Position numbers and translations under genes: made by a program. From the NCBI RefSeq assembly GCF_024345375.1, contig NZ_JAGQAZ010000001.1:62001-126000 (forward strand): a stretch of 64,000 nt of DNA, read 5' to 3'. The stretch comes from Cyanobium sp. WAJ14-Wanaka (GTDB lineage Bacteria > Cyanobacteriota > Cyanobacteriia > PCC-6307 > Cyanobiaceae). Of this stretch, positions 1-64,000 are shown in pieces (position 1 is the first letter of the stretch; every line of letters begins with the position of its first letter). The notes under the pieces are model-generated. The model had not been told where the DNA came from, made no database searches, and saw only the letters and a program-made list of their open reading frames with translations.

Positions 1-1
1 A

Positions 2-34
2 AAACCTGAGGCCTGTCTTCCGGATCGAACCTGA
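2..34 (+). CDS. 3' end of an upstream gene (partial)
   Basis: Only ten sense codons are inside the window, reading KPEACLPDRT, followed by TGA at 32-34. The stop shares bases with the ATG of the next gene (TGATG), which suggests translational coupling and a common operon with the PilW-like prepilin. By position it could be another minor pilin, but ten residues do not identify it. Confidence 0.4.
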   Translation, partial: KPEACLPDRT

Positions 35-684
35 TGCCAATTCGATCCAGTAAAAGCTTTAAGAGGAGCCAGGGTTTCTCCCTGCTGGAGTTGATGTTGG
101 CCGGCTCGATTGGCCTGTTGCTCAGCGGGGCGATGCTGCAGGCCTTGCTAGGCGATGGTCAAAACAGCCAGCGCTTTGTCAGGTTGCATGCGGAGCGGGC
201 TAACCAACGGCGGGTGCTGGAGCTGGTGCGATCTGATGTGGAGCGTGCCCTGGTGGTGAGTGCTACCCCGGCGGCAGAAATTTCCGCCTGCGGCTGGGCT
301 GGCAGGCAGCCTGTTTTGCATTTGCTCCTGGCCGATGGACGCTCGATTAGCTATTCGGTGGGCGTGGCCCCTAGTGCAATCTGGCGCCAGCAGGTTTTGA
401 TGCGCTGCGGCCCAGCCTTCGACCTATATGGTCAATTGAGTGCCAGCTCCAATTCCCAGAATCGGGTGGTTATTGATGGTTTGGCCAGGCCCCAGAAAAG
501 CTGGACGGGTTGTGCTGAGCTGCTGCCGGCAGGTGTGGAAATTCAGTCTTCCTTTGCTTCTGGTTTTGCCGCCTGCCTTAATCCTGGGGGCCAGCAGGTG
601 GCCATGAGGCTATTTAAATCCTTTGGCCTGGGCAATGGCCGGTTCCAAAATATCAGCTCAGTGACGACAGCTTCGCCCGGTTAG
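34..684 (+). CDS. PilW-like minor prepilin
   Basis: This 216-residue protein begins with a short basic leader (residues 1-13), then the class III signal GFSLLELM at about residues 14-21 followed by a hydrophobic helix to residue 40. That is the PilD prepilin peptidase site of type IV pilins, with the expected Glu five residues after cleavage. The remaining soluble part has several cysteines and no domain I recognise. The length and motif fit PilW/PilV-like minor pilins that prime pilus assembly at the inner membrane. The ATG overlaps the stop of the preceding gene. It converges on the pilin gene at 783-1232, with a terminator hairpin between them. The exact minor-pilin class is inferred. Confidence 0.75.
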   Translation: MPIRSSKSFKRSQGFSLLELMLAGSIGLLLSGAMLQALLGDGQNSQRFVRLHAERANQRRVLELVRSDVERALVVSATPAAEISACGWAGRQPVLHLLLADGRSISYSVGVAPSAIWRQQVLMRCGPAFDLYGQLSASSNSQNRVVIDGLARPQKSWTGCAELLPAGVEIQSSFASGFAACLNPGGQQVAMRLFKSFGLGNGRFQNISSVTTASPG

Positions 685-720
685 GCTTCCCCTGCTAAAC
701 TTTGCCAGCTTAAAAAACTA

Positions 721-753
721 TAAAAAGTGCCCGGCTTGATCGGCCAGGCACTT
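721..753 (-). terminator. Intrinsic terminator of the pilin gene
   Basis: On the minus strand, just past the pilA-like stop, a GC-rich inverted repeat (AGTGCC arm at 747-752 pairing with GGCACT at 726-731, plus inner GGC/GCC pairs) is followed by a run of T residues. This is a classical Rho-independent terminator. It also lies after the convergent PilW-like gene. Confidence 0.7.
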
Positions 754-782
754 CATTGAGGGGTTTTGTTTCCTTTGTGAAC

Positions 783-1232
783 CTAGGTTCCTGTGGTTAC
801 GGGTTTGCCTGTTACGCCAGTGTCTAGGTCGCTAGTTTGGCTGATTTCAATACCGGCCGCATTGCTGCCGGAGGTGCCGATGGCTTTGACGCTAAAATTA
901 GTGGCTGAACCAGTGCAGCTATAGCTAAATTTGGCTCCGCTTTGTTGGGCTCCGGCGTAGTCGGAGCAGTCGCTATCTGCGCTTGCTATCGGGGTTTCCA
1001 GGTTGTAGCTGGCCGCCTGCTTGGTGATGGCAGAGGCCTGCATGATCCCCTCCGTGGCAATGGCCTTTTTGGTTTGCTTCATGAACTGGGGAAAGGCCAC
1101 CGCGCTTAAGATGCCCACTATCACAATCACGACCATCAGCTCCACCAGGGTGAAGCCCTTTTGATTGCGTCTGCGTCCGCGGGATTGTTCGCGATAGACC
1201 GGCAGGCCGTATTTGGTGATCCGTTTCTTCAT
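783..1232 (-). CDS. pilA: Type IV major-type pilin (PilA-like)
   Basis: The 149-residue product has a long basic leader of about 26 residues and then the class III signal GFTLVELMVV, with conserved Glu at mature position 5, leading into a hydrophobic helix (about residues 27-50). PilD would cleave after the Gly and the helix would pack in the pilus core. The globular part has two cysteines (in SDCSDY and YSCTG) that could form the C-terminal disulphide loop. Similar short pilins are the main subunits of type IV pili used for adhesion, twitching and DNA uptake. A terminator follows and a 16-bp palindrome lies about 70 bp upstream. Whether it is the major or a minor pilin cannot be decided here. 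Confidence 0.85.
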   Translation of the reverse strand: MKKRITKYGLPVYREQSRGRRRNQKGFTLVELMVVIVIVGILSAVAFPQFMKQTKKAIATEGIMQASAITKQAASYNLETPIASADSDCSDYAGAQQSGAKFSYSCTGSATNFSVKAIGTSGSNAAGIEISQTSDLDTGVTGKPVTTGT

Positions 1233-1301
1233 GGTTAGTTTGATGCTGTGATTATGTCCAGGGGGACTTTCCCAGGCTGATCAGGCTATTTATCTTCCCC
1301 C

Positions 1302-1317
1302 TCACCCATATGGGTGA
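1302..1317. promoter_or_regulatory. 16-bp perfect palindrome, candidate operator
   Basis: TCACCCATATGGGTGA reads identically on both strands. It lies in the divergent gap between the pilin gene (start 1232) and the permease gene (start 1355). Position and symmetry suggest a dimeric regulator's operator for one or both genes. No matching regulator is known to me, so function is inference. Confidence 0.45.
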
Positions 1318-1354
1318 TTTGTGCTTAATTGGTTTGCACGCTTATTTGGCTTGA

Positions 1355-2212
1355 ATGAAGGCTGCAGTCCTTGGGCGCCCCCGGGCTCTGTCGGTCCGCA
1401 TGGCCCGCTGGGGGGTGCTGATAGTGGTGGTCTATGGCCTGGTGGCGGTGTTGACCCCCGTTTTGATCCACATCGGTTGGCTGCCGGATCCGAATGCGGG
1501 TCTGCAGAACCCGATCTATGCGGCGCCCTCTTGGCAGCACTGGTGTGGCACCGACCGTCTCGGCCGCGACGTATGTGTGCGCACCCTGGCCGGCAGTGGG
1601 GTGGCTTTGCAGGTGGTGCTGTTGGCCCTGGTGGTGGCCCTGGTGGTGGGCGTGCCCCTGGGCATGGCCAGCGGCTACCTAGGCGGCTGGGTGGATCGGC
1701 TGCTGGTGTTGTTGATGGACACCCTCTACACCCTGCCGGTGCTGCTGCTTTCGGTGGTGTTGGCCTTCCTGCTGGGGCGGGGCCTGCCCAATGCCGCCGC
1801 CGCCCTGTGCGTTGTCTACATCCCCCAATACTTCCGGGTGGTGCGTAACCAGAGCGCCCAGGTCAAGGCTGAGCTCTACGTGGAGGCGGCCGAATCCTTA
1901 GGTGCTGGCCCCATCTGGATCCTGCGCCGCTACCTATTTCGCAACGTGATCACCTCGGTGCCCGTCTTGCTCACCCTCAACGCGGCCGATGCGGTGCTGG
2001 TGCTGGGGGGTCTGGGCTTTTTGGGCCTGGGTTTGCCCGAAACCATCCCCGAGTGGGGCGGTGATCTGCAGCAGGCCCTTACCGCCTTGCCCACGGGCAT
2101 CTGGTGGACCGCGCTCTACCCCGGCTTGGCGATGTTTGTGCTGGTGCTCGGACTTTCGTTTTTGGGTGAGGGGTTGGAACGCTGGCTGAGCACGGCAGAA
2201 TTACGCAATTAA
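1355..2212 (+). CDS. DppC/OppC-type ABC transporter permease
   Basis: A 285-residue inner-membrane permease of the peptide/nickel/opine family. It shows an N-terminal helix (about 18-40), the HWCGTDRLGRDV motif (about residues 62-73) that precedes the core in DppC-type subunits, several further helices, and the EAA coupling loop at about 158-180 (EAAESLGAGPIWILRRYLF) that contacts the ATPase. It would import oligopeptides or a similar solute with a DppB-type partner, two ATPases and a binding protein. None of these partners is adjacent, so it is an orphan subunit here. The next small gene starts 17 bp downstream and may be cotranscribed. Confidence 0.88.
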   Translation: MKAAVLGRPRALSVRMARWGVLIVVVYGLVAVLTPVLIHIGWLPDPNAGLQNPIYAAPSWQHWCGTDRLGRDVCVRTLAGSGVALQVVLLALVVALVVGVPLGMASGYLGGWVDRLLVLLMDTLYTLPVLLLSVVLAFLLGRGLPNAAAALCVVYIPQYFRVVRNQSAQVKAELYVEAAESLGAGPIWILRRYLFRNVITSVPVLLTLNAADAVLVLGGLGFLGLGLPETIPEWGGDLQQALTALPTGIWWTALYPGLAMFVLVLGLSFLGEGLERWLSTAELRN

Positions 2213-2229
2213 GGCTTGCTCCTGGCCCC

Positions 2230-2466
2230 ATGCCCCTTTGGCTCGATGGCGTTTTGCTTGTTTCCGCAGTGCTGCTGTGGTTTTCAGGCAGCGCCGATCG
2301 CGACGATGTCTGGGGGTTTTTTCAGAAAATCTTGGCGGGTGTGGGCCTGTTGGTAGTGCTGCTGGGGGGCCACCAGATTCCTCTGGAGCTGTTGGCCCTA
2401 GGCCTGGCCCTTTGGCTGCCCAGTGCCACCAGCCGCAAATTGCTCAGTAATAAGGGTCCAAAATAA
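2230..2466 (+). CDS. Small membrane protein, unknown function
   Basis: A 78-residue hydrophobic protein with two or three predicted helices (about residues 4-17, 31-46 and 50-64) separated by a short acidic stretch (SADRDD), and a basic tail ending NKGPK. It follows the permease gene by 17 bp on the same strand, so it is probably in the same transcript. I recognise no family. The clean reading frame, membrane-like composition and position support a real gene. Another reading frame of similar length overlaps but looks like a shadow. Confidence 0.55.
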   Translation: MPLWLDGVLLVSAVLLWFSGSADRDDVWGFFQKILAGVGLLVVLLGGHQIPLELLALGLALWLPSATSRKLLSNKGPK

Positions 2467-2487
2467 GAATCCAAAATCAGGGTCCGA

Positions 2488-3177
2488 TCAGTGGCGCAGC
2501 CGCACGTTCCTGGGCAGCGTCTCGCTGATGGCCCCCTCCCCATCTAGGGCCGGGTAGGGCCTCCCTTGCCGGTTGCACCAGGCTGCGACCTCCGGATAGG
2601 CCCACTCGAACAGCATGCGTCCGTAGCGCTGTGGATCCACCCCCTCTCCCTGGCTGGGCAGGCTGCCGGCCGCCTGCCGCTGGCGCAGGGCTTCAAACAG
2701 CAGGGTGGCGGTCGCCACACTCACGTTCAGCGACTGCACCATGCCCAACATCGGAATCACGATTGGTTGGTCGACTAGCTCTATCGCTTCTTCGCTGAGG
2801 CCCCATTTCTCTGCCCCCAGCAGGAAGGCGGTGGGGCCTGTGAAGTTGCAGTCGCGGTAGTCGATGGCATCTACGGAAAGGTGGGTGCCATAGAGCCGTA
2901 GGCCCTGGGCCTTGAGCTGTCTGAGGGCTTCAGCCGTGCTGGGGTGGCGGTGTAGGGGCACCCACTTTTCACTGCCCTTCGAGGTGCAATTGAAGGTGGG
3001 GGTGCGCCCCGCCATGCTCACCACATGGGCCTCCAGCACCCCTACTGCATCGCAGCTGCGCAGGATTGCCGAGAGGTTGTGGGGCTTGTCGACCTGCTCC
3101 AGCAGCACGGTCAGATCACCCATGCGCCGATCCAGAACGGCCTTTAGCCGCTCGAAGCGTCGGGGCAGCAGGGGCAT
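2488..3177 (-). CDS. trmH: tRNA (guanosine-18-2'-O)-methyltransferase TrmH
   Basis: A 229-residue SPOUT methyltransferase that methylates the 2'-O of G18 in the D-loop of tRNAs using S-adenosylmethionine. The family motifs are visible: motif 1 NLSAILRSCDAVGV with the catalytic Arg (residues about 34-47), motif 2 LLGAEKWGLS (about 140), and motif 3 VIPMLGMVQSLNVSVATA (about 160-177), which forms the SAM-binding trefoil knot. The N-terminus (RRFERLKAVLDRR) matches TrmH rather than RlmB. It converges on the small membrane gene with about 20 bp between stops and diverges from rsmB. Confidence 0.92.
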   Translation of the reverse strand: MPLLPRRFERLKAVLDRRMGDLTVLLEQVDKPHNLSAILRSCDAVGVLEAHVVSMAGRTPTFNCTSKGSEKWVPLHRHPSTAEALRQLKAQGLRLYGTHLSVDAIDYRDCNFTGPTAFLLGAEKWGLSEEAIELVDQPIVIPMLGMVQSLNVSVATATLLFEALRQRQAAGSLPSQGEGVDPQRYGRMLFEWAYPEVAAWCNRQGRPYPALDGEGAISETLPRNVRLRH

Positions 3178-3265
3178 GGGCCGAAGGCAGTGCTTGGCAA
3201 TGAGGGTATGGGATCCCCCGCCCTTGTCTTGCTTTCGATTGGCGGGGCGCTAACTGTGGAGGCCA

Positions 3266-4660
3266 TTGCCGCACCTTTGGTTGAGCAACCCTGCCCCGAT
3301 TGGTCTGCTGCCGCGCCAGGTGGCCTGGCAGGTGTTGATGGCCGTTGGGGCTGGGGCCTATGCCGATGTCGCCCTGGAGCGGGAGTTGCAGCGCACGGCG
3401 ATCGAGGGGGTGGACCGCTCCCTGGCCACCGAACTGGCCTATGGCTCGATTCGCCAGCGGCGCCTGCTCGATGCCTGGCTCGACCTACTGGGCAAGGTGC
3501 CCGCCGCTAAGCAACCACCAAAACTGCGCTGGTTGTTGCACTTGGGCCTTTACCAGTTGCTCTTTAGTGGCCGGGTGCCTGCCTCTGCTGCGGTGAGCAC
3601 CACCGTGGAATTGGCCAAGCGGGGCGGCCTGGGCCGGCTGGCACCCGTGGCTAATGGACTGCTGCGGGCAGCCCTGCGTCGCCGAGAAGGGCTGGGGCCC
3701 GAGCCCTGGGCTGGCCTGGCACTGCCGAGCGATCCCCCAGCCGCCTTTGGCCTGCGCCATTCCCTGCCCGACTGGCTGGCCAGGCTGCTGTTTCAGTGGT
3801 TGCCGCTCGAGCAGGCGGAAGCCTTTGGGCTGGCCTGCAACCAACCCCCCAGCCTTGATTTGCGGGTGAATCCCCTGCGCACTAGCCGGGCGGAGTTGCT
3901 GGAGGCGTTGCAGGCGGCGGGGGTGGAGGCCCAGCCCCTCGAGGATTTGCCATGGGGGATTGCCCTCAGCGGCCGCAGTGGCGATCTGCGCAGCCTGCCG
4001 GGCTATGGCGATGGCCACTGGTGTGTGCAGGATCGGGCCGCCCAGCGGGTGGCCTTGCTACTTGCCCCTAGGCCGGGGGAGCGGATCTTGGATGCCTGCG
4101 CCGCCCCCGGCGGCAAAAGCACCCACCTGGCCGAATTGATGGGGGACCAGGGGGAGGTGTGGGCCATTGATCGCTCCGCTGCCCGCCTGCGGCGGGTGGA
4201 GATCAATGCCGCCCGGCTAGGTCTGAAATCGATTCACACCCTGGCCGCCGATGCCAGTGAGCTGGCCATTAACAGGGGCGAATGGTTGGCCAGCTTTGAT
4301 CGGCTCTTGCTGGATGCGCCCTGCTCGGGCCTGGGCACCCTGGTCCGCCATGCCGATGCCCGCTGGCGGATCAGCCCCGAGACGGTGCAGGAGCTGGGTC
4401 TATTGCAGCGGAAGTTGCTGGAATCGCTCCTGCCCCTGCTCAAGCCAGGCGGCCAGTTGGTCTATGCCACCTGCACGGTGCATCCGGCTGAAAATGGCGA
4501 GCTGATTGGCGCCTTCTTGCTCGACCATCCCCAGTGGCAAATGGCCGAGAGCTGGCAGCTGTGGCCTGGCAGCCAGGCCGCTCTAGGGGAGCAGGCCAGT
4601 GGCGATGGCTTTTATGCCGCCCTGCTCCAGGCGCCAGGGATACTGGAGGCTAGGGAGTAG
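3266..4660 (+). CDS. rsmB: 16S rRNA (cytosine-967-C5)-methyltransferase RsmB
   Basis: A 464-residue Fmu/Sun family enzyme that methylates C967 of 16S rRNA. The N-terminal NusB-like RNA-binding domain spans about 15-150. The Rossmann methyltransferase domain follows, with SAM motif DACAAPGGKSTHLAE (about 275-289) and the two catalytic cysteines in LDAPCSGLGT (about 350) and YATCTVHPAEN (about 405). The start used is TTG at 3266, which has GGAGG only 3 bp upstream; a second TTG at 3281 is an alternative. The stop overlaps the convergent penicillin-binding protein gene by 11 bp. Confidence 0.9.
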   Translation: MPHLWLSNPAPIGLLPRQVAWQVLMAVGAGAYADVALERELQRTAIEGVDRSLATELAYGSIRQRRLLDAWLDLLGKVPAAKQPPKLRWLLHLGLYQLLFSGRVPASAAVSTTVELAKRGGLGRLAPVANGLLRAALRRREGLGPEPWAGLALPSDPPAAFGLRHSLPDWLARLLFQWLPLEQAEAFGLACNQPPSLDLRVNPLRTSRAELLEALQAAGVEAQPLEDLPWGIALSGRSGDLRSLPGYGDGHWCVQDRAAQRVALLLAPRPGERILDACAAPGGKSTHLAELMGDQGEVWAIDRSAARLRRVEINAARLGLKSIHTLAADASELAINRGEWLASFDRLLLDAPCSGLGTLVRHADARWRISPETVQELGLLQRKLLESLLPLLKPGGQLVYATCTVHPAENGELIGAFLLDHPQWQMAESWQLWPGSQAALGEQASGDGFYAALLQAPGILEARE

Positions 4661-6707
4661 GTGGTGCTGCCACGGGCGGTGGCGGCATGTTTGGGGTGGC
4701 AGCCGCTGGAGCTGCTGGGCTGGAAACTCCAGGGGGTGGGCCATTTGTTGGGGTGCCCTCCGGAATCGGGGCCAGTCTGTCTGGACTGGTGGCAGTGGGG
4801 TCTGGCGCTGGCAAGGTCGGAGCCCAATAGCCATTTCCTGCTCCAGCTCCTGGGGGTTTGCGGACGTTCTTCCTGTCGCCGGCGTAACTGGTTTGGAGCA
4901 CTGGCCGCTGTGGGAACTGGCGAACGGGCAGGTTTTTGGTGATCGGCTCCATGAATGCTCGCCAGGCGTAGGTCGCCACCACGCTGGTGTTGCCGGTGGT
5001 TTGATTGCTGTCGTATCCCAGCCAAACGCCCGTTGTGAGCTGGGGAATGGAGCCGATAAACCAGAGGTCTCGGCCCCCCTCTGAGGTGCCTGTTTTGCCC
5101 GCCACCGGCCGATTGGGTAGGGCGGCACCGGCCCCCGTGCCCCCCTTGACCACCTGCTGGAGCATCCAGAGCATGGTGTTGGCGATGTCGCCATCGACGG
5201 CCCGGCGACCCCGTTCGCCATCCACCCGACGACTCCAGAGCAGCTCGCCATTGGGCCCCAAGACCTCCTCGAAGGGGGTTGCTTTTACGAAGATGCCGCT
5301 GTTGTTGATCGCCGCATAGGCGGTGGTCATCTCCAGCAGGGTTTGTTCGTAGGCCCCAATCGCCAAGGGGTAGTAGTGCCCAAGTTCGCGCACGGTGCCA
5401 ATGCCAAGACTCTTGGCGGTTTCGATCACCTTGTCGAAGCCCAGTTGTTGCAGCAGCCCCACCGCCACAATGTTGAGCGAGTTCTGAATAGCCACCACCA
5501 TTGGAATCGATCCCATGTAGCGATCGCCAAAGTTGCGGGGGCAGTAGCCGGCAAAGCAGCGGGGAGTATCCACCACGATCCGCTCTGGCCTCATCCCTTC
5601 TTTGAGGGCGGTCAGGTACACAAACAACTTGAAGGTGGAGCCAGGGGAACGCAGGGCGTCGGCCGCCCGGTTGAACTGGCTCTTGGCAAAGTCCTTGCCA
5701 CCCACCATCGCCCGCACCAGGCCCGTACCTGGTTCCATCGCCACCAGGGCCCCTTCCATCTCGCCCGGGGCATAGGTGTCGATCGCCTTTTGGGCCTGCT
5801 CCTGCCAGGCCAGGTTGAGGCTGCTTTTGACGGTGAGGCCGCCTACCTCCAGCTGTTCTTTAGTGAGCACCGTGGAAAGTTGTTGCTGCACCCAGCTGGT
5901 GAAGTAGGGAGCGCGGCTCTGGAAATACTTGGGTTCGGCCGGTTTCAGTTGCAGGGGGGTGGCATTGGCCTCTGCCTGTTGATCGGCACTGATAAAGCCG
6001 GCTTCCTGCATGCGGCGAAGCACGATCGCCCGCCGTTCCAGGGCCAGATGGGGAGTGACCAGGGGTGAATAGACCGAGGGGGCCGGCGGCAGGCCCGCGA
6101 TCAGGGCGGCCTCCGGCAGGGTGAGTTGGTTGGGGGTTTTGGAGAAGTAGATCCAGGCCGCATCCGCCACTCCATAGGCGCTGGAGCCGAGGTACACCAC
6201 GTTGAGGTACTCGGTGAGGATCTGCTTTTTGCTCAGTTGGCGCTCAAGTTTGCCGGCGAGGGCGATTTCCGCAAATTTGCGCAGGATCGTGCGGTCCTGG
6301 CTTAGGTAGACCGTGCGGGCCAGCTGCTGGGTGATCGTGCTGGCGCCCTCCTCCACGGAGTGCCTGGTGATGTTGCGAACCATGGCCCGGCCAATCCCCA
6401 CCAGATCGATGCCATCGTGCCGATAAAAGCGGCGATCTTCCGCCGCAATGAAGGCCTGCTCCACCAGGGCCGGCGTGGCTTCAACGGTGAGCTTTTCGCG
6501 GGTGGCGGGCCCAATTTTCTGCACCACCTGGCCATCGGCCGAGAGGATGGTCAGGGTGCCGGGGCGGTTGAAGGCGCTGATGCCCCGGGCATCGGGAAGC
6601 AGCAGATCAAAGCCCGAAACCAGGGCCGCTTGGCCGAGGGCTACGCCGCTGCCGATGGCAGCAGCCAGCAGACCAATGCGCACAAGCTGGCGCCGGCGCT
6701 GGTTCAC
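4650..6707 (-). CDS. Class A penicillin-binding protein (PBP1A-like)
   Basis: A 685-residue bifunctional peptidoglycan synthase anchored by an N-terminal helix (about 8-30). The GT51 glycosyltransferase domain (about 70-240) contains EDRRFYRHDGID with the catalytic Glu, STITQQLARTVYL and RKFAEIALAGKLER. The transpeptidase domain (about 310-590) has SPGSTFK with the acyl-serine, the NSLN motif as second SxN, and KTGTSEGGRD. The last 90 residues are rich in Pro and Ala and look disordered. It polymerises and cross-links lipid II outside the inner membrane. It is 1 bp from chlG on the same strand, an odd but tight pairing. Confidence 0.93.
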   Translation of the reverse strand: MNQRRRQLVRIGLLAAAIGSGVALGQAALVSGFDLLLPDARGISAFNRPGTLTILSADGQVVQKIGPATREKLTVEATPALVEQAFIAAEDRRFYRHDGIDLVGIGRAMVRNITRHSVEEGASTITQQLARTVYLSQDRTILRKFAEIALAGKLERQLSKKQILTEYLNVVYLGSSAYGVADAAWIYFSKTPNQLTLPEAALIAGLPPAPSVYSPLVTPHLALERRAIVLRRMQEAGFISADQQAEANATPLQLKPAEPKYFQSRAPYFTSWVQQQLSTVLTKEQLEVGGLTVKSSLNLAWQEQAQKAIDTYAPGEMEGALVAMEPGTGLVRAMVGGKDFAKSQFNRAADALRSPGSTFKLFVYLTALKEGMRPERIVVDTPRCFAGYCPRNFGDRYMGSIPMVVAIQNSLNIVAVGLLQQLGFDKVIETAKSLGIGTVRELGHYYPLAIGAYEQTLLEMTTAYAAINNSGIFVKATPFEEVLGPNGELLWSRRVDGERGRRAVDGDIANTMLWMLQQVVKGGTGAGAALPNRPVAGKTGTSEGGRDLWFIGSIPQLTTGVWLGYDSNQTTGNTSVVATYAWRAFMEPITKNLPVRQFPQRPVLQTSYAGDRKNVRKPPGAGAGNGYWAPTLPAPDPTATSPDRLAPIPEGTPTNGPPPGVSSPAAPAAATPNMPPPPVAAPPTP

Positions 6708-6708
6708 C

Positions 6709-7689
6709 TCAAGCCACCAGGGTGCTGTGCCCGATGGCCAAAGCGGTCACCAGCATGCCCAGCACCAGGAAGGGCTGGGCGCTGGCTTGATATTTCACGT
6801 CGAAGGCCACCGGATCCCGCAGCAGCCAGATGTCCTGGAAGGTGATTTGGGGAATGATCAGCAGCACCAACAGCACGGCGGCAAAGTGCTGGCCGATCGC
6901 AATCAGTACGGTCACCATGGCCAGCTGAAACAGATCGATCATGCCGGCACTGATCCAGCTGGCGGTCTCGATGCCAAAGGCCACCGGCAGGGATTGCAGG
7001 CCCAGGGCCCGGTCGCCTTCCACGCTCTTGAAATCGTTGACCACGGCAATGCCTAGCCCGGCCAGGGAATAGGCCAGGGTCAGCAGGGCGGTGGTCCAGG
7101 TGAGCTGGCCAAATAGGGCCTGGCCGGCCCACCAGGGCAGGGCGATGTAACTGGCGCCCAGGGCGTAGTTGCCCAGCCAGCCGTTTTGCTTGAGCTTCAG
7201 GGGCGGCGCCGAATAGATGAAGCTGACAAACGAGCCCCCAAGGGCGAGCCAAAACAGCACCGGATTGCTGTGGCCGGCCCAGACATCCAAGCCAAAGGCC
7301 ACTCCCAGGCCAGCCAGCAGCAGCACCCAGATCTGCAGCTTCACCTGCCAAAGCGGAATCGCCCCCGAGGGAATGGGGCGGTAGGGCTCGTTGATCGCGT
7401 CGATCTCGCGGTCGTAGTAGTCGTTGATGGTCTGGGTGTAGCCCGCCAGCAGGGGGCCACTCATCAGCATGCAGGCGATTGAGGCGCCCACTTCACTGGC
7501 GGTCCAGTGGAAGTTGCCGGATGCTGCAGCCCCACACAGCACGCCCCAGATCAGGGGGATCCAGGTGACCGGCTTCATCAGCTGGAGCCGAATCTTCCAG
7601 ATATTGGTGGTGCCGCTGGCACCCTTCATGCCCAGCAGTTGGCGGGCACCGCCGCCGCTCGATGCCTCAGGGTTGGGGCTGTTGGTCAA
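6709..7689 (-). CDS. chlG: Chlorophyll synthase ChlG
   Basis: A 326-residue UbiA-family prenyltransferase that attaches the phytyl or geranylgeranyl tail to chlorophyllide a in the thylakoid membrane. The first Asp-rich motif [18 protein letters not shown] (about 108-125) is the ChlG/BchG signature, and the second, [13 protein letters not shown], sits at about 215. About eight to nine hydrophobic helices cover the rest. [15 protein letters not shown] near residue 40 is typical of cyanobacterial ChlG. The start is TTG at 7689, since no ATG precedes the conserved region except Met24. petP lies 9 bp upstream on the same strand. Confidence 0.95.
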
Positions 7690-7698
7690 TGTTGGGGC

Positions 7699-7923
7699 TC
7701 AGGCGAGGGCGATTTCGTCTTCGAAAAACCAAGCCTGCTGTCCGTTGGCCAGCATCACCACCACGCCGATGCCCTTGCCATCAACGGTGCGGAAGCCGGT
7801 CACGGTGCCGGAGGCATCGGCTTGGAGAGCTCCCACCATCTCGGTGGAAATGCGGTCCCGAACCCGGGTGATCCGCACCTTGGAGCCAATATTCACGGAG
7901 CCCGTGGTGGCAGCCTGGGACAT
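7699..7923 (-). CDS. petP: Cytochrome b6f complex subunit PetP (DUF2862)
   Basis: A 74-residue protein with the compact pattern of PetP/Ssr2998: [15 protein letters not shown] near the start, [20 protein letters not shown] in the middle and WFFEDEI at the end. The family is a small SH3-like cytoplasmic-side subunit of the cyanobacterial cytochrome b6f complex that affects electron transport. The ATG at 7923 is chosen because the longer reading frame would run into hisF and its extra N-terminus looks like antisense hisF. It is followed 9 bp later by chlG, giving a photosynthesis gene pair, and lies 43 bp from the divergent hisF start. Confidence 0.85.
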
Positions 7924-7966
7924 GGCTGGCGCAACTGGAAAGTGGCGCAACACTAACAGTGAGCTC

Positions 7967-8803
7967 ATGGTTGCCAAACGGATCATTCCCTGCCTCGACG
8001 TGGCCGATGGTCGGGTCGTGAAGGGAATCAATTTTGTGGGCCTGCGCGATGCGGGGGATCCGGTGGAGTTGGCTTGCCGCTACAGCGCTGCTGGGGCCGA
8101 TGAGCTGGTGTTTTTGGACATTGCCGCCAGCCACCAGGGGCGCGCCACCTTGGTGGATTTGGTGCGTCGCACCGCTGAAGCGGTGACGATCCCCTTCACC
8201 GTGGGTGGGGGAATTAGCAGCGTGGAGGGCATCACGGAGCTGTTGCGGGCTGGGGCCGACAAGGTCAGCCTCAATTCCTCGGCCGTACGCGATCCCCAGC
8301 TGGTGCGCCAGGGGGCTGATCGCTTTGGTTGCCAGTGCATCGTGGTGGCGATTGATGCCCGCCGCCGGGATGGGGCAGAGCTGGGCGAGAGGGGGCCCGG
8401 CTGGGATGTGTTTGTAAAGGGTGGCCGTGAAAACACTGGCCTCGATGCCGTGGCCTGGGCCCGCCAGGTGGTGGCCCTGGGGGCCGGCGAGATCCTGCTG
8501 ACATCGATGGATGGAGATGGCACCCAGGCGGGCTATGAACTGAATCTCACCAGGGCCGTTGCCCAGGCCGTTGAGGTGCCGGTGATTGCCTCCGGCGGGG
8601 CCGGCTGCATCGACCACATCGCCAGGGCCCTCGGTGCGGGCGATGGCGATGGCCAGGCCTCTGCGGCCCTGCTGGCTTCCTTGCTGCACGATGGTGTGCT
8701 CACGGTGGAGCAGATCAAGGCGGAGCTGCTGGAGCTCGGCCTCCCGATACGCCCAATGCCTATTCGCCCCCTATCGATTCGCCCCCCCCGCGCAGGCAAG
8801 TGA
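7967..8803 (+). CDS. hisF: Imidazole glycerol phosphate synthase cyclase subunit HisF
   Basis: A 278-residue (beta/alpha)8 barrel that uses ammonia from HisH to turn PRFAR into imidazole glycerol phosphate and AICAR in histidine synthesis. The two phosphate-binding half-barrels and catalytic aspartates are clear: [16 protein letters not shown] (Asp11) and [14 protein letters not shown] (Asp near 180), with the GGGISS and SGGAGC phosphate loops. ATG at 7967 gives the standard N-terminus. The protein exceeds the usual 250-260 residues because of a C-terminal tail made of three 5-residue repeats ([15 protein letters not shown]). hisH is not nearby. Confidence 0.95.
8744..8788 (+). repeat. 15-bp in-frame tandem repeat in hisF tail
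   Basis: Three adjoining 15-bp units, diverged in several positions, encode [10 protein letters not shown] and SIRPP at the end of hisF, beyond the conserved barrel. Confidence 0.6.
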
Positions 8804-9159
8804 ACTTTGGTTACATTGGGGCCACGACTGGATTTTTAGAGATTTCCGCCCTTCCCCTGCCATCTATTGCCCTATCGCCCGCCGTCCTGACCGGCTTGGG
8901 TTTGGTGATGGTGCTTGCCGTGGTGGCTTTGGTGGCCTGGGCGCTCCAGTTGATGCAGGCCGCCAATGATCGCAAGGAATTTTCCCTGATGCTGGCTGGC
9001 TGCATGGTCTGTTCTGCTGCCGTTGGCCTGGCCACCGTGATGGTGCTTACCCTGACCAGCCCAGATCGGCTGGAAGCCCGTGGCCTCCTGCCCGCCCCTG
9101 AGCAGGAGGCCGGTATCAGCCTCGACTCCATCGTTTTGCCCTGGGATGGGCAGTTTTAG
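8800..9159 (+). CDS. Small two-helix membrane protein, unknown
   Basis: A 119-residue product, starting at GTG 8800 and so overlapping the hisF stop by 4 bp, that bridges hisF and menG. Two strong hydrophobic segments are present: about 29-52 ([23 protein letters not shown]) split by one basic loop (NDRKEF), and about 62-85. The tail is acidic and polar. The start could lie further in, as the first 20 residues are poorly supported. It overlaps menG by 14 bp, so it is part of a tight operon. I know no family for it, although short membrane proteins next to menG are plausible in picocyanobacteria. Confidence 0.6.
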
Positions 9160-9853
9160 GCCTGGTGATCCGGCGGCGGTCGAGCAGCTGTTTGATCAGA
9201 TTGCCCCCCGCTACGACCAACTCAACGACCTTTTAAGCCTGGGACTGCACCGGCTATGGAAACGGCAGGCGGTGGCCTGGCTCCAGCCAAGGCCCGGTCA
9301 AAGGCTGCTCGATCTTTGTTGCGGCACCGGCGATCTGGCCTTGGTGTTGGCGGCCAAATTGCGGCCAGGGGGATCTGTGTTGGGCCTGGATGCGGCCGCG
9401 GCGCCCTTGCAGGTGGCAGCCCAGCGCTCGGCGGCCCAACCCTGGCTTGACCTGGGCTGGCTCCAGGGGGATGCCCTGGCCACGGGCCTGGCCGATGCCA
9501 GTTTTGATGGGGCGGTGATGACCTACGGCCTGCGCAACCTGGCGGATCCGGCGGCGGGCCTGCAGGAGTTGCGCCGGTTGCTGCGGCCCGGGGCCAGGGC
9601 CGCCGTACTGGACTTCAACCGGGCGGAACAGACCTGGCCAGCGGCATTTCAGCGCTTGTACCTGCGCCGCCTGGTGGTGCCGGCGGCAGAGCGCTTCGGC
9701 ATCGGGGAGCACTACGCCTACCTGGAGGCCAGCATTGCCCGCTTCCCTACGGCCACCGGCCAGGAAGCCTTGGCCCGGGCTGCCGGTTTCCGTTTCGCCA
9801 AGCACCGGCCCCTGGCGGCCGGACAAATGGGCCTGCTGCAACTGATGGCTTGA
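9146..9853 (+). CDS. menG: Demethylphylloquinone C-methyltransferase (UbiE/MenG family)
   Basis: A 235-residue class I methyltransferase. VEQLFDQIAPRYDQLNDLLSLGLHRLWKR near the N-terminus is the UbiE/COQ5 signature (about residues 11-39). The SAM motif LLDLCCGTGDLALVLA follows at about 52-67, then YGLRNLADPAAGL at about 127. In cyanobacteria this family makes the last ring methylation of phylloquinone, the photosystem I quinone, so that role is inferred from the host type. ATG at 9146 starts the conserved block. A longer frame back to 9080 overlaps the upstream gene and is unlikely. Confidence 0.9.
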   Translation: MGSFRPGDPAAVEQLFDQIAPRYDQLNDLLSLGLHRLWKRQAVAWLQPRPGQRLLDLCCGTGDLALVLAAKLRPGGSVLGLDAAAAPLQVAAQRSAAQPWLDLGWLQGDALATGLADASFDGAVMTYGLRNLADPAAGLQELRRLLRPGARAAVLDFNRAEQTWPAAFQRLYLRRLVVPAAERFGIGEHYAYLEASIARFPTATGQEALARAAGFRFAKHRPLAAGQMGLLQLMA

Positions 9854-9911
9854 GCTTTGCTCTTCGCAGGATGGGCTTTGCGCCTAGGGCTTTCCCCGGC
9901 CAGCCCTCACA

Positions 9912-10859
9912 ATGGCTGGCATAGAAGGCCAGCATCGCGCCGTGCATTTCCAGGACATCATCCAGACCCTCAACCGCTTTTGGGCTGACCAGGGCTGTTT
10001 GATCCTGCAGCCCTATGACACCGAAAAGGGGGCGGGCACGATGAGCCCCCATACGGTGCTGCGGGCGATTGGCCCGGAGCCCTGGGCGGTGGCCTACCCA
10101 GAGCCCTGCCGCCGGCCCACCGATGGCCGCTATGGCGATAACCCCAACCGGGCCCAGCACTACTTCCAGTACCAGGTGTTGATTAAACCTTCGCCCAACG
10201 GCATCCAGGAGACCTACCTGGCTTCGCTTGAGGCCCTGGGGATCCAGGTCAAGGACCACGACATTCGCTTCGTGGAGGACAACTGGGAATCGCCGACCCT
10301 GGGTGCCTGGGGCGTGGGCTGGGAGGTTTGGCTCGATGGCATGGAGGTGACCCAGTTCACCTATTTCCAGCAATGCGGTGGGATCGATTGCCGGCCGGTG
10401 TCGATTGAGATCACCTACGGGCTCGAACGCTTGGCCATGTATCTCCAGGATGTGGAGAGCATTTGGGACCTCAGTTGGGATGGCAATCGCACCTACGGCG
10501 ACATCTGGCTGCCGTTTGAAAAGGGCCATTGCACCTACAACTTCGAAGCCTCTAACCCCGAGCGGCTGACCCAGCTGTTTGGCATCTATGAGGCTGAGGC
10601 CGCCGACCTGGTGGAACGGCGCCTGCCGGCCCCTGCCCTGGATTACGTGCTCAAGTGCAGCCACACCTTCAACCTGCTGGAGGCCCGCGGCGTTATTTCG
10701 GTTACGGAGCGTACGGCCACGATTGGCCGGATTCGCCACCTGGCACGCCAGGTGGCGGAAGCCTGGTTGGCGGAGCGCCAAGCCCTTGGCTTCCCCCTGC
10801 TCAGTGAGGAAAAGCGCCAGGCCTGGTTTGCCGAACACGCTCCAGATCCCACCAACTAG
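9912..10859 (+). CDS. glyQ: Glycyl-tRNA synthetase alpha subunit
   Basis: A 315-residue class II aminoacyl-tRNA synthetase catalytic subunit of the bacterial alpha2beta2 type. Conserved stretches include [17 protein letters not shown], the [14 protein letters not shown] active-site motif, [30 protein letters not shown] and QCGGIDC. The ATG at 9912 adds about ten residues to the family's usual N-terminus, and the GTG at 9942 just before HFQDII is an equally good start. The beta subunit (glyS) is not adjacent. A hairpin lies immediately after the stop, before comEC. Confidence 0.95.
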
Positions 10860-10867
10860 TGGGAAAC

Positions 10868-10890
10868 CTGCCCCCAGTATTTGGGGGCAG
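10868..10890 (+). promoter_or_regulatory. Strong hairpin between glyQ and comEC
   Basis: An 8-bp perfect stem (CTGCCCCC at 10868-10875 with GGGGGCAG at 10883-10890) and a 7-base loop sits between the glyQ stop and the comEC ATG at 10893. No T-run follows, so it is not a simple terminator. It covers the place where a ribosome site for comEC should be, which suggests it limits translation of comEC. Confidence 0.5.
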
Positions 10891-10892
10891 AC

Positions 10893-12854
10893 ATGGCTCG
10901 AGGCGGGCGGCGCCATTGGCTCTGGCTGGCCCTGGTGGCCCTTTTGCTTTTACGCATTGGCCTGATTGCCTTTACGCCAGCCCGGCCTGGGCCTGGAGAT
11001 CCGGTCCATGGGGCCAATCCATCACTGGAGCTGACCCTGGAGGGTCGCCTGCTGGCCGATCCCAGTGCGATTGGTGATGGTCAGGCCTGCCGCGCCCTGT
11101 TGCAGTTGCCGGCGGGGCGCACGGAACTGCGGATGGAGCCCTGCCCGCAGCTCCAGGAGGGCTGGCGGCTGCGGGTCCATGGCCTGCTGAGGCGACCGAT
11201 GGCTTCACCCCATCCCCTGCTGGCTGCCCCGGCGGAGCGGCTGGCCCGTCAGCAGACCTTCAGCCAAATGAAGGTGCAAAACCTGGAGGTGCTTCACAAA
11301 CCAGCCTCACCGGTCGCCGATTTGCGACGCCGGATGGCCCAGGCCCTTTTGGAGCGGGCGGGTGCGGCCAATGGTGGGGTGCTGGCGGCCCTGGTGTTGG
11401 GCAGTGCGGTGGTGCCCTTGCCTGGGGAGGTGCGCGACGCCTTTCGCGCTGCTGGCCTCTCCCATGCGCTTGCGGCTAGCGGTTTTCACCTGAGTGTGTT
11501 GCTGGGGGCGGTGATGCCCCTGGGCCGCAGGTTGGTAAGGCCCCTGCGGCTTGGTTTGGCCCTTGGCGCCATGGCGCTTTTTGTGTTGCTGGCGGGCCCC
11601 CAGCCCTCGGTGTTGCGGGCGGTGTTGATGGGCGCCATCGCCCTGGTGGTGCTGGAGTGCGGTTGGCGGGCCAGGCCCTTGGGGATTCTGTTTGCCAGTT
11701 TGTTGGCCCTGCTGGTGGTTTTCCCCCAGTGGTTGCTGGATGTGGGCTTCCAACTGAGTGCCGTCGCCACCGCAGCTTTGATGGTGTCGGCCCGACCAAT
11801 GGAGGAGGGCCTAAAGCGCTGGTTGCCCCCGGTGGCTGCCGCCGCCCTGGCGGTGCCCCTGGCGGCATCTTTTTGGACCCTGCCGCTGCAGCTACTCCAT
11901 TTCGGTGTGGTGCCGATCTATGCGGTGCCGGCCAACGTGGTGGTGGCCCCTTTGCTTACGCCGCTCACGCTGGGGGCGATGGCCCTCGCCCTGGTGGCGA
12001 TTTTGCTGCCGCCCCTATTGCCGTTGCTGCTGATTCCGGTGGCCTGGCTGTGCGGGCTGCTGTTGGTGGTGGTGAGGTGGTTTGCAGGGTTGCCGATGGC
12101 CCAATGGCAACTCGGTAGGCCGACCCATCTGCTGGTGCTGTTGTTGGTTTTGGCGGTGCTGGCCGTGGCCATACCCGGTTTGGCGAAGCGTTGGCGCTGG
12201 CTTGGAGCGGCCTTGATCAGTGGTGTGATGGTGGTGCAGTTGGGTTGGCTGGCATCTGACCAGTTGCTCTTGGTGCACCAGGGCCGATTGGATTTGTTGG
12301 TGGCTCGCCACCAGGGCCGGGCTGCCCTGGTGAGCCTGCAGGGCGATGGCTTCAGTTGCCTGCAGGCCCAGTCCCTAGCCAAGGGCTTGGGGGTTCAGCG
12401 CTGGGATTGGTCCCTACTGCTGGATCCATTGCCCGCTGCAAATACTGGCTGCTGGCGGCAGGAATCCAACCTGGTGGTTGCTTCTGGAGAGGGCAGCCCA
12501 CCGTTGTTGCCGGGGGAGCAGTTACGGAGCCCTGGTTTGGTGGCAGAGCCGTTGGCCAGTTTCAGCCGGGCGGTGCGACTGAAGGTGGGCGGCAGCCAGT
12601 GGTTGTTGCTGCCGGATCGTCAGGCTCTGTGGAGTTGGCGCGACCAGGTCGGGATTGCTGGCCAGCCCGCCACTTCTGCTTCGCCCGCAATTGATGGGGT
12701 CTGGCTGGGATTTAGGCCGCAGCTGAAGGAGCAGCGCTGGCTTGAGCTGCAGGGGGTGAAGCGGGTGTGGCTAAGCGGCCGGCTGCCCCTGCAACCAAAG
12801 CAGAGATGGGCTGCCACTGGCGCCAGTGGATCCCTGCAGGCGGCCCTGGCCTAG
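10893..12854 (+). CDS. comEC: ComEC/Rec2-family DNA uptake channel
   Basis: A 653-residue polytopic membrane protein. After an N-terminal helix and an OB-like soluble region (about 35-150), the competence domain begins at about 180 and holds the family motif AAGLSHALAASGFHLSVLLG, followed by about eight helices to residue 440. The family forms the inner-membrane channel through which single-stranded DNA enters during natural transformation. The C-terminal 200 residues do not show the metallo-beta-lactamase HxHxDH motif found in longer ComEC proteins. ATG at 10893 is preferred to TTG at 10881, which lies inside the upstream hairpin. Type IV pilin genes occur 10 kb away. Confidence 0.88.
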   Translation: MARGGRRHWLWLALVALLLLRIGLIAFTPARPGPGDPVHGANPSLELTLEGRLLADPSAIGDGQACRALLQLPAGRTELRMEPCPQLQEGWRLRVHGLLRRPMASPHPLLAAPAERLARQQTFSQMKVQNLEVLHKPASPVADLRRRMAQALLERAGAANGGVLAALVLGSAVVPLPGEVRDAFRAAGLSHALAASGFHLSVLLGAVMPLGRRLVRPLRLGLALGAMALFVLLAGPQPSVLRAVLMGAIALVVLECGWRARPLGILFASLLALLVVFPQWLLDVGFQLSAVATAALMVSARPMEEGLKRWLPPVAAAALAVPLAASFWTLPLQLLHFGVVPIYAVPANVVVAPLLTPLTLGAMALALVAILLPPLLPLLLIPVAWLCGLLLVVVRWFAGLPMAQWQLGRPTHLLVLLLVLAVLAVAIPGLAKRWRWLGAALISGVMVVQLGWLASDQLLLVHQGRLDLLVARHQGRAALVSLQGDGFSCLQAQSLAKGLGVQRWDWSLLLDPLPAANTGCWRQESNLVVASGEGSPPLLPGEQLRSPGLVAEPLASFSRAVRLKVGGSQWLLLPDRQALWSWRDQVGIAGQPATSASPAIDGVWLGFRPQLKEQRWLELQGVKRVWLSGRLPLQPKQRWAATGASGSLQAALA

Positions 12855-12908
12855 TGGGTCTTTAAGCTTGCAAAAGCCCAAGGGCCGTCCGCGTGCTGCG
12901 CAGGACTT

Positions 12909-12993
12909 GGAGAGGTGGCTGAGTGGTCGAAAGCGAACGACTCGAAATCGTTTGAAGTGAAAGCTTCCGTGGGTTCGAATCCCACCCTCTCCG
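12909..12993 (+). tRNA. tRNA-Ser(CGA)
   Basis: A 7-bp acceptor stem (GGAGAGG with CCTCTCC) and discriminator G are present, with a D-arm, the anticodon loop CTCGAAA (anticodon CGA, reading UCG), a long type II variable arm and the T-loop GGTTCGAATCC. CCA is not encoded. It stands at the border between comEC and an accessory pocket. Confidence 0.95.
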
Positions 12994-13015
12994 TTTTTGA
13001 TTACTTAAGACTGAT

Positions 13016-13305
13016 TCACATAGCTGCTTCCAGCCCCAGATAAAGGCAGAGGCCGTTGTCGATTGCTTCAAGCTCTACTGCGGATACCTGGCCGTAACGG
13101 CGGCGGATTCGCTGCTTGTCAATCGAGTGCACCTGATCCACCAGCGCTGTAGACGCTTTGGTGAGCCCGCTGGCACCACAGCAATCAGGGGGAAACGCTG
13201 ATTGCTATTCACACCCTGATCGCTCACCACAACACAGGGCCTGGTGCCCTGTTGTTCATGACCCTGGCCAGACTCTTCGGCCCGGCTCCTGCCAGCCCTT
13301 CCCAC
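13016..13305 (-). pseudogene. MazF/PemK-type toxin remnant, internally deleted and frameshifted
   Basis: Two reading frames together cover a PemK-family endoribonuclease. The first (about 13305 to 13170, minus strand) gives GHEQQGTRPCVVVSD and RFPLIAVVP, the N-terminal half of the fold with its conserved Arg-Pro. The second, one frame away and ending at TGA 13016-13018, gives LTKASTALVDQV, HSIDKQRIRRRYGQVS and LYLGLEAAM, the C-terminal half. The linking stretch usual in the family, about 15-20 residues, is missing, so a deletion not divisible by three broke the gene. The start is uncertain: GTG 13305 is possible, but the usual RGEIW N-terminus is not visible. It overlaps the antitoxin gene upstream. 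Toxin activity is probably lost. Confidence 0.75.
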
Positions 13306-13585
13306 TCTCCCAGTGGAGCAACACGCCGTCATTTGGGTCGAGAAGGTTGTGATCACCCTCCGGTAACTCCTGGCTCCAGCTCTCCAGACCCAGTTCGGAA
13401 GTGGGGAGGCTGTCTGGATGGGGCTCCTCCAGTGAGCGCAGCAACTCCTGCTGTTGCCTGCGCTTGAGCTCATGGCGCACCGCTTCTGCGATGAAGCGAC
13501 TTCTGTTGCGCTCGATCCGATCAATCCCTGCCACCAGCTCCGCCGGCATGGTCACGGTTACGCGTTCAGAGAGGGCTTGGGCCAT
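13256..13585 (-). CDS. Ribbon-helix-helix antitoxin (MazE/CopG-like)
   Basis: A 109-residue protein whose first 45 residues (ERVTVTMPAELVAGIDRI, then NRSRFIAEAVRHELKRR) have the strand-helix-helix pattern of CopG/MetJ DNA-binding domains. An acidic C-terminal tail follows, of the type that wraps a MazF toxin. It would bind its own promoter and neutralise the toxin whose broken gene overlaps its 3' end by 50 bp. The last dozen residues (EPGRRVWPGS) may be altered by the same decay that hit the toxin. With the toxin inactivated, it may be an orphan regulator. Confidence 0.75.
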   Translation of the reverse strand: MAQALSERVTVTMPAELVAGIDRIERNRSRFIAEAVRHELKRRQQQELLRSLEEPHPDSLPTSELGLESWSQELPEGDHNLLDPNDGVLLHWESGKGWQEPGRRVWPGS

Positions 13586-13681
13586 CGGGCGGTATGGGTA
13601 TTTGTATGAGCAAACTTTGGGTGTGGCTCAGGTGGGCATAGGGCAGCTGCTCCAGGGAAGCCCCGGCGCAAGCACCCTCAA

Positions 13682-13876
13682 TTACTTGTCACTTATTTGC
13701 CCCTCGTCCACCAGCTGGTCGTAGTACGCACCAATGGCGTCTTCGACGATGGCAGCAATGGTGGTGGCTTGGCTTGATTGCTTGCGGTGCTCCTGAATGG
13801 CCGAGATCAGTTCCATCGTTTCCCCAGGCAGGCGTAAGCCCAACTGCTTTGGGGCGTCAGGATGCTCAGAGGCCAT
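13682..13876 (-). CDS. Small hypothetical protein, possible RHH-type regulator
   Basis: A 64-residue protein from the ATG at 13876; the longer frame to 13987 has an unlikely Arg-rich extension. PKQLGLRLPGETMELISAIQ followed by TTIAAIVEDAIGAYYDQLVDEG looks like a beta strand and two helices, as in ribbon-helix-helix antitoxins, with an acidic tail. It lies 96 bp upstream of the antitoxin gene on the same strand. No toxin partner is adjacent. The family assignment is tentative. Confidence 0.5.
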   Translation of the reverse strand: MASEHPDAPKQLGLRLPGETMELISAIQEHRKQSSQATTIAAIVEDAIGAYYDQLVDEGQISDK

Positions 13877-14201
13877 GCCGATTGGGTGAGTTGGTCGAGT
13901 GTGGCAGGCCGTTCTCGCCAGCGACTTGGCAATGAATCGTGGGATACATCGGGCCCGTATTTGCCGCGGCTGGAGGCCGGCAATCATTGAGGAATGTGCC
14001 GTTTTCTTCTGCTGTATGTATCGCTACAGCATTTTCTTCTGATTTTCTTTAGAAATGGTCAGTCTCTGGAGTCGGCGAATGGGTGTTTCTGGCCTTCCTT
14101 CCCTTCTGGCAATAGCAGGACTGGCGGGGTTCCTGGTGGTTGAAGTGGTCTTGGTGGTTTTCTAGCTACCTATGGCCGGCGGCCCCGGAGTTGAATATTG
14201 A
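13877..14201. other. 325-bp stretch without a recognised gene
   Basis: More T-rich than the flanks. No reading frame longer than about 35 codons looks coding, and I see no tRNA, hairpin-plus-T-run or repeat. It probably holds the promoter of the 13876 gene and otherwise looks like decayed accessory DNA. Confidence 0.4.
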
Positions 14202-14501
14202 TTAATAGTTATCGCCGTATTTGATATCGGTGGTTGCATTCATCAGCTCTACTGTTGTTGCATATCCCTGGGCCACGGTTACTTCGTGCTGGACTGCAAT
14301 ATCTTTGAGGGCTTCGAAATCAAATTTAGGCGCGGTAATCCAGCTAAACCCTTTGCCAAAGGTGTTGTCTGGGTTGACCACATACCAATGGCAGGCCGTA
14401 TCGGGAACTGACACCGAGCATTTGGTCCAGTCGTTGTCCCATTGGGGGACTTGAACAAAAGAAATGGCGGCAAATAGGAAGCCGAAAAAGCTTAGAAACA
14501 T
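14202..14501 (-). CDS. Hypothetical exported protein
   Basis: A 99-residue protein that starts with a hydrophobic segment (FLSFFGFLFAAISFVQV, residues 2-18), probably a signal peptide or anchor. The rest is soluble, with two cysteines (TKCSV and TACHWY), several tryptophans and a Tyr/Asn-rich end. The cysteines could form a disulphide after export. Codon use is AT-richer than in neighbouring core genes, in keeping with an accessory pocket. I recognise no family. Confidence 0.55.
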   Translation of the reverse strand: MFLSFFGFLFAAISFVQVPQWDNDWTKCSVSVPDTACHWYVVNPDNTFGKGFSWITAPKFDFEALKDIAVQHEVTVAQGYATTVELMNATTDIKYGDNY

Positions 14502-14551
14502 GCGCCTGTATTAAATCTTCATAAATCTAGCATGTTGCTGGGGGTATCGTT

Positions 14552-14728
14552 TTATGCGGTTTTTTGGCCCCTTGCCCATGCCATCTCCAGGTTCTGCCTG
14601 AACTTTTCAACGTCTATCGCCGTGGCACTGGGCCTGCTGCGCAGGGCCCAGTAGATCCTCCATACCTTTAAGGCGATGCCAACGGCAAAGACGGCCCAGG
14701 GCACAAGAATCCAAAATGGGTGATCCAT
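14552..14728 (-). CDS. Very small single-helix membrane protein
   Basis: A 58-residue frame from ATG 14728 to TAA 14552. It begins MDHPFWILVPWAVFAVGI, a clear membrane helix, then KVWRIYWALRSRP and a polar amphipathic tail (DVEKFRQNLEMAWARG). The hydrophobic-then-basic pattern (positive-inside) and the lack of rare codons support a real gene. The start codon lies 108 bp from the divergent YciI-like gene. Function unknown. Confidence 0.5.
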   Translation of the reverse strand: MDHPFWILVPWAVFAVGIALKVWRIYWALRSRPSATAIDVEKFRQNLEMAWARGQKTA

Positions 14729-14836
14729 GGATGTGCCCTGCTAGGCCTGCTGCTGTGGACCAAGGCTATGGCCTACGGCTGGGCTCCGGTCGTTTTCCCG
14801 TTTGTCTTTCCCTTTTTTGACCCCCATTTTTTGACC

Positions 14837-15166
14837 ATGGTCTGGTTTGTGAAGCTTGAGGAGGGCATCGTTGCCAAGGAGCAATTCGATGCGGTGATCC
14901 CAGCCCACCTGCGCTGGCTTGCGGAGCTCGAGGCCACGGGGCACAGCCCCAGCAGTGGCTACTGGGCTGAACGCAAGGGTCTCAACGGTGATGGGGCCGG
15001 AGGCATGCTGCTGTTCTCAGCCCAGGATTGGGCCCAGGCCGATGCCCTGGTGCGCACTGATCCGTTAATTGAGCAAGGCTGTGTGCGCTGGAGCCTGCAC
15101 CAGTGGAACTTGGTCTTCGCCAGTCAGCTTTTCAGGAGTGAAACAGGATCACCAGGCCCGCGTTGA
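14837..15166 (+). CDS. YCII-related protein
   Basis: A 109-residue ferredoxin-like-fold protein. MVWFVKLEEG opens the first strand, HLRWLAELEATGH holds the helix and conserved His, and GMLLFSAQDWAQADALVRTDPLIEQG matches the second half of the YCII domain, with the Asp-Pro that is usual in the family. The family has no single established reaction. The ATG at 14837 begins the domain; the upstream in-frame extension to 14720 overlaps another gene and is rejected. The 3' end overlaps the convergent 80-residue gene by 35 bp. Confidence 0.75.
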   Translation: MVWFVKLEEGIVAKEQFDAVIPAHLRWLAELEATGHSPSSGYWAERKGLNGDGAGGMLLFSAQDWAQADALVRTDPLIEQGCVRWSLHQWNLVFASQLFRSETGSPGPR

Positions 15167-15374
15167 GCTGGTGAAACTCCCGTTCCTCACGGCTGAGATC
15201 CAGGCCCACCTGCAGTCCCTCCTTGAGGGCATCTTCGAAGGGCGGCGCGAGTGGTGGCTTGCCACCATTCCAAACAGCCGCAATGCCCACCGGTGTGGCA
15301 TGCCAGCGGAAGCAGGAGGTGGTGCCGATGTCTGGCTCCAGCAGGGCTTCTTCGAGGAGTTCGCGGAGGGGCAT
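15132..15374 (-). CDS. Hypothetical 80-residue protein
   Basis: The sequence MPLRELLEEALLEPDIG followed by SCFRWHATPVGIAAVWNGGK and an EREFHQ stretch has the balanced composition of a soluble small protein. No domain is recognised. It is downstream of cobD on the same strand (50 bp after its stop), so it may be the last gene of the clp-ilvC-cobD run. Its 3' end overlaps the convergent YciI-like gene. Another frame runs through the same segment, so confidence is modest. Confidence 0.45.
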   Translation of the reverse strand: MPLRELLEEALLEPDIGTTSCFRWHATPVGIAAVWNGGKPPLAPPFEDALKEGLQVGLDLSREEREFHQLNAGLVILFHS

Positions 15375-15423
15375 GGGCTGCTGTTCTTGAGCGCAGCATC
15401 GTGAGGCGCGTAACGGCTGGCAG

Positions 15424-16398
15424 TTATCTGAGAATTTTTGTCATGAAGGCCCCTAACCCCGCCAGGGCCAGCCAAATCAGCTGCAGGCGGCCATTTATTC
15501 GCAGTATTTTCGCGATCGTTGCTCTGTTTGCTGGGGCATTGGCTGGCGCCAGCAGCGGTTTGAGCACGGTGGCGCCTCGATAGCTGTTGACTCCCCCGAG
15601 TTGGACCCCCAGGCCATGGGCATAGGCCGCCTGGGAGACGCCCGCATTGGGCGAGGGGTCGCTGGCGCCGTCTGCGAGGGCCAAATTCAGTGATGCGAAG
15701 CAGTTGCCAAAACCCCTGCCCAGGGCCAGGGGCAGGCTGAAGGCCACCAACCTGCAGGGCAGCCACACCATTAGGTCGTCCAGGCGGGCTCCGGCTGTGC
15801 CGAGCCAGCGCAAGGTGCCGTGGCGGTAGCCCAGCATCGAATCGAGGGTGCTCGCCGCCTTGAAGCCCCAGGCCAGGGCCAGGGGGCCGGGCCAGGAGGG
15901 GTTGAAGCTCCACACCCCAGCCCCCAGCAGCATCCAAAACAGTGGTGCAAACAGCCCGTCTACGGCGTTTTCGCTGGCGGTTTCGGCCAGGGCCCGCAGA
16001 ATTTCGGTTTCGCCTAGATCGGCGGTATCGCGGCCCACGATTCCGGCCAGCCGCTCCCGGGCCAATCCCAATTTTGGCAGGGCAGTTAAAACCCCATGGA
16101 CCGCCTGATCAAGGCTGCGGCCGGCCAGGGCGCTGGCCAGCCCCACCAAAAGCACAGGCCCCCCCAGGGCTGGTTGCCCAAGGGCGAATCTCTCGATCCA
16201 AAGGCCGGCCAGGCCAGCCGTTGCGACCAGCAGGGCGGTGATTAAACAGCCACCAAGCCGTAGGCCCCAGGGGCTGGAGCCGGCAATTGCCTCCACCAAG
16301 CCCCTAAGTGTGCCTATCCACCAACCCATCACCACCACGGGGTGGAGGCACCAGCGGGGGTCGCCCACCAGTCGGTCGAGGCCGCAGGCCCCCACCAC
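15424..16398 (-). CDS. cobD: Adenosylcobinamide-phosphate synthase CobD/CbiB
   Basis: A 324-residue integral membrane enzyme that attaches aminopropanol (or its phosphate) to cobyric acid in cobamide synthesis. Typical motifs are GDPRWCLHPVVVMG near the N-terminus, ETASENAVDGLFAPLFW (about 138-154), and NPSPNAG-like DPSPNAGVSQAAYAHGLGVQLGG (about 245-267). Several helices span the membrane. The GTG at 16398 is used, with another GTG one codon upstream. It starts 14 bp after ilvC ends and is probably cotranscribed. No cobalamin riboswitch was seen upstream. Confidence 0.92.
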   Translation of the reverse strand: MVGACGLDRLVGDPRWCLHPVVVMGWWIGTLRGLVEAIAGSSPWGLRLGGCLITALLVATAGLAGLWIERFALGQPALGGPVLLVGLASALAGRSLDQAVHGVLTALPKLGLARERLAGIVGRDTADLGETEILRALAETASENAVDGLFAPLFWMLLGAGVWSFNPSWPGPLALAWGFKAASTLDSMLGYRHGTLRWLGTAGARLDDLMVWLPCRLVAFSLPLALGRGFGNCFASLNLALADGASDPSPNAGVSQAAYAHGLGVQLGGVNSYRGATVLKPLLAPANAPANRATIAKILRINGRLQLIWLALAGLGAFMTKILR

Positions 16399-16412
16399 CA
16401 GTAGCCAGGGGA

Positions 16413-17459
<1,047 letters not shown>

Positions 17460-18062
17460 TCAGGCTTCGTTGGGATGGGAAATGACCCGGTCAATTAGGC
17501 CGTAATCCTTTGCCTCAGCAGCGCTGAGGAAGTAATCGCGGTCAGTATCCTTCTCGATTTTTGCGAAGGGCTGGCCGGTCATGTCGGCCATGCTGTGGTT
17601 GAGCATGTCCTTCATTCGCAAGATTTCCCTGGCCTCGATCTCGATGTCGCTGGCCTGGCGCTGGGCAGTGCCCCCCAGGGGCTGGTGAATCATGATGCGG
17701 CTATGGGGCAGGGCTAGCCGTTTGCCCTTGGTGCCAGCACCCAGCAGGAAGGCCCCCATCGAGGCGGCCAGGCCCACGCAGATGGTTACTACGTCGGATT
17801 TGACGTACTGGATCGTGTCGTAAATCGCCAGCCCCGCCGTCACCGATCCTCCCGGTGAGTTGATATAGAGGTAAATGGGCTTGGAGTTGTCATCCGAATC
17901 CAGATACAACATCTGGGCCACCAGGGCATTGGCCACGGCATCGGTCACTTCGGAACCCATGAACAGGATCCGCTCCACCCCAAGACGGGTGTAGATATCT
18001 ACCCAGCGCTCGTACTGGCTGCCGGGAAGGCGGTAGGGAACACTGGGGGTGCCGATGGGCAT
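17460..18062 (-). CDS. clpP: ATP-dependent Clp protease proteolytic subunit (ClpP3-like)
   Basis: A 200-residue serine peptidase. The catalytic Ser lies in [11 protein letters not shown] (about residue 101), the His in [11 protein letters not shown] (about 126), and the Asp near [11 protein letters not shown] (about 175). Cyanobacteria carry several paralogues; one forms a mixed ring with the inactive ClpR. Its position 35 bp after clpR identifies this as the ClpR partner, called ClpP3 in Synechococcus. It degrades unfolded proteins delivered by a Clp ATPase such as ClpC. The essential ClpP3/R complex in other strains supports the inference. Confidence 0.93.
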
Positions 18063-18097
18063 GGTTTGGTTGCGTTGGGTTAAAGGAGGGGGGCGGC

Positions 18098-18802
18098 TTA
18101 GCTGATGCCTGGATTGCCAGGGCTGGTGGATGCACCGACCGGCAAATTGGTGGGCAGGTCCTTTTGGCTGGAGAGCACCCGGTCGATCAGGCCGTATTCC
18201 TTGGCTTCCTCAGCGGTGAGGTAGGTCATCCGGTCGGAATCCTTGGAGAGCTGCTCCACCGACCTGCCGGTGTTGCTCGACAACATCTCAAGCATGGTGC
18301 GCTTGTTGTGCAGCACCTCCTGGGCCCGGATCTGGATGTCGGTGGCCTGGCCGCGGGCACCGCTTCTGGGCTGGTGCAGCACGATCGAGGCGTGGGGCAG
18401 GGAGGCCCTTTGGCCCTTGGTGCCGGCCGAAAGGATCATCGCCGCCGTGCCCATGGCCTGGCCAATGCAAATCGTGTGCACCGGCGGCTTCACGTAGCGG
18501 ATCGTGTCGCAGATGGCAAAGGCTTCGGTTTCAAAACCGATCGCATCGCCCGAGTACCAGCTGGTGCCGGTGGAATTGATGTAGAAGAAAATCGGCTTTT
18601 CCGGGTTGTCGAATTCCAGATAAAGCAGCTGGGCAATGATCAGCTCGGTCACGTCAATGCCCATTTGACGCTTGGCGTCGTCGTCGCTGAACAGGGGCAA
18701 GCCCAGGTAGACGATCCGCTCCTTGAGCAAAAGGCTCGGCAGGTCAGGTGGCGGGGTGCGCATCACGGCCGAATCGCCGTAATAGGGAGCTGACGCCGTC
18801 AT
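18098..18802 (-). CDS. clpR: ClpR, catalytically inactive ClpP paralogue
   Basis: A 234-residue ClpP-fold subunit. At the place of the nucleophile the motif reads [11 protein letters not shown], with Gly in the position held by Ser in ClpP (ASMGA), while the His region reads IVLHQPRSG. The loss of the serine defines ClpR, which forms mixed heptamers with ClpP3 in cyanobacteria and plastids. The ATG at 18802 ([10 protein letters not shown]) is chosen because the upstream extension to 18973 is Arg/Pro-rich and overlaps the PIN/TRAM gene. clpP follows on the same strand. Confidence 0.93.
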
Positions 18803-18833
18803 CCGGGCAACACTGCTGATCTGTGCGCGGAGC

Positions 18834-19955
18834 CTAGCTGGGGTCGATGGCCTGCGGCTTGCGTGAGGTTCCCTTTGGCTTGCCAGTGCCGTTGGCATGG
18901 GTGCGGGCAAAGACAATGCGGCCGGTGGGGTTTTGCATGGCACCGGTGACGACCACCGGCAACCTTTCGCCAATGCGGCCCTTGGCCCCCTCCACTACCA
19001 CCATCGTGCCGTCGTCGAGGTAGCCCACGCCCTGTTCGGCCTCCTTGCCGTCGCGGGCGATCTTCAGCTGGAGCTCGTCGCCCGGCTGTACTTCGGGTCG
19101 CAGGGCTATTACCAGCTCACTGAGGTTGAGCACCTTCAGTTCCTTGACCTCGGCCACCTTGGCCAGGTTGTAGTCGGCCGTCAGCAGGGTGCCGCCGGTA
19201 TCTGCCGTGAGCTCGAGCAGTTTGTCGTCCACCCCCTGGCCGCCGTAGCGGGTGCTGTTCACCACCAGGCGGCGGCCGTACTGGCCGCGCATCTCGCTGA
19301 GCAATTTCAGGCCCCGCCGGCCCCGGCCCCGCTTTTCGGCATTGGCGGAGTCGGCTAGGGCCTGGAGCTCGTCGATGACGCTCTGGGCCACGATCACCTG
19401 GCCCTCCAGGAGGCCCGTTTTGAGCAGGGCGCGGATGCGTCCATCAATGATCACGCTGGTGTCGAGGATCTTGGCGCTGGCGGGCTGGAGCACCCCATCG
19501 GCCACCAGTAGGGCTTCGCTGTTGGTGGGGTTAAACAGGCGCAGCAGGGTGCGGCCGTGGACCTCCGCGAGGTTGTAGCCCGAAACGCCAAAGAACACAT
19601 TGCTCACCACGGCGGCGAGCGGTTTGACAAACTCCACCTCCCAGGGCAGGGGCACCAGCAGGATTGGGGCGAGCAGCAGGTTGGCCACCAGCAGGCCCAG
19701 GATCAGGCCCACCGCCCGGCTGATCAACAGCTCGGTGGGCATGGTCCGCACCTGTTGCATCAGGCTCTGGCGCAGTTTGCGAAACACCAGGCCGGCCACC
19801 AGGCCCACCGCCGAGCCCACGCCCCCGAGCACCCATGTCAGCTGCTCGAGGTTGGGGATGCGGATCAACTGCTGCTCGGGCAGTAGGTCCACCCCCAGCC
19901 AGCCCGCGGCGGCCCCGGAGATGACAAACAGGACCAGGATGAGGGAGTCCAGCAT
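18834..19955 (-). CDS. PIN and TRAM domain membrane protein (YacL-like)
   Basis: A 373-residue protein. Four hydrophobic helices cover the first 140 residues. A PIN nuclease domain begins at KILDTSVIIDGRI (first acidic residue) and continues through QSVIDELQALADS and LLTADYNLAKVAEV. A TRAM-like RNA-binding segment ends the protein (GVGYLDDGTMVVVEGAKGRIG). Homologues are found across cyanobacteria and Firmicutes as PIN/TRAM proteins. The cleavage target is unknown, though RNA is likely. ATG at 19955 is preferred to the upstream frame, whose extra ten residues are unconvincing. It lies 31 bp upstream of clpR on the same strand. Confidence 0.88.
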   Translation of the reverse strand: MLDSLILVLFVISGAAAGWLGVDLLPEQQLIRIPNLEQLTWVLGGVGSAVGLVAGLVFRKLRQSLMQQVRTMPTELLISRAVGLILGLLVANLLLAPILLVPLPWEVEFVKPLAAVVSNVFFGVSGYNLAEVHGRTLLRLFNPTNSEALLVADGVLQPASAKILDTSVIIDGRIRALLKTGLLEGQVIVAQSVIDELQALADSANAEKRGRGRRGLKLLSEMRGQYGRRLVVNSTRYGGQGVDDKLLELTADTGGTLLTADYNLAKVAEVKELKVLNLSELVIALRPEVQPGDELQLKIARDGKEAEQGVGYLDDGTMVVVEGAKGRIGERLPVVVTGAMQNPTGRIVFARTHANGTGKPKGTSRKPQAIDPS

Positions 19956-20052
19956 TCCTGTTGTGGTCGTGCCCCCAGGGTTCAATCTGGAAGCATGCCT
20001 GATTCCGGACCATTTAGCCCGTAGGGCTCACTGCCCTTGATGTGTTGAGCCC

Positions 20053-21357
20053 GTGTTTCCGCCCCGCAGCGCCTACCTCCATCTGCCCTTTTGCCAGCGG
20101 CGTTGCTTCTACTGCGATTTCCCCGTGGTGCCCCTGGGGGAGCGGGCCAGTGGCGAGCCGGGGGCTCCGGGGGCTAATTCGATTGCGGCCTATCTCGAGC
20201 TGCTGACAAGGGAAATTGGCCTTAGCCCGGTGGGACCACCCCTTTCCACCGTCTATTTCGGCGGTGGTACCCCTTCCCTGCTCACACCCGATCAAATCGG
20301 TGCCCTAATTGGGGCCCTGCGCCGGCGCTTTGGCCTGGCGCCAGCTGCGGAAATCAGCCTGGAATTGGACCCGGCCAGTTTTGATCAACACCGGCTGGCG
20401 GGTTATTTGGCGGTTGGGGTAAATCGGGTCAGCCTGGGCGGCCAGAGTTTTGATGATGGGGTGCTGGCGGGCCTGGGCCGCCGCCACCGGGGCCTGGATC
20501 TGGAGTTGGCGGCTGGCTGGTTGGCGGATGCACAGGCCCGGGGCCGCTTGCTCAGCTGGAGCCTGGATTTGATCCAGGGTTTACCCCTACAGAAGGGCTT
20601 ACCCCCATTAGAGAAAACGGCCCTCGACCATTGGCGGGGCCAGCTGGAGCAGGCCCTTGCCCTCAAGCCACCCCATCTTTCCGTCTACGACCTCAGCATC
20701 GAGCCCGGCACGGTGTTTGAGCGGCGCCAGAGCCGGGGGGAGCTGGATTTACCCGATGCCGACCTGGGCGCCGACCTAATGGAGCTCACCGGCCAGCTGC
20801 TGGCTGGGGCCGGCTACGGCCACTACGAGATTTCCAATTACGCCCTGCCTGGCCATGCGGCCCGCCACAACCGGGTCTATTGGAGTGGGGCCGGTTGGTG
20901 GGGCTTTGGCATGGGGGCAACTGGCGCCCCCTGGGGCGAGCGCCTGGCCAGGCCCCGCACCCGCCAGGCCTATGCCGCCTGGCTGGATCAACCAGGGGTT
21001 CCGGCCGGGCCTGCAAATGGGGGGATGCCGCTGGATGAACGGCTGATGGTCGGCTTGCGCCGCCGCGAAGGGGTCGCCATGGCCGCCCTGTTGGCCCAGC
21101 AGGGCTGGCGGGGGGCCGCCCTGGAGCGGCAGCTAGGGGTCCTGCAAAGCCGCCTGGCTGGGCCGATAGCGGCCGGGCTACTGCTGCTGGAGGGCCAGCG
21201 CTGGCGGCTGCGGGATCCGGAGGGGCTGGCCCTCAGCAATGGGGTGTTGGTGGAGCTGCTGGAATGGTGGGAGGAGCTTCAGGCTGCGGGAGGCCCGCAA
21301 TCCAGCGGCGCAGGGCTTCCACGCCCAGGGCCCGGCATTCCACCAAAGGAGGGCTGA
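20053..21357 (+). CDS. hemW: Radical SAM haem chaperone HemW
   Basis: A 434-residue HemN-like protein. The radical SAM cluster motif [12 protein letters not shown] (CxxxCxxC, residues about 14-22) follows the start directly, and [13 protein letters not shown] (about 73) and the ELDPASFDQ stretch follow the fold. The family is now regarded as a haem-binding protein that delivers haem rather than a coproporphyrinogen dehydrogenase, since it lacks the HemN N-terminal signature. GTG at 20053 starts the conserved region. The 3' end overlaps panB on the opposite strand by 125 bp. Confidence 0.88.
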
Positions 21358-22060
21358 AGGGGGGCTGGCGGGCGGTCAGGCCGAGCAGATCGGCGCTGAC
21401 CCGCACCTGGCCATCGCAGTTTTCGCCGGCGCCAATGCCAATTACGGGGATGGCCAGCAGGCTGCGCATTTCGCCGGCCAGGCTGGCGGGGATGTGCTCC
21501 AGCACCAGGGAAAAACAGCCCGCCGCCGCCAGGGCCAGGGCTTGCCTTTTAAGGGCTTCCTGGCCCGCCGGAGTTGTGGCTTGGCGGCCATAACCCAGTT
21601 TGTGCACCGATTGGGGAGTCAGGCCCAGGTGGCCCATCACCGGAATGCCGCTGCGCACCAGGCGATCGATGATCACCAGGGTTTCGGGTTCGGCGCCCTC
21701 CAACTTGACCGCTGCGGCAGGGGTTTCTTTCAGGACCCGCCCGGCGGCGGCCACGGCCTCATCGGCACTGCACTGATAGCTGAGGAAGGGCAAATCGCAA
21801 ATCAAAAGCGGCAGTTGGCCCTGGGTTACGGCCGCCATACCCCGGCCCGCTGCCCGGCAGTGGTGGAGCATTTCATTGAGGGTTACGGGCAAGGTGGTGC
21901 TATGGCCCAGGGCCACCATCGCCAGGGAATCTCCCACCAGCACCGCATCTGCCCCGGCCTCGGTCACTAGGGCGGCGGAGAGGGCATCCCAGGCCGTGAG
22001 CACGCTGATCTGCAACCCCGCCTGTTTGCGGCGCGCTAAATCAGCGGGGCGCAGGGGCAC
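21233..22060 (-). CDS. panB: 3-Methyl-2-oxobutanoate hydroxymethyltransferase PanB
   Basis: A 275-residue magnesium-dependent barrel enzyme that adds a hydroxymethyl group from methylenetetrahydrofolate to ketoisovalerate, the first pantothenate step. The metal-binding Asp is in [14 protein letters not shown] (about 41-54), the catalytic region in VKLEGAE (about 118), with [13 protein letters not shown] (about 144) and [14 protein letters not shown] (about 207). The C-terminal 20 residues ([14 protein letters not shown]) are a Pro/Ala tail beyond the usual end, and they fall in the stretch that overlaps hemW. Confidence 0.94.
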
Positions 22061-22105
22061 GGTTTGAAGGGGCGGGGGATGCCATTGCTAGCATCTACTC
22101 GACTC

Positions 22106-22195
22106 GGACCCATGCGGCCCTGACGCCTAAATCTGGTCAGGACCGGAAGGTAGCAGCCACACGGGATGCTCAAGGCAGGCGTGGACTCCGGGTCA
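22106..22195 (+). ncRNA. ffs: Bacterial signal recognition particle RNA (4.5S)
   Basis: The universally conserved SRP RNA apical loop is visible at about 22135-22158 (GGTCAGGACCGGAAGG, then TAGCAGCC). Flanking arms that can pair (GGACCC near 22106 and GGGTC at 22190-22194, with GACGCC/GGCGTG inside) close a hairpin of about 90 nt. It binds Ffh and targets membrane proteins co-translationally. It lies alone in the gap between panB and ftsZ, read on the plus strand. The end points are approximate. Confidence 0.9.
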
Positions 22196-22218
22196 CCCCA
22201 TTGGCTAGGCCCGAATAG

Positions 22219-23358
22219 TCAGGATTCAGGCCTGGTTTGGCGGCTGAGCAGGAAGGGGGGGATTTTGGCTCCCCGTTCCTCGCTGACCTGCCTGAAATTG
22301 TTGGCAAAGCTGCTGGAGCTGCGCTCGGTCCGGTAGGGAGTGCCGCTTTCGAAACCCGTGGCGATCACGGTGACGTGGATCTCCCCTTCCAGTTTTTCGT
22401 CGACTACGGCGCCGACAATGATGTTTGCGTCGGGGTCGACCACCTCGTAGATCACCTCAGAGGCGGTGGTCATGTCCTCCAGGGTCATGTCCTTGCCGCC
22501 GCTGATGTTGATCACACAGCCCTTGGCCCCATCAATGCGGGCGGATTCGAGAAGGGGGCTACTCATGGCGGCCTGGGCGGCCTCGCTGGCCCTGGAGCGC
22601 CCGGATCCCACCCCAATTCCCAGCAGGGCGGTGCCGGCGTCGGCCATCACCGAGCGCACGTCTGCAAAGTCGACGTTCACCAGGCCGGGTTTGGTGATGA
22701 TGTCGCTAATGCCCTTCACGCCCATCCTCAGCACGTCGTCGGCGGCGCGGAAGGCCTCATTCAGCGGAGCTCCAGCAATGGCATCCCGCAGCCGATCGTT
22801 GGGAATCACGATCAGGGTGTCGACATGTTCAGCCAGGCGGGCAATGCCCTCCTCGGCCTGCCGCAGGCGTTTGCGGCCCTCGAAGCCAAAGGGTTTGGTG
22901 ACGATGCCCACGGTGAGGGCACCCACCTCCTTGGCCACCTCCGCCAGGATCGGAGCAGCTCCGGTGCCGGTGCCGCCGCCCATGCCGGCGGCGATGAATA
23001 CCAGGTCGGCGCCCTGCAGGGATTCGATCAGTTCGGCGCGGGATTCCTCCGCTGCCTTTTGGCCAATTACGGGGTTACCACCGGCCCCCAGGCCCCGGGT
23101 CAATTTTTGGCCCAGTTGGATCCGCTTTTGCGCCGCCGACTGGATTAGGGCCTGGGCATCGGTGTTCAGCACTCGATAACCGACCCCCTGCAGGTCGGAG
23201 GCAATCATCCGGTTAACAGCATTGCTGCCGCCACCCCCAACGCCGATCACCTCAATGCGGGCGCTTTGGCTTGGGGTGATGCCGATGTTGGCGGGCGTGC
23301 TTAGGACCATGTCTGCGGGAATGCCGGCGCTCTGCGGCTGGTCTGGATCAAGCTGCAT
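22219..23358 (-). CDS. ftsZ: Cell division protein FtsZ
   Basis: A 379-residue tubulin-like GTPase that forms the division ring. [18 protein letters not shown] marks the N-terminal nucleotide region (about 35-52), the tubulin signature [11 protein letters not shown] is at about 127-137, and [11 protein letters not shown] at about 228 carries the T7 synergy loop. About 30 extra residues precede the GTPase core and a short C-terminal tail follows. The gene lies 127 bp downstream of ftsQ on the same strand, the usual cyanobacterial order, and is followed by the oppositely oriented ffs gene. Confidence 0.97.
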
Positions 23359-23485
23359 TATGTCGGTGGTTGGTGGGCTTTTAGCCGACGCGATGCCATA
23401 CCTTTGCGTGTTTGCCGGCGGGGCGCAACATTCTGATGGGAAAACAGACCATTTCTGCCTACCCCCTTGCCCTTAATGGCGCTTG

Positions 23486-24325
23486 CTAATCCCGGCTAGC
23501 CACCGGTTTGTTTGGCCCGCTGGCAGTGCCAGTGCCAGCGGCTGCGGGTAGGCCCAGTTCTGGCTGTTCTGGATCGCTCAGGTCGATGGAGATCACCTTG
23601 CGGCCCTTCACCTTGGCGGGTAGTTGCTGGCCCAGCTGCTGCAGCACCTCAAGCCGCCTATTCAGCTGACCATCAATCGGGCCCAGGCGCACCTCGCCGA
23701 GGCTGGCACTTTTTAACCAAAGGCTCCCGCCGGGTTCAAAGCGGATCTCCTGGAGATCGGCCCCCAGGGACTGGCGCCGCTCCAACATCATCGCCAGGGC
23801 AGGCCGCAGCCTGGCCTGCCAGCCCCGCACCTGGAGCTGCTCGGGGGAAGGGCCCTTGCTGCCTTGGCCCTGGCGTGTGCTCATCCAATTGCCAAGCCGA
23901 TCCACATAACCCTGCTCAAGCCCCCTGGCGCTTTGGCGCTCGGCCCGGGCCACGGCCTCCCGATCGACCACCGTCACCCTCAACCTTGGTGGAGCCATCA
24001 GGCGGGTTACCTGCACCTGCTCCACCGGCAGGGCCGCGGCGATGGCAGAGGCGATCTGTTTGGGTTGTAAGCCCAACAGGGGCTGGGGAAAATGCAGATC
24101 TGCGGCCCGAATTACCTGGGCGGCATCCACCTGCTGGCTGCCCACCACCTCAACTTGGGCCGGGCCATTGAGGATCCAGCCTTGCCGCAGCAGCCCATAG
24201 GCCAGGCCACCAGCAATGCTGGTGAACACCAGCAGGCGCCAGAGGTTGCGCAGCCGCTCGCTGCGCCTTTGCATCCGCATTTGTTTGCGGCGCTCGGCTT
24301 CCGGTCTGAGGGGGGTCTGACTCAC
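23486..24325 (-). CDS. ftsQ: Cell division protein FtsQ
   Basis: A 279-residue bitopic protein. A basic cytoplasmic start rich in Arg and Lys precedes one helix (about 30-48, LLVFTSIAGGLAYGLL). The POTRA domain follows with VEVVGSQQVDAAQVI at about 58-72, then LRVTVVDREAVARAER near 110, typical of FtsQ/DivIB. It links early and late division proteins outside the inner membrane. The C-terminal 35 residues are Pro/Ala-rich. It sits between an unknown gene and ftsZ on the same strand. Confidence 0.9.
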   Translation of the reverse strand: MSQTPLRPEAERRKQMRMQRRSERLRNLWRLLVFTSIAGGLAYGLLRQGWILNGPAQVEVVGSQQVDAAQVIRAADLHFPQPLLGLQPKQIASAIAAALPVEQVQVTRLMAPPRLRVTVVDREAVARAERQSARGLEQGYVDRLGNWMSTRQGQGSKGPSPEQLQVRGWQARLRPALAMMLERRQSLGADLQEIRFEPGGSLWLKSASLGEVRLGPIDGQLNRRLEVLQQLGQQLPAKVKGRKVISIDLSDPEQPELGLPAAAGTGTASGPNKPVASRD

Positions 24326-24335
24326 CGGGCTGATT

Positions 24336-24746
24336 TCAGAGCTCGCAGCGGGAGCGGGCCATTAATTCGTCGATCCAGCGGCGGGCCCGGTCGGCATCGG
24401 AGAAGGGCAGATCCTTGTGCAAGCCATTGCCCATCAGCCTCAGCCGGCAGGATCCCTGGCTTTCTTCGGTGAGGGGCGCTTCGCCGGAATGCAAGGAGAG
24501 CAACTCCACCATTTCCAGGTTTTTGATCACAAAAGAGTCGTCGTCGTGAAGCTTGCCAGCCTCAAAACGGGCCCAACTCAGCACCCCATCCAGCAGCCGG
24601 GCTGCGCCGCAGCTGTCGAGCTTGGCCAATTCCGAACCCTCAGCCCAATCACGAAATAGCTGCTGACGTCTGCGCTCAAGCCAACCCAGGGCCGTGAGCA
24701 GTACGAAAACCAGCAGCAGTGGTAGCCACAGCAGTCCATGGATCAT
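24336..24746 (-). CDS. Conserved-looking membrane-anchored protein between ddl and ftsQ
   Basis: A 136-residue protein with one N-terminal helix ([20 protein letters not shown], residues 4-23) and then a soluble domain rich in Glu, Asp and Leu, with cysteines near DSCGAARL and GSCRLRL. ATG at 24746 is chosen because it overlaps the ddl stop by 4 bp (ATGA), as in tightly coupled genes. The longer frame to 24845 is inside ddl and Arg/Pro-rich. Position between ddl and ftsQ suggests a role in wall or division, but no family is recognised. Confidence 0.7.
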
Positions 24747-25840
24747 TGCTCCACCCCCCCTTGGACCGCACTTTGGTGCCATTCTCGGGCCCCTTCTAGC
24801 AATTCGTGCACCAGGTTTTCGAGGGGGATGCCGCTGGCTGCCCAAAGCATGGGGTACATGCTCTGGCTGGTGAAGCCCGGCAGGGTGTTGATCTCATTGA
24901 GCCAGAGCTCACCGGTGGCTTCGCTGTAGAAGAAATCCACCCGAGATAGGCCCATCGCTCCGACTGCTTCACAGGCTTGGATCGCCATGCTGCGGGCCCT
25001 TTCGGCGATGGCAGCCGGCACCTGGGCCGGAATCACGGTGTGGCTTTTGCCTTCGCTGTATTTGGTCTCGTAGTCGTACCAGTCGGCGTCAAAACAGATC
25101 TCCCCCAACACGGAGGCCTCCAGGGGTTGGAGGCCGCCACCGCGCACCCCACATTCCAGTTCCCTTGCCACCACCCCTTTCTCGATCACGAGGCGGGGAT
25201 CGAGGCGAGCCGCCGCCGCCAGACCAGCCCGCAGAGTTTCCGGGTTGGTGGCCTTGCTGATCCCCACCGATGAACCCAAGTTGGCCGGTTTTACAAAGCA
25301 TGGGTAGCCCAGCTGGCTTTCCAATTTTTCGACCAGTTGGTTGGGGTTGGTGGCCAGCTCCCGGCTGCTGGCGCAGGCATAGGGCACCTGGGGTAGGCCG
25401 GCCGCAGCGAAGGCCGCCTTCATCGCCTGTTTATCCATGCCCACCGCCGAACCCAACACCCCCGAGCCCACGAAGGGCACCTGCATCAGGCTGAAGAGTC
25501 CCTGGATGGTGCCGTCTTCGCCATTGGGGCCATGCAAAACCGGAAACCAAATCTCAATTTCCTGGGCACCGGGCGGAAATCCTGAGAACCCAGGTTTTTG
25601 GGGTTCCGGGGGCAGGCTTTCAGGCGCCGCAGGCGATGCTGCGGCTAAGACCGCATCGGCCTGCTGGGGCCCCCACCAGCGACCCTGCTGGTCGATATAA
25701 AAGCAATGCAAGCTGTAGCGGTTGGCATTGGAGCCGCTGCGCAGGGCCCCTGCCACCGTGGCGGCGGATCGAATCGAAACGGCGTGTTCACCGGAGGCCC
25801 CCCCAAAGATCAGGCCAACGCGGGTGGGGGTGCTGCTCAT
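24743..25840 (-). CDS. ddl: D-alanine--D-alanine ligase
   Basis: A 365-residue ATP-grasp enzyme that makes the D-Ala-D-Ala dipeptide for peptidoglycan. The N-terminal [19 protein letters not shown] is the Ddl signature, followed by [17 protein letters not shown] (about 98-114), [11 protein letters not shown] (about 185) for ATP binding, and the C-terminal [17 protein letters not shown] metal and substrate site. The length matches the larger Ddl group. The stop overlaps the next gene by 4 bp. It is followed by ftsQ and ftsZ, giving a wall/division block. Confidence 0.95.
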
Positions 25841-25874
25841 CTGCTGGTTGCTGCTGGCCCAAGGCCCTACACAC

Positions 25875-27257
25875 TTACGCCAGTTTGCCGCTGAGGGAGA
25901 AGGGGCGCACCTGATCGATGGTGACAGTCACGAGATCTCCCGCCTTGTGCGAGCTGCCATCGGCCTTGGCGATCGGGAAAAAGGTGAGCCGGTTGGTGCG
26001 GGTGCGGCCCATCAGTTGGCTGGAATCCTTCGGGTTGACCCCTTCCGCCAGCACCTCCACGCTGCGCCCCGCATAGCGGGCACTGCGGGCCTTGGCCGTT
26101 TGCTCCACCAGGGCGTTGATCTCCTGGAGGCGCTCCACCTTGACGGCCTCACTGAGTTGGTTGGGCCAGGTGGCGGCGGGGGTGTTGGGCCGTGGTGAAT
26201 AGGCGGCGGTGTTGACCAGGTCGAAGCCGATTTCCTCGATCAAGGCCAGGGTGCGGCGGTATTGGGCATCACTCTCGCCAGGGAAGGCGACGATCGCATC
26301 GGCACTGATCGAGGCCTCGGGCATGCGGCTGCGGATGCGCTCGATGATCCGTCGGTAACGATCCACCGTGTAGCCGCGGGCCATCGCCCTGAGCAGGTCG
26401 TCGTCGCCACTTTGGAAGGGGATGTGGAAGTGCTCGCACACCTTGGGCAGGTCGGCGCAGGCGTCGATCAACCGATCGGTGAAGTAACGGGGGTGGCTGG
26501 TGGCAAAGCGGATCCGCTCGATGCCCTCCACGTCGTGCACCTGGTGCAGCAGGTCGGTGAGGGTGTGGCTGCGGCGGCCTTCGGGGGTGATGCCGGGCAG
26601 ATCGCGCCCATAGGCATCGATGTTTTGGCCCAGCAGGGTGATCTCCTTGAAACCCTGGGCAGCGAGGCCCTCCATTTCGAGCTTGATTGCCTCGGGCAGG
26701 CGGGATTGCTCCTGGCCCCGCACCGAGGGCACCACGCAGTAGGTGCAGCGCTCGTTGCAGCCATAGATCACATTCACCCAGCCGCAGACGCTGCTATCGC
26801 GCCGGGCCGTGGTGATGTCTTCGAGAATGTGGTGCTCTTCTGTGGCCACCACCTGCTGGCCCGCTTCCACCTGGGCCAGCAGCACGTCGAGGCGGTTGGC
26901 GTGTTGGGGCCCCATCACCAAATCCAGCTCCGGCACCCGCCTCAGCAGGGATTCGCCCTCCTGCTGGGCCACGCAACCGGCCACCACCAGGGTGAGATGG
27001 GGGTTTTCCCGTTTGCGCTGGGCCTGGCGACCCAGGTAGCTGTAGACCTTTTGTTCTGCGTTGTCGCGGATTGTGCAGGTGTTGTAAAGCACCAGGTCGG
27101 CGCTGTGCTCGCCGTGGCCCTGGCTGTAGCCCATCGACTCCAGGATCCCGGCCATGCGCTCGGAATCGGCCTTATTCATCTGACAGCCAAAGGTGGTAAT
27201 CCAATAGCTGCCGCGGGGGCTGTTCGTGGAGACCATCATGTGATCAGTTTCGGCCAT
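25875..27257 (-). CDS. miaB: tRNA methylthiotransferase MiaB
   Basis: A 460-residue radical SAM protein that adds a methylthio group to i6A37 of tRNAs reading codons starting with U. The UPF0004 domain begins at [16 protein letters not shown] (about 19-34), with further cluster cysteines in [10 protein letters not shown] and [10 protein letters not shown]. The radical SAM motif [16 protein letters not shown] is near 167, and a TRAM domain ends the protein ([18 protein letters not shown]). The start may be Met1 or Met7/8. It is 34 bp upstream of ddl and diverges from the epimerase gene. Confidence 0.94.
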
Positions 27258-27298
27258 CGGCCTCCGTTGTGCCAGCTTGAGCAGAGCGTCCCAGCCCC

Positions 27299-28399
27299 AT
27301 GCACCTGAGCCTGCGCCGCTTCCAACTCACCAAGGCAGTGCCCCTGGCGATTAGCCGCGGCAGCACAGCGGCGGTGGAGCACCTGCTGGTAAGCATTGGG
27401 CACGGGGGAATCACGGGCCTGGGCGAAACCGGCGGCTTCGACACCGGCCACCGCCATTACGAAACCGCGGCGATTGCCGCCGAACTCGAGGCCCTGGCGC
27501 CCCATTTGCAGGCCCTGGCGCCCGAGCCCCTGCAGGCGCTTGAGCCGCTGCTGGCAGCCCTTAGCCCGCCGGCCCGCTGCGGCCTGGATTTGGCCCTGCA
27601 CGACTGGTGGGGGCAGCGCCTGGGACAACCGCTGTGGCGGCTCTGGGGGCTGGATCCAGGTGCCTGTGTCGCCACCAGCGTGACCCTCGGCTTAGGCCAG
27701 TCCGCGGCTGTGTTGGCGCGGCTCGAGCGCTGGTGGCAGCAGCTGCCCGCCACCCGAATCAAGCTCAAGCTCGGCAGCCCGGATGGGGTTGAGCACGATC
27801 GCGCCCTGGTGCTAGTGGTGCGCCAGGCCCTGGAGCAACGGCAGCAAAGCACTGGTCGGGCCCATGAATTGCAGGTGGATGCAAACGGCGGCTGGGATCT
27901 GGCCACGGCCCAGCAGCTGCTGCCCTGGCTGGCCCAGCAGGGCGTGGTGCTGGTGGAGCAGCCCCTGGCTCCCCTCAATGACCCTGCCGCCGATACGGCT
28001 GGCTTCGCTGCCCTGGCGGGCGTCGCCCCGATTCCTGTGGTGGCCGATGAGAGCTGCTGGGACCTGGCCGATCTGCTGCGGCTGGCCCCCCACGTGGATG
28101 GCGTCAACATCAAGCTGGTGAAGAGCGGTGGCCTCAGCGAGGCCCTGGTGATGGCCCGCACCGCCCGGCGCCTGGGCCTGGGGGTGATGCTGGGCTGCTA
28201 TTCCGACAGCACCCTCCTAAATAGCGCCGCCGCCCAGCTGTTGCCCCTGGTGCGCTGGCCCGATCTAGACAGCCATCTCAACCTGCTGGACGATCCGTTC
28301 AGCGGCGCCGAGCTGGTGGGCGACCTATGGCGGCCCAGCGATCGCCCTGGCCTGGGGGTGCTGGCCCTTCCCCCGATGCCCCTTCCTGACCCCTGCTGA
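27299..28399 (+). CDS. Enolase-superfamily epimerase (dipeptide epimerase / DgcA-like)
   Basis: A 366-residue muconate-lactonising-type barrel. The acid/base Lys is in RIKLKLGSP (KxK, about 158), metal ligands are in VDANGGW, VEQPL and ADESCWD, and the second catalytic Lys is in [11 protein letters not shown] (about 265). This is the layout of L-Ala-D/L-Glu epimerases. Its stop overlaps the next gene's ATG (TGATG), and that neighbour is a DUF1611 protein. The same two families form the DgcA/DgcN pathway, in which D-glutamate is acetylated and the N-acetyl product racemised. Either a muropeptide epimerase or an N-acetyl-D-Glu racemase is possible. Confidence 0.82.
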
Positions 28400-29502
28400 T
28401 GCTCACTGCCGACGCCCCACTGGTGCTGCTGTTGCACGGCGGCCTCGACAACCTCTCCGGCAAGACCGGACTGGCGATGCTGCGCTACCGCCATGGGCCG
28501 ATCGTGGCGGTGATTGATCCGGCCCACGCCGGCCGCTCCCTGGGGGAAATCACCGGCATAGCCAGGGCGGTGCCGGTGGTGGCCTCGATGGCGGAAGCCC
28601 TGGCCTTTGGCCCCGAGGTGGCGGTGGTAGGCCTGGCTCCTTCGGGCGGGCTTTTGCCGCCGGAGATGCGCCCTGACCTGCTGGCTGGCCTGGAGGCGGG
28701 ATTACACCTGGCCAGCGGCCTGCATAGCCGCCTGGGGGATGACCTAGAGCTGGCTGCCGCCTGCAGCCGAGCCGGCCAGTGGATCTGGGATCTGCGCCGG
28801 GAGCCCGACGGCCTCGAGGTGGCCGCGGCCCGTTGTGCGGCGTTGCCCTGCCGGCGGCTGCTGGCGGTGGGTACGGACATGGCCGTGGGCAAGATGAGCG
28901 CCTGCCTGGAGCTGCTGGCCGCCGCCCGGCGCCGTGACATGGATGGCCGCTTCGTGGGCACCGGTCAGGCGGGGATCCTGATCAGCGGCCAGGGGGTGGC
29001 CCTCGATGCGGTGCGGGTCGACTACGCCTCCGGTGCGGTGGAGCAGGCGGTGCTCCAGGCCGCGGCCGGTGCTGGGCCGGAGGCGCTGGTGCTGGTGGAG
29101 GGCCAGGGCTCCCTTTGCCATCCGGGCTCCACCGCCACCCTGCCCTTGATTCGCGGCAGCCAGCCTACGGGTCTGCTGTTGGTACACCGGGCTGGCCAGA
29201 GCCATGTGCGCAGCCGCCCCGGCGCGGCGGCGGTGGCGATTCCCCCGCTGCTGGAGGTGATAGCTGCCTATGAAGCCCTGGCTGCCCTGGGCCGGCCCGA
29301 TGGCCTGCGGCCGCGGGTGCGGGCGATTGCGGTGAATACGGCGACCCTGGAGCCGGAGGCTGCTACGGCGGCCCTGGCCCAGATCCGTGCCAACACCTCC
29401 CTGGTGTGTGCGGATCCCGTGCGGGAGGGGGCCGATCGGCTGCTGGATGCCCTTCTAGATGACCGGCTGGATGACGGGCTGGATGACTGGCTGGAGCCCT
29501 AA
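28399..29502 (+). CDS. DUF1611 family protein (DgcN-like D-amino acid N-acetyltransferase candidate)
   Basis: A 367-residue protein of two Rossmann-like halves. The P-loop-like AVGTDMAVGKMSACLEL is at about 154-170, and TGQAGILISGQGVALDAV and VEGQGSLCHPG follow as in DUF1611. Members were first annotated as NAD-dependent epimerases; DgcN, a characterised one, acetylates D-glutamate. It is translationally coupled to an epimerase gene. The C-terminus ends in three 4-residue repeats (DDRL, DDGL, DDWL) encoded by a perfect 12-bp-unit tandem repeat. A bidirectional terminator follows. Substrate is inferred from gene pairing only. Confidence 0.8.
   Translation: MLTADAPLVLLLHGGLDNLSGKTGLAMLRYRHGPIVAVIDPAHAGRSLGEITGIARAVPVVASMAEALAFGPEVAVVGLAPSGGLLPPEMRPDLLAGLEAGLHLASGLHSRLGDDLELAAACSRAGQWIWDLRREPDGLEVAAARCAALPCRRLLAVGTDMAVGKMSACLELLAAARRRDMDGRFVGTGQAGILISGQGVALDAVRVDYASGAVEQAVLQAAAGAGPEALVLVEGQGSLCHPGSTATLPLIRGSQPTGLLLVHRAGQSHVRSRPGAAAVAIPPLLEVIAAYEALAALGRPDGLRPRVRAIAVNTATLEPEAATAALAQIRANTSLVCADPVREGADRLLDALLDDRLDDGLDDWLEP
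29458..29493 (+). repeat. 12-bp in-frame tandem repeat at end of DUF1611 gene
   Basis: Three contiguous 12-bp units of the form GATGACNGGCTG (N = C, G, T) encode DDRL, DDGL and DDWL just before the stop codon. Confidence 0.8.
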
Positions 29503-29512
29503 AAGAACCAAA

Positions 29513-29541
29513 CCCCCGGCAGCTGTTACAGCTGCCGGGGG
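29513..29541. terminator. Bidirectional intrinsic terminator
   Basis: A perfect 13-bp stem (CCCCCGGCAGCTG with its complement) and a TTA loop separates the DUF1611 gene and tRNA-His. On the minus strand it is followed by a T-rich run (TTTGGTTCTTTT), so it ends the tRNA transcript. It may also stop the plus-strand operon. Confidence 0.8.
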
Positions 29542-29554
29542 TCCAGGAAAAAGG

Positions 29555-29628
29555 GGCGAGCGAGGGGACTTGAACCCCCGAATGGCGGCACCACAAGCCG
29601 CTGCCTTAACCACTTGGCGACGCCCGCC
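29555..29628 (-). tRNA. tRNA-His(GTG)
   Basis: The 74-nt gene has the extra G at position -1 paired with C73, an acceptor stem starting GGCGGGCG, the anticodon loop TTGTGGT (anticodon GTG) and the T-loop GGTTCAAGTCC. The strong hairpin downstream on the minus strand is its terminator. It is immediately adjacent to and divergent from the DUF4359 gene. Confidence 0.95.
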
Positions 29629-30096
29629 GTGATCGATGCCAATGTACCAATCAATGAGGCAGAACAGGGTTTGCCAATTTCGAGCCGATTTTTAAGCCCG
29701 ATTTCCCAATCCCTGGCAGCTAGCTTGGCCGTCGGGGCCCTGGTGGCCGGTGGCCTGGTGCTGACCAACCCCACGCCGGCGGATTTGGAGGCTTTTGCCG
29801 CCGAAAGCCTGCCCAAGGAAATCAGCGATGAGCTCTGCAAGCCCGGCGGGCTGCCGATGGCCATGCGCTTGACGATCAGCAATTGCCCTGCCCTGGTGGC
29901 TGCCCAAAAAGGGGTGTTGGGGCGGGTGGTGCGTGAGCAGGCCCAACGCCAGAACTTCGGCCTCTTCAGCCTCTATCGGGCCAGTATCGGCGGCCAAAAC
30001 CTGTTGAATTGGCAGGTGCCCCGGTATCAGGCCACCGTGCTGGGCATTGCTGGAAACTTTGTGTTGGTGCAATCCGCAGCCACGCCAAATCCATGA
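29629..30096 (+). CDS. DUF4359 family protein
   Basis: An approximately 155-residue protein. A hydrophobic segment (SLAASLAVGALVAGGLVLTNP, about 29-49) precedes TPADLEAFAAESLPKEISDELC, then LYRASIGGQNLLNWQVPRYQATVLGIAGNF. These are features of DUF4359, a cyanobacterial family with one anchor helix and no known function. GTG at 29629 follows the tRNA gene directly; an upstream in-frame ATG at 29614 lies inside the tRNA and is rejected, and TTG 29671 is another option. The stop overlaps the ATG of the amidohydrolase gene (ATGA). Confidence 0.75.
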   Translation: MIDANVPINEAEQGLPISSRFLSPISQSLAASLAVGALVAGGLVLTNPTPADLEAFAAESLPKEISDELCKPGGLPMAMRLTISNCPALVAAQKGVLGRVVREQAQRQNFGLFSLYRASIGGQNLLNWQVPRYQATVLGIAGNFVLVQSAATPNP

Positions 30097-31388
30097 GCCT
30101 GGCCTTGGAGTTGCGGCTGCCCCGCAGCCTGCTGGATCCTCGCCTTAATGACCTGCCCAGCCCCGATGCCGATGGCCTGGTGGCGGTGCGGATTTTGCAG
30201 GAGTCGGGGCTGGTGCGCTCGATTGAGCCCCTGCCGCCGCAGCCTTCAAATGCTGGCTTGCCCCTGGCCCTGACCCCCCTGGTGGAGCCCCATGCCCACC
30301 TGGATAAAACCGGCACGGCCCAGGCTTTTCCCAACTGGGATGGGGGCATGGCCGGGGCCCTGGCCCAGAACCAGCGGGAACATGGCCAGCGCAGTGCCAA
30401 TGCTGTGAGACAAAGGGCAGAGGCCCTGCTGGAGCGCAGCTGGCGCTACGGGGTGCGGGCCATGCGCACCCACATTGATAGTGGTGGCGGGCCGGCCACC
30501 GAGGCCAGTTGGCAGGCCCTGTTAGAGCTGCGGGAGCGCTGGCGCGGCCGCTTGGATTTGCAGCTGGTGGCCCTGGCCCCCCTGGAGCATTGGCTGCGGC
30601 CCGAGGGGGAAGCCCTGGCCAGGCGGGTGGCGGGCTGGGGCGGGCTGCTGGGGGGAGTGCTGGGCCCGCCCTATGCCAGCCGCGGCTGGGCTAATGGCCA
30701 AGACCAAGAGGCTCTAACGGGCCTGCTGGCCCTGGCGGAGCGCCTGGGCTGCGGCCTGGATCTGCATGTGGATGAGGCCGATAGCCAACCCGGGCGGGGT
30801 GTGGCCCTGCTCACGCGGCTGGTGTTGGAGCAGCGAAGGGCGGTGGCGATCACCTGCAGCCATTGCTGCAGCATGGCCCTGTTGCCCCAGGCCCGGCTGG
30901 AGCGCCTGGCCGAGCAGATGGCCCGGGCCCAGCTGGCGGTGGTGGCCCTGCCTTTCACAAATCAGTGGTTGCTGGGTCGCCGGCCCGGTCAAACGCCGGT
31001 GCAGCGGGCCCAGGCACCGATCCGCAGCCTGCAGCGGGCAGGGGTGCGGGTCGCAGTAGGTGGCGACAACGTGCAAGACCCCTGGTTTCCTGGGGGCGAC
31101 GGCGATCCGATTGAGCTGTTGCGCTTTGCGGTGCCGGCCTGCCATCTGGTGCCCAGCCAGCGCCAGGGCATTGCCCCTTTCACCCGGGCCAGCTCGGAGC
31201 TGCTGGGCCTGGACTGGGATGGGGTGCTGCGCTTGGGGGGGCCGGGCGATCTGGTGGTGCTCTCCGCCACCAACTGGACCGAGCTCCTGGCCCGCACTCC
31301 CCAGCGACGGGTGTTGCGGGCGGGGCAATGGCTTGGGCCAGCCGAGACTGAGCTGCCATCACCGCTGCTGGCCAAACTGGGGCAGTGA
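30093..31388 (+). CDS. Cytosine deaminase-like amidohydrolase
   Basis: A 431-residue metal-dependent hydrolase. Metal ligands appear as VEPHAHLDKT (HxH, about 64-73), LHVDEADSQPG (about 227), TCSHCCSM (about 255) and GGDNVQDPWFPGG (Asp near 330), the order found in CodA. The flanking PNWDGGMAGAL and ACHLV stretches also match that family. The substrate could be cytosine, a related pyrimidine or a cyclic amide. It is the middle gene of a coupled trio with DUF4359 upstream (ATGA overlap) and an FAD oxidase downstream (GTGA overlap). No uptake gene is adjacent. Confidence 0.82.
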   Translation: MSLALELRLPRSLLDPRLNDLPSPDADGLVAVRILQESGLVRSIEPLPPQPSNAGLPLALTPLVEPHAHLDKTGTAQAFPNWDGGMAGALAQNQREHGQRSANAVRQRAEALLERSWRYGVRAMRTHIDSGGGPATEASWQALLELRERWRGRLDLQLVALAPLEHWLRPEGEALARRVAGWGGLLGGVLGPPYASRGWANGQDQEALTGLLALAERLGCGLDLHVDEADSQPGRGVALLTRLVLEQRRAVAITCSHCCSMALLPQARLERLAEQMARAQLAVVALPFTNQWLLGRRPGQTPVQRAQAPIRSLQRAGVRVAVGGDNVQDPWFPGGDGDPIELLRFAVPACHLVPSQRQGIAPFTRASSELLGLDWDGVLRLGGPGDLVVLSATNWTELLARTPQRRVLRAGQWLGPAETELPSPLLAKLGQ

Positions 31389-32845
31389 AAAGCAACCAGG
31401 TGCCCGATTTGGCCCAAGTAAATAAGGCCCTGCAAGCCCAGGCGGTAAAGGCCTTGGTGGATGAGTTGCGCCTGCTGGATCCGGGGCTGGTCTTGACCCA
31501 GGAGCCTGGCGAGCTGGAAAAGCTCTCCCGTGATTTCTACGACTTTTCGCCGGTCCTGATCCCCCAGCTTCAGGAGCATCGGGCCCAATTGGCAGTTTTT
31601 GCTTCGAAGGTGGAGCAGGTGCAACTGGTGGCCGGGGCCTGCGCCCGCCATGGGTTGCCCCTCACCGTGCGCGGTGCCGGCACGGGCAACTACGGCCAGT
31701 GTGTGCCGCTGGAGGGGGGGGTGGTGCTGGAGATGCGGGGCCTTAATCGCGTCCGCCAAATCGATCCCGAAACCGGCGTGGTGGAGGTGGAAGCGGGCTG
31801 CAGCTTGGCGGCCCTCGACCAGCAATTGGCGGCCGCCGGCAGGGCCCTGCGGATGGTGCCAAGCACGATGCGCACCGCCACGGTGGGGGGCTATTTCGCC
31901 GGGGGATCCAGTGGTTTGGGTTCCCTGCGCTGGGGATTTTTGCGGGATCCCGGCAATCTTTTGGGCCTGGAGGTGGTCACCGTGGAGGCGGAGCCCCGGC
32001 TGCTGCAGCTCGATGCCGAGGCCAGTGCTCCCCTCAACCATGCCTACGGCACCAATGGCATCCTCACGGCCCTGCGGCTGCCCAGCACGGAAGCGGTGGC
32101 CTGGCAGCAAGTGGTGGTGGGTTTCCAGGATTGGCAGCAGGCCCTAGCCGCGGCCCAACTACTGCCCCAGACCGCCTTTTTCCTGCAGGGTTTGACCCTG
32201 CTGGAGGCGGAGGTGGCCGCCGCCATGCCCTGGCCCCCTGGCTGCCCGAAATGCCCATCGGAGCAGGCAGCTGGGCCTGAACACCGGCTGCTCCTTTGGG
32301 TGGGGCCCGATGCGCTCCGGTCTCCCGGAGAAGGGGCCCCTGGAGAAGGGGCCCCCGCAGAAGGTGCCCTGGTGGCCTGGTTAGGGGCGCGGGGGGGGGA
32401 AGTGCGTTGGCTGGCGCCAAATCTGCCCGGTCCTGGTTTGCCGCTGCGGGAGTTCACCTGGAACCACACCACCCTCCATTGGCGCAGCAATCACCCCGAC
32501 TGGACCTACCTACAGATGCTCTTGCCCCAACCAGAGGCCCCTTGCCTTGGGGCCCTGCGCCAGCGCTGGGGAGCAGACCTGCTCTGGCATCTGGAGGCGG
32601 TTAAGCACGAGGGGGCAGCCCGCTTGGCGGCCCTGCCGTTGCTGCGTTGGCAGGGGCAAGCCCAGCTGGCAGAGCTGATCCAGCACTGCCGCGAGCTGGG
32701 GGCCTTCGTGTTCAACCCCCATGTGCTGACCGTGGAGGATGGGGGCCTGGGGGTGATCGATGCCGACCAGGTGGCGGCTAAGGCGGCCCATGACCCTGCA
32801 GGCCTGCTGAATCCGGGCAAACTGCGGGGGTGGCTGTCCCGTTAG
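31385..32845 (+). CDS. FAD-binding oxidoreductase (GlcD/VAO superfamily)
   Basis: A 486-residue flavoprotein. The FAD-binding PCMH domain runs from about 55 to 230, with TVRGAGTGNYGQCVPLEGGVV (PP-loop, about 98) and ATVGGYFAGGSSGLGSLRWGF (about 164). The C-terminal half (about 240-480) is the substrate cap, with LLNPGKLRGW at the end as in GlcD-type oxidases. No Fe-S cysteine clusters are present. GTG at 31385 overlaps the amidohydrolase stop by 4 bp. A 15-bp tandem repeat inserts PGEGA, PGEGA and PAEGA between residues 314 and 328. Substrate unknown. Confidence 0.82.
   Translation: MKSNQVPDLAQVNKALQAQAVKALVDELRLLDPGLVLTQEPGELEKLSRDFYDFSPVLIPQLQEHRAQLAVFASKVEQVQLVAGACARHGLPLTVRGAGTGNYGQCVPLEGGVVLEMRGLNRVRQIDPETGVVEVEAGCSLAALDQQLAAAGRALRMVPSTMRTATVGGYFAGGSSGLGSLRWGFLRDPGNLLGLEVVTVEAEPRLLQLDAEASAPLNHAYGTNGILTALRLPSTEAVAWQQVVVGFQDWQQALAAAQLLPQTAFFLQGLTLLEAEVAAAMPWPPGCPKCPSEQAAGPEHRLLLWVGPDALRSPGEGAPGEGAPAEGALVAWLGARGGEVRWLAPNLPGPGLPLREFTWNHTTLHWRSNHPDWTYLQMLLPQPEAPCLGALRQRWGADLLWHLEAVKHEGAARLAALPLLRWQGQAQLAELIQHCRELGAFVFNPHVLTVEDGGLGVIDADQVAAKAAHDPAGLLNPGKLRGWLSR
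32324..32368 (+). repeat. 15-bp in-frame tandem repeat in FAD oxidase
   Basis: Three successive 15-bp units, the first two differing at one base, encode PGEGA, PGEGA and PAEGA in a surface-loop region of the oxidase. Confidence 0.75.
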
Positions 32846-33324
32846 CAGCCCAGGCTGCTTCGGGTATCCACGCCTGTGATGGGGTTGCTGCCCGAGGCTT
32901 CCCTACATAGGGATCGCTGGTCCAGTCGATCGATTAAGGCATCGCTGAAGTCAGCGTTGGTGACGGTGGCGCCAATGAAGCTGCTGCCTGAGGCAATGGC
33001 CCCTGCCAGGAGGGCGTTGCTGAAGTCGGCACCGCTGAAATCCACCTTGTCCATCAGCACATTGGTGAGATTGGCGTCGCTGAAATCAGCTTCTGGGAAG
33101 GAGGCCTGGGTAAAGATCGCCCCATGCAGATCGGAGCCGCTGAAATTGGCGTGGCGACCACTGGCTCCGGCAAAGGAGGTGTCGGCCAGGTCGCGGCTGC
33201 TGAAGTCCGCTTCGTTTTGGTTGGTGAGGGTGTAGTCGATGCCCTCAAACGCCCAGGCGGGGGAGCCGGCGCAGAAAACTGCCAAGAGGAGCAGTAGGGC
33301 CCAGGCCCGCTTAAGCCAAACCAT
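32842..33324 (-). CDS. Exported pentapeptide-repeat protein
   Basis: A 160-residue protein with a signal peptide (KRAWALLLLLAVFCAGSPAWA, ending in AxA) followed by about 15 pentapeptide repeats of the A(D/N)(L/F)xx type (for example ADFSS, ANFSG, ADFSD, ANLTN, ADFSN). These form a right-handed quadrilateral beta helix. The end has two cysteines (SLCRE and SLGC). By the signal it is sent to the thylakoid lumen or periplasm, where such proteins are frequent in cyanobacteria and mostly uncharacterised. Met at 33324 is chosen because it begins the signal peptide; the frame extends 11 residues further. The stop overlaps the oxidase stop. Confidence 0.85.
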   Translation of the reverse strand: MVWLKRAWALLLLLAVFCAGSPAWAFEGIDYTLTNQNEADFSSRDLADTSFAGASGRHANFSGSDLHGAIFTQASFPEADFSDANLTNVLMDKVDFSGADFSNALLAGAIASGSSFIGATVTNADFSDALIDRLDQRSLCREASGSNPITGVDTRSSLGC

Positions 33325-33369
33325 GGTTTCGAAGGCGGGGGGCAATCTGAGCTCCACTCTCTCAGGGAT

Positions 33370-34611
33370 TCACTCTCTCGCAGTGTCGGCGATTAGGTGG
33401 CCGATTAGGTAGAGGGAGCCTGCCACCACAACCGGTTCAGGGGAGCTTTGGTGGGCGCCACTGGCCCAAGCCTGGCCAAGGGCCTCCTGCCAATCGGGGC
33501 TTGTGTGCAGTTGCTCCGCCAGCTCGGGGCAGGACTGCCGCAGCGAATCCCCGTTCCAGCTGGGGTGGCCCGGCACCGGCACAATCCAGGCCCTATCATC
33601 TGGCCCCAGCAGTTCGCGGAGCATCTCCGGCGCCTGCTTGTGGGCCAGCATGCCCAACACAAACCGCCTGGCTGTTTGGCCACTGGCGTTGTCCAGCTCC
33701 TGGCGCAGGGCCCTGGCGGCCGGTGGATTGTGGGCGCCATCAACCAGCAGGCTGTGGCCGCGCCAATGGATTGTTTGCAGCCGCCCGGGCCAATGGGCAC
33801 AGGCAAAACCCTGGCGAATGGTGGCTTCCTTGATCGGCCAGCCGGCCTGCTTGAGGGCCTGGAGCATGCCCAGGGCCACGGCCCCATTGCTGGCCTGCAA
33901 TTCGCCGGGAATGCCCAGATCCCATTGCCCGAGGTCTAGGGGTGTTACCCAGCGCAGCTCGGCACCAATTGCACCTGCTTGCTGCTCTAAAACCTCTGCC
34001 ACCTCAGGGTTTTGGGCGGCGCTGATGGCGACCGTGCCCGGCCGCAGCACGCCGGCCTTTTCGGTGGTAATGGCGGCCAAGGTGCTGCCGAGAAATTCAC
34101 GGTGATCCAGGCCTATGGGGCCAAAGCCCACCACGCTTCTGTTGGGGTGGCAGGTGGTGGCATCGAGCCGGCCGCCGAGGCCCACCTCCAGCACCACCAG
34201 GGGGCACTGGGCTTCCGCAAAGGCGCAAAAGGCCGCCGCCGTGACCAGCTCAAAGGGGGTGAGCAGGTGGCGTTTAGCCAGGTCCTGCAGGTCGAAAAGT
34301 CTTTGGCGTAGGGCCGATTCCCCAATCAGCTCGGCGCCGATGCGAATGCGTTCGCACCAGCTCAGCAGATGGGGCGAGGTGTAGAGCCCAGTTCGAATGC
34401 CGGAGGCCTGCAGGGCGGCATGGACAAAGGTGGAGATCGATCCCTTGCCATTGGTGCCGGCCACCTGCACCGCCATAAAGCTGGCCTCTGGGTGCCCCAA
34501 TTCAGCGAGGGCTGCCTGCAGACGATCAAGACCCAGGTCGACGCCCCGGCGATTGAAGGGTTCGATCAGGTCGTCAAAGGGATCAGCCAAGGCTGAGCAG
34601 GGCTCGCTCAA
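33370..34611 (-). CDS. folC: Folylpolyglutamate / dihydrofolate synthase FolC
   Basis: A 413-residue Mur-ligase-family enzyme. VAGTNGKGSISTFVHAAL (P-loop, about 46-63), YTSPHLLSWCERI (about 75-87), LEVGLGGRLDATT (about 140) and LVDGAHNPPAARAL (about 285) are the FolC signatures. It adds glutamate to dihydropteroate and to tetrahydrofolates. The gene follows argD on the same strand and overlaps it by 29 bp, so the two are cotranscribed. Nothing in the sequence separates mono- from bifunctional activity. Confidence 0.94.
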   Translation of the reverse strand: MSEPCSALADPFDDLIEPFNRRGVDLGLDRLQAALAELGHPEASFMAVQVAGTNGKGSISTFVHAALQASGIRTGLYTSPHLLSWCERIRIGAELIGESALRQRLFDLQDLAKRHLLTPFELVTAAAFCAFAEAQCPLVVLEVGLGGRLDATTCHPNRSVVGFGPIGLDHREFLGSTLAAITTEKAGVLRPGTVAISAAQNPEVAEVLEQQAGAIGAELRWVTPLDLGQWDLGIPGELQASNGAVALGMLQALKQAGWPIKEATIRQGFACAHWPGRLQTIHWRGHSLLVDGAHNPPAARALRQELDNASGQTARRFVLGMLAHKQAPEMLRELLGPDDRAWIVPVPGHPSWNGDSLRQSCPELAEQLHTSPDWQEALGQAWASGAHQSSPEPVVVAGSLYLIGHLIADTARE

Positions 34612-35776
34612 GTAGGGCCACTGCCCTGCGCAGCTGGCGACGATTGATCACCAGGGGTGGCACAAAGCGCACCACCTGGGGGCCGGCTGGCACGAGCAAC
34701 AGGCCCTGGGCCATGGCTGCCTTGACCAGCTCGGGGGCCGATGGCGCTTCCGAGCGCAGCACCAGGCCCTGCAGCAGGCCCCAGCCCCGCACCCCTTCAA
34801 GTTTGCCGGGATGGCGGCTGACCAAGCCGGCCAGTAATTCCTGGAGCAGGCTGCCCATCGCCTGCACGTGGGGCAGCAGCTGGCGCCTTTCCAGCTCGGC
34901 CAGCACGGTCAGGCCGGCTCTACAGGCAAAGGGATTGCCGCCAAAGGTGCTGGCGTGCTCCCCGGGCACGAACAGATCGGCCTTGGCCTTAACCGCTAGC
35001 GCCCCAATCGGAATGCCGCCGCCTAAACCCTTGGCGAGGGTGAAGGCATCTGGCTCAACCCCCAGTTGCTCGTAGCCCCAGAGCCGGCCGCTACGGCCCA
35101 CGCCGATTTGGACCTCGTCAAAGATCAGCAGGATTTGCTTGGCATCACAGAGCTGGCGTACCCGTTCAAAGAAGGCCCGGTTGCCGGGGTGCACGCCGCC
35201 CTCACCCTGGAGGGGCTCCAGCAATACCGCCGCCACCCTGGGGCCATGGGCCTCGCATTGCTCCAGGAGACTTTCGAAGGCGGCGGTGTCGTTGTAGGGG
35301 AAGTATTTGAAGCCCTCCACCATCGGCTCAAAGCCCTGGTGGTATTTCGGCTGGCCCGTGGCCGTTACGGCGGCAAGGGTGCGGCCATGGAAGCTGGCCT
35401 GGGCCGTGAGGATTACGGGCCCTTGCCCAGGCTCAGTGCCGATGCCCCGCACCTGGTGGCCGTGCTTGCGGGCCAATTTGATGGCGGCCTCGTTGGCTTC
35501 GGCACCGGAGTTGCAGAAAAACACCCGATCGGCGCAGCTGCTCCCGGTGATGGCCGCGGCGAGTTGCTCCTGCTCCGGAATCTGGTAGAGGTTGGAGACG
35601 TGTTGCAGTTGCCCCAGTTGGCGGGAGAGGGTCCGCCTGAGGCGGCGGTCGCTATGGCCGAGGGTGCAGACGGCGATGCCAGCCACACAGTCGAGATAGC
35701 GCTTGCCAGCCGTATCCCAGACCCAAACCCCCTGACCGCGCTGGAGCGCGATCGGGAAGCGGGCGTAGGTGTCCAT
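34583..35776 (-). CDS. argD: Acetylornithine aminotransferase ArgD
   Basis: A 397-residue class III PLP aminotransferase that transfers the amino group of glutamate to N-acetylglutamate semialdehyde in arginine synthesis. FCNSGAEANEAAIKLARKHG (about 101-120) binds cofactor phosphate, LIFDEVQIGVGRSG (about 220) carries the PLP-binding Asp, and TLAKGLGGGIPIGA (about 250) holds the Schiff-base Lys. ATG at 35776 is the only sensible start: the longer frame runs antisense through tRNA-Leu. The tRNA ends 11 bp upstream of it. The 3' end overlaps folC. Confidence 0.93.
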   Translation of the reverse strand: MDTYARFPIALQRGQGVWVWDTAGKRYLDCVAGIAVCTLGHSDRRLRRTLSRQLGQLQHVSNLYQIPEQEQLAAAITGSSCADRVFFCNSGAEANEAAIKLARKHGHQVRGIGTEPGQGPVILTAQASFHGRTLAAVTATGQPKYHQGFEPMVEGFKYFPYNDTAAFESLLEQCEAHGPRVAAVLLEPLQGEGGVHPGNRAFFERVRQLCDAKQILLIFDEVQIGVGRSGRLWGYEQLGVEPDAFTLAKGLGGGIPIGALAVKAKADLFVPGEHASTFGGNPFACRAGLTVLAELERRQLLPHVQAMGSLLQELLAGLVSRHPGKLEGVRGWGLLQGLVLRSEAPSAPELVKAAMAQGLLLVPAGPQVVRFVPPLVINRRQLRRAVALLERALLSLG

Positions 35777-35787
35777 CACTGAAGAGA

Positions 35788-35869
35788 TGGGAGCGGTGGG
35801 ACTCGAACCCACAAACCCGAAGGCGCTCGATTTTGAGTCGAGTCCGTCTACCAATTCCGGCACGCTCCC
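35788..35869 (-). tRNA. tRNA-Leu(CAA)
   Basis: An 82-nt type II tRNA. The acceptor stem GGGAGCG pairs with CGCTCCC and the discriminator is A. The anticodon stem CTCGA/TCGAG carries loop CTCAAAA with anticodon CAA. A long variable arm and T-loop GGTTCGAGTCC follow. CCA is not encoded. It lies upstream of argD in the same direction. Confidence 0.95.
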
Positions 35870-35881
35870 TTCTTTAAGAGC

Positions 35882-37207
35882 TTAGGCCGCGGCCTTCGCC
35901 AGGGGTTGGGCTCCACTGGCCCGTTCGATTAGGGCCCCGGCGGCGTTGAGCTTGGTTTCGAGGTGGGCATAGCCGCGATCGAGATATTCCAGGCCCCTCA
36001 CCGTGGTGATGCCCTCTGCGGCCAAGCCGGCCAGCACCATCGCGGCCGAGGCCCGCAGGTCGGTGCCCTGCACCGGGGCCCCGCTCAGCCGGGGTACCCC
36101 TTCGACAAAGGCGGTGTTGCCCTGCATCCGGATTGCGGCCCCCATGCGCTGCAGCTCACCCACGTGCTGGAGGCGATTTTCAAAGATGTTTTCGGTGATC
36201 ACGCTGGTGCCCTTGGCGGTGGCCAGCAGGCTCATGAACGGGGCTTGCAGGTCGGTGGGAAAACCAGGGAATGGTTGGGTGCGCAGGTCTACGGCATTGA
36301 TTTGATCGGCCTTAAGGGTCAGGCCAATGCCGTCGTGTTCGATGCGGCAGCCCGCCTCTTCCAGCTTGGTGATCACGGCACCGAGGTGCTCGGGAATCAC
36401 CGGTGCAATGCGCAGGTGGGAACGGGTGATCGCAGCGGCCAGCAGGAAGGTGCCGGCCTCAATGCGGTCGGGAATTACGGAGTAATCGGCGCCATGGAGG
36501 CGCTCGACTCCGGAGATGCTGATGGTGGGGGTGCCGGCGCCCCGCACCCGGGCCCCCATGGCCAGCAGCAGGCCCGCCAGGTCGACCACTTCAGGCTCAA
36601 GGGCGGCGTTTTCGATCACGGTTTCGCCGTCGGCCAAGGCCGCAGCCATCATTAGGGTCTCGGTGGCGCCGACGCTCGGGCAATCCAGGTGGATCCGGCC
36701 GCCGGTGAGTCGATGGCTCCGGCCAGGCACCACGGCTGTCACCACGCCGTGCTCAATCGTGACCTGGGCACCCAGGGCCTTTAGCCCCTTGACGTGCTCA
36801 ACCACGGGACGGGTACCTATTTGGCAGCCCCCGGGCAGGGGCACCTTGGCCATGCCCATGCGCGCCAGCAGGGGACCGATGCAGAAGAAGCTGGCCCTGA
36901 GGCTGTTCACCAGCTCGTAGGGGGCGGTGGAGTTGTTGATGTGGTCGCCGTTTAGCTCGAGGCAATCACCAATCCGCAGAACTCGGCCCCCCAGGCTGCC
37001 AAGCATTTCGCCCATGGCGGCGATATCGGTGAGGGGCGGCACATTGCGCAGCCGGATCGTGTCGCGGGTGAGCAGGCAGGTGGCCATCAGCACCAGGGCT
37101 GAGTTCTTGGCGCCGCTGACGCTGAGCTCGCCGGTCAACTTGCGACCCCCGGAGATCTGGAGCAGGGGGTTGAGAATTACTGGGGAGCGCACAACAGTCA
37201 GGGTCAT
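35882..37207 (-). CDS. murA: UDP-N-acetylglucosamine 1-carboxyvinyltransferase MurA
   Basis: A 441-residue EPSP-synthase-fold enzyme that transfers enolpyruvate to UDP-GlcNAc, the first committed peptidoglycan step in the cytoplasm. [16 protein letters not shown] (about 29-44) contacts substrate, and the catalytic fosfomycin-target Cys is in [16 protein letters not shown] (about 128). [17 protein letters not shown] is near the C-terminus. It lies downstream of a gap containing tRNA-Leu(CAG) on the other strand and upstream of tRNA-Leu(CAA) on its own. Confidence 0.95.
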
Positions 37208-37340
37208 GGGATGGCTCTGCCCCTATTGAAGTCCCATCTTGACAACAAATAGTGGGAGCGTCTAGACGTCCGCCGCCCGAACTGGTCAGAAACGGCTAGG
37301 TGATGGCGTATGTTCGTCCGGTCGCTTCAGCGGCAGCCAC

Positions 37341-37424
37341 GCGGATGTGGCGGAATTGGTAGACGCGCTAGTTTCAGGTACTAGTGGCAGCAATGTCGTG
37401 GGAGTTCAAGTCTCCCCATCCGCA
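37341..37424 (+). tRNA. tRNA-Leu(CAG)
   Basis: An 84-nt type II tRNA. The acceptor stem GCGGATG pairs with CATCCGC and the discriminator is A. The anticodon stem CTAGT/ACTAG encloses loop TTCAGGT with anticodon CAG. The T-loop is AGTTCAAGTCT. It lies just upstream of the 82-residue hypothetical gene, which could share its transcript. Confidence 0.94.
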
Positions 37425-37437
37425 CTTTTTTCCTTCA

Positions 37438-37686
37438 ATGATTGTTCTCAAGATTTCAAATGCCTCGGAGGTGATCTCCTCCAAGCTCGGCAAGTTTCTT
37501 GAGAGCTTGACCCCCGATGGTTTCGACCAAACCACCATCGAGGACGTCCTGCTCAAAAAGTTGATCGAAAACCTCCAGGCGGAGGGCCTAAAGGGCGAAG
37601 TGGCCTCGGTTAAGGGCTTGGATTTGGAAGGTAAGGAACTGGTGGTGCACGACCACATGCACGTGCGGCGCCACGACAGCTTCTAG
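37438..37686 (+). CDS. Conserved hypothetical protein
   Basis: An 82-residue soluble protein starting at ATG 37438, 13 bp after tRNA-Leu(CAG). It has an amphipathic helix (ASEVISSKLGKFLESL), a DGFDQTTIEDVLLKKLIENL stretch, a Val/Gly-rich middle and a His-rich end (HDHMHVRRHDSF). It is placed directly before the rRNA methyltransferase gene, 3 bp from its GTG. I recall similar short proteins in picocyanobacteria but no function. The His-rich tail could bind a metal, which is only a guess. Confidence 0.7.
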   Translation: MIVLKISNASEVISSKLGKFLESLTPDGFDQTTIEDVLLKKLIENLQAEGLKGEVASVKGLDLEGKELVVHDHMHVRRHDSF

Positions 37687-37689
37687 GGC

Positions 37690-38532
37690 GTGCCCGAACT
37701 GATCACCAGCCGCCGCAACCCCCTGGTGAAACGGCTGCGGGAGCTGCATGTTGGCAAGGGCCGCAGGGAGCAGGGCTTGCTGCTGGCGGAGGGCACTCAC
37801 CTTTTGCAGGAGGCGCGGCGGCTTGATTTGCTGCCGGTTGAACTGCTGGCCACGCAGGCCTGGGCAGACAAACACCCCGAGCTTTGGGAGGGTTGGCCCG
37901 ATCAGGTGCGGCGCTATTGCGTTGATGGGCTGGTTTTAGCTGCAGTGGCCACCACGGCCCAGGCCGATGGGGTGGTGTTCAGCTTGGCCCCGCCGGCAGC
38001 GCCGAGCGAGCCCCCGCCGGCAAGGCAGACCCCGCCGGCAAGCCAGCCCAGCTTTGTGTTGGTGCTCGATGGCCTCCAGGATCCCGGCAACCTGGGCACC
38101 TTGATGCGCACCGCCCTGGCGGCGGGGGTGGAGGCCCTCTGGTTGGCAGAGGGCGCCGACCCCTTCCAGCCCAAGGTGCTGCGCTCCTCAGCTGGAGCGG
38201 CCTTGGCCCTGCCGATCGAGAGGATCGGCCGCCCTCAGCTCGAGGAGCGCCTACGGGCTGCTGCAGGCCGGGGGATGCAGCTGGCCGCGGCGGTACCGCC
38301 AGGGTTAAGCCAGGCCGATGGCAAGGGTCCGCTGGCCTATTGGCAGCTGGATTGGCTACGGCCCACGGCCCTGTTGCTGGGCAATGAGGGGGCGGGTCTG
38401 GCTGCGGAGCTGCAGGCCATCGCCACCCACCTGATCACGATCCCCCACTGCCAGGCGGTGGAATCGCTAAACGTGGCGGTTTCCGCTGCGCCGCTGTTGC
38501 TGGAGCGCCTGCGGCAGCGCTCTGGAACCTGA
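37690..38532 (+). CDS. SPOUT-family rRNA 2'-O-methyltransferase (RlmB/TrmH-like)
   Basis: A 280-residue protein. An N-terminal substrate-binding domain (ITSRRNPLVKRLRELH and LLLAEGTHLLQEA, about 4-45) precedes the SPOUT catalytic domain with LDGLQDPGNLGTLMRTALAAGV (about 122-143), LLLGNEGAGLAAEL (about 227) and IPHCQAVESLNVAVSAA (about 248). These are the three SpoU motifs. It probably methylates a 23S rRNA ribose; the exact site is not readable. The joining region (about 100-120) is Pro-rich and contains repeated CCCGCCGGCA units. It starts at GTG 37690. Confidence 0.88.
   Translation: MPELITSRRNPLVKRLRELHVGKGRREQGLLLAEGTHLLQEARRLDLLPVELLATQAWADKHPELWEGWPDQVRRYCVDGLVLAAVATTAQADGVVFSLAPPAAPSEPPPARQTPPASQPSFVLVLDGLQDPGNLGTLMRTALAAGVEALWLAEGADPFQPKVLRSSAGAALALPIERIGRPQLEERLRAAAGRGMQLAAAVPPGLSQADGKGPLAYWQLDWLRPTALLLGNEGAGLAAELQAIATHLITIPHCQAVESLNVAVSAAPLLLERLRQRSGT
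37989..38040 (+). repeat. Repeated CCCGCCGGCA units in SPOUT methyltransferase linker
   Basis: The 10-mer occurs at 37989-37998, 38013-38022 and 38031-38040, spaced 24 and 18 bp apart, all in the same codon phase. It encodes PPA-type peptides in the linker between the two domains. Confidence 0.7.
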
Positions 38533-38569
38533 CGGGGGAGAATGCCGTCAGTAACCGCAGTGCAGCCCG

Positions 38570-40021
38570 GTGAGCGACGCCCAAACCAACGGCAGCTTCG
38601 ATTTCGACGTGATCGTGATCGGGGCTGGCTATGGCGGCTTTGATGCGGCAAAACATGCCGCCGAGCATGGGCTGAGGGTCGCCATTGTGGAGTCGCGCGA
38701 CATGGGCGGCACCTGCGTAAACCGCGGCTGCGTGCCCTCGAAGGCCCTGCTGGCGGCCAGCGGCCGGGTGCGGGAGCTGGCGGATGCGGAGCATCTGGCT
38801 GGTTTTGGCATCCACGCGGCGCCGGTGCGTTTTGAGCGCCAAAAAATTGCCGACCACGCCAACCAACTGGTGGCGACGATTCGCACCAACCTGACCAAGG
38901 CCCTGGAGCGGGCCGGCGCCAAGATTCTTTTGGGCAAGGGCCGGCTCGATGGCCAGCAGCGGGTGGCGGTGCGGGAGGCCAGTGGGGTGGAGCGGGTCTA
39001 TAGCTGCCGCGACGTGATCATTGCCACCGGCTCCGATCCCTTCGTGCCGCCTGGTATCGAGACCGACGGCCGCACGGTGTTCACCAGCGATGAGGCCGTA
39101 AGCCTGGAATGGCTGCCCCGCTGGATCGCGATCATTGGCAGCGGCTACATCGGCCTGGAATTCGCCGATGTCTACACGGCCCTTGGCTGCGAGGTCACGA
39201 TGATTGAGGCCCTCGACAAGGTGATGCCCACCTTTGATCCAGACATTGCCAAGATCGCAGCCCGCCACCTGATTGAAGGCCGTGAAATTGAGGCCCGAGC
39301 AGGGGTGCTAGCCCGCAAGATCACGCCGGGCTGCCCGGTCAAGATTGAATTGGCCGACATGAAAACCAGGGAATACGTGGAAACCCTGGAGGTGGATGCG
39401 GTGCTGGTGGCCACGGGCCGGGTGCCGACCAGCGCTGAATTGAACCTGGCGGCGGTGGGGGTGGAAACCAACCGGGGCTTTATTCCCGTCGACGACAAAT
39501 TGCGGGTGCTGGTGAATGGTGAGCCGGTGCCCCACCTCTGGGCCGTGGGCGATGTAACCGGAAAGATGATGCTGGCCCACACCGCAGCGGCCCAGGGAAC
39601 GGTGGCGGTGGACAACATCCTTGGCCACCCCCGCGAGATTGATTACCGCTCCATTCCGGCGGCCACCTTCACCCATCCGGAGATCAGTTCGGTGGGTCTA
39701 TCGGAAGTTGATGCCAAGGCCCTCGCCGCCAGCGATGGTTTTGAGCTGGGTTCGGTGCGCAGCTACTTCAAGGCCAATTCCAAGGCCCTGGCCGAGCTGG
39801 AGAGCGATGGCCTGATGAAGCTGCTCTTCAACAGAAGCAGTGGCGAAGTGTTGGGCGCCCACATCTATGGCCTGCATGCGGCTGATTTGATCCAGGAGGT
39901 GGCCAATGCGGTGGCCCGGCGCCAGTGCGTTCAGCAGCTGGTAAGGGAGGTGCACACCCACCCCACCCTCAGTGAGGTGGTTGAGGTGGCCTACAAGCAA
40001 GCTGCAGCGATGGTGGCCTGA
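38570..40021 (+). CDS. lpdA: Dihydrolipoyl dehydrogenase
   Basis: A 483-residue flavoprotein. The FAD dinucleotide fold begins [21 protein letters not shown] (about 13-33). The redox disulphide lies in [15 protein letters not shown] (about 47-61), the NAD-binding fold in [16 protein letters not shown] (about 184), and the active-site His in [13 protein letters not shown] near the C-terminus. It reoxidises lipoamide in pyruvate dehydrogenase and glycine cleavage complexes. The GTG at 38570 opens the standard N-terminus. trpC begins 2 bp after its stop, so the pair is cotranscribed. Confidence 0.95.
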
Positions 40022-40022
40022 G

Positions 40023-40907
40023 ATGGAGTTCCGTCGCCGCCCCCCCAATCCCAAGGTGAAGGTGCTCCACCTGGAGTACGCCATCCGCCATGAGGAGAGC
40101 GAACCTCGCTCGATCCTCGAGAAGATTGTTTGGGAAAAGGACCGGGAGGTGGCCTCCGCCCGCGAGCGGGTGCCCCTGGAAAAACTGAAACAGCAGGTGG
40201 CGGATTTGCCCGCCCCCCTCGACTTTGTCGCCGCCCTGAAGGCCAGCTGCCGTAAACCGGCGGTGATTGCGGAGGTGAAAAAGGCCAGCCCCAGCAAGGG
40301 CGTAATCCGCGAAGATTTTGATCCCGTGGCAATTGCTAAGGGCTATGCAGCGGGCGGCGCCAGTTGTCTTTCGGTGCTCACCGATCGGCAGTTTTTCCAG
40401 GGGGGCTTTGAGGTGCTGGTGCAGGTGCGCCAGGCGGTGGAGCTGCCCCTGCTCTGCAAGGACTTCATCCTCAGCCCCTACCAGCTGTATCAGGCCCGGG
40501 CCGCCGGGGCCGATGCGGCCCTATTGATCGCGGCAATTTTGAGCGATCAAGACCTGGGCTATCTGCTGAAGGTGGCCAAGGCCCTGGGGCTGGCGGTGCT
40601 GGTGGAGGTGCACGATGCCGAGGAGCTGGAGCGGGTGCTGGACCTCGATGGGGTGCAGCTGATCGGCATCAACAACCGCAACCTGGCCACCTTTGACACG
40701 GATCTAGCCACCACTGAGCAGCTCACCGCCCTCTATGGCGAACGCATCCGCGCCAAGGGTTGCCTGTTGGTGAGCGAGTCGGGGCTATTCAGCCGCGAAG
40801 ATCTCGATCGCGTCCAGGGCGCCGGCGCCGATGCGGTGCTGGTGGGTGAAGCCCTGATGCGCCAGGCCGATGTGACCGCAGCCCTGGAAACCTTGATTGG
40901 TGGCTGA
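40023..40907 (+). CDS. trpC: Indole-3-glycerol phosphate synthase TrpC
   Basis: A 294-residue (beta/alpha)8 enzyme that closes the indole ring in tryptophan synthesis. [14 protein letters not shown] (catalytic Lys and phosphate site, about 85), [13 protein letters not shown] (catalytic Lys, about 142), and [10 protein letters not shown] and SESGLFS (about 220-260) are family motifs. An N-terminal extension of about 35 residues is common in cyanobacterial TrpC. ATG at 40023 is 2 bp from the lpdA stop; the longer frame back to 39972 lies inside lpdA and is rejected. Confidence 0.95.
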
Positions 40908-41189
40908 GGGCAGCGGTCCCTAGCCCCCTACCTCTAGCCCCGCGACCTATGGGGCTGATTTCGCAGGGTGGAAAGTTAATTGAAGAGCCGTTCTTACTGC
41001 CTGGGAGGCTTGCTCCAATTGTTCTGTGGTCTCCAGGCTTGATGCCATTGGGTGTCTAGAGCAACGCCGTGATCTGGACTTTCCGTGGAGGCCTGGAAGT
41101 TTTACGTCAGTAGTTGGGCTAGTGGTTCTAGGCGTGCTCAGGCATCGCTAAGAACTCGTATCCAACAGCAGGATCAGGGGCTTCAGCAG
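40908..41189. other. Gap at the junction of core genome and AT-richer insert
   Basis: About 280 bp separate trpC and the stop of the giant gene. Besides the weak hairpin I see no coding frame that convinces, no tRNA fragment and no integrase remnant. Base composition shifts to AT-rich near 41.1 kb. A frame from 41085 to 41339 overlaps the giant gene antisense and looks random. Confidence 0.4.
40936..40956 (+). terminator. Weak hairpin after trpC
   Basis: AGCCCC at 40936-40941 can pair with GGGGCT at 40951-40956 about 30 bp after the trpC stop, followed by GATTTC. The T-run is short, so terminator function is uncertain. Confidence 0.35.
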
Positions 41190-44100
41190 CTACACAATAG
41201 GTTGAACTACTGGTGTAATTGCAAAGAGCATGTCATTGAAGTCGCGATCTCCCCGCAAGCCCATATCCTCAAAGGCAAAGTAGCCAGTGCCAAAGGAGAC
41301 ATGCTGAAGATCCTTCCCAAGATTTGCCTCTTTAACTGAAAACAAGATCTCAGACAGGCTATCGATCTGATCCGGCGAAGCTAGCACCTGATTAGGAGTG
41401 ATAAAAAGAGAATATGAGTTTCCCTTAGCAAGTTGAATTGAAGATCTGCTCGTTTGAGCAAAGCCAGGAATGGGCAAACCTGTAATCCCATCTACCGTAT
41501 TCGTCTGCGATCGCCTAAAAGCCTCTCTGGCGTATTCAACGCTACCCGGTTCCAAGGGATTAGTTAGTCTCCCCTTATCTCCAAACAGGAAGTGGCCGTA
41601 AGTGTTATCTACACGAAATAATCCATATCCTGATAGGTTGCTACTGAATCTAGCCACATCGAGATTGAAATCAACATTCGAACTGCCAGCATTGCTTGCA
41701 GCGTAGTAAGTGAGCTCGTCTACCATAAAAAGCTGCCCCTCGCCAGGCGCCAATACAACCTGTGATCCAATGCCAGGAGCTCCAAATACAACACTATTAT
41801 CCAATTCTGGGCTGGAATTAATACTAAAACCTAGGGTAGAAAGCCTCACGTTCCCTTCTATATCTTGCAATGCAAGTGCGAATCGATCAGCGGAGGGCAG
41901 TGTGGTGCCAGCCGCTGTTGCAAGATCTCCAATTGAAATCCCTTCACTGCTTAGAATCGCGCTGGGATTCGAAAAAGCTTCCAATGCTTTTTCCGGGCTA
42001 AGCGCATGCGAATCATAAGATTCGCGAGAGGTAGCGAGATAGCTAAACATACTTTTTGCCAGATTTAGATATGATGGATCTTTTGGCTTTATAGCAATCT
42101 GGCCGTTCTGGATTGAGCCGTCACTATTTACTGGGTACCAAAATAACTGCTCACCAGCCTTAAGATTTGCCCTAGGCATTAAAATCGCCAGCTGCTGGGC
42201 CTGCGACGGCAATTTTTCATCCGTTTCGTATCCAGATTTGTTTGAATAAAATACTCCCTCTACCTCTTGATTCAATGTAATCATATCAGTAGTTGCATAG
42301 AGAAATATGCTGCCTGAACCATCAGCTATTGTTGCGTTAGTGGCATTTTCAAGCTTAAAATTAATTAACTTGTCCGGCAAAGTTATGAAATTAAGATTAG
42401 AGCCAAATTCTACGCTAATTTCATTAACTCCACTTGGAAATCTAAATAAATACCTGTTACTACTGCTATTGATGATATTTTCTTCGTTGACATAAGGTTG
42501 TAGGTACTTGCTAGCATCACTTGGCAAAACCAATTCAACTGTTGCTTCTTTGTCTAAGTTATTCTCGCTTCTCTGCAGGGAAATCTCAATCGATGCAAAA
42601 ATAGACCTTTTTTTTCGATTTCTTAGTGTGGATATATCCTGAGGGATGATGGCTTCATTAATTCTAAAGCCAGCTTTAGTTTCTTCTAGTTGCTCAAGTT
42701 CTTTATTCGAGCGACTAAGGAGCCAGGCGCCTTGAGCCATCACACTTGCAATAACAAGATCATCTTTTAAATCATACTCAAGATTCGTAATCCACATGTT
42801 AAAATTATTGTCATCTCCAGCACCTTGCCATCCAACTGGCTTGAAGGTGCTGGGATAATTCGTGGCCCCCACTGATGCACGCCACGCACCTCCATAGCCA
42901 CTTAGGAATAATTCAGCTTCAGCACTTTCAGTTTTAGGGGCGTATACAACCTGCTGTAGGCTTGCCGTAGCTGGAATTCCATTCTTACCAGACTCTGCCG
43001 CTATACTCCAGTTTAGGCCACCATCTGGGCTATAAATTAGATAAGAGGCTGAGAAATAATCAGCTGTAGGCCTATTTAATTGTTGTATGTACGCGATTTT
43101 AGTGGATGCAACTGTAGCCCAAATTTCGTCTGGGTTATTCGGATTGAATGCAATACCAGTTATTGTATTTCCCTGGACGACCTTCGGCAGATTTGCGGAG
43201 AGATCCTTTAACTGATAAGCCTCTACATTCTTAAACCAGTCTTGCTGTGTGCTTGCTGATGCTTTGCGGCCAAATAGTTTTGCCGTGGGGGTGGGGGTAC
43301 CTCCTACATCTTCAGACTGTAAGAAACTTGCGTATAATGCGTCCCAGCTGTAGGGCTTCTGATCCTTGAACTGAAATGCTTGATTAGACCCTATGGCAAC
43401 TTCAGTGAAGTATCTAGGTTTATCTGTATCTTCGGCTATTAATGAAACAAGCAGCATCTCTCCTAATGTTACCGACTGCCAGTGCGGGAAAACCTGCTCG
43501 TAGATATTGCGCATTCCTGAAAAGACAATGTCTCCAGCGCGGTACTCACTTGTTTCTGCTGGATGATAGAAGGGGTAAGCAGCAGCGCCGTACCAGGTGT
43601 TTTCATAATCAAACCAGTCTTGAAAATTGCGATACTTATCAATGATGCTTAGGTTTAGAAAATCACTAGAGAGAAGCGTGCCTGAATGGTCATATGAATT
43701 CTGCTCTACAATTCCTCTTGCACCATATTGTTGAGAGGCAAAGTAAGCCCTGCTGATGCCATCGCTACCTACGATTCCATCATCAAATCTCGCTATTGCA
43801 CCATCTCCACCTGTGACATTTAACCAGCCAGGCTGATTTCCAAAGCGCCCAACTGCTGTGGCATTATCCTGCATCGCCGTAATGGCAAGGTTGCCAATAC
43901 TGCTCCAATCTGAGCTGAAGCTTTCGGTGATACGTAGGCCATCATTTAAACCTTTCCAGGGCTTTGTTGTGTCGATGTCTTTGCTTGTACCCAGATCTTT
44001 GATATAGATGCCACCATCATCTGATTCGATAATGCGTGTTACCCCAGAGAGCGTTTGCATAAAAGCAATATCTCTGGAATCGGCATGCGGTGCAGTGCCA

Positions 44101-45236
44101 TCGCTGTTTTTATCCTCTTCTTTTGAGGGAAAGAGATTAGTAAATTTTGGTTGAATGCCGCTGAAATCTGTAGCTACGATTGCTCCGGTAGCTCCTAGAT
44201 ATGTCGTAACCCATGTACCATTCTTGAACTCACCTGGCCCCCAATTTCCGCCTGCAAATACCTGTTCTGGGTTTATAGGATTGGAGGCAAAGGATGAATG
44301 AATTGTAGCTTGACCATTTCCAATCCTGCCAAGTACATCTTCTTTTTGCCAGATTAAATTAGTAACCTTTTCATCATAAATAACTTTATTTATTGAGTCA
44401 TAGAGCTCGCTAGCACTAGCTGTCGCCAGGAAGAGAATATCTTTGCCCGTCGCTGGATCTTTTGATGTTGCTACTCGTAACATTGATTTGTCACGGCATA
44501 GCGTCTCTGAGCTGTCTATCAGCTTCCATTCCCTTAAGGGAGCTTGGCTGAGTTCAGAAATTGTTGATGTGTATATACCCTTGCCAATTACAGCCGCATA
44601 AAGGCGACCGGAACTTGATTTAGCAATCGATGATATATTACTACTGGTGGATCCGCTCAGGTTCGCTGCTGCTCCCAGGGTTGTGAGCTTGCCTTCTAAA
44701 TCAATTGAGCCAATGAAGAGACCCGTTTTAGTTCCTGCAACAACAATGTCATCAGCAATCTCTAGGGAGGTGATGGCTTTTCCTTTTAGATTTTCTTGGC
44801 TATTTCCAACATTCGCAATCCATTTTAGGGAGCCGCCGGCAAGCCTTTCTGCAACCTGCAGGGGTTTGTCTATCAAGCCGGACAAATCTCCAAAGCTACT
44901 TGTGGCTCCTTGGCCTGAAATTAGCCACTTGTTATCATCAGAAACCTTTATCTTGGAAATTGATTGAGCTCCTTCGTATCCATTAGAGCCGCTTAGCCAA
45001 GTCCATTGGCCCCATGCATCTGTTGCCCCTGTGTACGGCCTTCCCCACACACCTCCCCCAGCGGCGCCAGCGTAGAGGATGCCATCTTTAGTGTTGTTAT
45101 CCTGCACCATGAAAAGGCTACTAACAGCACCAGTTGCAATGCCGCTGCCCCAAGGATTTCCTATGCTTAAACGTGCTCTGAAGGGATCCTGAATCGGTGC
45201 GGGACCAAGGGGCTTAAACATTTGATCTGTGGCCAT
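41190..45236 (-). CDS. Giant Asp-box/beta-propeller protein with C-terminal DUF4114
   Basis: A 1348-residue protein, counted from Met at 45236 (MATDQMFKPLG). Residues 1-800 resemble VPS10/sialidase-like propellers: repeated short Gly/Trp strands (GGGVWG, GLFIGSI, GIYTS, GGIYI) and one canonical Asp-box, YSPDGGLNWS, near 735. About 870-980 looks Calx-beta-like (ATVELVL, NATIADGSGS). The end, LFITPNQVL through YFAFEDMGLRGDRDFNDMLFAI, is DUF4114, a Ca-binding-type module of large surface proteins. No signal peptide is seen, and type I secretion is a plausible guess. Ser/Asn-rich composition and AT-rich codons differ sharply from the core genes around it. A divergent channel-like gene lies 137 bp away. 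Function unknown. Confidence 0.85.
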   Translation of the reverse strand: MATDQMFKPLGPAPIQDPFRARLSIGNPWGSGIATGAVSSLFMVQDNNTKDGILYAGAAGGGVWGRPYTGATDAWGQWTWLSGSNGYEGAQSISKIKVSDDNKWLISGQGATSSFGDLSGLIDKPLQVAERLAGGSLKWIANVGNSQENLKGKAITSLEIADDIVVAGTKTGLFIGSIDLEGKLTTLGAAANLSGSTSSNISSIAKSSSGRLYAAVIGKGIYTSTISELSQAPLREWKLIDSSETLCRDKSMLRVATSKDPATGKDILFLATASASELYDSINKVIYDEKVTNLIWQKEDVLGRIGNGQATIHSSFASNPINPEQVFAGGNWGPGEFKNGTWVTTYLGATGAIVATDFSGIQPKFTNLFPSKEEDKNSDGTAPHADSRDIAFMQTLSGVTRIIESDDGGIYIKDLGTSKDIDTTKPWKGLNDGLRITESFSSDWSSIGNLAITAMQDNATAVGRFGNQPGWLNVTGGDGAIARFDDGIVGSDGISRAYFASQQYGARGIVEQNSYDHSGTLLSSDFLNLSIIDKYRNFQDWFDYENTWYGAAAYPFYHPAETSEYRAGDIVFSGMRNIYEQVFPHWQSVTLGEMLLVSLIAEDTDKPRYFTEVAIGSNQAFQFKDQKPYSWDALYASFLQSEDVGGTPTPTAKLFGRKASASTQQDWFKNVEAYQLKDLSANLPKVVQGNTITGIAFNPNNPDEIWATVASTKIAYIQQLNRPTADYFSASYLIYSPDGGLNWSIAAESGKNGIPATASLQQVVYAPKTESAEAELFLSGYGGAWRASVGATNYPSTFKPVGWQGAGDDNNFNMWITNLEYDLKDDLVIASVMAQGAWLLSRSNKELEQLEETKAGFRINEAIIPQDISTLRNRKKRSIFASIEISLQRSENNLDKEATVELVLPSDASKYLQPYVNEENIINSSSNRYLFRFPSGVNEISVEFGSNLNFITLPDKLINFKLENATNATIADGSGSIFLYATTDMITLNQEVEGVFYSNKSGYETDEKLPSQAQQLAILMPRANLKAGEQLFWYPVNSDGSIQNGQIAIKPKDPSYLNLAKSMFSYLATSRESYDSHALSPEKALEAFSNPSAILSSEGISIGDLATAAGTTLPSADRFALALQDIEGNVRLSTLGFSINSSPELDNSVVFGAPGIGSQVVLAPGEGQLFMVDELTYYAASNAGSSNVDFNLDVARFSSNLSGYGLFRVDNTYGHFLFGDKGRLTNPLEPGSVEYAREAFRRSQTNTVDGITGLPIPGFAQTSRSSIQLAKGNSYSLFITPNQVLASPDQIDSLSEILFSVKEANLGKDLQHVSFGTGYFAFEDMGLRGDRDFNDMLFAITPVVQPIV

Positions 45237-45373
45237 ATTGTTGAAAGGTTTAAAACTCAATAAAGTATACAAATGGACCGACGTGATGTCAAGATTTACT
45301 AGGGGGTATGCCCCAATTGATTGCGCACCTCGCATCAAGCATCCATAATTCAGGCAATCTTCTAGGTGCTCAC
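45237..45373. promoter_or_regulatory. Divergent promoter region of the island genes
   Basis: These 137 bp lie between the start codons of the giant gene (minus) and the channel-like gene (plus), so both promoters must be here or overlap. The plus gene has AGGTG 5 bp before its ATG; the minus gene has no obvious ribosome site. A GGGG-TATG-CCCC inverted repeat is at 45303-45314. Confidence 0.45.
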
Positions 45374-46513
45374 ATGCAGCTCAAACCTAGGCTGGCACAG
45401 CTGTATCTCGCGCTGTTCACTTCACTACTGATCATTGGGTTCTTTCAGTTCAGCGCTCCAAGGCTGTTGCCGCACAATCCCCAGCCCCATGATACCCCAA
45501 GTACTAGAAGCTACGTCTCAGTTGAGACCATCAACGAAAAAGGAAAGCCTGCCGATCTTGATATCAATTTGACGGTCAGAGTCAGAACAATTCAAAATAT
45601 CAACCTTCCTGAACAAAGCTTTAGCGCTGAAGGCTTCTATTGGCTCCAATGGGGCCAGGAGGTTCAGGATATGATTGCCCGTCACAAAATCGCTTTAGAT
45701 GGGATCGTCGAGATTGTCAATCTTGTTGATCGTGATTCAACTGTAATCGAGCGCACTGCAATATTTAGCAGGCAGATTGGTGGCAGGAAGGTGTATTCGT
45801 TGTCAGTGTTTTATTCAGGTAAGTTCTTCATCCCTAATGTTAATCTCGAGAACTCTCCCTTTGATCGGCTGATCTTGCCAATCATCATCGAAGTAGATGA
45901 TAGTGAGCTCAGCAGTGAATCGAGATTTGTATCTCTGAGCCCAGAATTGAATACCACCGCCGACCCGATAGCCGGTGAATTTTCAAATATAAGTGGCTTT
46001 CGCCTTATCAAAACCAGCTGGCAACGGGCTGTTGCTAGCTATCTGTCTAGTCCTGATGCTCCAACGGGAAGCCAGACAAGGTACAGCAGGGCAACTGCTC
46101 TTTTTACTTATGACCCAGGCTTCTGGGCTGTTTTCGTTCAGTGGATATTGCCGCTCGTGGTGGTTATGGGCATCGTGGTAATGGCTCCTTCCCTGGATGG
46201 GAAGTTGGGCGACTCGCGCCTGGCGATCCCAACAGCTGCCTTGCTGACATTAATATTCCTGCATCTTGGCTATAAGGCAAGCTTCCCTGAGGTGCCTTAT
46301 CTTACTTACCTTGATCAACTCTATGCATACAGCTATTGCGTCTGCATTTTGATCTACATTCTTTTCGTTTTGTCGTCTAATGCCCATTCTCGTGGTAATC
46401 GCGTTGGGGATGGGGGTAATTATTTAATGCAGCAGGATAGGTTCGAATTGATTGTCCAGGTCTCCATTGTGGTTGGTTATGTATGTGTTGCCGTTCTCGG
46501 TTGGCATGCCTGA
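45374..46513 (+). CDS. Pentameric ligand-gated ion channel-like protein
   Basis: A 379-residue protein with the whole layout of prokaryotic Cys-loop-family channels. An N-terminal hydrophobic segment (8-25) acts as a signal or anchor. The extracellular beta domain (about 45-245) has VRVRTIQNINL, FSAEGFYWLQWGQ and the SPFDRLILPIIIE stretch, equal to the FPFD motif, but no Cys-loop cysteines, as usual in bacteria. Four helices follow: M1 about 250-272 with Pro260, M2 about 282-302 (RLAIPTAALLTLIFLHL), M3 from PYLTYLDQLYAYSY, and M4 about 357-376. The M2-M3 link SFPEVPYLTYLD is especially typical. Ligand and ion are unknown. ATG 45374 follows AGGTG by 5 bp. AT-rich codons suggest transfer. Confidence 0.82.
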   Translation: MQLKPRLAQLYLALFTSLLIIGFFQFSAPRLLPHNPQPHDTPSTRSYVSVETINEKGKPADLDINLTVRVRTIQNINLPEQSFSAEGFYWLQWGQEVQDMIARHKIALDGIVEIVNLVDRDSTVIERTAIFSRQIGGRKVYSLSVFYSGKFFIPNVNLENSPFDRLILPIIIEVDDSELSSESRFVSLSPELNTTADPIAGEFSNISGFRLIKTSWQRAVASYLSSPDAPTGSQTRYSRATALFTYDPGFWAVFVQWILPLVVVMGIVVMAPSLDGKLGDSRLAIPTAALLTLIFLHLGYKASFPEVPYLTYLDQLYAYSYCVCILIYILFVLSSNAHSRGNRVGDGGNYLMQQDRFELIVQVSIVVGYVCVAVLGWHA

Positions 46514-46682
46514 ATCTTGCTGGCTCGCTGATAGTTAGATCCACACCCATTTATTGCGCCCCTGGCAAATCTTGATTGGAGTTTGAATTGGATGTGCGCT
46601 CCACTCAAGTCGGGCCTAATTCCCGGCGTGGGGTAGTCGTTTGGGGAGGGCGCTTTGCGGAAGATTGGCCTAGGAAAACCAC

Positions 46683-46720
46683 AAAAAGCCCCTGGCCGGT
46701 CGCTTTGACTGACCAGGGGC
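46683..46720 (-). terminator. Intrinsic terminator of rpsD
   Basis: Read on the minus strand, GCCCCTGGTC and its partner arm (46688-46720) form a stem of about 13 bp with a short AAAG loop, followed by TTTTT at 46687-46683. It begins 25 bp after the rpsD stop codon. Confidence 0.85.
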
Positions 46721-46744
46721 ATAGACGATAACAACGGTCGAGAA

Positions 46745-47353
46745 TCAGACCTTGCGGCTGTAGAACTCCACCACCAGGAGTTCGTTGATCTCAAGGGCGA
46801 CCCATTCGCGTTCGCACTTGCTGATCACCTTGGCGGTGAGTTTGTTCTTGTCGAGCTCAAGGTGGGGCGGGATGTTGGCCAGGCCTGGGAATGCCAGGTT
46901 GCCTTCAGCCAACAACTTGCTTTGCTTGCGCTCGCGGATGGCGACCTGGTCGCCGGCCTTGCACTGGAAGCTGGCGATGTCCACCACGCGGCCGTTCACG
47001 GTCACGTGGCCATGGTTCACCAACTGGCGGGCACCGGGAACGGTGGGGCCAAAGCCAAGGCGGAAGCAGACGTTGTCGAGCCTGTTTTCCAAAAGCTTGA
47101 GCAGGTTGGTTCCGGTGGAACCCTCCTGGGCACGGGCTTTCTTCACGTAGCGAACCAGCTGACGTTCGGAAATGCCGTAGTTGAAGCGAAGTTTTTGCTT
47201 CTCTTCGAGGCGGATGGCGTATTCGGAGCGCTTGCGACGGGCTTGGCCGTGCTGACCGGGGGGATAAGACCGCTTGGCGGACTTACGGGTGAGACCGGGA
47301 AGGTCTCCCAAGCGCCGCGTGATCCTCAAGCGAGGGCCGCGGTAGCGAGACAT
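46745..47353 (-). CDS. rpsD: 30S ribosomal protein S4
   Basis: A 202-residue rRNA-binding protein that nucleates 30S assembly at the 5' domain of 16S rRNA. It opens [16 protein letters not shown], as in cyanobacteria and plastids, and has an S4 domain at about 90-150 ([34 protein letters not shown]). It stands alone rather than in the alpha operon, usual for cyanobacteria. A strong terminator follows. yidD starts 89 bp away in the opposite direction. Confidence 0.97.
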
Positions 47354-47442
47354 GAAAAGAAATCAAGGGACAAAATTGGGCCCGAAAGGCCCGTGGCGAG
47401 GCCGGATCAAGCATGCTGGATAAATCCCTACAGGCTTGAGTC

Positions 47443-47712
47443 GTGCTGCGCCAACGATCGATCCTATCGGTTGGCCCCAATGCCGAGGCCCAGGGGGTTG
47501 TGGGTGCCGTGCTGCTTGCCCTGATTGGCTTCTATCGCCAGTGGTTTTCGCCCCTACTCGGCCCCCGCTGCCGCTTCATTCCCAGCTGTAGCGCCTACGG
47601 GTTGGAGGCAATTGCCCGCCATGGGGCCCTGCGGGGTAGCTGGCTGACCCTGCGGCGCCTGTTGCGTTGCCACCCCTGGACACCCTGCGGTTGCGATCCA
47701 GTGCCCGATTAA
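47443..47712 (+). CDS. yidD: Membrane protein insertion efficiency factor YidD
   Basis: An 89-residue protein. [34 protein letters not shown] (about 25-58) is the diagnostic YidD core, with three cysteines and the [19 protein letters not shown] end. It is a small amphipathic membrane-associated helper of YidC. GTG 47443 adds about 20 residues before the core; a later start is possible. It is distant from rnpA and yidC, its usual bacterial neighbours, which lie at 55-57 kb. The next gene starts 14 bp later. Confidence 0.92.
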
Positions 47713-47726
47713 TGGAGGGATCAGCC

Positions 47727-48020
47727 ATGGGCGAGCTGTTGCTGTTCACCAGGGCCGGCTGCTGCCTATGTGAGGGCCTGGAGGAAAAATTACGGGCCCT
47801 TACGCCAGTTGTGGCCCTCAGCTTGGTTGATGTGGATGGTGATCCGGCCCTCCAGGCGCGCTATGGGTTGGAGGTGCCGGTGCTGGCGATACCCGCTCCG
47901 CAGGGGGAGGTGGCCGGGACCCGCCCCTGGCGGGAATTGCCCCGGGTGCCGCCCCGCCTGATGGGTAAAAGCCTGGCCGATTGGCTGCTTAAAAACGGTT
48001 TCCCTGGCCAAGGCGCTTAG
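47727..48020 (+). CDS. Glutaredoxin-like protein (DUF836)
   Basis: A 97-residue thioredoxin-fold protein. LLLFTRAGCCLCEGLEEKLRAL shows a CCLC motif at the active-site position, followed by the conserved cis-proline stretch YGLEVPVLAI. DUF836/glutaredoxin-like proteins of this sort are widespread and mostly uncharacterised; a thiol redox role is inferred. ATG 47727 has GGAGGG upstream (47715-47720) and is preferred over ATG 47712, which overlaps the yidD stop. murE starts 26 bp downstream. Confidence 0.82.
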   Translation: MGELLLFTRAGCCLCEGLEEKLRALTPVVALSLVDVDGDPALQARYGLEVPVLAIPAPQGEVAGTRPWRELPRVPPRLMGKSLADWLLKNGFPGQGA

Positions 48021-48046
48021 ATAGGCACTAAGACGGTTGCCCCGCC

Positions 48047-49600
48047 ATGGCCCTGCTGCTCCATCCGCTCCTGCGTCAGCTGGGATTGGAGGTGCCAGAA
48101 GGCTTGCCGAATGCCGACCTGACGGGGCTTAGCTGTGATTCGCGCCGGGTTGGGCCGGGCACCCTGTTTGTGGGGCTGCCTGGCAACCAGGTGGATGGGG
48201 GTCAGTTTTGGCCCCAGGCCCTGCAGGCCGGCGCGGAGGTGGCCCTGATTGGGGCAGCAGCAGCAGCTGCAAATCCACCGGGCCCTGCGGATCCGGTGCT
48301 GGTGGTGGATGGTCCGGTGGCCCGTTGGGCTGGGGAATTGGCGGCGGAGTTTTGGGGCCGGCCCAGCCAGCGTTTGGCCCTGATCGGGGTGACGGGCACC
48401 AATGGCAAAACCACCATCACCCACCTGATTGAACATTTGGCCGCGGAAACGGGCCGTCCCACGGCCCTATTTGGCACCTTGGTGAACCGCTGGCCGGGCC
48501 ATAGCGTCACGGCCCAACACACCACGGCCTTTGCCGATGTGCTGCAGGCCCAATTGGCCCAGGCGGTGGAGGCCGGAGCGATGGTGGGGGCGATGGAGGT
48601 GAGTTCCCATGCCCTCGATCAGCAAAGGGTGGCCGGCTGCCAATTCGCCGGAGCGGTGTTCAGCAACCTCAGCCAGGACCACCTCGATTACCACCTTTCA
48701 ATGGAGGCCTATTTCGAGGCCAAGGCCCGCCTGTTTGCAGCCCCCTATCTCCAGTTGGGCGGCCAGGCGGGCGGCCAGGTGGGCGGCCAGGGCTGTGCCA
48801 AGGGAGTGGTGATCAATGGCGACGACGCCTGGGGCCGGCGCCTGATTGATCGGCTGGCCAGCCAGCTGGGGGATTGCTGTTGGCGCAGCTCCCTGGAGGA
48901 TCCCACCGCCGAGCTGCACGTGCGTGACCTCCAGCTCGGCTCTGGCGGCATGGCCGGCACCCTGGTGACACCCCATGGTTCAGGCCAATTTCAGTCGCCT
49001 TTGGTGGGTCGTTTCAACCTGATGAATCTGCTGCAGGCGGTGGGTTCCCTGGTGCAGCAAGGGGTGCCCTTGCCCCTGTTGTTGGGGGCGCTTGGCAGCT
49101 TCAAGGGGGTGCCGGGCCGGATGGAGCGGGTCAGCCTGGGGGCAGCCCAGGGCCCCTTGCCCGCCGTGTTGGTGGATTACGCCCACACCCCAGATGGCCT
49201 GGAGAGTGCCCTCGGCGCCTGCCGCCCCTTCACCTCGGGCCGTTTGATTTGCGTTTTTGGCTGTGGTGGTGACCGCGACCGCAGCAAGCGGCCGCTGATG
49301 GGGGCGATTGCTGCCCGGTTGGCCGACCAGCTCGTGCTCACCTCCGACAACCCCCGCACCGAGGAGCCGGCCCAGATCCTGGCGGATGTGGTGGCTGGCA
49401 TTCCCGCCGGCACGGCCCTGCAGGTGGAGGCGGATCGGGCCGCTGCGATCAGGCTGGCGATTGCCGCTGCAGCTCCTGAGGATCTGGTGCTAATCGCCGG
49501 TAAGGGCCATGAGGACTACCAAATCCTTGGTACCAGCAAGGTTCATTTCGACGATCGCGAAGAGGCGGAGAAGGGTCTGCGGGCACGACCACACGGCTAA
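48047..49600 (+). CDS. murE: UDP-N-acetylmuramoyl-tripeptide synthase MurE
   Basis: A 517-residue Mur ligase that adds the third residue, meso-diaminopimelate in Gram-negative-type walls, to UDP-MurNAc-L-Ala-D-Glu. [18 protein letters not shown] (about 122-139) is the ATP loop, [13 protein letters not shown] (about 184) a substrate loop, [14 protein letters not shown] (about 375) the central conserved stretch, and [12 protein letters not shown] (about 430) the DNPR motif for m-DAP. A 12-bp tandem repeat inserts three GGQ(A/V/G) units near residues 237-248. It follows the glutaredoxin-like gene and is followed by a possible terminator. Confidence 0.95.
48757..48792 (+). repeat. 12-bp in-frame tandem repeat in murE
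   Basis: Three adjoining units of GGGCGGCCAGGN (N = C, T, G) encode GGQ-type peptides in a loop of MurE, between two conserved blocks. Confidence 0.75.
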
Positions 49601-49642
49601 ACCCCGCCGATCCAGGTGGGCGTGTTGAACAATGCGAAGGCT

Positions 49643-49665
49643 AAGCCCTAGGTTCTGGCTTTTTT
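49643..49665 (+). terminator. Possible terminator of murE
   Basis: AAGCC at 49643-49647 pairs with GGCTT at 49657-49661 around a 9-base loop, followed directly by a run of T. The stem has only five base pairs, so this is a weak but well-placed candidate 43 bp after the murE stop. Confidence 0.4.
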
Positions 49666-49725
49666 GGGATAGGGAGATACGTTTTTAGAGTTGTTTTTCA
49701 AGTACCAGTGTCATCTCCAGTTCCC

Positions 49726-50466
49726 ATGGCCAAAAAGCTATTAGCAGAGGCTTTTGGTACATTTTGGTTGGTGTTTGGAGGTTGCGGTAGTGCTGCAATC
49801 GCCGCCAATTTCCCCTATCAGACGGGTGCAGATATCGCGCCAGGAAACCCCTTTGGTCTGGGTTTTCTAGGTGTGGCCTTGGCCTTTGGTCTCACGGTGG
49901 TGACCATGGCCTACGCGATCGGCCATATTTCCGGATGTCATTTGAATCCCGCGGTGAGCTTCGGCCTCTGGGCCAGTGGTCGCATGAAGGGTTCCGATCT
50001 GCTTCCCTACATCGGGGCCCAGGTGGCGGGCGGAGTTCTGGCTGGCGGTTTTATTAAATTGGTAGTGGCGGGTGGCCCGGCCTTCCAATTGGTAATGGCA
50101 GGTAGTAACCCCTTGGCTACCAATGGTTGGGGTGCCCATTCCCCTGGTGGCTATGGCTTCTGGGCTGCCCTGGTCGTGGAGCTGGTGCTTACCTTCTTTT
50201 TCCTGCTGGTGATCATTGGGGCTACTGATCGTCTGGCGCCTGTCGGTTTTGCCGGTGCCGCCATTGGCCTAGCCCTAGCCCTGATCCACATGATCAGTAT
50301 TCCAGTTACCAATACCTCAGTGAATCCCGCCCGCAGCACCGGAGTGGCCCTATGGGTTGGCGGTGAGGCAGTTGGTCAGCTGTGGCTGTTCTGGTTGGCT
50401 CCTATCGCTGGTGCCCTTTTGGCTGGTTGGTTTTACCGCAATGTGCTGAGTTCCGAGACCAACTGA
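49726..50466 (+). CDS. aqpZ: Aquaporin Z-like water channel
   Basis: A 246-residue MIP-family channel with six helices. Both half-helix motifs are intact: [14 protein letters not shown] (about 61) and [10 protein letters not shown] (about 198). The start [23 protein letters not shown] is nearly identical to known AqpZ. His and Arg filter residues are present at the expected places, so it conducts water. ATG 49726 is chosen over GTG 49708, which adds six unsupported residues. The 3' end overlaps the convergent lyase gene by 34 bp. Confidence 0.94.
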
Positions 50467-51680
50467 TCGATCTCGGTTTCAGTTGTGCTGATGTGGGTGC
50501 AGGCCCTTAGGCAATGGGGATCATCCAGGCTGCGGATCCAGATCCCCTTTGCCCCCAGCTGCTTCACCAGCTCCTCTGGGTTGTGCCCCTCCACCTGGAA
50601 GCTCACGAGCCCAGCTGGGGGGGCACTTTCCAGCAGGGTGCTGATGCCATCAATGGCCTGCAGGCCGCTCCAGAGCCTGTGGCTTAGGCCTTGAATTACG
50701 GCTAGCCGCTCCTGGGCGCTGCCCTCCGCATCGAGCAGTGCCAGGGAGGTTTGGAGCCCCGCAAATAAGGGCAGGCAGGAGGTGGCAACCTCGAAGCGGC
50801 GGCTATCGGCGTGGAAGCCGCTTTGGCCGTTGCTTTCGTGGCTGAGGCTGCGCCAGCCGATCAAGGTGGGTTGGGCCTCCCTAACGACCCGTTCGGAAAG
50901 GGCCATTGCCCCGAGGCCTTCGGGGCCGCAGCACCACTTGTGGCCGGTGCAGGCATAGATGTCGGCGGCGGCGGCAGCCTCCGCCACCGGCATTGCCCCA
51001 AGCGATTGGGCCGCATCCACCAGCAGCCAGGGCTGGCGCGGATGGTGCTGCAATTGTTTTGCCACCGCCGCAATCGGCATCAATTGGCCGGTGTTCCATA
51101 GCAGGTGGGAGAGCACCACCAAGCGGGTGGCAGGGCCTAGGGCCTGCTCGAGCCGCTCAAGCACCCTGGCCTCGGCATCGGCTGGGGTCTGGCGCAGATC
51201 GGCCACCGGCAGGCTGGCGATCTGGAGACCCTCGCGGCGGGCCAATTCCCGGCAGGCGGCCACCACCCCTGGGTGTTCGCAATCACTGATCAACAGCTCA
51301 TCGCCGCGCTGCCAGGGCAAGCCCCAGAGGGGCAGCACGCAGCCGGAGGTCACATTTTCAGTAAAGGCCACCCGCTGGCTTGGCACCCCAAACTCCTGGG
51401 CCAACCGCTGCCGAAGGCGGGCGCTGGTGGCCTCGATGAAGGGCCACACATCACCGGTGAAGGGCCCCAGCTCCTGGATCCTGCGCCAGCTGGCGGTGAT
51501 CGCTTCTAGGGAGGCTTCCGGCAGGGGCCCCTGGCCGCCGTAGTTGAAGTAGGTCTTGTTGGCTAGGGCGGGGAGCTGCTGGCGAAAGCGCTCCGCAAAG
51601 GCCCCCTTTGGGGGCGCTTGCTTCTGCCCAAAGGATTCCGACAAGGCAGACCAAAACCAGCTGCCTTCAGCATGGCCCAT
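50433..51680 (-). CDS. Class V aminotransferase, L-cysteine/cystine lyase (C-DES)-like
   Basis: An approximately 415-residue PLP enzyme. [53 protein letters not shown] and [16 protein letters not shown] (with the PLP Lys near residue 240) match the cyanobacterial cystine C-S lyase C-DES closely and differ from SufS by lacking its persulphide-loop Cys motif. The known enzyme releases a persulphide from cystine that can feed Fe-S clusters. The start is unsure: ATG 51680 overlaps the divergent mscS start, while TTG 51644 would not. It also overlaps aqpZ at its 3' end. Confidence 0.82.
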
Positions 51681-52550
51681 CCATGCTGGGGGTGCTTTGT
51701 CGCCCTTGCTTCCGTGATTCCAGGCTCGCTTGCCCTGCCCGATCTGGTGCTGCTGGTGGCCAATGCGCTGGTGCCTTTTCTGTTCAAGCTCCTGGGGGCC
51801 GTGGCCCTTTGGGTTGTGGGCGGTTGGTTGATTCACCTGGCGGTGCGGGTGCTGCGCAAGGGCCTGCGCCATAGCAGCCTCGACCTAACCGTGGCCGGCT
51901 ACCTGGTGGCCATCCTCTCGGCGGTGCTGAGGGTGATCCTGGTGGTGGCGATATTGGGCTTCTTTGGCATTCCCACCGCCAGTTTTGCGGCCCTCCTGGC
52001 CGGCGCTGGCGTGGCAATTGGTGCCGCCTGGAGCGGCATGTTGGGCAATTTTGCGGCGGGTGTTTTCCTGCAGTTGTTTCGGCCCTTCAGTGTCGGAGAT
52101 GTGATTTGTGCGGCTGGTGTAACCGGCACCGTTGAGGAAATTGCCATGTTTTCCACCTCAATTCTGGGCCCCGATCACGTCCGCAACATTGTTCCTAACG
52201 GCAAGCTATTTGGCGATACGATTCAAAATTTTTCAGCGCATCCCTACCGGCGTGTGGAGGTTTTTGCCCAGCTTGATCACAGCGCTGATCTAGATCGGGC
52301 AATCTTGCTGATCCGCGAGGGCCTAGGTCAGGTTGCCAACCAGATACCAGGCCTGGAGCCGGAAGTGGCCGTATTTGAGCTAAACGATCGGGGCCCAAAG
52401 TTGGTGGTGCGCCCCTTTACCCCCAACGCCCACTACGTCCAGGTTTTATTTGACACCAATCGGATGCTGGTGGAGGTGTTGGGCCGCAATGGCTTCCCAA
52501 TCCCGAAGCTGCAGCTGGCAATGGTGGCTGAAGCAGAGAACGCCAGTTAG
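51672..52550 (+). CDS. Small-conductance mechanosensitive channel MscS family
   Basis: A 292-residue protein with three helices (about 19-47, 73-92 and 100-130). The pore helix AALLAGAGVAIGAAWSGMLGNFAAGVF has the Gly/Ala packing pattern of MscS TM3. A beta domain follows, with FRPFSVGDVICAAGVTGTVEEI, NIVPNGKLFGDTIQNFS and a cytoplasmic alpha/beta end. It releases solutes at hypo-osmotic shock. ATG 51672 or GTG 51716 could start it. The former overlaps the divergent lyase start by 9 bp, so at least one start is probably wrong. Confidence 0.9.
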   Translation: MAHPCWGCFVALASVIPGSLALPDLVLLVANALVPFLFKLLGAVALWVVGGWLIHLAVRVLRKGLRHSSLDLTVAGYLVAILSAVLRVILVVAILGFFGIPTASFAALLAGAGVAIGAAWSGMLGNFAAGVFLQLFRPFSVGDVICAAGVTGTVEEIAMFSTSILGPDHVRNIVPNGKLFGDTIQNFSAHPYRRVEVFAQLDHSADLDRAILLIREGLGQVANQIPGLEPEVAVFELNDRGPKLVVRPFTPNAHYVQVLFDTNRMLVEVLGRNGFPIPKLQLAMVAEAENAS

Positions 52551-52726
52551 AGGATTTGGCCGACCCCTACTGCGGCAACAGCTGAAAACAGGGTGATTCC
52601 CAGGGCCGTAAGGGGGTTCTGCCCCTGGGCCACCGCCACCGAGGTCACAATTCCGGCGCCGAGGCAGGCCACCGCCAATTGGCTGGTGATCTCTTGGTGC
52701 GACCGGGGGCTGGGGGTGGGGGTCAC
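52547..52726 (-). CDS. Small two-helix membrane protein
   Basis: A 59-residue frame from GTG 52726 to TAA 52547. It reads a polar Pro/Ser start (TPTPSPRSHQEI), then SQLAVACLGAGIVTSVAVAQ and LTALGITLFSAVAAVGVGQIL, two short hydrophobic helices separated by GQNP. The sequence looks like a genuine membrane protein rather than a shadow. Its stop overlaps the convergent mscS stop by 3 bp. The gap before the ycf46 gene is otherwise empty. Function unknown. Confidence 0.55.
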   Translation of the reverse strand: MTPTPSPRSHQEITSQLAVACLGAGIVTSVAVAQGQNPLTALGITLFSAVAAVGVGQIL

Positions 52727-52816
52727 GGCAGGGCGAGCGAGTTGGATCGACCGTAGGGGCGTTGGCCAGGTCTGCCATCGCCGCGATGGGTTCTTGTTAC
52801 CTGGAGTTTGAGTTCG

Positions 52817-54304
52817 TTACTCAGCGCAATCTGGGCCGCTGGCCGGCCGGGCCCTGCCGCCACTGGCCCATTGGTGCAGAACATCGAGTTGTTCCTTGGC
52901 CGTGCGCGAAAGCGGCACCAGTTGGCTGGCGGCTGCAATCAAGTCGGCTTCCCCGAAGTCGCGCCGTTCGGCAAAGGCCAGGTGCATCGCTTCGATCACG
53001 GTTTGCTCCAGTTCGGCGCCGGAAAAACCGATCGTGCGATCAGCCAGCACCTCCAGCGGGATCGCGTGTGCTGGTCGCCGTCGCCTCAGCTGGAGATCGA
53101 GGATTGCCTTGCGTTCGGCGGTGCTTGGTAACTCCAGCAGGAAGATTTCGTCGAAGCGGCCCTTGCGCAGTAGTTCGCCCGGCAGGCGTTCAACCCCGTT
53201 GGCTGTTGCCACCACAAACACCGCACTGGTTTTCTCCGCCATCCAGGTGAGCAGGCTGGCCAGCACCCTTTGGCTGGTGCCGCCATCGCTGCGGGAGTCG
53301 CCGCCGAAACCCTTGTCGATTTCGTCGATCCAGAGCACGCAGGGGGCCATGGCCTCGGCCCGTTGAATCATGTCGCGGGTGCGGGCTTCGCTGGCGCCCA
53401 CCAGCCCGGCAAATAGGCGGCCCACATCAAGTCTCAACAGGGGCATCGCCCAGCTGTGGGCAATGGCCTTGGCGGTGAGCGATTTACCCGTGCCCTGGGG
53501 ACCCACCAGCAGGACGCCCCGGGGCAGGGGCAGGCCAAACCGCTGGGCCTCCTCGCTGAAGGCCATGTGCCGTTGGGCAAGCCATTGCTTCAGGGCCGCC
53601 AGCCCACCCATGTCGGCGGTGCTGGCGCTGCTGGGGCAGTACTCGAGCAGGTCGCTTTGGGCAATCGCCTGGCGTTTTTCCTCCAGCACCTCCGCCAGGT
53701 CGCCGATGCCCAGCTGGCCATGGCGGGCCAGGGCCCGGGCGGCCAATTGGCGCACCCTTTGCTCACTGAGGCCATGGCAGGCGGCCGTCAGCTGGCTGAG
53801 GATTTCCTCTGCCAGGGGTGTGCCGCCAGCTGAGGCAATTGCACTGAGCAGCTGGCCAATTTCTGCCGCATCGGGCAGCGGCAGCTCCAGGACGCTGATG
53901 CAATCCTCCAGTTCCCTGGGCAGCTGCCAGTCGGGGGCGCTGATGACCAGGGTGTGGGGCACCTGGCGCAGGCTGGTGGCCAGGTTGCGCAGGCGCCGGC
54001 AAATGCCGACGTCATCGCAGTAGCGATGGAAATCGCGCAGCAGCAGGATCGCCCCCTGCTCGGGGGCCATGGCGTCGATGCAGGAAAGGGCCGCCATCGG
54101 ATTGCGGGCTGCCTCCCCCTGGCGATTGGGGGCACCGCCCAGGCCGTCGATGAAATCCCAGCGCAGCAGGGTGCGGCCCCCCAGCCGTTGGGCAGCCGCC
54201 TCAAGCAACCGCTCCACCCGCTCCTCCTCCAGGCTGCGAATCCAGAGGATCGGCGTGCGCGACCTAATCAATAGGTCCAGCTGGTCGGCCCAGGCCAAGC
54301 TCAC
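52817..54304 (-). CDS. ycf46: AAA ATPase Ycf46
   Basis: A 495-residue AAA+ protein. An N-terminal domain of about 250 residues (DLLIRSRTPILWIRSLEEERVERLL start) resembles an inactive AAA module. The C-terminal AAA domain has Walker A LVGPQGTGKSLTAKAIA (about 267), Walker B VLWIDEIDKGF (about 325), and sensor/Arg-finger stretches VVATANGVERLPGELLRKGRFDE (about 365). Ycf46 is conserved in cyanobacteria and some algal plastids; in Synechocystis it affects the response to inorganic carbon. The gene is 13 bp downstream of the yceD-like gene on the same strand and ends the rpmH-rnpA-yidC block. Confidence 0.9.
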   Translation of the reverse strand: MSLAWADQLDLLIRSRTPILWIRSLEEERVERLLEAAAQRLGGRTLLRWDFIDGLGGAPNRQGEAARNPMAALSCIDAMAPEQGAILLLRDFHRYCDDVGICRRLRNLATSLRQVPHTLVISAPDWQLPRELEDCISVLELPLPDAAEIGQLLSAIASAGGTPLAEEILSQLTAACHGLSEQRVRQLAARALARHGQLGIGDLAEVLEEKRQAIAQSDLLEYCPSSASTADMGGLAALKQWLAQRHMAFSEEAQRFGLPLPRGVLLVGPQGTGKSLTAKAIAHSWAMPLLRLDVGRLFAGLVGASEARTRDMIQRAEAMAPCVLWIDEIDKGFGGDSRSDGGTSQRVLASLLTWMAEKTSAVFVVATANGVERLPGELLRKGRFDEIFLLELPSTAERKAILDLQLRRRRPAHAIPLEVLADRTIGFSGAELEQTVIEAMHLAFAERRDFGEADLIAAASQLVPLSRTAKEQLDVLHQWASGGRARPASGPDCAE

Positions 54305-54317
54305 GGTTGCAGGGGGC

Positions 54318-54830
54318 TCATGGTTTTAGTTGCCCCAGGGCGGCCCAGCGCGGATCTTGGCTTGGGCCCACACTTTCCCAGGCGCCGGGTCCGGGGCAGG
54401 CGGCGCCGCAGTTGCTTACCAGGGGAATCTGCAGGCTGAGCTGCTCATAAACCCATTGCTCGGGATCAAAATTTCCGCGGGGATCCAGGTGTTCGCTCAC
54501 CGCCGCATCAATCGATGCCCCCTCCAGCTCAAATACCTCGCCCCCATCGAGGGGGGGCTCTTCTAGGGAAATAACTTCGCTGGCCTTGGCCCGCAGCGGC
54601 TGGTTGTACTGCTGGAGGCAGCGGTCGCAGCAAAGGCTGATCACCGTGGCCATTTCCCCTTCCACCTCCAGCAGATTGCCCCGGTGCCTAGCGCTGAGCT
54701 TGCCCCGCACCGGCCTGAGGCTGTCCAGGCCATCGATGGGCTGGTCGATCTGCCAATGGTGGCTTTGATCTAGGAGCTTCAGCTCCTGGATTGGCATGGG
54801 CCGCAGGGGGGGGATGGCAGAGGCGCTCAT
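54318..54830 (-). CDS. YceD/DUF177 family protein
   Basis: A 170-residue protein with the DUF177 core: LRPVRGKLSARHRGNLLEVEGEMATVISLCCDRCLQQYNQPL (CxxC at about 69-72), then SIDAAVSEHLDPRGNF and LSLQIPLVSNCGAACPGPG (CxxxC). The four cysteines may bind zinc. The family is linked to 23S rRNA accumulation in plants and E. coli. It lies between yidC and ycf46, a common cyanobacterial order. Met at 54830 begins the sequence; Met12 is an alternative. Confidence 0.85.
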   Translation of the reverse strand: MSASAIPPLRPMPIQELKLLDQSHHWQIDQPIDGLDSLRPVRGKLSARHRGNLLEVEGEMATVISLCCDRCLQQYNQPLRAKASEVISLEEPPLDGGEVFELEGASIDAAVSEHLDPRGNFDPEQWVYEQLSLQIPLVSNCGAACPGPGAWESVGPSQDPRWAALGQLKP

Positions 54831-54847
54831 CTTGCTTCGGGGCCGAG

Positions 54848-55978
54848 TTACTTCTTGCCCTTTGGTTCAAAAGGCAGGCGATTTGCCCCGCCTGCTGTGA
54901 CCGTGACGGTTTGCTGGGTGAGCTGTTGGTCGAGGATTGCCTGCAGGTTGTCGGGCAGGGCCTCCCGGGAGAGCAGGAAGGTTTGCAGCGCCTGGAAGAT
55001 GTTGGCGATCACCATGTAGAGCAGCACCCCCGCTGGTAGGGGGAAAAACAGGAACATGCCCGTGATCATTACCGGCGTGATCTTGTTGGCCGTGGACTGC
55101 TGGGGGTTGGCGGGCATGCCCATGCCAGAAAGGATCTGGGATGCAAACAGGCTGGCGCCAAAGCCGGCCACCAGGATTGCGATATCCCAGTTGACGGCCC
55201 CATCGGTCATGAAGCCGACCTGGCCGAGGGCCTTGATAAACAGGAAGCCGCTGCGGGCCGCCAGGCCTGGAATCTTGGCTTCCACCGTGGCATCACCCGT
55301 GCCCAGGGCGGTAATGCTGCCGTTTTGGTCCACACTCACCACGCCTTCGCCCTTGGTGATGCTCCAGGTGGGCTCGAAGGCATCAGCGCCTTCAATCCCC
55401 TTCAGCACGGAGCTGAAGCTGTCGCCCGTTTTGGTGTGCAGCTGCACCTGAACCTTGTCTCCCACTCCGATCTTGGTGCCCTGCTCGAGGCTGGCGATCA
55501 CCGGCACGTGGTTTGTTTCGGTGACAAAAATCGAGTGGCTGGCGCTGTTGAACGGCTTGGGCTCCACCGCTGCGATTTGCTCGGCCGGCAGCACCTTGAG
55601 GTTCAAGGTGTAGGGCACATCGGCAAACGGTGATCCCCTCAGGGTGGCGAATAGGGCAAACAGGATCGGCATCTGCACCACCAGGGGCAGGCAGCCGGCC
55701 AGGGGGCTGCCGAATTCCTTCATCAAACCCCCCAGCTCCTCCTGCTGTTTCTGGGGGTTGCTGGCGTATTTGGCCTTGATCTCAGCCTGGCGCTTCTGCA
55801 TCACCGGCTGGGCAATGCGCATGCGCCTTGCATTGCGAATCGAGCCGGCACTGAGGGGGAACAGCGCCAGGCGAATCACCACCGTGAGGGCAATGATCGC
55901 CAGCCCGTAGCTGGGCACCAATCCATAGAAGAAATCGAGGATTGGCAGCAGCAGGTTGTCGGAGATGTAGCCGATCAC
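54848..55978 (-). CDS. yidC: Membrane protein insertase YidC (Alb3/Oxa1)
   Basis: A 376-residue insertase of thylakoid and plasma membranes. The first core helix [18 protein letters not shown] (about 26-43) carries the groove Arg, and [21 protein letters not shown] is the charged cytoplasmic hairpin. Hydrophobic helices at about 94-113, 264-283, 300-317 and 318-335 complete the core. Between helices 2 and 3 sits an insert of about 140 residues whose end ([20 protein letters not shown], about 204-223) looks like a BIG2-type Ig domain. The GTG at 55978 is used; upstream codons are non-protein-like. It is preceded by the PH-domain gene. Confidence 0.93.
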
Positions 55979-56046
55979 GGCGAGTGGGGGCTTGGGGTAA
56001 GGAGGCGGTGTGGCCAGTGTGCCCGACCAGGGGGTTGAAATGCGGT

Positions 56047-56445
56047 TTAGGCGGCCATGCCCTTGGGGGCAGCAGCTTTTTTGGCGGCCCGCTGCTGCTC
56101 GATGAACTCCTCCAGGCCCCGGAAGTTGGGCACTGAACGCATTTCCAGCTTGGAGCCATCGTTGAGCACCACGACCATGTCGCCCCAAAAGCCGAAGCCC
56201 CGGCTGACGCTGCGGAGTTCGCGGATTTGGCTATAGACCACCTGGCTGCGGTCGCGACCTAGCCAGCCACCGTTGACCTCAATGCGGCGACTGGTGATCC
56301 GATAGCGCAGCCATAGGGCCCGCACGATCGCACCCACCGCAAAGGGAATGCCGACCAGGGTCAGGCCCAGCAGCAGGTTGAAGATCAGGTCTCCCTTGGC
56401 TGGTCCACCTTCGTAGAAGACCGATTCTTGGATCTCTGCGCTCAT
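56047..56445 (-). CDS. PH-domain (bPH2-like) membrane protein
   Basis: A 132-residue protein. Helices at about 20-45 ([26 protein letters not shown]) precede a small beta domain ([34 protein letters not shown]) of bacterial PH type 2, then [28 protein letters not shown] and a Lys/Ala tail. ATG at 56445 overlaps the rnpA stop by 4 bp; the longer frame to 56778 lies antisense or in another frame of rnpA and is unlikely. This gene often sits between rnpA and yidC in cyanobacteria, suggesting a link with membrane insertion. Confidence 0.82.
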
Positions 56446-56825
56446 GGGATTAGGCCGGCTTGCTGCAGAAGTTGGTTGCATTCTCCCAGGAGGTCTGCGC
56501 TTTCGCGCTCGGCACTTCCGGGTTTGAGGCTGATCAGCAGCCATAGGGCCTTTTGCTGCTCTTGGCCGACCAGCCCCAGGAGGTGGCTGTGGAGCAGCCG
56601 CCGTAGCCGGTTGCGCTGCACAGAGCGCTTGTGGACCTTGCTGCTCACCACCACGCCGCAACGCCACGGACTGGCTGGTGCCTGGCGCTGGCTGAGGGGC
56701 AGCAGGGCGGGCCTGGCTTCGAGCAACCTGAGCATCAAAAAAGGGCCGTTGTATTTGCGGCCCTTTTGATACAAGCAATCGAAAACCTTTTGTCCCTTTA
56801 GCCGGTGGCGTTGGGGCAGGGCCAA
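56442..56825 (-). CDS. rnpA: Ribonuclease P protein component
   Basis: A 127-residue basic protein that helps the RNase P RNA mature tRNA 5' ends. LPQRHRLKGQKVFDCLYQKGRKYNGPFLMLRLL opens the fold and VVSSKVHKRSVQRNRLRRLLHSHL is the RNR motif (about 55-78). It lies 4 bp from rpmH and overlaps the PH gene by 4 bp. Both the tight order and the length are typical. Confidence 0.93.
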   Translation of the reverse strand: MALPQRHRLKGQKVFDCLYQKGRKYNGPFLMLRLLEARPALLPLSQRQAPASPWRCGVVVSSKVHKRSVQRNRLRRLLHSHLLGLVGQEQQKALWLLISLKPGSAERESADLLGECNQLLQQAGLIP

Positions 56826-56829
56826 GGCC

Positions 56830-56967
56830 CTAAACGGCCAGGCGGGCGCGGCCGCGGCGGCGGCGGGTGCGGATCACTCGGCGGCCGGTGTGGCTGCGCA
56901 TCCGCACACGAAAACCTGATACGCGCTTGCGTTTGCGGCTAGTGCCTTCCAGGGTGCGCTTGGTCAT
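56830..56967 (-). CDS. rpmH: 50S ribosomal protein L34
   Basis: A 45-residue, extremely basic protein: [16 protein letters not shown], then [15 protein letters not shown] and a poly-Arg stretch ending ARLAV. This is L34 of the large subunit, with the cyanobacterial TLEGT start. It leads the operon rpmH-rnpA-PH-yidC-yceD-ycf46. GAGGAG about 14 bp upstream of the ATG is its likely ribosome site. Confidence 0.97.
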
Positions 56968-57049
56968 GGTCTCTAACTCGCTCCTCTTGTCGCGGCTTGA
57001 ATGGGCGTAGGGGCCAACCTATCAGGCTGCCCCTGCTGACTTGTGGGGC

Positions 57050-57637
57050 CTAGTTGCTGGGGGGCTCCAGCTGGATCAACCAGCTGCCCAGGTAGCCAGC
57101 GATCGGAATGTCACCCGGTGCCTGGGCTAGGGCATTGAACTGATACATGCCCGGATTGAAGGGGTTGAAGATCTGCATGTAGACCCCAATCGTGCCTTCG
57201 TCGGAGACGGGGGTGTTGGGGAACACCTCGATCGCATTGCCCTTATCGGCCAGCTCAATGGTGGCGGGGATGTCCTTCTCGCAGCGGGTGCGCTTGAGCA
57301 TGCCCCCCTCACTCATCTTGCAAAGCTTGATTTGCTTGGGATCAATCTTGGCGTCGAAATATTTGGGTATAGTGATGCTGAGCTTGAGGATTGCCGTCTT
57401 GCGATCCTTCGGTTTGAGGATGAAGTAGTAGTCAGCCCGAGCCAGCGGCCTGGCATTGCTGACGAAGTAGTAGAGCTTTTTGTAGTCCTTGTCGGCGTCC
57501 CAGCGGAATTCCATCACGCTCGGGGTGGTCTGGGCCTGGGCGGCTGGCAGCAGCAGGGGGGCCAGGCCCGTAGCCGGCATGGCGCCGGCACCCAGGGCAG
57601 AGGCACCAATGGCCAAAAGGCGATTACGTAAACCCAT
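57050..57637 (-). CDS. DUF2808 family exported protein
   Basis: A 195-residue protein with a signal-like N-terminus (LLAIGASALGAGAMPATGLAPLLLPAAQA, about 7-35, cleaved after AQA). The rest matches DUF2808, a cyanobacterial family of uncharacterised exported proteins: FYILKP-like YYFILKPKDRKTAILKLSITIPKYFDAKIDPKQIKLC, an ELADKG turn, and GVYMQIFNPFNPGMYQFNALAQAPGDIPIAGYLGSWLIQ. It is single on the minus strand, upstream of rpmH by about 80 bp, with its own promoter probably before 57637. Confidence 0.85.
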   Translation of the reverse strand: MGLRNRLLAIGASALGAGAMPATGLAPLLLPAAQAQTTPSVMEFRWDADKDYKKLYYFVSNARPLARADYYFILKPKDRKTAILKLSITIPKYFDAKIDPKQIKLCKMSEGGMLKRTRCEKDIPATIELADKGNAIEVFPNTPVSDEGTIGVYMQIFNPFNPGMYQFNALAQAPGDIPIAGYLGSWLIQLEPPSN

Positions 57638-57708
57638 GGGGCAAGCCCGAGAAGTAACCAGATTCTCATCAGCTCCCGTGCCCCAAGGCGCGGCCGGTGG
57701 TCGGCGCC

Positions 57709-58083
57709 TTAGCTGGCGCGGTCTGGCCTGAGCTGGGCTGCCCCGCGCAGGTAGGGGTGAATCGCCGGTTGCTTGCCATCCATCCAGGCATGGGCCAGCA
57801 GGCGAATGCAGCGGGGCAAGTCGCCTTTAACGGCCATTTGCTGGCAATCCAACAGGGCAACCCCTTCCCAGCCCGGCCTGCGCCGGGCGATGGCGGCAGG
57901 GAAGCAGGCATCCAGATCTGCGGTCACGGAAAAGGTGACCGAGAGCAGCTCGGGGCCGTTGAGCCGGTTGCGCTCCACCAGGGCCTCCACAAGCTCGGTT
58001 ACGGCCACTTCGATGGCTTCAGCGCTATTGGCAGCGGCCGTGGTGGCACCGCGCAGGGCCCGCAGTTGGGAAGCTGAATTCAT
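57709..58083 (-). CDS. aroH: Chorismate mutase, AroH type
   Basis: A 124-residue trimeric enzyme that turns chorismate to prephenate for Phe and Tyr. LRALRGATTAAANSAEAIEVAVTELVEALVERN (about 7-39) is the first half, with the catalytic Arg7-type residue in LRGAT. SVTFSVTADLDACFPAAIARR and the DCQQMAVKGDLPRCIRLL part carry the rest of the site. ATG 58083 overlaps the sppA stop by 4 bp; a Met five codons upstream is alternative. Start coupling places it in an operon with sppA. Confidence 0.9.
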   Translation of the reverse strand: MNSASQLRALRGATTAAANSAEAIEVAVTELVEALVERNRLNGPELLSVTFSVTADLDACFPAAIARRRPGWEGVALLDCQQMAVKGDLPRCIRLLAHAWMDGKQPAIHPYLRGAAQLRPDRAS

Positions 58084-58892
58084 GGCCGGTAAAGCCAAAG
58101 GGGTTGGCCGCTCCAGGCCATTTCCAGGCTGAGGGCCTGGCCGATCGCCCTCAGTTGGCTACGGCCCGGTATCAGCCCGCCAAAGCGTTTTGGCGGAGCC
58201 CCAAAGGTGATCGGTTTGCTCTTTTCAGGGTCCAGCCCGGCCAATTCAGCGGCCAGGCACCTGGCGGTTTCCTCGTCGCCCAGTTGGTCGACCAGGCCCA
58301 GCTCCTTGGCCTGGGCACCGGTGAAGACCCTGCCATCGGCAAAGCTCCGCACCAGCTGCTGGTCCAAGCCCCGGCCCGTTGCCACCGCCTCCACAAATTG
58401 GTTGTAGCTGGAATCGATCAGGCCCTGGAGCAGGTCGCGCTCGGCGCCGGTCAGGGCCCGATCCGGCGAAAGGATGTCTTTGAAAATGCCGCTTTTGACA
58501 GTTTCAAAGCTCACTCCCAACCTCTCCAGCAATTTGGAGAGGTTGTTGCCCCGCAGGATCACCCCGATGGAACCGGTGATGGTGCCCGGGTTGGCCACGA
58601 TCTGGTCGGCGGCAACGCCCACGTAGACCCCGCCGGAGGCCGAGATGTTGCCAAAGCTGGCCACCACCTTGCAGCCCTTTTCCTTCAGGCGCAGCAGGGC
58701 GCTGTGGATTTCCTGGCTATCTCCCACGGTGCCGCCGGGGCTGTCGATGCGCAGGAGCAGGGCGGGGCATTCCCTTTCCTGCACTTGTTTGATTGCCTTC
58801 AGAACCCGGGTGCGGGTGGCACCTGCAATGGGCCCCTCGATCGCTATCCGCGCCATGGCGCGACGGGTTTTGCGGCGCCAGGGCCAGAGCAT
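58080..58892 (-). CDS. sppA: Signal peptide peptidase SppA (short form)
   Basis: A 270-residue S49 serine peptidase. LLLRIDSPGGTVGDSQEI (about 46-63) and the Ser nucleophile in GNISASGGVYVGVAADQI (about 82) are present, with a Lys further on (KSGIFKDI, about 133) as the dyad base. GSIGVILRGNNLSKLLERLGV and SFADGRVFTGAQAKELGLVDQLG are family features. No long N-terminal helix exists, unlike E. coli SppA. ATG 58892 starts it; the longer frame is Arg-rich and divergent to the EamA gene. Confidence 0.9.
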   Translation of the reverse strand: MLWPWRRKTRRAMARIAIEGPIAGATRTRVLKAIKQVQERECPALLLRIDSPGGTVGDSQEIHSALLRLKEKGCKVVASFGNISASGGVYVGVAADQIVANPGTITGSIGVILRGNNLSKLLERLGVSFETVKSGIFKDILSPDRALTGAERDLLQGLIDSSYNQFVEAVATGRGLDQQLVRSFADGRVFTGAQAKELGLVDQLGDEETARCLAAELAGLDPEKSKPITFGAPPKRFGGLIPGRSQLRAIGQALSLEMAWSGQPLWLYRP

Positions 58893-58942
58893 TGCGTCAG
58901 GATGAAGTGGTTGGATCTTAAAAAGAACCCCCCCTCGGGCCC

Positions 58943-59878
58943 TTGCTGCGCGCCATTGCCATGCTTTTGCCCTTTGCCCTCTGGGGCACGGCAATGGCGG
59001 CGATGAGACCCTTGCTCGAGGGCACCAGCCCTTTGATGCTGGCCAGTTTGAGGCTGCTGCCGGCCGGCGTGCTGGTGCTGCTGGCGGCCCTGGCCCTGGG
59101 CCGTTCCTGGCGCATTGATCCCCTTGATTGGCCCTGGCTGATTGCCTTTGCCCTGGTGGATGGCAGCATTTTTCAGGGCTTGCTGGCCCGGGGCCTGGGC
59201 CAAACCGGAGCTGGGTTGGGCTCGGTATTGATCGATTCCCAGCCCTTGCTCGTGGCCCTATTGGCCCGCAGCCTGTTTGGAGAAGCGATCAATCCGGTGG
59301 GTTGGATTGGCCTGATGCTGGGCCTGCTGGCCATCCTTTGCCTGGGGCTGCCGGCTCCGCTGCTGCGCCACTGGTGGCTGGATGGTCCGGTGGCGGTTGG
59401 TGCCCAGGCCTGGAGCCACGGAGAACTTTGGATGCTGGGGGCGGCGGCCGCCATGGCGCTGGGCACGGTGTTGAGCCGCTATGCCGCCCGCCGCAGTGAT
59501 CCTGTGGCGATTACGGGCTGGCACATGGTGCTGGGGGCCATTCCCCTTTTGATCGGCACCATTGCCCTGCCCCCGGCCCAGGGGTTTTTGCCCGCCTGGA
59601 CTGGGCTCCAATGGGGCCTGATGGCCTATGCGGCAGTTTTTGGCAGTGCCCTGGCCTACGGCCTGTTTTTTTGGTTTGCCAGCAGCGGTGACCTCACCGG
59701 CTTCACCGCCCTCACTTTTTTGACGCCCGTATTTGCCCTGCTGTGCGGGGTCTGGCTGCTGGATGAAAGCCTGCTGCCCTTCCAGTGGCTCGGTGTGGCC
59801 CTGGCCCTGGTTTCGGTGCTGTTGATCAATCGGCGCCAGCAGCTTTGGCAGGGCAGCCCAGCGGAGGGGCAGCCCTGA
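58943..59878 (+). CDS. EamA/DMT-family transporter
   Basis: A 311-residue membrane protein with ten predicted helices in two homologous EamA repeats (about 1-140 and 155-300). Signs include LLPFALWGTAMAAMRPLL at the start, GLGSVLIDSQPLLVALLARSLFGEAINPVGWIGLMLGL in repeat 1, and GFTALTFLTPVFALLCGVWLLDESLLPFQWLGVALALVSVLLINRR in repeat 2. Substrate not predictable. The stop overlaps the ATG of the next gene (TGATG). It is divergent from sppA with about 50 bp between starts. First gene of a three-gene operon with two glycosyltransferases. Confidence 0.9.
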   Translation: MLRAIAMLLPFALWGTAMAAMRPLLEGTSPLMLASLRLLPAGVLVLLAALALGRSWRIDPLDWPWLIAFALVDGSIFQGLLARGLGQTGAGLGSVLIDSQPLLVALLARSLFGEAINPVGWIGLMLGLLAILCLGLPAPLLRHWWLDGPVAVGAQAWSHGELWMLGAAAAMALGTVLSRYAARRSDPVAITGWHMVLGAIPLLIGTIALPPAQGFLPAWTGLQWGLMAYAAVFGSALAYGLFFWFASSGDLTGFTALTFLTPVFALLCGVWLLDESLLPFQWLGVALALVSVLLINRRQQLWQGSPAEGQP

Positions 59879-60951
59879 TGAGGATCCTGGTGGTGAGCAC
59901 CCCGGTGGGCCCCCTGGGCAGTGGCCGCGGCGGCGGTGTGGAGCTCACAGCTACGGCATTGGTGGCTGGTCTGCTGGGGCGGGGTCACCAGGTCACGGTG
60001 CTGGCACCCGAGGGCTCCCAGCTGGCCGTTGCTTGCGCCGGGGCCCGGCTCTGGTGCGTTGCCGGCGAATTCCAACCCAGTTGCCAACACCAGGAGCAAA
60101 ATGACCAAATCGTGATCCCCGCCAATGGGGTCTTGGCACATCTTTGGCGTAGAGCCCTGGCGGAGCAGGCCGGCTTTGAGGTGATCCTCAACCTTGCCTA
60201 CGACTGGCTTCCCCTCTGGCTCACCCCCCACACCCAAACGCCACTGGCCCACCTGGTGAGCATGGGTTCGGTGGGCAAGGCGATCGACAGCCAGATCGCT
60301 GAAATCAGTCGCCTTTGTCCGGAGCACCTGGCCTTCCATACCGCCAGCCAGGCGGCGGATTTTGATTTGGCCCAGCCACCGCGATTGGTGGGAAACGGCT
60401 TTGATCTGACGCGCTACAACTTTGTGGCCAAGCCCCTGCAGCAGCTGGGTTGGGCCGGCCGGATTGCCCCGGAAAAGGGCCTGGAGGATGGGGCCTGGGT
60501 GGCGGCCCAGCTGGGGCTGCCGCTGCACGTGTGGGGCTACCGGGAAGATGGGGCCTATGCAGATGCCGTGGAGGCATCGGTGCCGCCAGGAACCATCTGC
60601 TGGCGTGGTTTTCTGGCCACGGAGTTGCTCCAGGCCGAGCTGGGCCGCTGCCTGGTGCTGCTCAACACCCCGAAATGGAACGAGGCCTTCGGCAATGTGC
60701 TGGTGGAGGCGATGGCCTGTGGGGTGCCCGTGGCTGCCTACGCCCGTGGCGGCCCCGCCGAACTTGTGCAGGAGGGTTTAAACGGGGCCCTCTGCCCGCC
60801 CGACGATCGCCAAGCCCTGGTGGCTGCTGCCCGGCGGGCGATGGCGGTGGATAGGGCCAGCTGCAGGGCCTGGGTGGAGCAGCATGCCTCCCAGGCCGCT
60901 TTTGCGGCCCGCATCGAGGCCTGGCTGGAGGGGCTGGCCTGCCGCGACTGA
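59878..60951 (+). CDS. GT4-family glycosyltransferase (BGluT-like)
   Basis: A 357-residue GT-B enzyme. RILVVSTPVGPLGSGRGGGVELTATALVAGLLGRGHQVTVLAPEG opens the N-terminal Rossmann half. The C-terminal half has GRIAPEKGLEDGAWVA (about 196) and the EX7E motif in NEAFGNVLVEAMACGVPVAAYARGGPAELV (about 265-294). The opening resembles the UDP-glucose:tetrahydrobiopterin glucosyltransferase of Synechococcus, so a pterin glucoside is a candidate product, but this rests on memory of one sequence. It overlaps the EamA gene (TGATG) and is followed by a GT39 gene. Confidence 0.85.
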   Translation: MRILVVSTPVGPLGSGRGGGVELTATALVAGLLGRGHQVTVLAPEGSQLAVACAGARLWCVAGEFQPSCQHQEQNDQIVIPANGVLAHLWRRALAEQAGFEVILNLAYDWLPLWLTPHTQTPLAHLVSMGSVGKAIDSQIAEISRLCPEHLAFHTASQAADFDLAQPPRLVGNGFDLTRYNFVAKPLQQLGWAGRIAPEKGLEDGAWVAAQLGLPLHVWGYREDGAYADAVEASVPPGTICWRGFLATELLQAELGRCLVLLNTPKWNEAFGNVLVEAMACGVPVAAYARGGPAELVQEGLNGALCPPDDRQALVAAARRAMAVDRASCRAWVEQHASQAAFAARIEAWLEGLACRD

Positions 60952-61033
60952 CCTGCCCCAACTACGGGGCGCCATAGGTTGGGTGGCTAGCTGTTTTGAG
61001 CCCAGTCCACTGGTTTTGCCCCCAGCATCTGGT

Positions 61034-62833
61034 TTGAGTCAGGCCCCCGAGGCCCCATCGCCCGTAGTCCGGCCCCTGCGGCTTTGGGTGTTGGCGGCCA
61101 CAACCCTGCTTGGGGTTGTCATTTTTTTGTGGCGATTGGGCAGTAGCGGCCTGGTGGACGAAACCCCACCGCTGTTTGCCGCTGCGGCCCGCGCCATGGC
61201 CGAATCCGGTGATTGGCTGATCCCCCGGGTCAATGGCTTGCCCCGCTACGACAAGCCGCCCCTGGTCTATTGGGCCATGGGCTTTTTCTATGCCCTCCCG
61301 GGCCAAGAACACTGGAATCCCCTGGGCACCTGGGCGGCCCGGCTGCCCTCCGCCCTTGCCAGCATCAGCGTGATGCTGGGCCTGGCCCAGACGCTATTGC
61401 GCTGGCCCCAGCAGGGCCAGCGGCAGGCCCTTACCGCCCTGGCTGCGGCCCTGGCCTTTGCCCTCTCGCCCCTGGTGCTGCTCTGGGGCCGCATTGCCGT
61501 CAGTGATGCCCTGTTTTCAGGCTGCCTGGCCTGGAGCTTGTTGCTCAGCTGGCGGGCCTATGCCGGTGCTCGCCGCTGGTGGGCCTGTTGGTTGGTGCTG
61601 GGTTTGGCGGTGCTGGCAAAGGGGCCGGTGGCGTTGATCCTTTTTGGCCTGACCCTGGCCCTATTTGGCGGCCTGCAGCGCGATTGGCGGGGCCTGGTCA
61701 GAAAGCTCAAGCCCCTACGCGGCCTGCTGATAACTGCCCTGGTGGCCCTGCCCTGGTACGGGCTGGCCGTTTTGGTGGAAGGTGAAGCCTTCGTGGCTAG
61801 CTTTTTCGGCTACCACAACCTCCAGCGCTTCACGGTGGTGGTGAACCACCACCTGCAGCCCTGGTGGTTTTTTGGCCCCGTGCTGGTGATCGCCAGCTTG
61901 CCCTTCACGCCCCTATTGCTGCTTGGGCTGGCCCAGGCCCTGGCCGGCTGGCGACGGCCCGTTCAGGCTGGCCCCCCAGCCCTTTCCCTGCAGCGCTTTG
62001 CCGCCTGCTGGCTGCTGGCGGTGCTGTTGTTTTTCACCTTGGCGGCGACCAAGCTCCCCAGCTACTGGATCCCTGCCACGCCTGCGGCCGGCCTGTTGGT
62101 GGCCCTCACCGCCCCCAAAGCCAGGCGTTGGGCCTGGGGGGCGACCGTGGCCCTGGCTGGGGTGTTTTGCCTGGCCTGGGCTGCCGCACCGAGCTGGCTT
62201 CCCCTAATCCACGAACCGGAAATGCCAGCCCTGGCCCAGGAGCTGCTGGCGGCTGGATGGTTGCCCTGGGCCTCTGGGCTCTATGGCCTGGCTGTTGGGT
62301 TGGCTTTGCTGGGCCTCCGCCGCGATGGCGCCATCGCCCTGCTGGGTCTGCAGCTCCCCCTGGTGGCCTTTGTGCCCCTGGCGCTTATGCCTGCCTGGCA
62401 GGTGGGGGATCAGCTGCGGGGTCTGCCCGTGCGCCAAATGGCCCAACAGGTGCTGCGTCAGCGCGGGCCCCAGGAACCCCTGGCGATGGTTGGGATCATG
62501 AAGCCCTCGCTCCACTACTACGGGCGCCAGGTGGTGCTCTACGAGGGGGCCGAGCCGGTGGGCTTGATAAACCTGGCCGACCGCTTGGCCAGGGAGGGGC
62601 GCCAGGGGCTGCGGCCCAGCGCTGCCACGACTGGCTCAACGGTGCTGCTGGTGATTGACCAGGGCACCGCCGCCCTGTTGCCATGGCGGGCCGTTCCCCA
62701 CCAGCAATTGGCCAGCCAGGGCCTCTATCGGCTCTGGCGGATCCAACGGACCGATCTCCAGGGCCAGGCCGAGCTGCTGCTCCAGGGCGGCCAACGCCCC
62801 GATTGGGACCTGCCCAGGCCTGAGCGCTACTAG
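61034..62833 (+). CDS. GT39/ArnT-like integral membrane glycosyltransferase
   Basis: A protein of about 599 residues with at least ten helices. The first periplasmic loop carries the PMT/ArnT signature GLVDETPPLFAAAARAMAESGDWLIPRVNGLPRYDKPPLVYW (about 32-72), whose Asp-Glu is the catalytic pair. The last 130 residues form a soluble domain (LRQRGPQEPLAMVGIMKPSLHYYGRQVVLYEGAE). It would move a sugar from an undecaprenyl carrier onto lipid A, a protein or an exopolymer. The start is uncertain: TTG 61034 begins just before the first helix, and GTG 60983 is possible. It is separated from the GT4 gene by under 100 bp. Confidence 0.85.
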   Translation: MSQAPEAPSPVVRPLRLWVLAATTLLGVVIFLWRLGSSGLVDETPPLFAAAARAMAESGDWLIPRVNGLPRYDKPPLVYWAMGFFYALPGQEHWNPLGTWAARLPSALASISVMLGLAQTLLRWPQQGQRQALTALAAALAFALSPLVLLWGRIAVSDALFSGCLAWSLLLSWRAYAGARRWWACWLVLGLAVLAKGPVALILFGLTLALFGGLQRDWRGLVRKLKPLRGLLITALVALPWYGLAVLVEGEAFVASFFGYHNLQRFTVVVNHHLQPWWFFGPVLVIASLPFTPLLLLGLAQALAGWRRPVQAGPPALSLQRFAACWLLAVLLFFTLAATKLPSYWIPATPAAGLLVALTAPKARRWAWGATVALAGVFCLAWAAAPSWLPLIHEPEMPALAQELLAAGWLPWASGLYGLAVGLALLGLRRDGAIALLGLQLPLVAFVPLALMPAWQVGDQLRGLPVRQMAQQVLRQRGPQEPLAMVGIMKPSLHYYGRQVVLYEGAEPVGLINLADRLAREGRQGLRPSAATTGSTVLLVIDQGTAALLPWRAVPHQQLASQGLYRLWRIQRTDLQGQAELLLQGGQRPDWDLPRPERY

Positions 62834-63387
62834 GTCAAATCAGCCATGCCTGGCAGGTCAGCTGTTTCCTGGAGGTGAGAGCGGCGGCAAAAACTGCAGT
62901 GGCCCCAGAGGGCCATTTCGCCCGCCGGTGCCGGGCTGCCGCATTGCGGGCAGCTGCCCATCCCATGCACGTCCACCCGGCTGGGGTGCTGGGCCCATAC
63001 CTGGGCTTCCTCCTCGCCCCCTGGGGTGCCTGGCCCCTGGCTGTGGTGTTGCTCAAAGCGCAGGTCCCGCACCGAAAAGCCCTTAGCCCGCAGGGACCCC
63101 AGCAGCTGGTGGCGGTTGTATTGGAGGGCCTGGAGCCAGGGCCCTGGGCCCGCCCCCACGGTGAGGAGGCCCCCCTGGAGCCTTAGGGGCCGGCAGTGGG
63201 GAGCCAGTTGGGGGCCAGCAATCGCGGGCCAGGCTTTCCAAAGGGCACCGAGGTGGTCGGCCTGTTGCCAGCGTTTTTGCAGGCTTTCCAGGCAGTTGGC
63301 CAGGCCACTGGCGGGCGCCCTGGGCGGTGCCATTAGGTAGGAGAGATTGCCCACCTGGCGGGTTTGTTCGCGGGGCGCCTTGGCCAT
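62830..63387 (-). CDS. DciA-like (DUF721) protein with C-terminal zinc ribbon
   Basis: A 185-residue protein. The DUF721/DciA core lies at about 25-110 (LESLQKRWQQADHLGALWKAWPAIAGPQLAPHCRPL, then LQYNRHQLLGSLRAKGFSVRDLRF). DciA is a loader of the DnaB helicase in most bacteria. After a Gly/Glu-rich linker comes a treble-type zinc site, CPQCGSPAPAGEMALWGHCSFCRR (two CxxC pairs, about 146-169), absent from the typical short DciA. The gene overlaps the GT39 stop by 4 bp (convergent). The start Met at 63387 may be too far upstream, Met19 being alternative. Confidence 0.82.
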   Translation of the reverse strand: MAKAPREQTRQVGNLSYLMAPPRAPASGLANCLESLQKRWQQADHLGALWKAWPAIAGPQLAPHCRPLRLQGGLLTVGAGPGPWLQALQYNRHQLLGSLRAKGFSVRDLRFEQHHSQGPGTPGGEEEAQVWAQHPSRVDVHGMGSCPQCGSPAPAGEMALWGHCSFCRRSHLQETADLPGMADLT

Positions 63388-63454
63388 TTCTGGAGGCTAG
63401 GCCCGTTTTGGTTAGCCTCATGGTCTGCAATCACCTTTTGGCGCAGTTGCATCC

Positions 63455-64000
63455 ATGGGTTTTTTTGAACGTCTGAGCCGGCTGATCCGCTCGAATGCCA
63501 ATGCGGTCCTGGGGGCCGCTGAGGATCCCTCCAAAATCCTCGACCAGTCGGTGGCCGACATGCAGGCCGACCTGGTGAAGTTGCGCCAGGCGGTGGCGAC
63601 GGCAATTGCCAGCCAAAAGCGCATTGGCAACCAGGCTGAACAGGCCCAGGAACAGAGCCAGACCTGGTATGCCAGGGCGGAGTTGGCCCTCCAAAAAGGG
63701 GAGGAGGACCTCGCCCGCGAAGCGTTGGCCCGTCGCAAGACCTGCCAGGACACAGCCCTGGCCCTAACCGGCCAGCTCAACAGCCAGGCCGGCCAGGTTG
63801 AGAGCCTGAAGAAAAGCCTGCTCGCCCTTGAGGGCAAGATCTCCGAGGCCAAGACCAAAAAAGACATGCTCAAGGCCCGGGCCCAGGCGGCCCAGGCCCA
63901 GGTGCAACTCCAGAGCGCCGTGGGCCAGTTGGGTACCACCGGCGCCATGGCGGCCTTTGAGCGCATGGAGGAAAAGGTGGAGATGCTGGAGGCCAGCAGT
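63455..64000 (+). CDS. PspA/VIPP1 (IM30) family protein, partial
   Basis: The first 182 residues are visible before the window ends. MGFFERLSRLIRSNANAVLG is the amphipathic helix that binds membranes, and EDPSKILDQSVADMQADLVKLRQAVATAIASQKR starts the long coiled coil continuing through EDLAREALARRKTCQDTA and further. In cyanobacteria the VIPP1 branch maintains thylakoids; PspA answers envelope stress. The C-terminal extension that separates VIPP1 from PspA is outside the window, so the branch is not decided. Confidence 0.92.
   Translation, partial: MGFFERLSRLIRSNANAVLGAAEDPSKILDQSVADMQADLVKLRQAVATAIASQKRIGNQAEQAQEQSQTWYARAELALQKGEEDLAREALARRKTCQDTALALTGQLNSQAGQVESLKKSLLALEGKISEAKTKKDMLKARAQAAQAQVQLQSAVGQLGTTGAMAAFERMEEKVEMLEASS

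Follow-up and report, generated by a model that had tools for sequence, protein, structure and literature searches.

A divergent, Cys-less pentameric ligand-gated ion channel homologue in Cyanobium sp. WAJ14-Wanaka and its relatives without the canonical pre-M1 arginine

In animals, pentameric ligand-gated ion channels (pLGICs) serve as the receptors of fast neurotransmission. In GLIC, the proton-gated channel of Gloeobacter, and in nicotinic receptors, an acid at position -2' makes the pore ring cation-selective; to our knowledge, the natural ligands of bacterial pLGICs are largely unknown. Conservation across the superfamily reaches 100% for the Pro-loop proline, 77% for the M1 proline, and 88% for the M2-M3 proline (PMC4795631, Table 1), with 79% for a basic residue at 0' and 75% for leucine at 9' (PMC4795631). 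Also listed among the most conserved residues are an acid in the Pro-loop (93%) and an arginine shortly before M1 (the pre-M1 arginine, 94%), which are joined by a salt bridge (Jaiteh et al. 2016, PMC4795631), and the passages of Tasneem et al. 2004 (PMC549065) used here call the interaction of Pro-loop acid and pre-M1 base apparently universal. The same passages describe both cation and anion motifs among bacterial pLGICs. Members from Synechococcus were listed in both of these studies and have therefore been published since 2004. ELIC, the Erwinia/Dickeya pLGIC, is activated by primary amines (PMC3119659).

Here, we show that a gene in a window of 64,000 nucleotides (i.e., the whole stretch of DNA analysed) from Cyanobium sp. 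WAJ14-Wanaka encodes a divergent pLGIC homologue, a real member of this known superfamily (Table 1). ELIC is its best sequence-profile match over both domains and, like the window protein, is Cys-less with a short M3-M4 link; in our reading of the phmmer alignment, an aromatic pair of ELIC loop C aligns with Y223 and Y237. The two differ in that ELIC keeps the pre-M1 arginine and lacks a proline at 4' (again by alignment reading), the window protein showing the opposite. GLIC, also cyanobacterial, is the best structural match (Z 22.7) and shares the acid at -2' and the M2 length, whereas its identity to the window protein is only 13-15%; in GLIC-type rows both YPFD and the pre-M1 arginine are intact, and the window protein is set apart by its proline at 4', phenylalanine at 13', and arginine at 0'. 

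Table 1 Features of the pLGIC gene and its surroundings in the window
Feature	Coordinates	Strand	Remarks
pLGIC-family coding sequence (P0001)	45374..46513	+	379 aa + stop; profile match, AlphaFold2 model, structural superposition
Possible N-terminal extension (401 aa version)	45308..45373	+	In-frame upstream ATG
N-terminal hydrophobic helix, residues 4-24	45383..45445	+	Model secondary structure; low-confidence region after helix
Predicted extracellular beta domain, residues 47-248	45512..46117	+	AlphaFold2 model
Pro-loop motif S161-P162-F163-D164	45854..45865	+	Sequence and homologue alignments
P248, aligned with the place of the canonical pre-M1 arginine (arginine absent)	46115..46117	+	Alignments
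Predicted M1 helix, residues 250-273, includes P260	46121..46192	+	AlphaFold2 model
Predicted pore-lining M2 helix, residues 276-302	46199..46279	+	Model and homologue register
D280, predicted selectivity-ring acid	46211..46213	+	Acidic in 49/49 homologues
Predicted M3 helix, residues 312-344	46307..46405	+	AlphaFold2 model
Predicted M4 helix, residues 347-378	46412..46507	+	AlphaFold2 model
Strain-specific AT-rich islet, ~5.8 kb	40912..46743		45.9% GC; flanks 64.3% and 62.8%
Divergent neighbour on islet, C-terminal DUF4114 domain	41190..45236	-	1348 aa from ATG at 45236
Promoter-like site TTGACA-17-TATACT for DUF4114 gene	45264..45292	-	Consensus match alone

An earlier note on this DNA had proposed a pLGIC homologue from its motifs, and these were recovered in an open frame with exact coordinates and an alternative in-frame ATG at 45308. 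The extracellular part carries W90 and W93, the FPFD-like motif is S161-P162-F163-D164 followed by RLILPIIIE, P260 is the M1 proline, ALLTLIFL is seen in M2, and SFPEVPYLTYLD is present as named there. Of the residues typical of the superfamily, the protein holds the prolines of the Pro-loop (P162), M1 (P260), and M2-M3 (P305), together with R282 at 0' and L291 at 9'. The cysteine pair that flanks the Pro-loop in metazoan Cys-loop receptors is absent, as had been claimed: the sole cysteines (322, 324, and 371) all lie in M3/M4. Four relatives (L052, L059, L070, and L084) have two extracellular-domain cysteines 7-8 residues apart, which is not Cys-loop spacing. In the model, residues 4-24 of the window protein may represent a putative signal peptide or membrane anchor.

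Searches with the query alone were nearly blank. Pfam returned 0 families at E ≤ 1, PHROGs gave no accepted family, all NCBIfam LGIC matches were sub-threshold (LGIC_1 at E = 0.089, far under its cut-off), phmmer against PDB sequences reached ELIC at a marginal E = 0.0021, and a profile-free scan of the genome contigs found nothing where later profiles succeeded. A profile built from 24 sequences recovered by the homologue search in 99 relatives (A2) matched ELIC over both domains (E = 1.4 × 10−16) and GLIC-type entries from E = 1.5 × 10−12 among the PDB sequences, and a 78-row profile (A3) matched ELIC at E = 2.2 × 10−19. The search with neurotransmitter-channel HMMs that the earlier note had suggested was thus negative for the Pfam profiles against the query alone and positive, at full length to ELIC and GLIC, for the family-built profile. 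Pfam Neur_chan_memb matches 10 of the 24 A2 sequences at E ≤ 0.1 (best 1.4 × 10−5), and by these matches the divergent family is seen poorly by Pfam rather than wholly missed.

AlphaFold2, run on one chain with the 78-row alignment, predicted an extracellular domain of beta strands together with four long helices, arranged in the order expected for a pLGIC subunit (pLDDT 86.9, pTM 0.80). Foldseek gave a best E of 1.1 × 10−18, its 50 listed rows being all GLIC, GLIC chimeras, DeCLIC, or sTeLIC; like Foldseek, VIA-align 2 placed GLIC first (rmsd 3.2, 282 residues aligned), and sTeLIC, GluCl, GABA-A, and alpha7 nAChR subunits were among the structural matches in the rows shown by these two programs. 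The note had also called for a predicted pentamer to be compared with GLIC and ELIC, and in this single-chain prediction the beta domain plus four-helix subunit superposes on GLIC. An unrelated membrane protein with motifs arising by chance would agree with the empty Pfam result and the marginal phmmer value; against it stand the A2 match across both domains and the structural Z of 22.7, so that profile, model, and superposition together rule it out unless the model is wrong, and we give this reading practically no weight.

We assigned the pore register by comparing the span from 0' to the M2-M3 proline (23'). This span is 24 residues long, without gaps, in three proteins: the query, the canonical pLGIC of the same genome, and L116, a near-copy of GLIC that matches Glr4197 chains of the PDB by phmmer at E values as low as 3.4 × 10−227. 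The equal span in three proteins sets R282 at 0' and D280 at -2', where D280 aligns with the glutamate of GLIC's E-A-N. M2 of the query then reads D280 (-2'), S (-1'), R282 (0'), A284 (2'), P286 (4'), and A288 (6'), followed in the outer part by L291 (9'), F295 (13'), H (15'), and L298 (16'). The earlier note had held that no acidic ring could be assigned with confidence; this is corrected by D280, whose place is acidic in 49/49 homologues. Its view that selectivity was open is narrowed rather than dismissed: cation-selective pLGICs characteristically have an acidic residue at the inner M2 end (-2'/-1'), and the D280 ring predicts that the window channel would be cation-selective, by analogy with GLIC and the nicotinic receptors.

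The homologues from the protein search (n = 49, the distant L021 and L023 excluded) keep the pore strictly, with acid at -2', arginine at 0', proline at 4', and leucine at 9' in all 49, threonine at 6' in 47, phenylalanine at 13' in 45, and glutamine at 15' and 16' in 48 and 37, respectively. Each of the Pro-loop proline and phenylalanine, the M1 proline, and the M2-M3 proline is likewise present in 49/49. The query departs from most of these relatives in lacking threonine at 6' and glutamine at 15' and 16', and its residues at 2', 6', 9', 13', and 16' are all non-polar (A, A, L, F, and L). Of the 30 homologue loci in the 99 relatives, four (L022, L024, L025, and L030) were left unaligned. Because the further set of 80 named loci was chosen by patterns containing M2 letters, its M2 counts are inflated (proline at 4', phenylalanine at 13', and D/E at -2' in 80/80; QQ in 79/80). 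As 22 of the 49 homologues share an identical core with named ORFs, we counted the other 27 separately: acid at -2', arginine at 0', proline at 4', and leucine at 9' occur in 27, threonine at 6' in 25, and phenylalanine at 13' in 23, and 27/27 keep the Pro-loop proline and phenylalanine, the M1 proline, the -2' acid, R0', L9', and the M2-M3 proline.

By sequence alignment, the query has P248, preceded by D247, at the place of the canonical arginine, which lies 12 positions N-terminal to the proline of M1. The arginine is found in 0/49 homologues, 0/27 of the non-overlapping ones, and 2/80 named family rows, compared with 24/24 canonical cyanobacterial pLGICs (found with PF02931; L124 of 25 loci left out). 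The acid in the fourth place of the Pro-loop, D164 in the query, occurs in 29/49 homologues, 41/80 family rows, and 24/24 canonical proteins. An arginine or lysine at place 247, one before the canonical position and a candidate substitute for it in the salt bridge, is present in 23/49 homologues, and in the 80 rows such a base accompanies an acid at 164 in 24 of 41 cases versus 14 of 39 without the acid, a weak association that is uncorrected for relatedness (Fisher p = 0.048). These sequences form a coherent divergent family, mostly picocyanobacterial in our sample, without the canonical arginine and with a proline at 4'; the acid/base contact is what Tasneem et al. call, in the passages used, apparently universal. 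Since a Synechococcus WH7803 gene (L074) belongs to this family, the published Synechococcus pLGICs are likely of the same kind. No report of a picocyanobacterial pLGIC family was found in the literature searched, subscription papers lying outside its scope.

The distant L021 and L023 both have arginine at the canonical place and proline at 4', and neither has the -2' acid; the combination speaks against a sharply bounded family and suggests that the proline at 4' may be older than it. L135/L023 is a second pLGIC of a GLIC-bearing genome (G091), with canonical arginine and proline at 4', and is a possible bridge between the canonical pLGICs and the divergent family.

A quick tree split the 80 family rows from the 24 canonical rows by one branch (SH-aLRT 99, to be read with a long-branch warning); it left out six short ORFs of 84 and L124 of the 25 canonical loci. 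The nearest homologue of the query is L138, from another genus (44% identity), followed by L139 (36%). Three pLGIC genes are present in the window genome: the query, a paralogue of 35% identity (G000:C1:786696) that lies far from it on the contig, and the canonical L128 (G000:C1:359520-360107; PF02931 E = 6.7 × 10−18), which has FPFD, the pre-M1 arginine, and phenylalanine at 9'. The picocyanobacterial background proposed in the earlier note agrees with the grouping of the second copy with records named Cyanobium and Synechococcaceae, and the occurrence is sporadic as stated there, with a homologue in 24/99 relatives and, within the taxonomic family, in 120/400 genomes from 18/59 genera. By record title, relatives extend to Halieaceae, Myxococcota, and Methylococcales.

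The end branch of the query (1.58) is the longest among the 80 family rows, the median over all 104 rows being 0.092. Together with the loss of common pore residues, this branch length means that the protein could have lost conduction or turned into an accessory subunit, and whether the window member still conducts is our main doubt. An accessory subunit, assembling with the second family member, or one that no longer conducts would be in line with two family copies in one genome, the non-polar pore, and the very long branch. However, the frame is open, D-2', R0', L9', and both key prolines are kept, and the two genes are far apart and only 35% identical. Moreover, the odd pore residues are shared in part by the nearest homologues (A6' and H15' in L138, with L139 also departing at 16'), so that the change belongs partly to a small clade and not to the decay of one gene. 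We therefore regard an accessory or non-conducting role as rather unlikely.

The gene lies on an AT-rich islet and has 47.3% GC, compared with 60.2% for L138. A search with rpsD located 15 other genomes of the genus, and the corresponding stretch was compared in five of them. In all five, the counterpart of window 39972-40907 directly adjoins that of rpsD (46745-47353), and nothing homologous to the pLGIC or to the DUF4114 gene lies in between. DNA homology with the congeners ends at about 40897-40911 and resumes at 46744. From this comparison the islet was probably acquired, a gain in this strain being the simpler reading, although the congeners may have lost it instead. The best direct repeat at the edges (40888-40907 and 46567-46586) is 80% identical over 20 bases, and no convincing insertion signature was found there. 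Foreign DNA misassembled into the genome would also give a GC of 45.9% between flanks of 62.8-64.3% and absence from the five congeners; the islet, however, sits inside a 1.2-Mb contig with homologous sequence up to both edges, and the genome is rated 99.93% complete and 0.03% contaminated, which makes a misassembly extremely improbable.

The divergently oriented DUF4114 gene has its longest ORF beginning at a TTG (45338), upstream of the promoter-like site, and the ATG listed in Table 1 is the likelier start. Promoter-like sites number 4 in the 2-kb region, with 2.3 expected from shuffles. We considered this neighbour as a conserved partner of the pLGIC and rejected it, as the pairing is not kept: no match to the DUF4114 protein was found in the five other genomes searched (G002, G009, G010, G342, and G424), including that of L138.

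Gene neighbours of the relatives offered further hints. An ORF similar to a urea-type substrate-binding protein adjoins or overlaps the channel frame in 22/80 named loci; 21 of these ORFs share the strand of the channel, and the one in L077 is convergent to it. By our reading of the tree, all 22 belong to one clade (L080 not being in the tree); some come from metagenome bins and may carry wrong taxon labels, with near-identical proteins appearing in records titled as Verrucomicrobia and as Gammaproteobacteria. Two example binding proteins scored 480 and 437 bits against TIGR03407 (UrtA), below the cut-off of 492.75, and matched Peripla_BP_5 (Pfam) strongly. The gene order varies, the binding-protein gene standing behind the channel in the three marine Synechococcus loci (L073, L074, and L076), and this variation favours a functional link. 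In Synechococcus WH7803, the gene beside or overlapping the pLGIC is of a urea-type substrate-binding, lipoprotein-like kind (L074:5764-8192). Fused or neighbouring periplasmic binding domains have already been reported for other bacterial pLGICs, in the passages of Tasneem et al. (PMC549065) used here, so the link as such is not new.

In another five of the 80 loci (L097, L101, L102, L103, and L106), the channel lies downstream, on the same strand, of genes for a pyridoxal decarboxylase, an uncharacterised protein, and a transporter of the MFS type. All five decarboxylases score over the NCBIfam histidine decarboxylase cut-off of 305 (358.7 to 389.3 bits); among the four loci looked at for the transporter, it was identified in L097, L102, and L103, with a reverse ORF in its place in L101. 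The cluster spans L102:1340-6966 in one case, and its loci are freshwater picocyanobacterial records; a second, partial pLGIC frame of the family lies upstream of it at L103:2-691 and L106:1-702. No report of a link between decarboxylase and pLGIC was found in the literature searched.

Neither a urea-type binding protein nor a histidine decarboxylase stands beside the window gene. A search for relatives of the L074 binding protein found none in the window genome and two in G001; no histidine decarboxylase over the cut-off was found in the window genome, which gave two weak sub-cut-off matches, nor in any control genome. An aminotransferase-like gene lies at 50433-51872 on the minus strand of the window, and a gene of the same cluster is near the pLGIC in L073, L074, and L076. 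A similar gene lies directly upstream of the pLGIC in L138; these placements could reflect a shared background order.

The neighbours of the relatives suggest small nitrogen compounds (amines, urea, and amides) as ligands in those relatives, and not for the window gene itself. A broader proposal is that the family comprises amine- or urea-type receptors in periplasmic signalling modules, one clade having its own urea-type binding protein and another combining a bacterial maker of histamine or a related amine with an exporter and a receptor, all gating without the contact between Pro-loop acid and pre-M1 arginine; the window gene would then be a rapidly evolving member of the family, spread by horizontal transfer and responding to a ligand of its own. 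We regard this proposal, taken as a whole, as doubtful.

Considering all of the above, we think it likely that the product of the gene is a single subunit of a periplasm-facing, cation-passing pLGIC that lacks the Cys-loop cysteines and belongs to the divergent bacterial family. Five copies of the window protein would assemble, most likely as a homopentamer, with the beta domain facing the periplasm. A small solute would bind at the subunit interface, close to the aromatic residues Y223 and Y237 of loop C, and open the M2-lined pore, gated near L291 (9') and F295 (13'), which would pass cations owing to the D280 ring. Since P248 occupies the arginine place and follows D247, coupling of binding to opening would have to do without the usual salt bridge. 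The physiological outcome might be a short-lived leak of cations, either signalling the solute or reacting to it. A pH-gated channel of the thylakoid membrane that detects the pH of the lumen, much as GLIC detects that of the outside, draws on the cyanobacterial host and the proton-gated GLIC as best structural match and is otherwise speculation; it is very unlikely given that, by record title, relatives occur in non-photosynthetic bacteria. As for the chemotaxis reading of Tasneem et al. (in the passages used), the MCP signalling domain PF00015 was found in 7/14 control genomes and not in the window genome, making MCP-based chemotaxis unlikely here.

The window gene alone is of moderate interest, as bacterial and Synechococcus pLGICs are already known. 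The family as a whole bears on wider questions. Standard profiles see it poorly, so that bacterial pLGICs are under-counted, and the gene neighbours of its members supply ligand candidates (urea or amides, and histamine) for bacterial channels. Finally, the contact between the Pro-loop acid and the pre-M1 arginine is treated as near-universal in gating, and a large natural family without the arginine would provide a test of whether this contact is needed or can be replaced.
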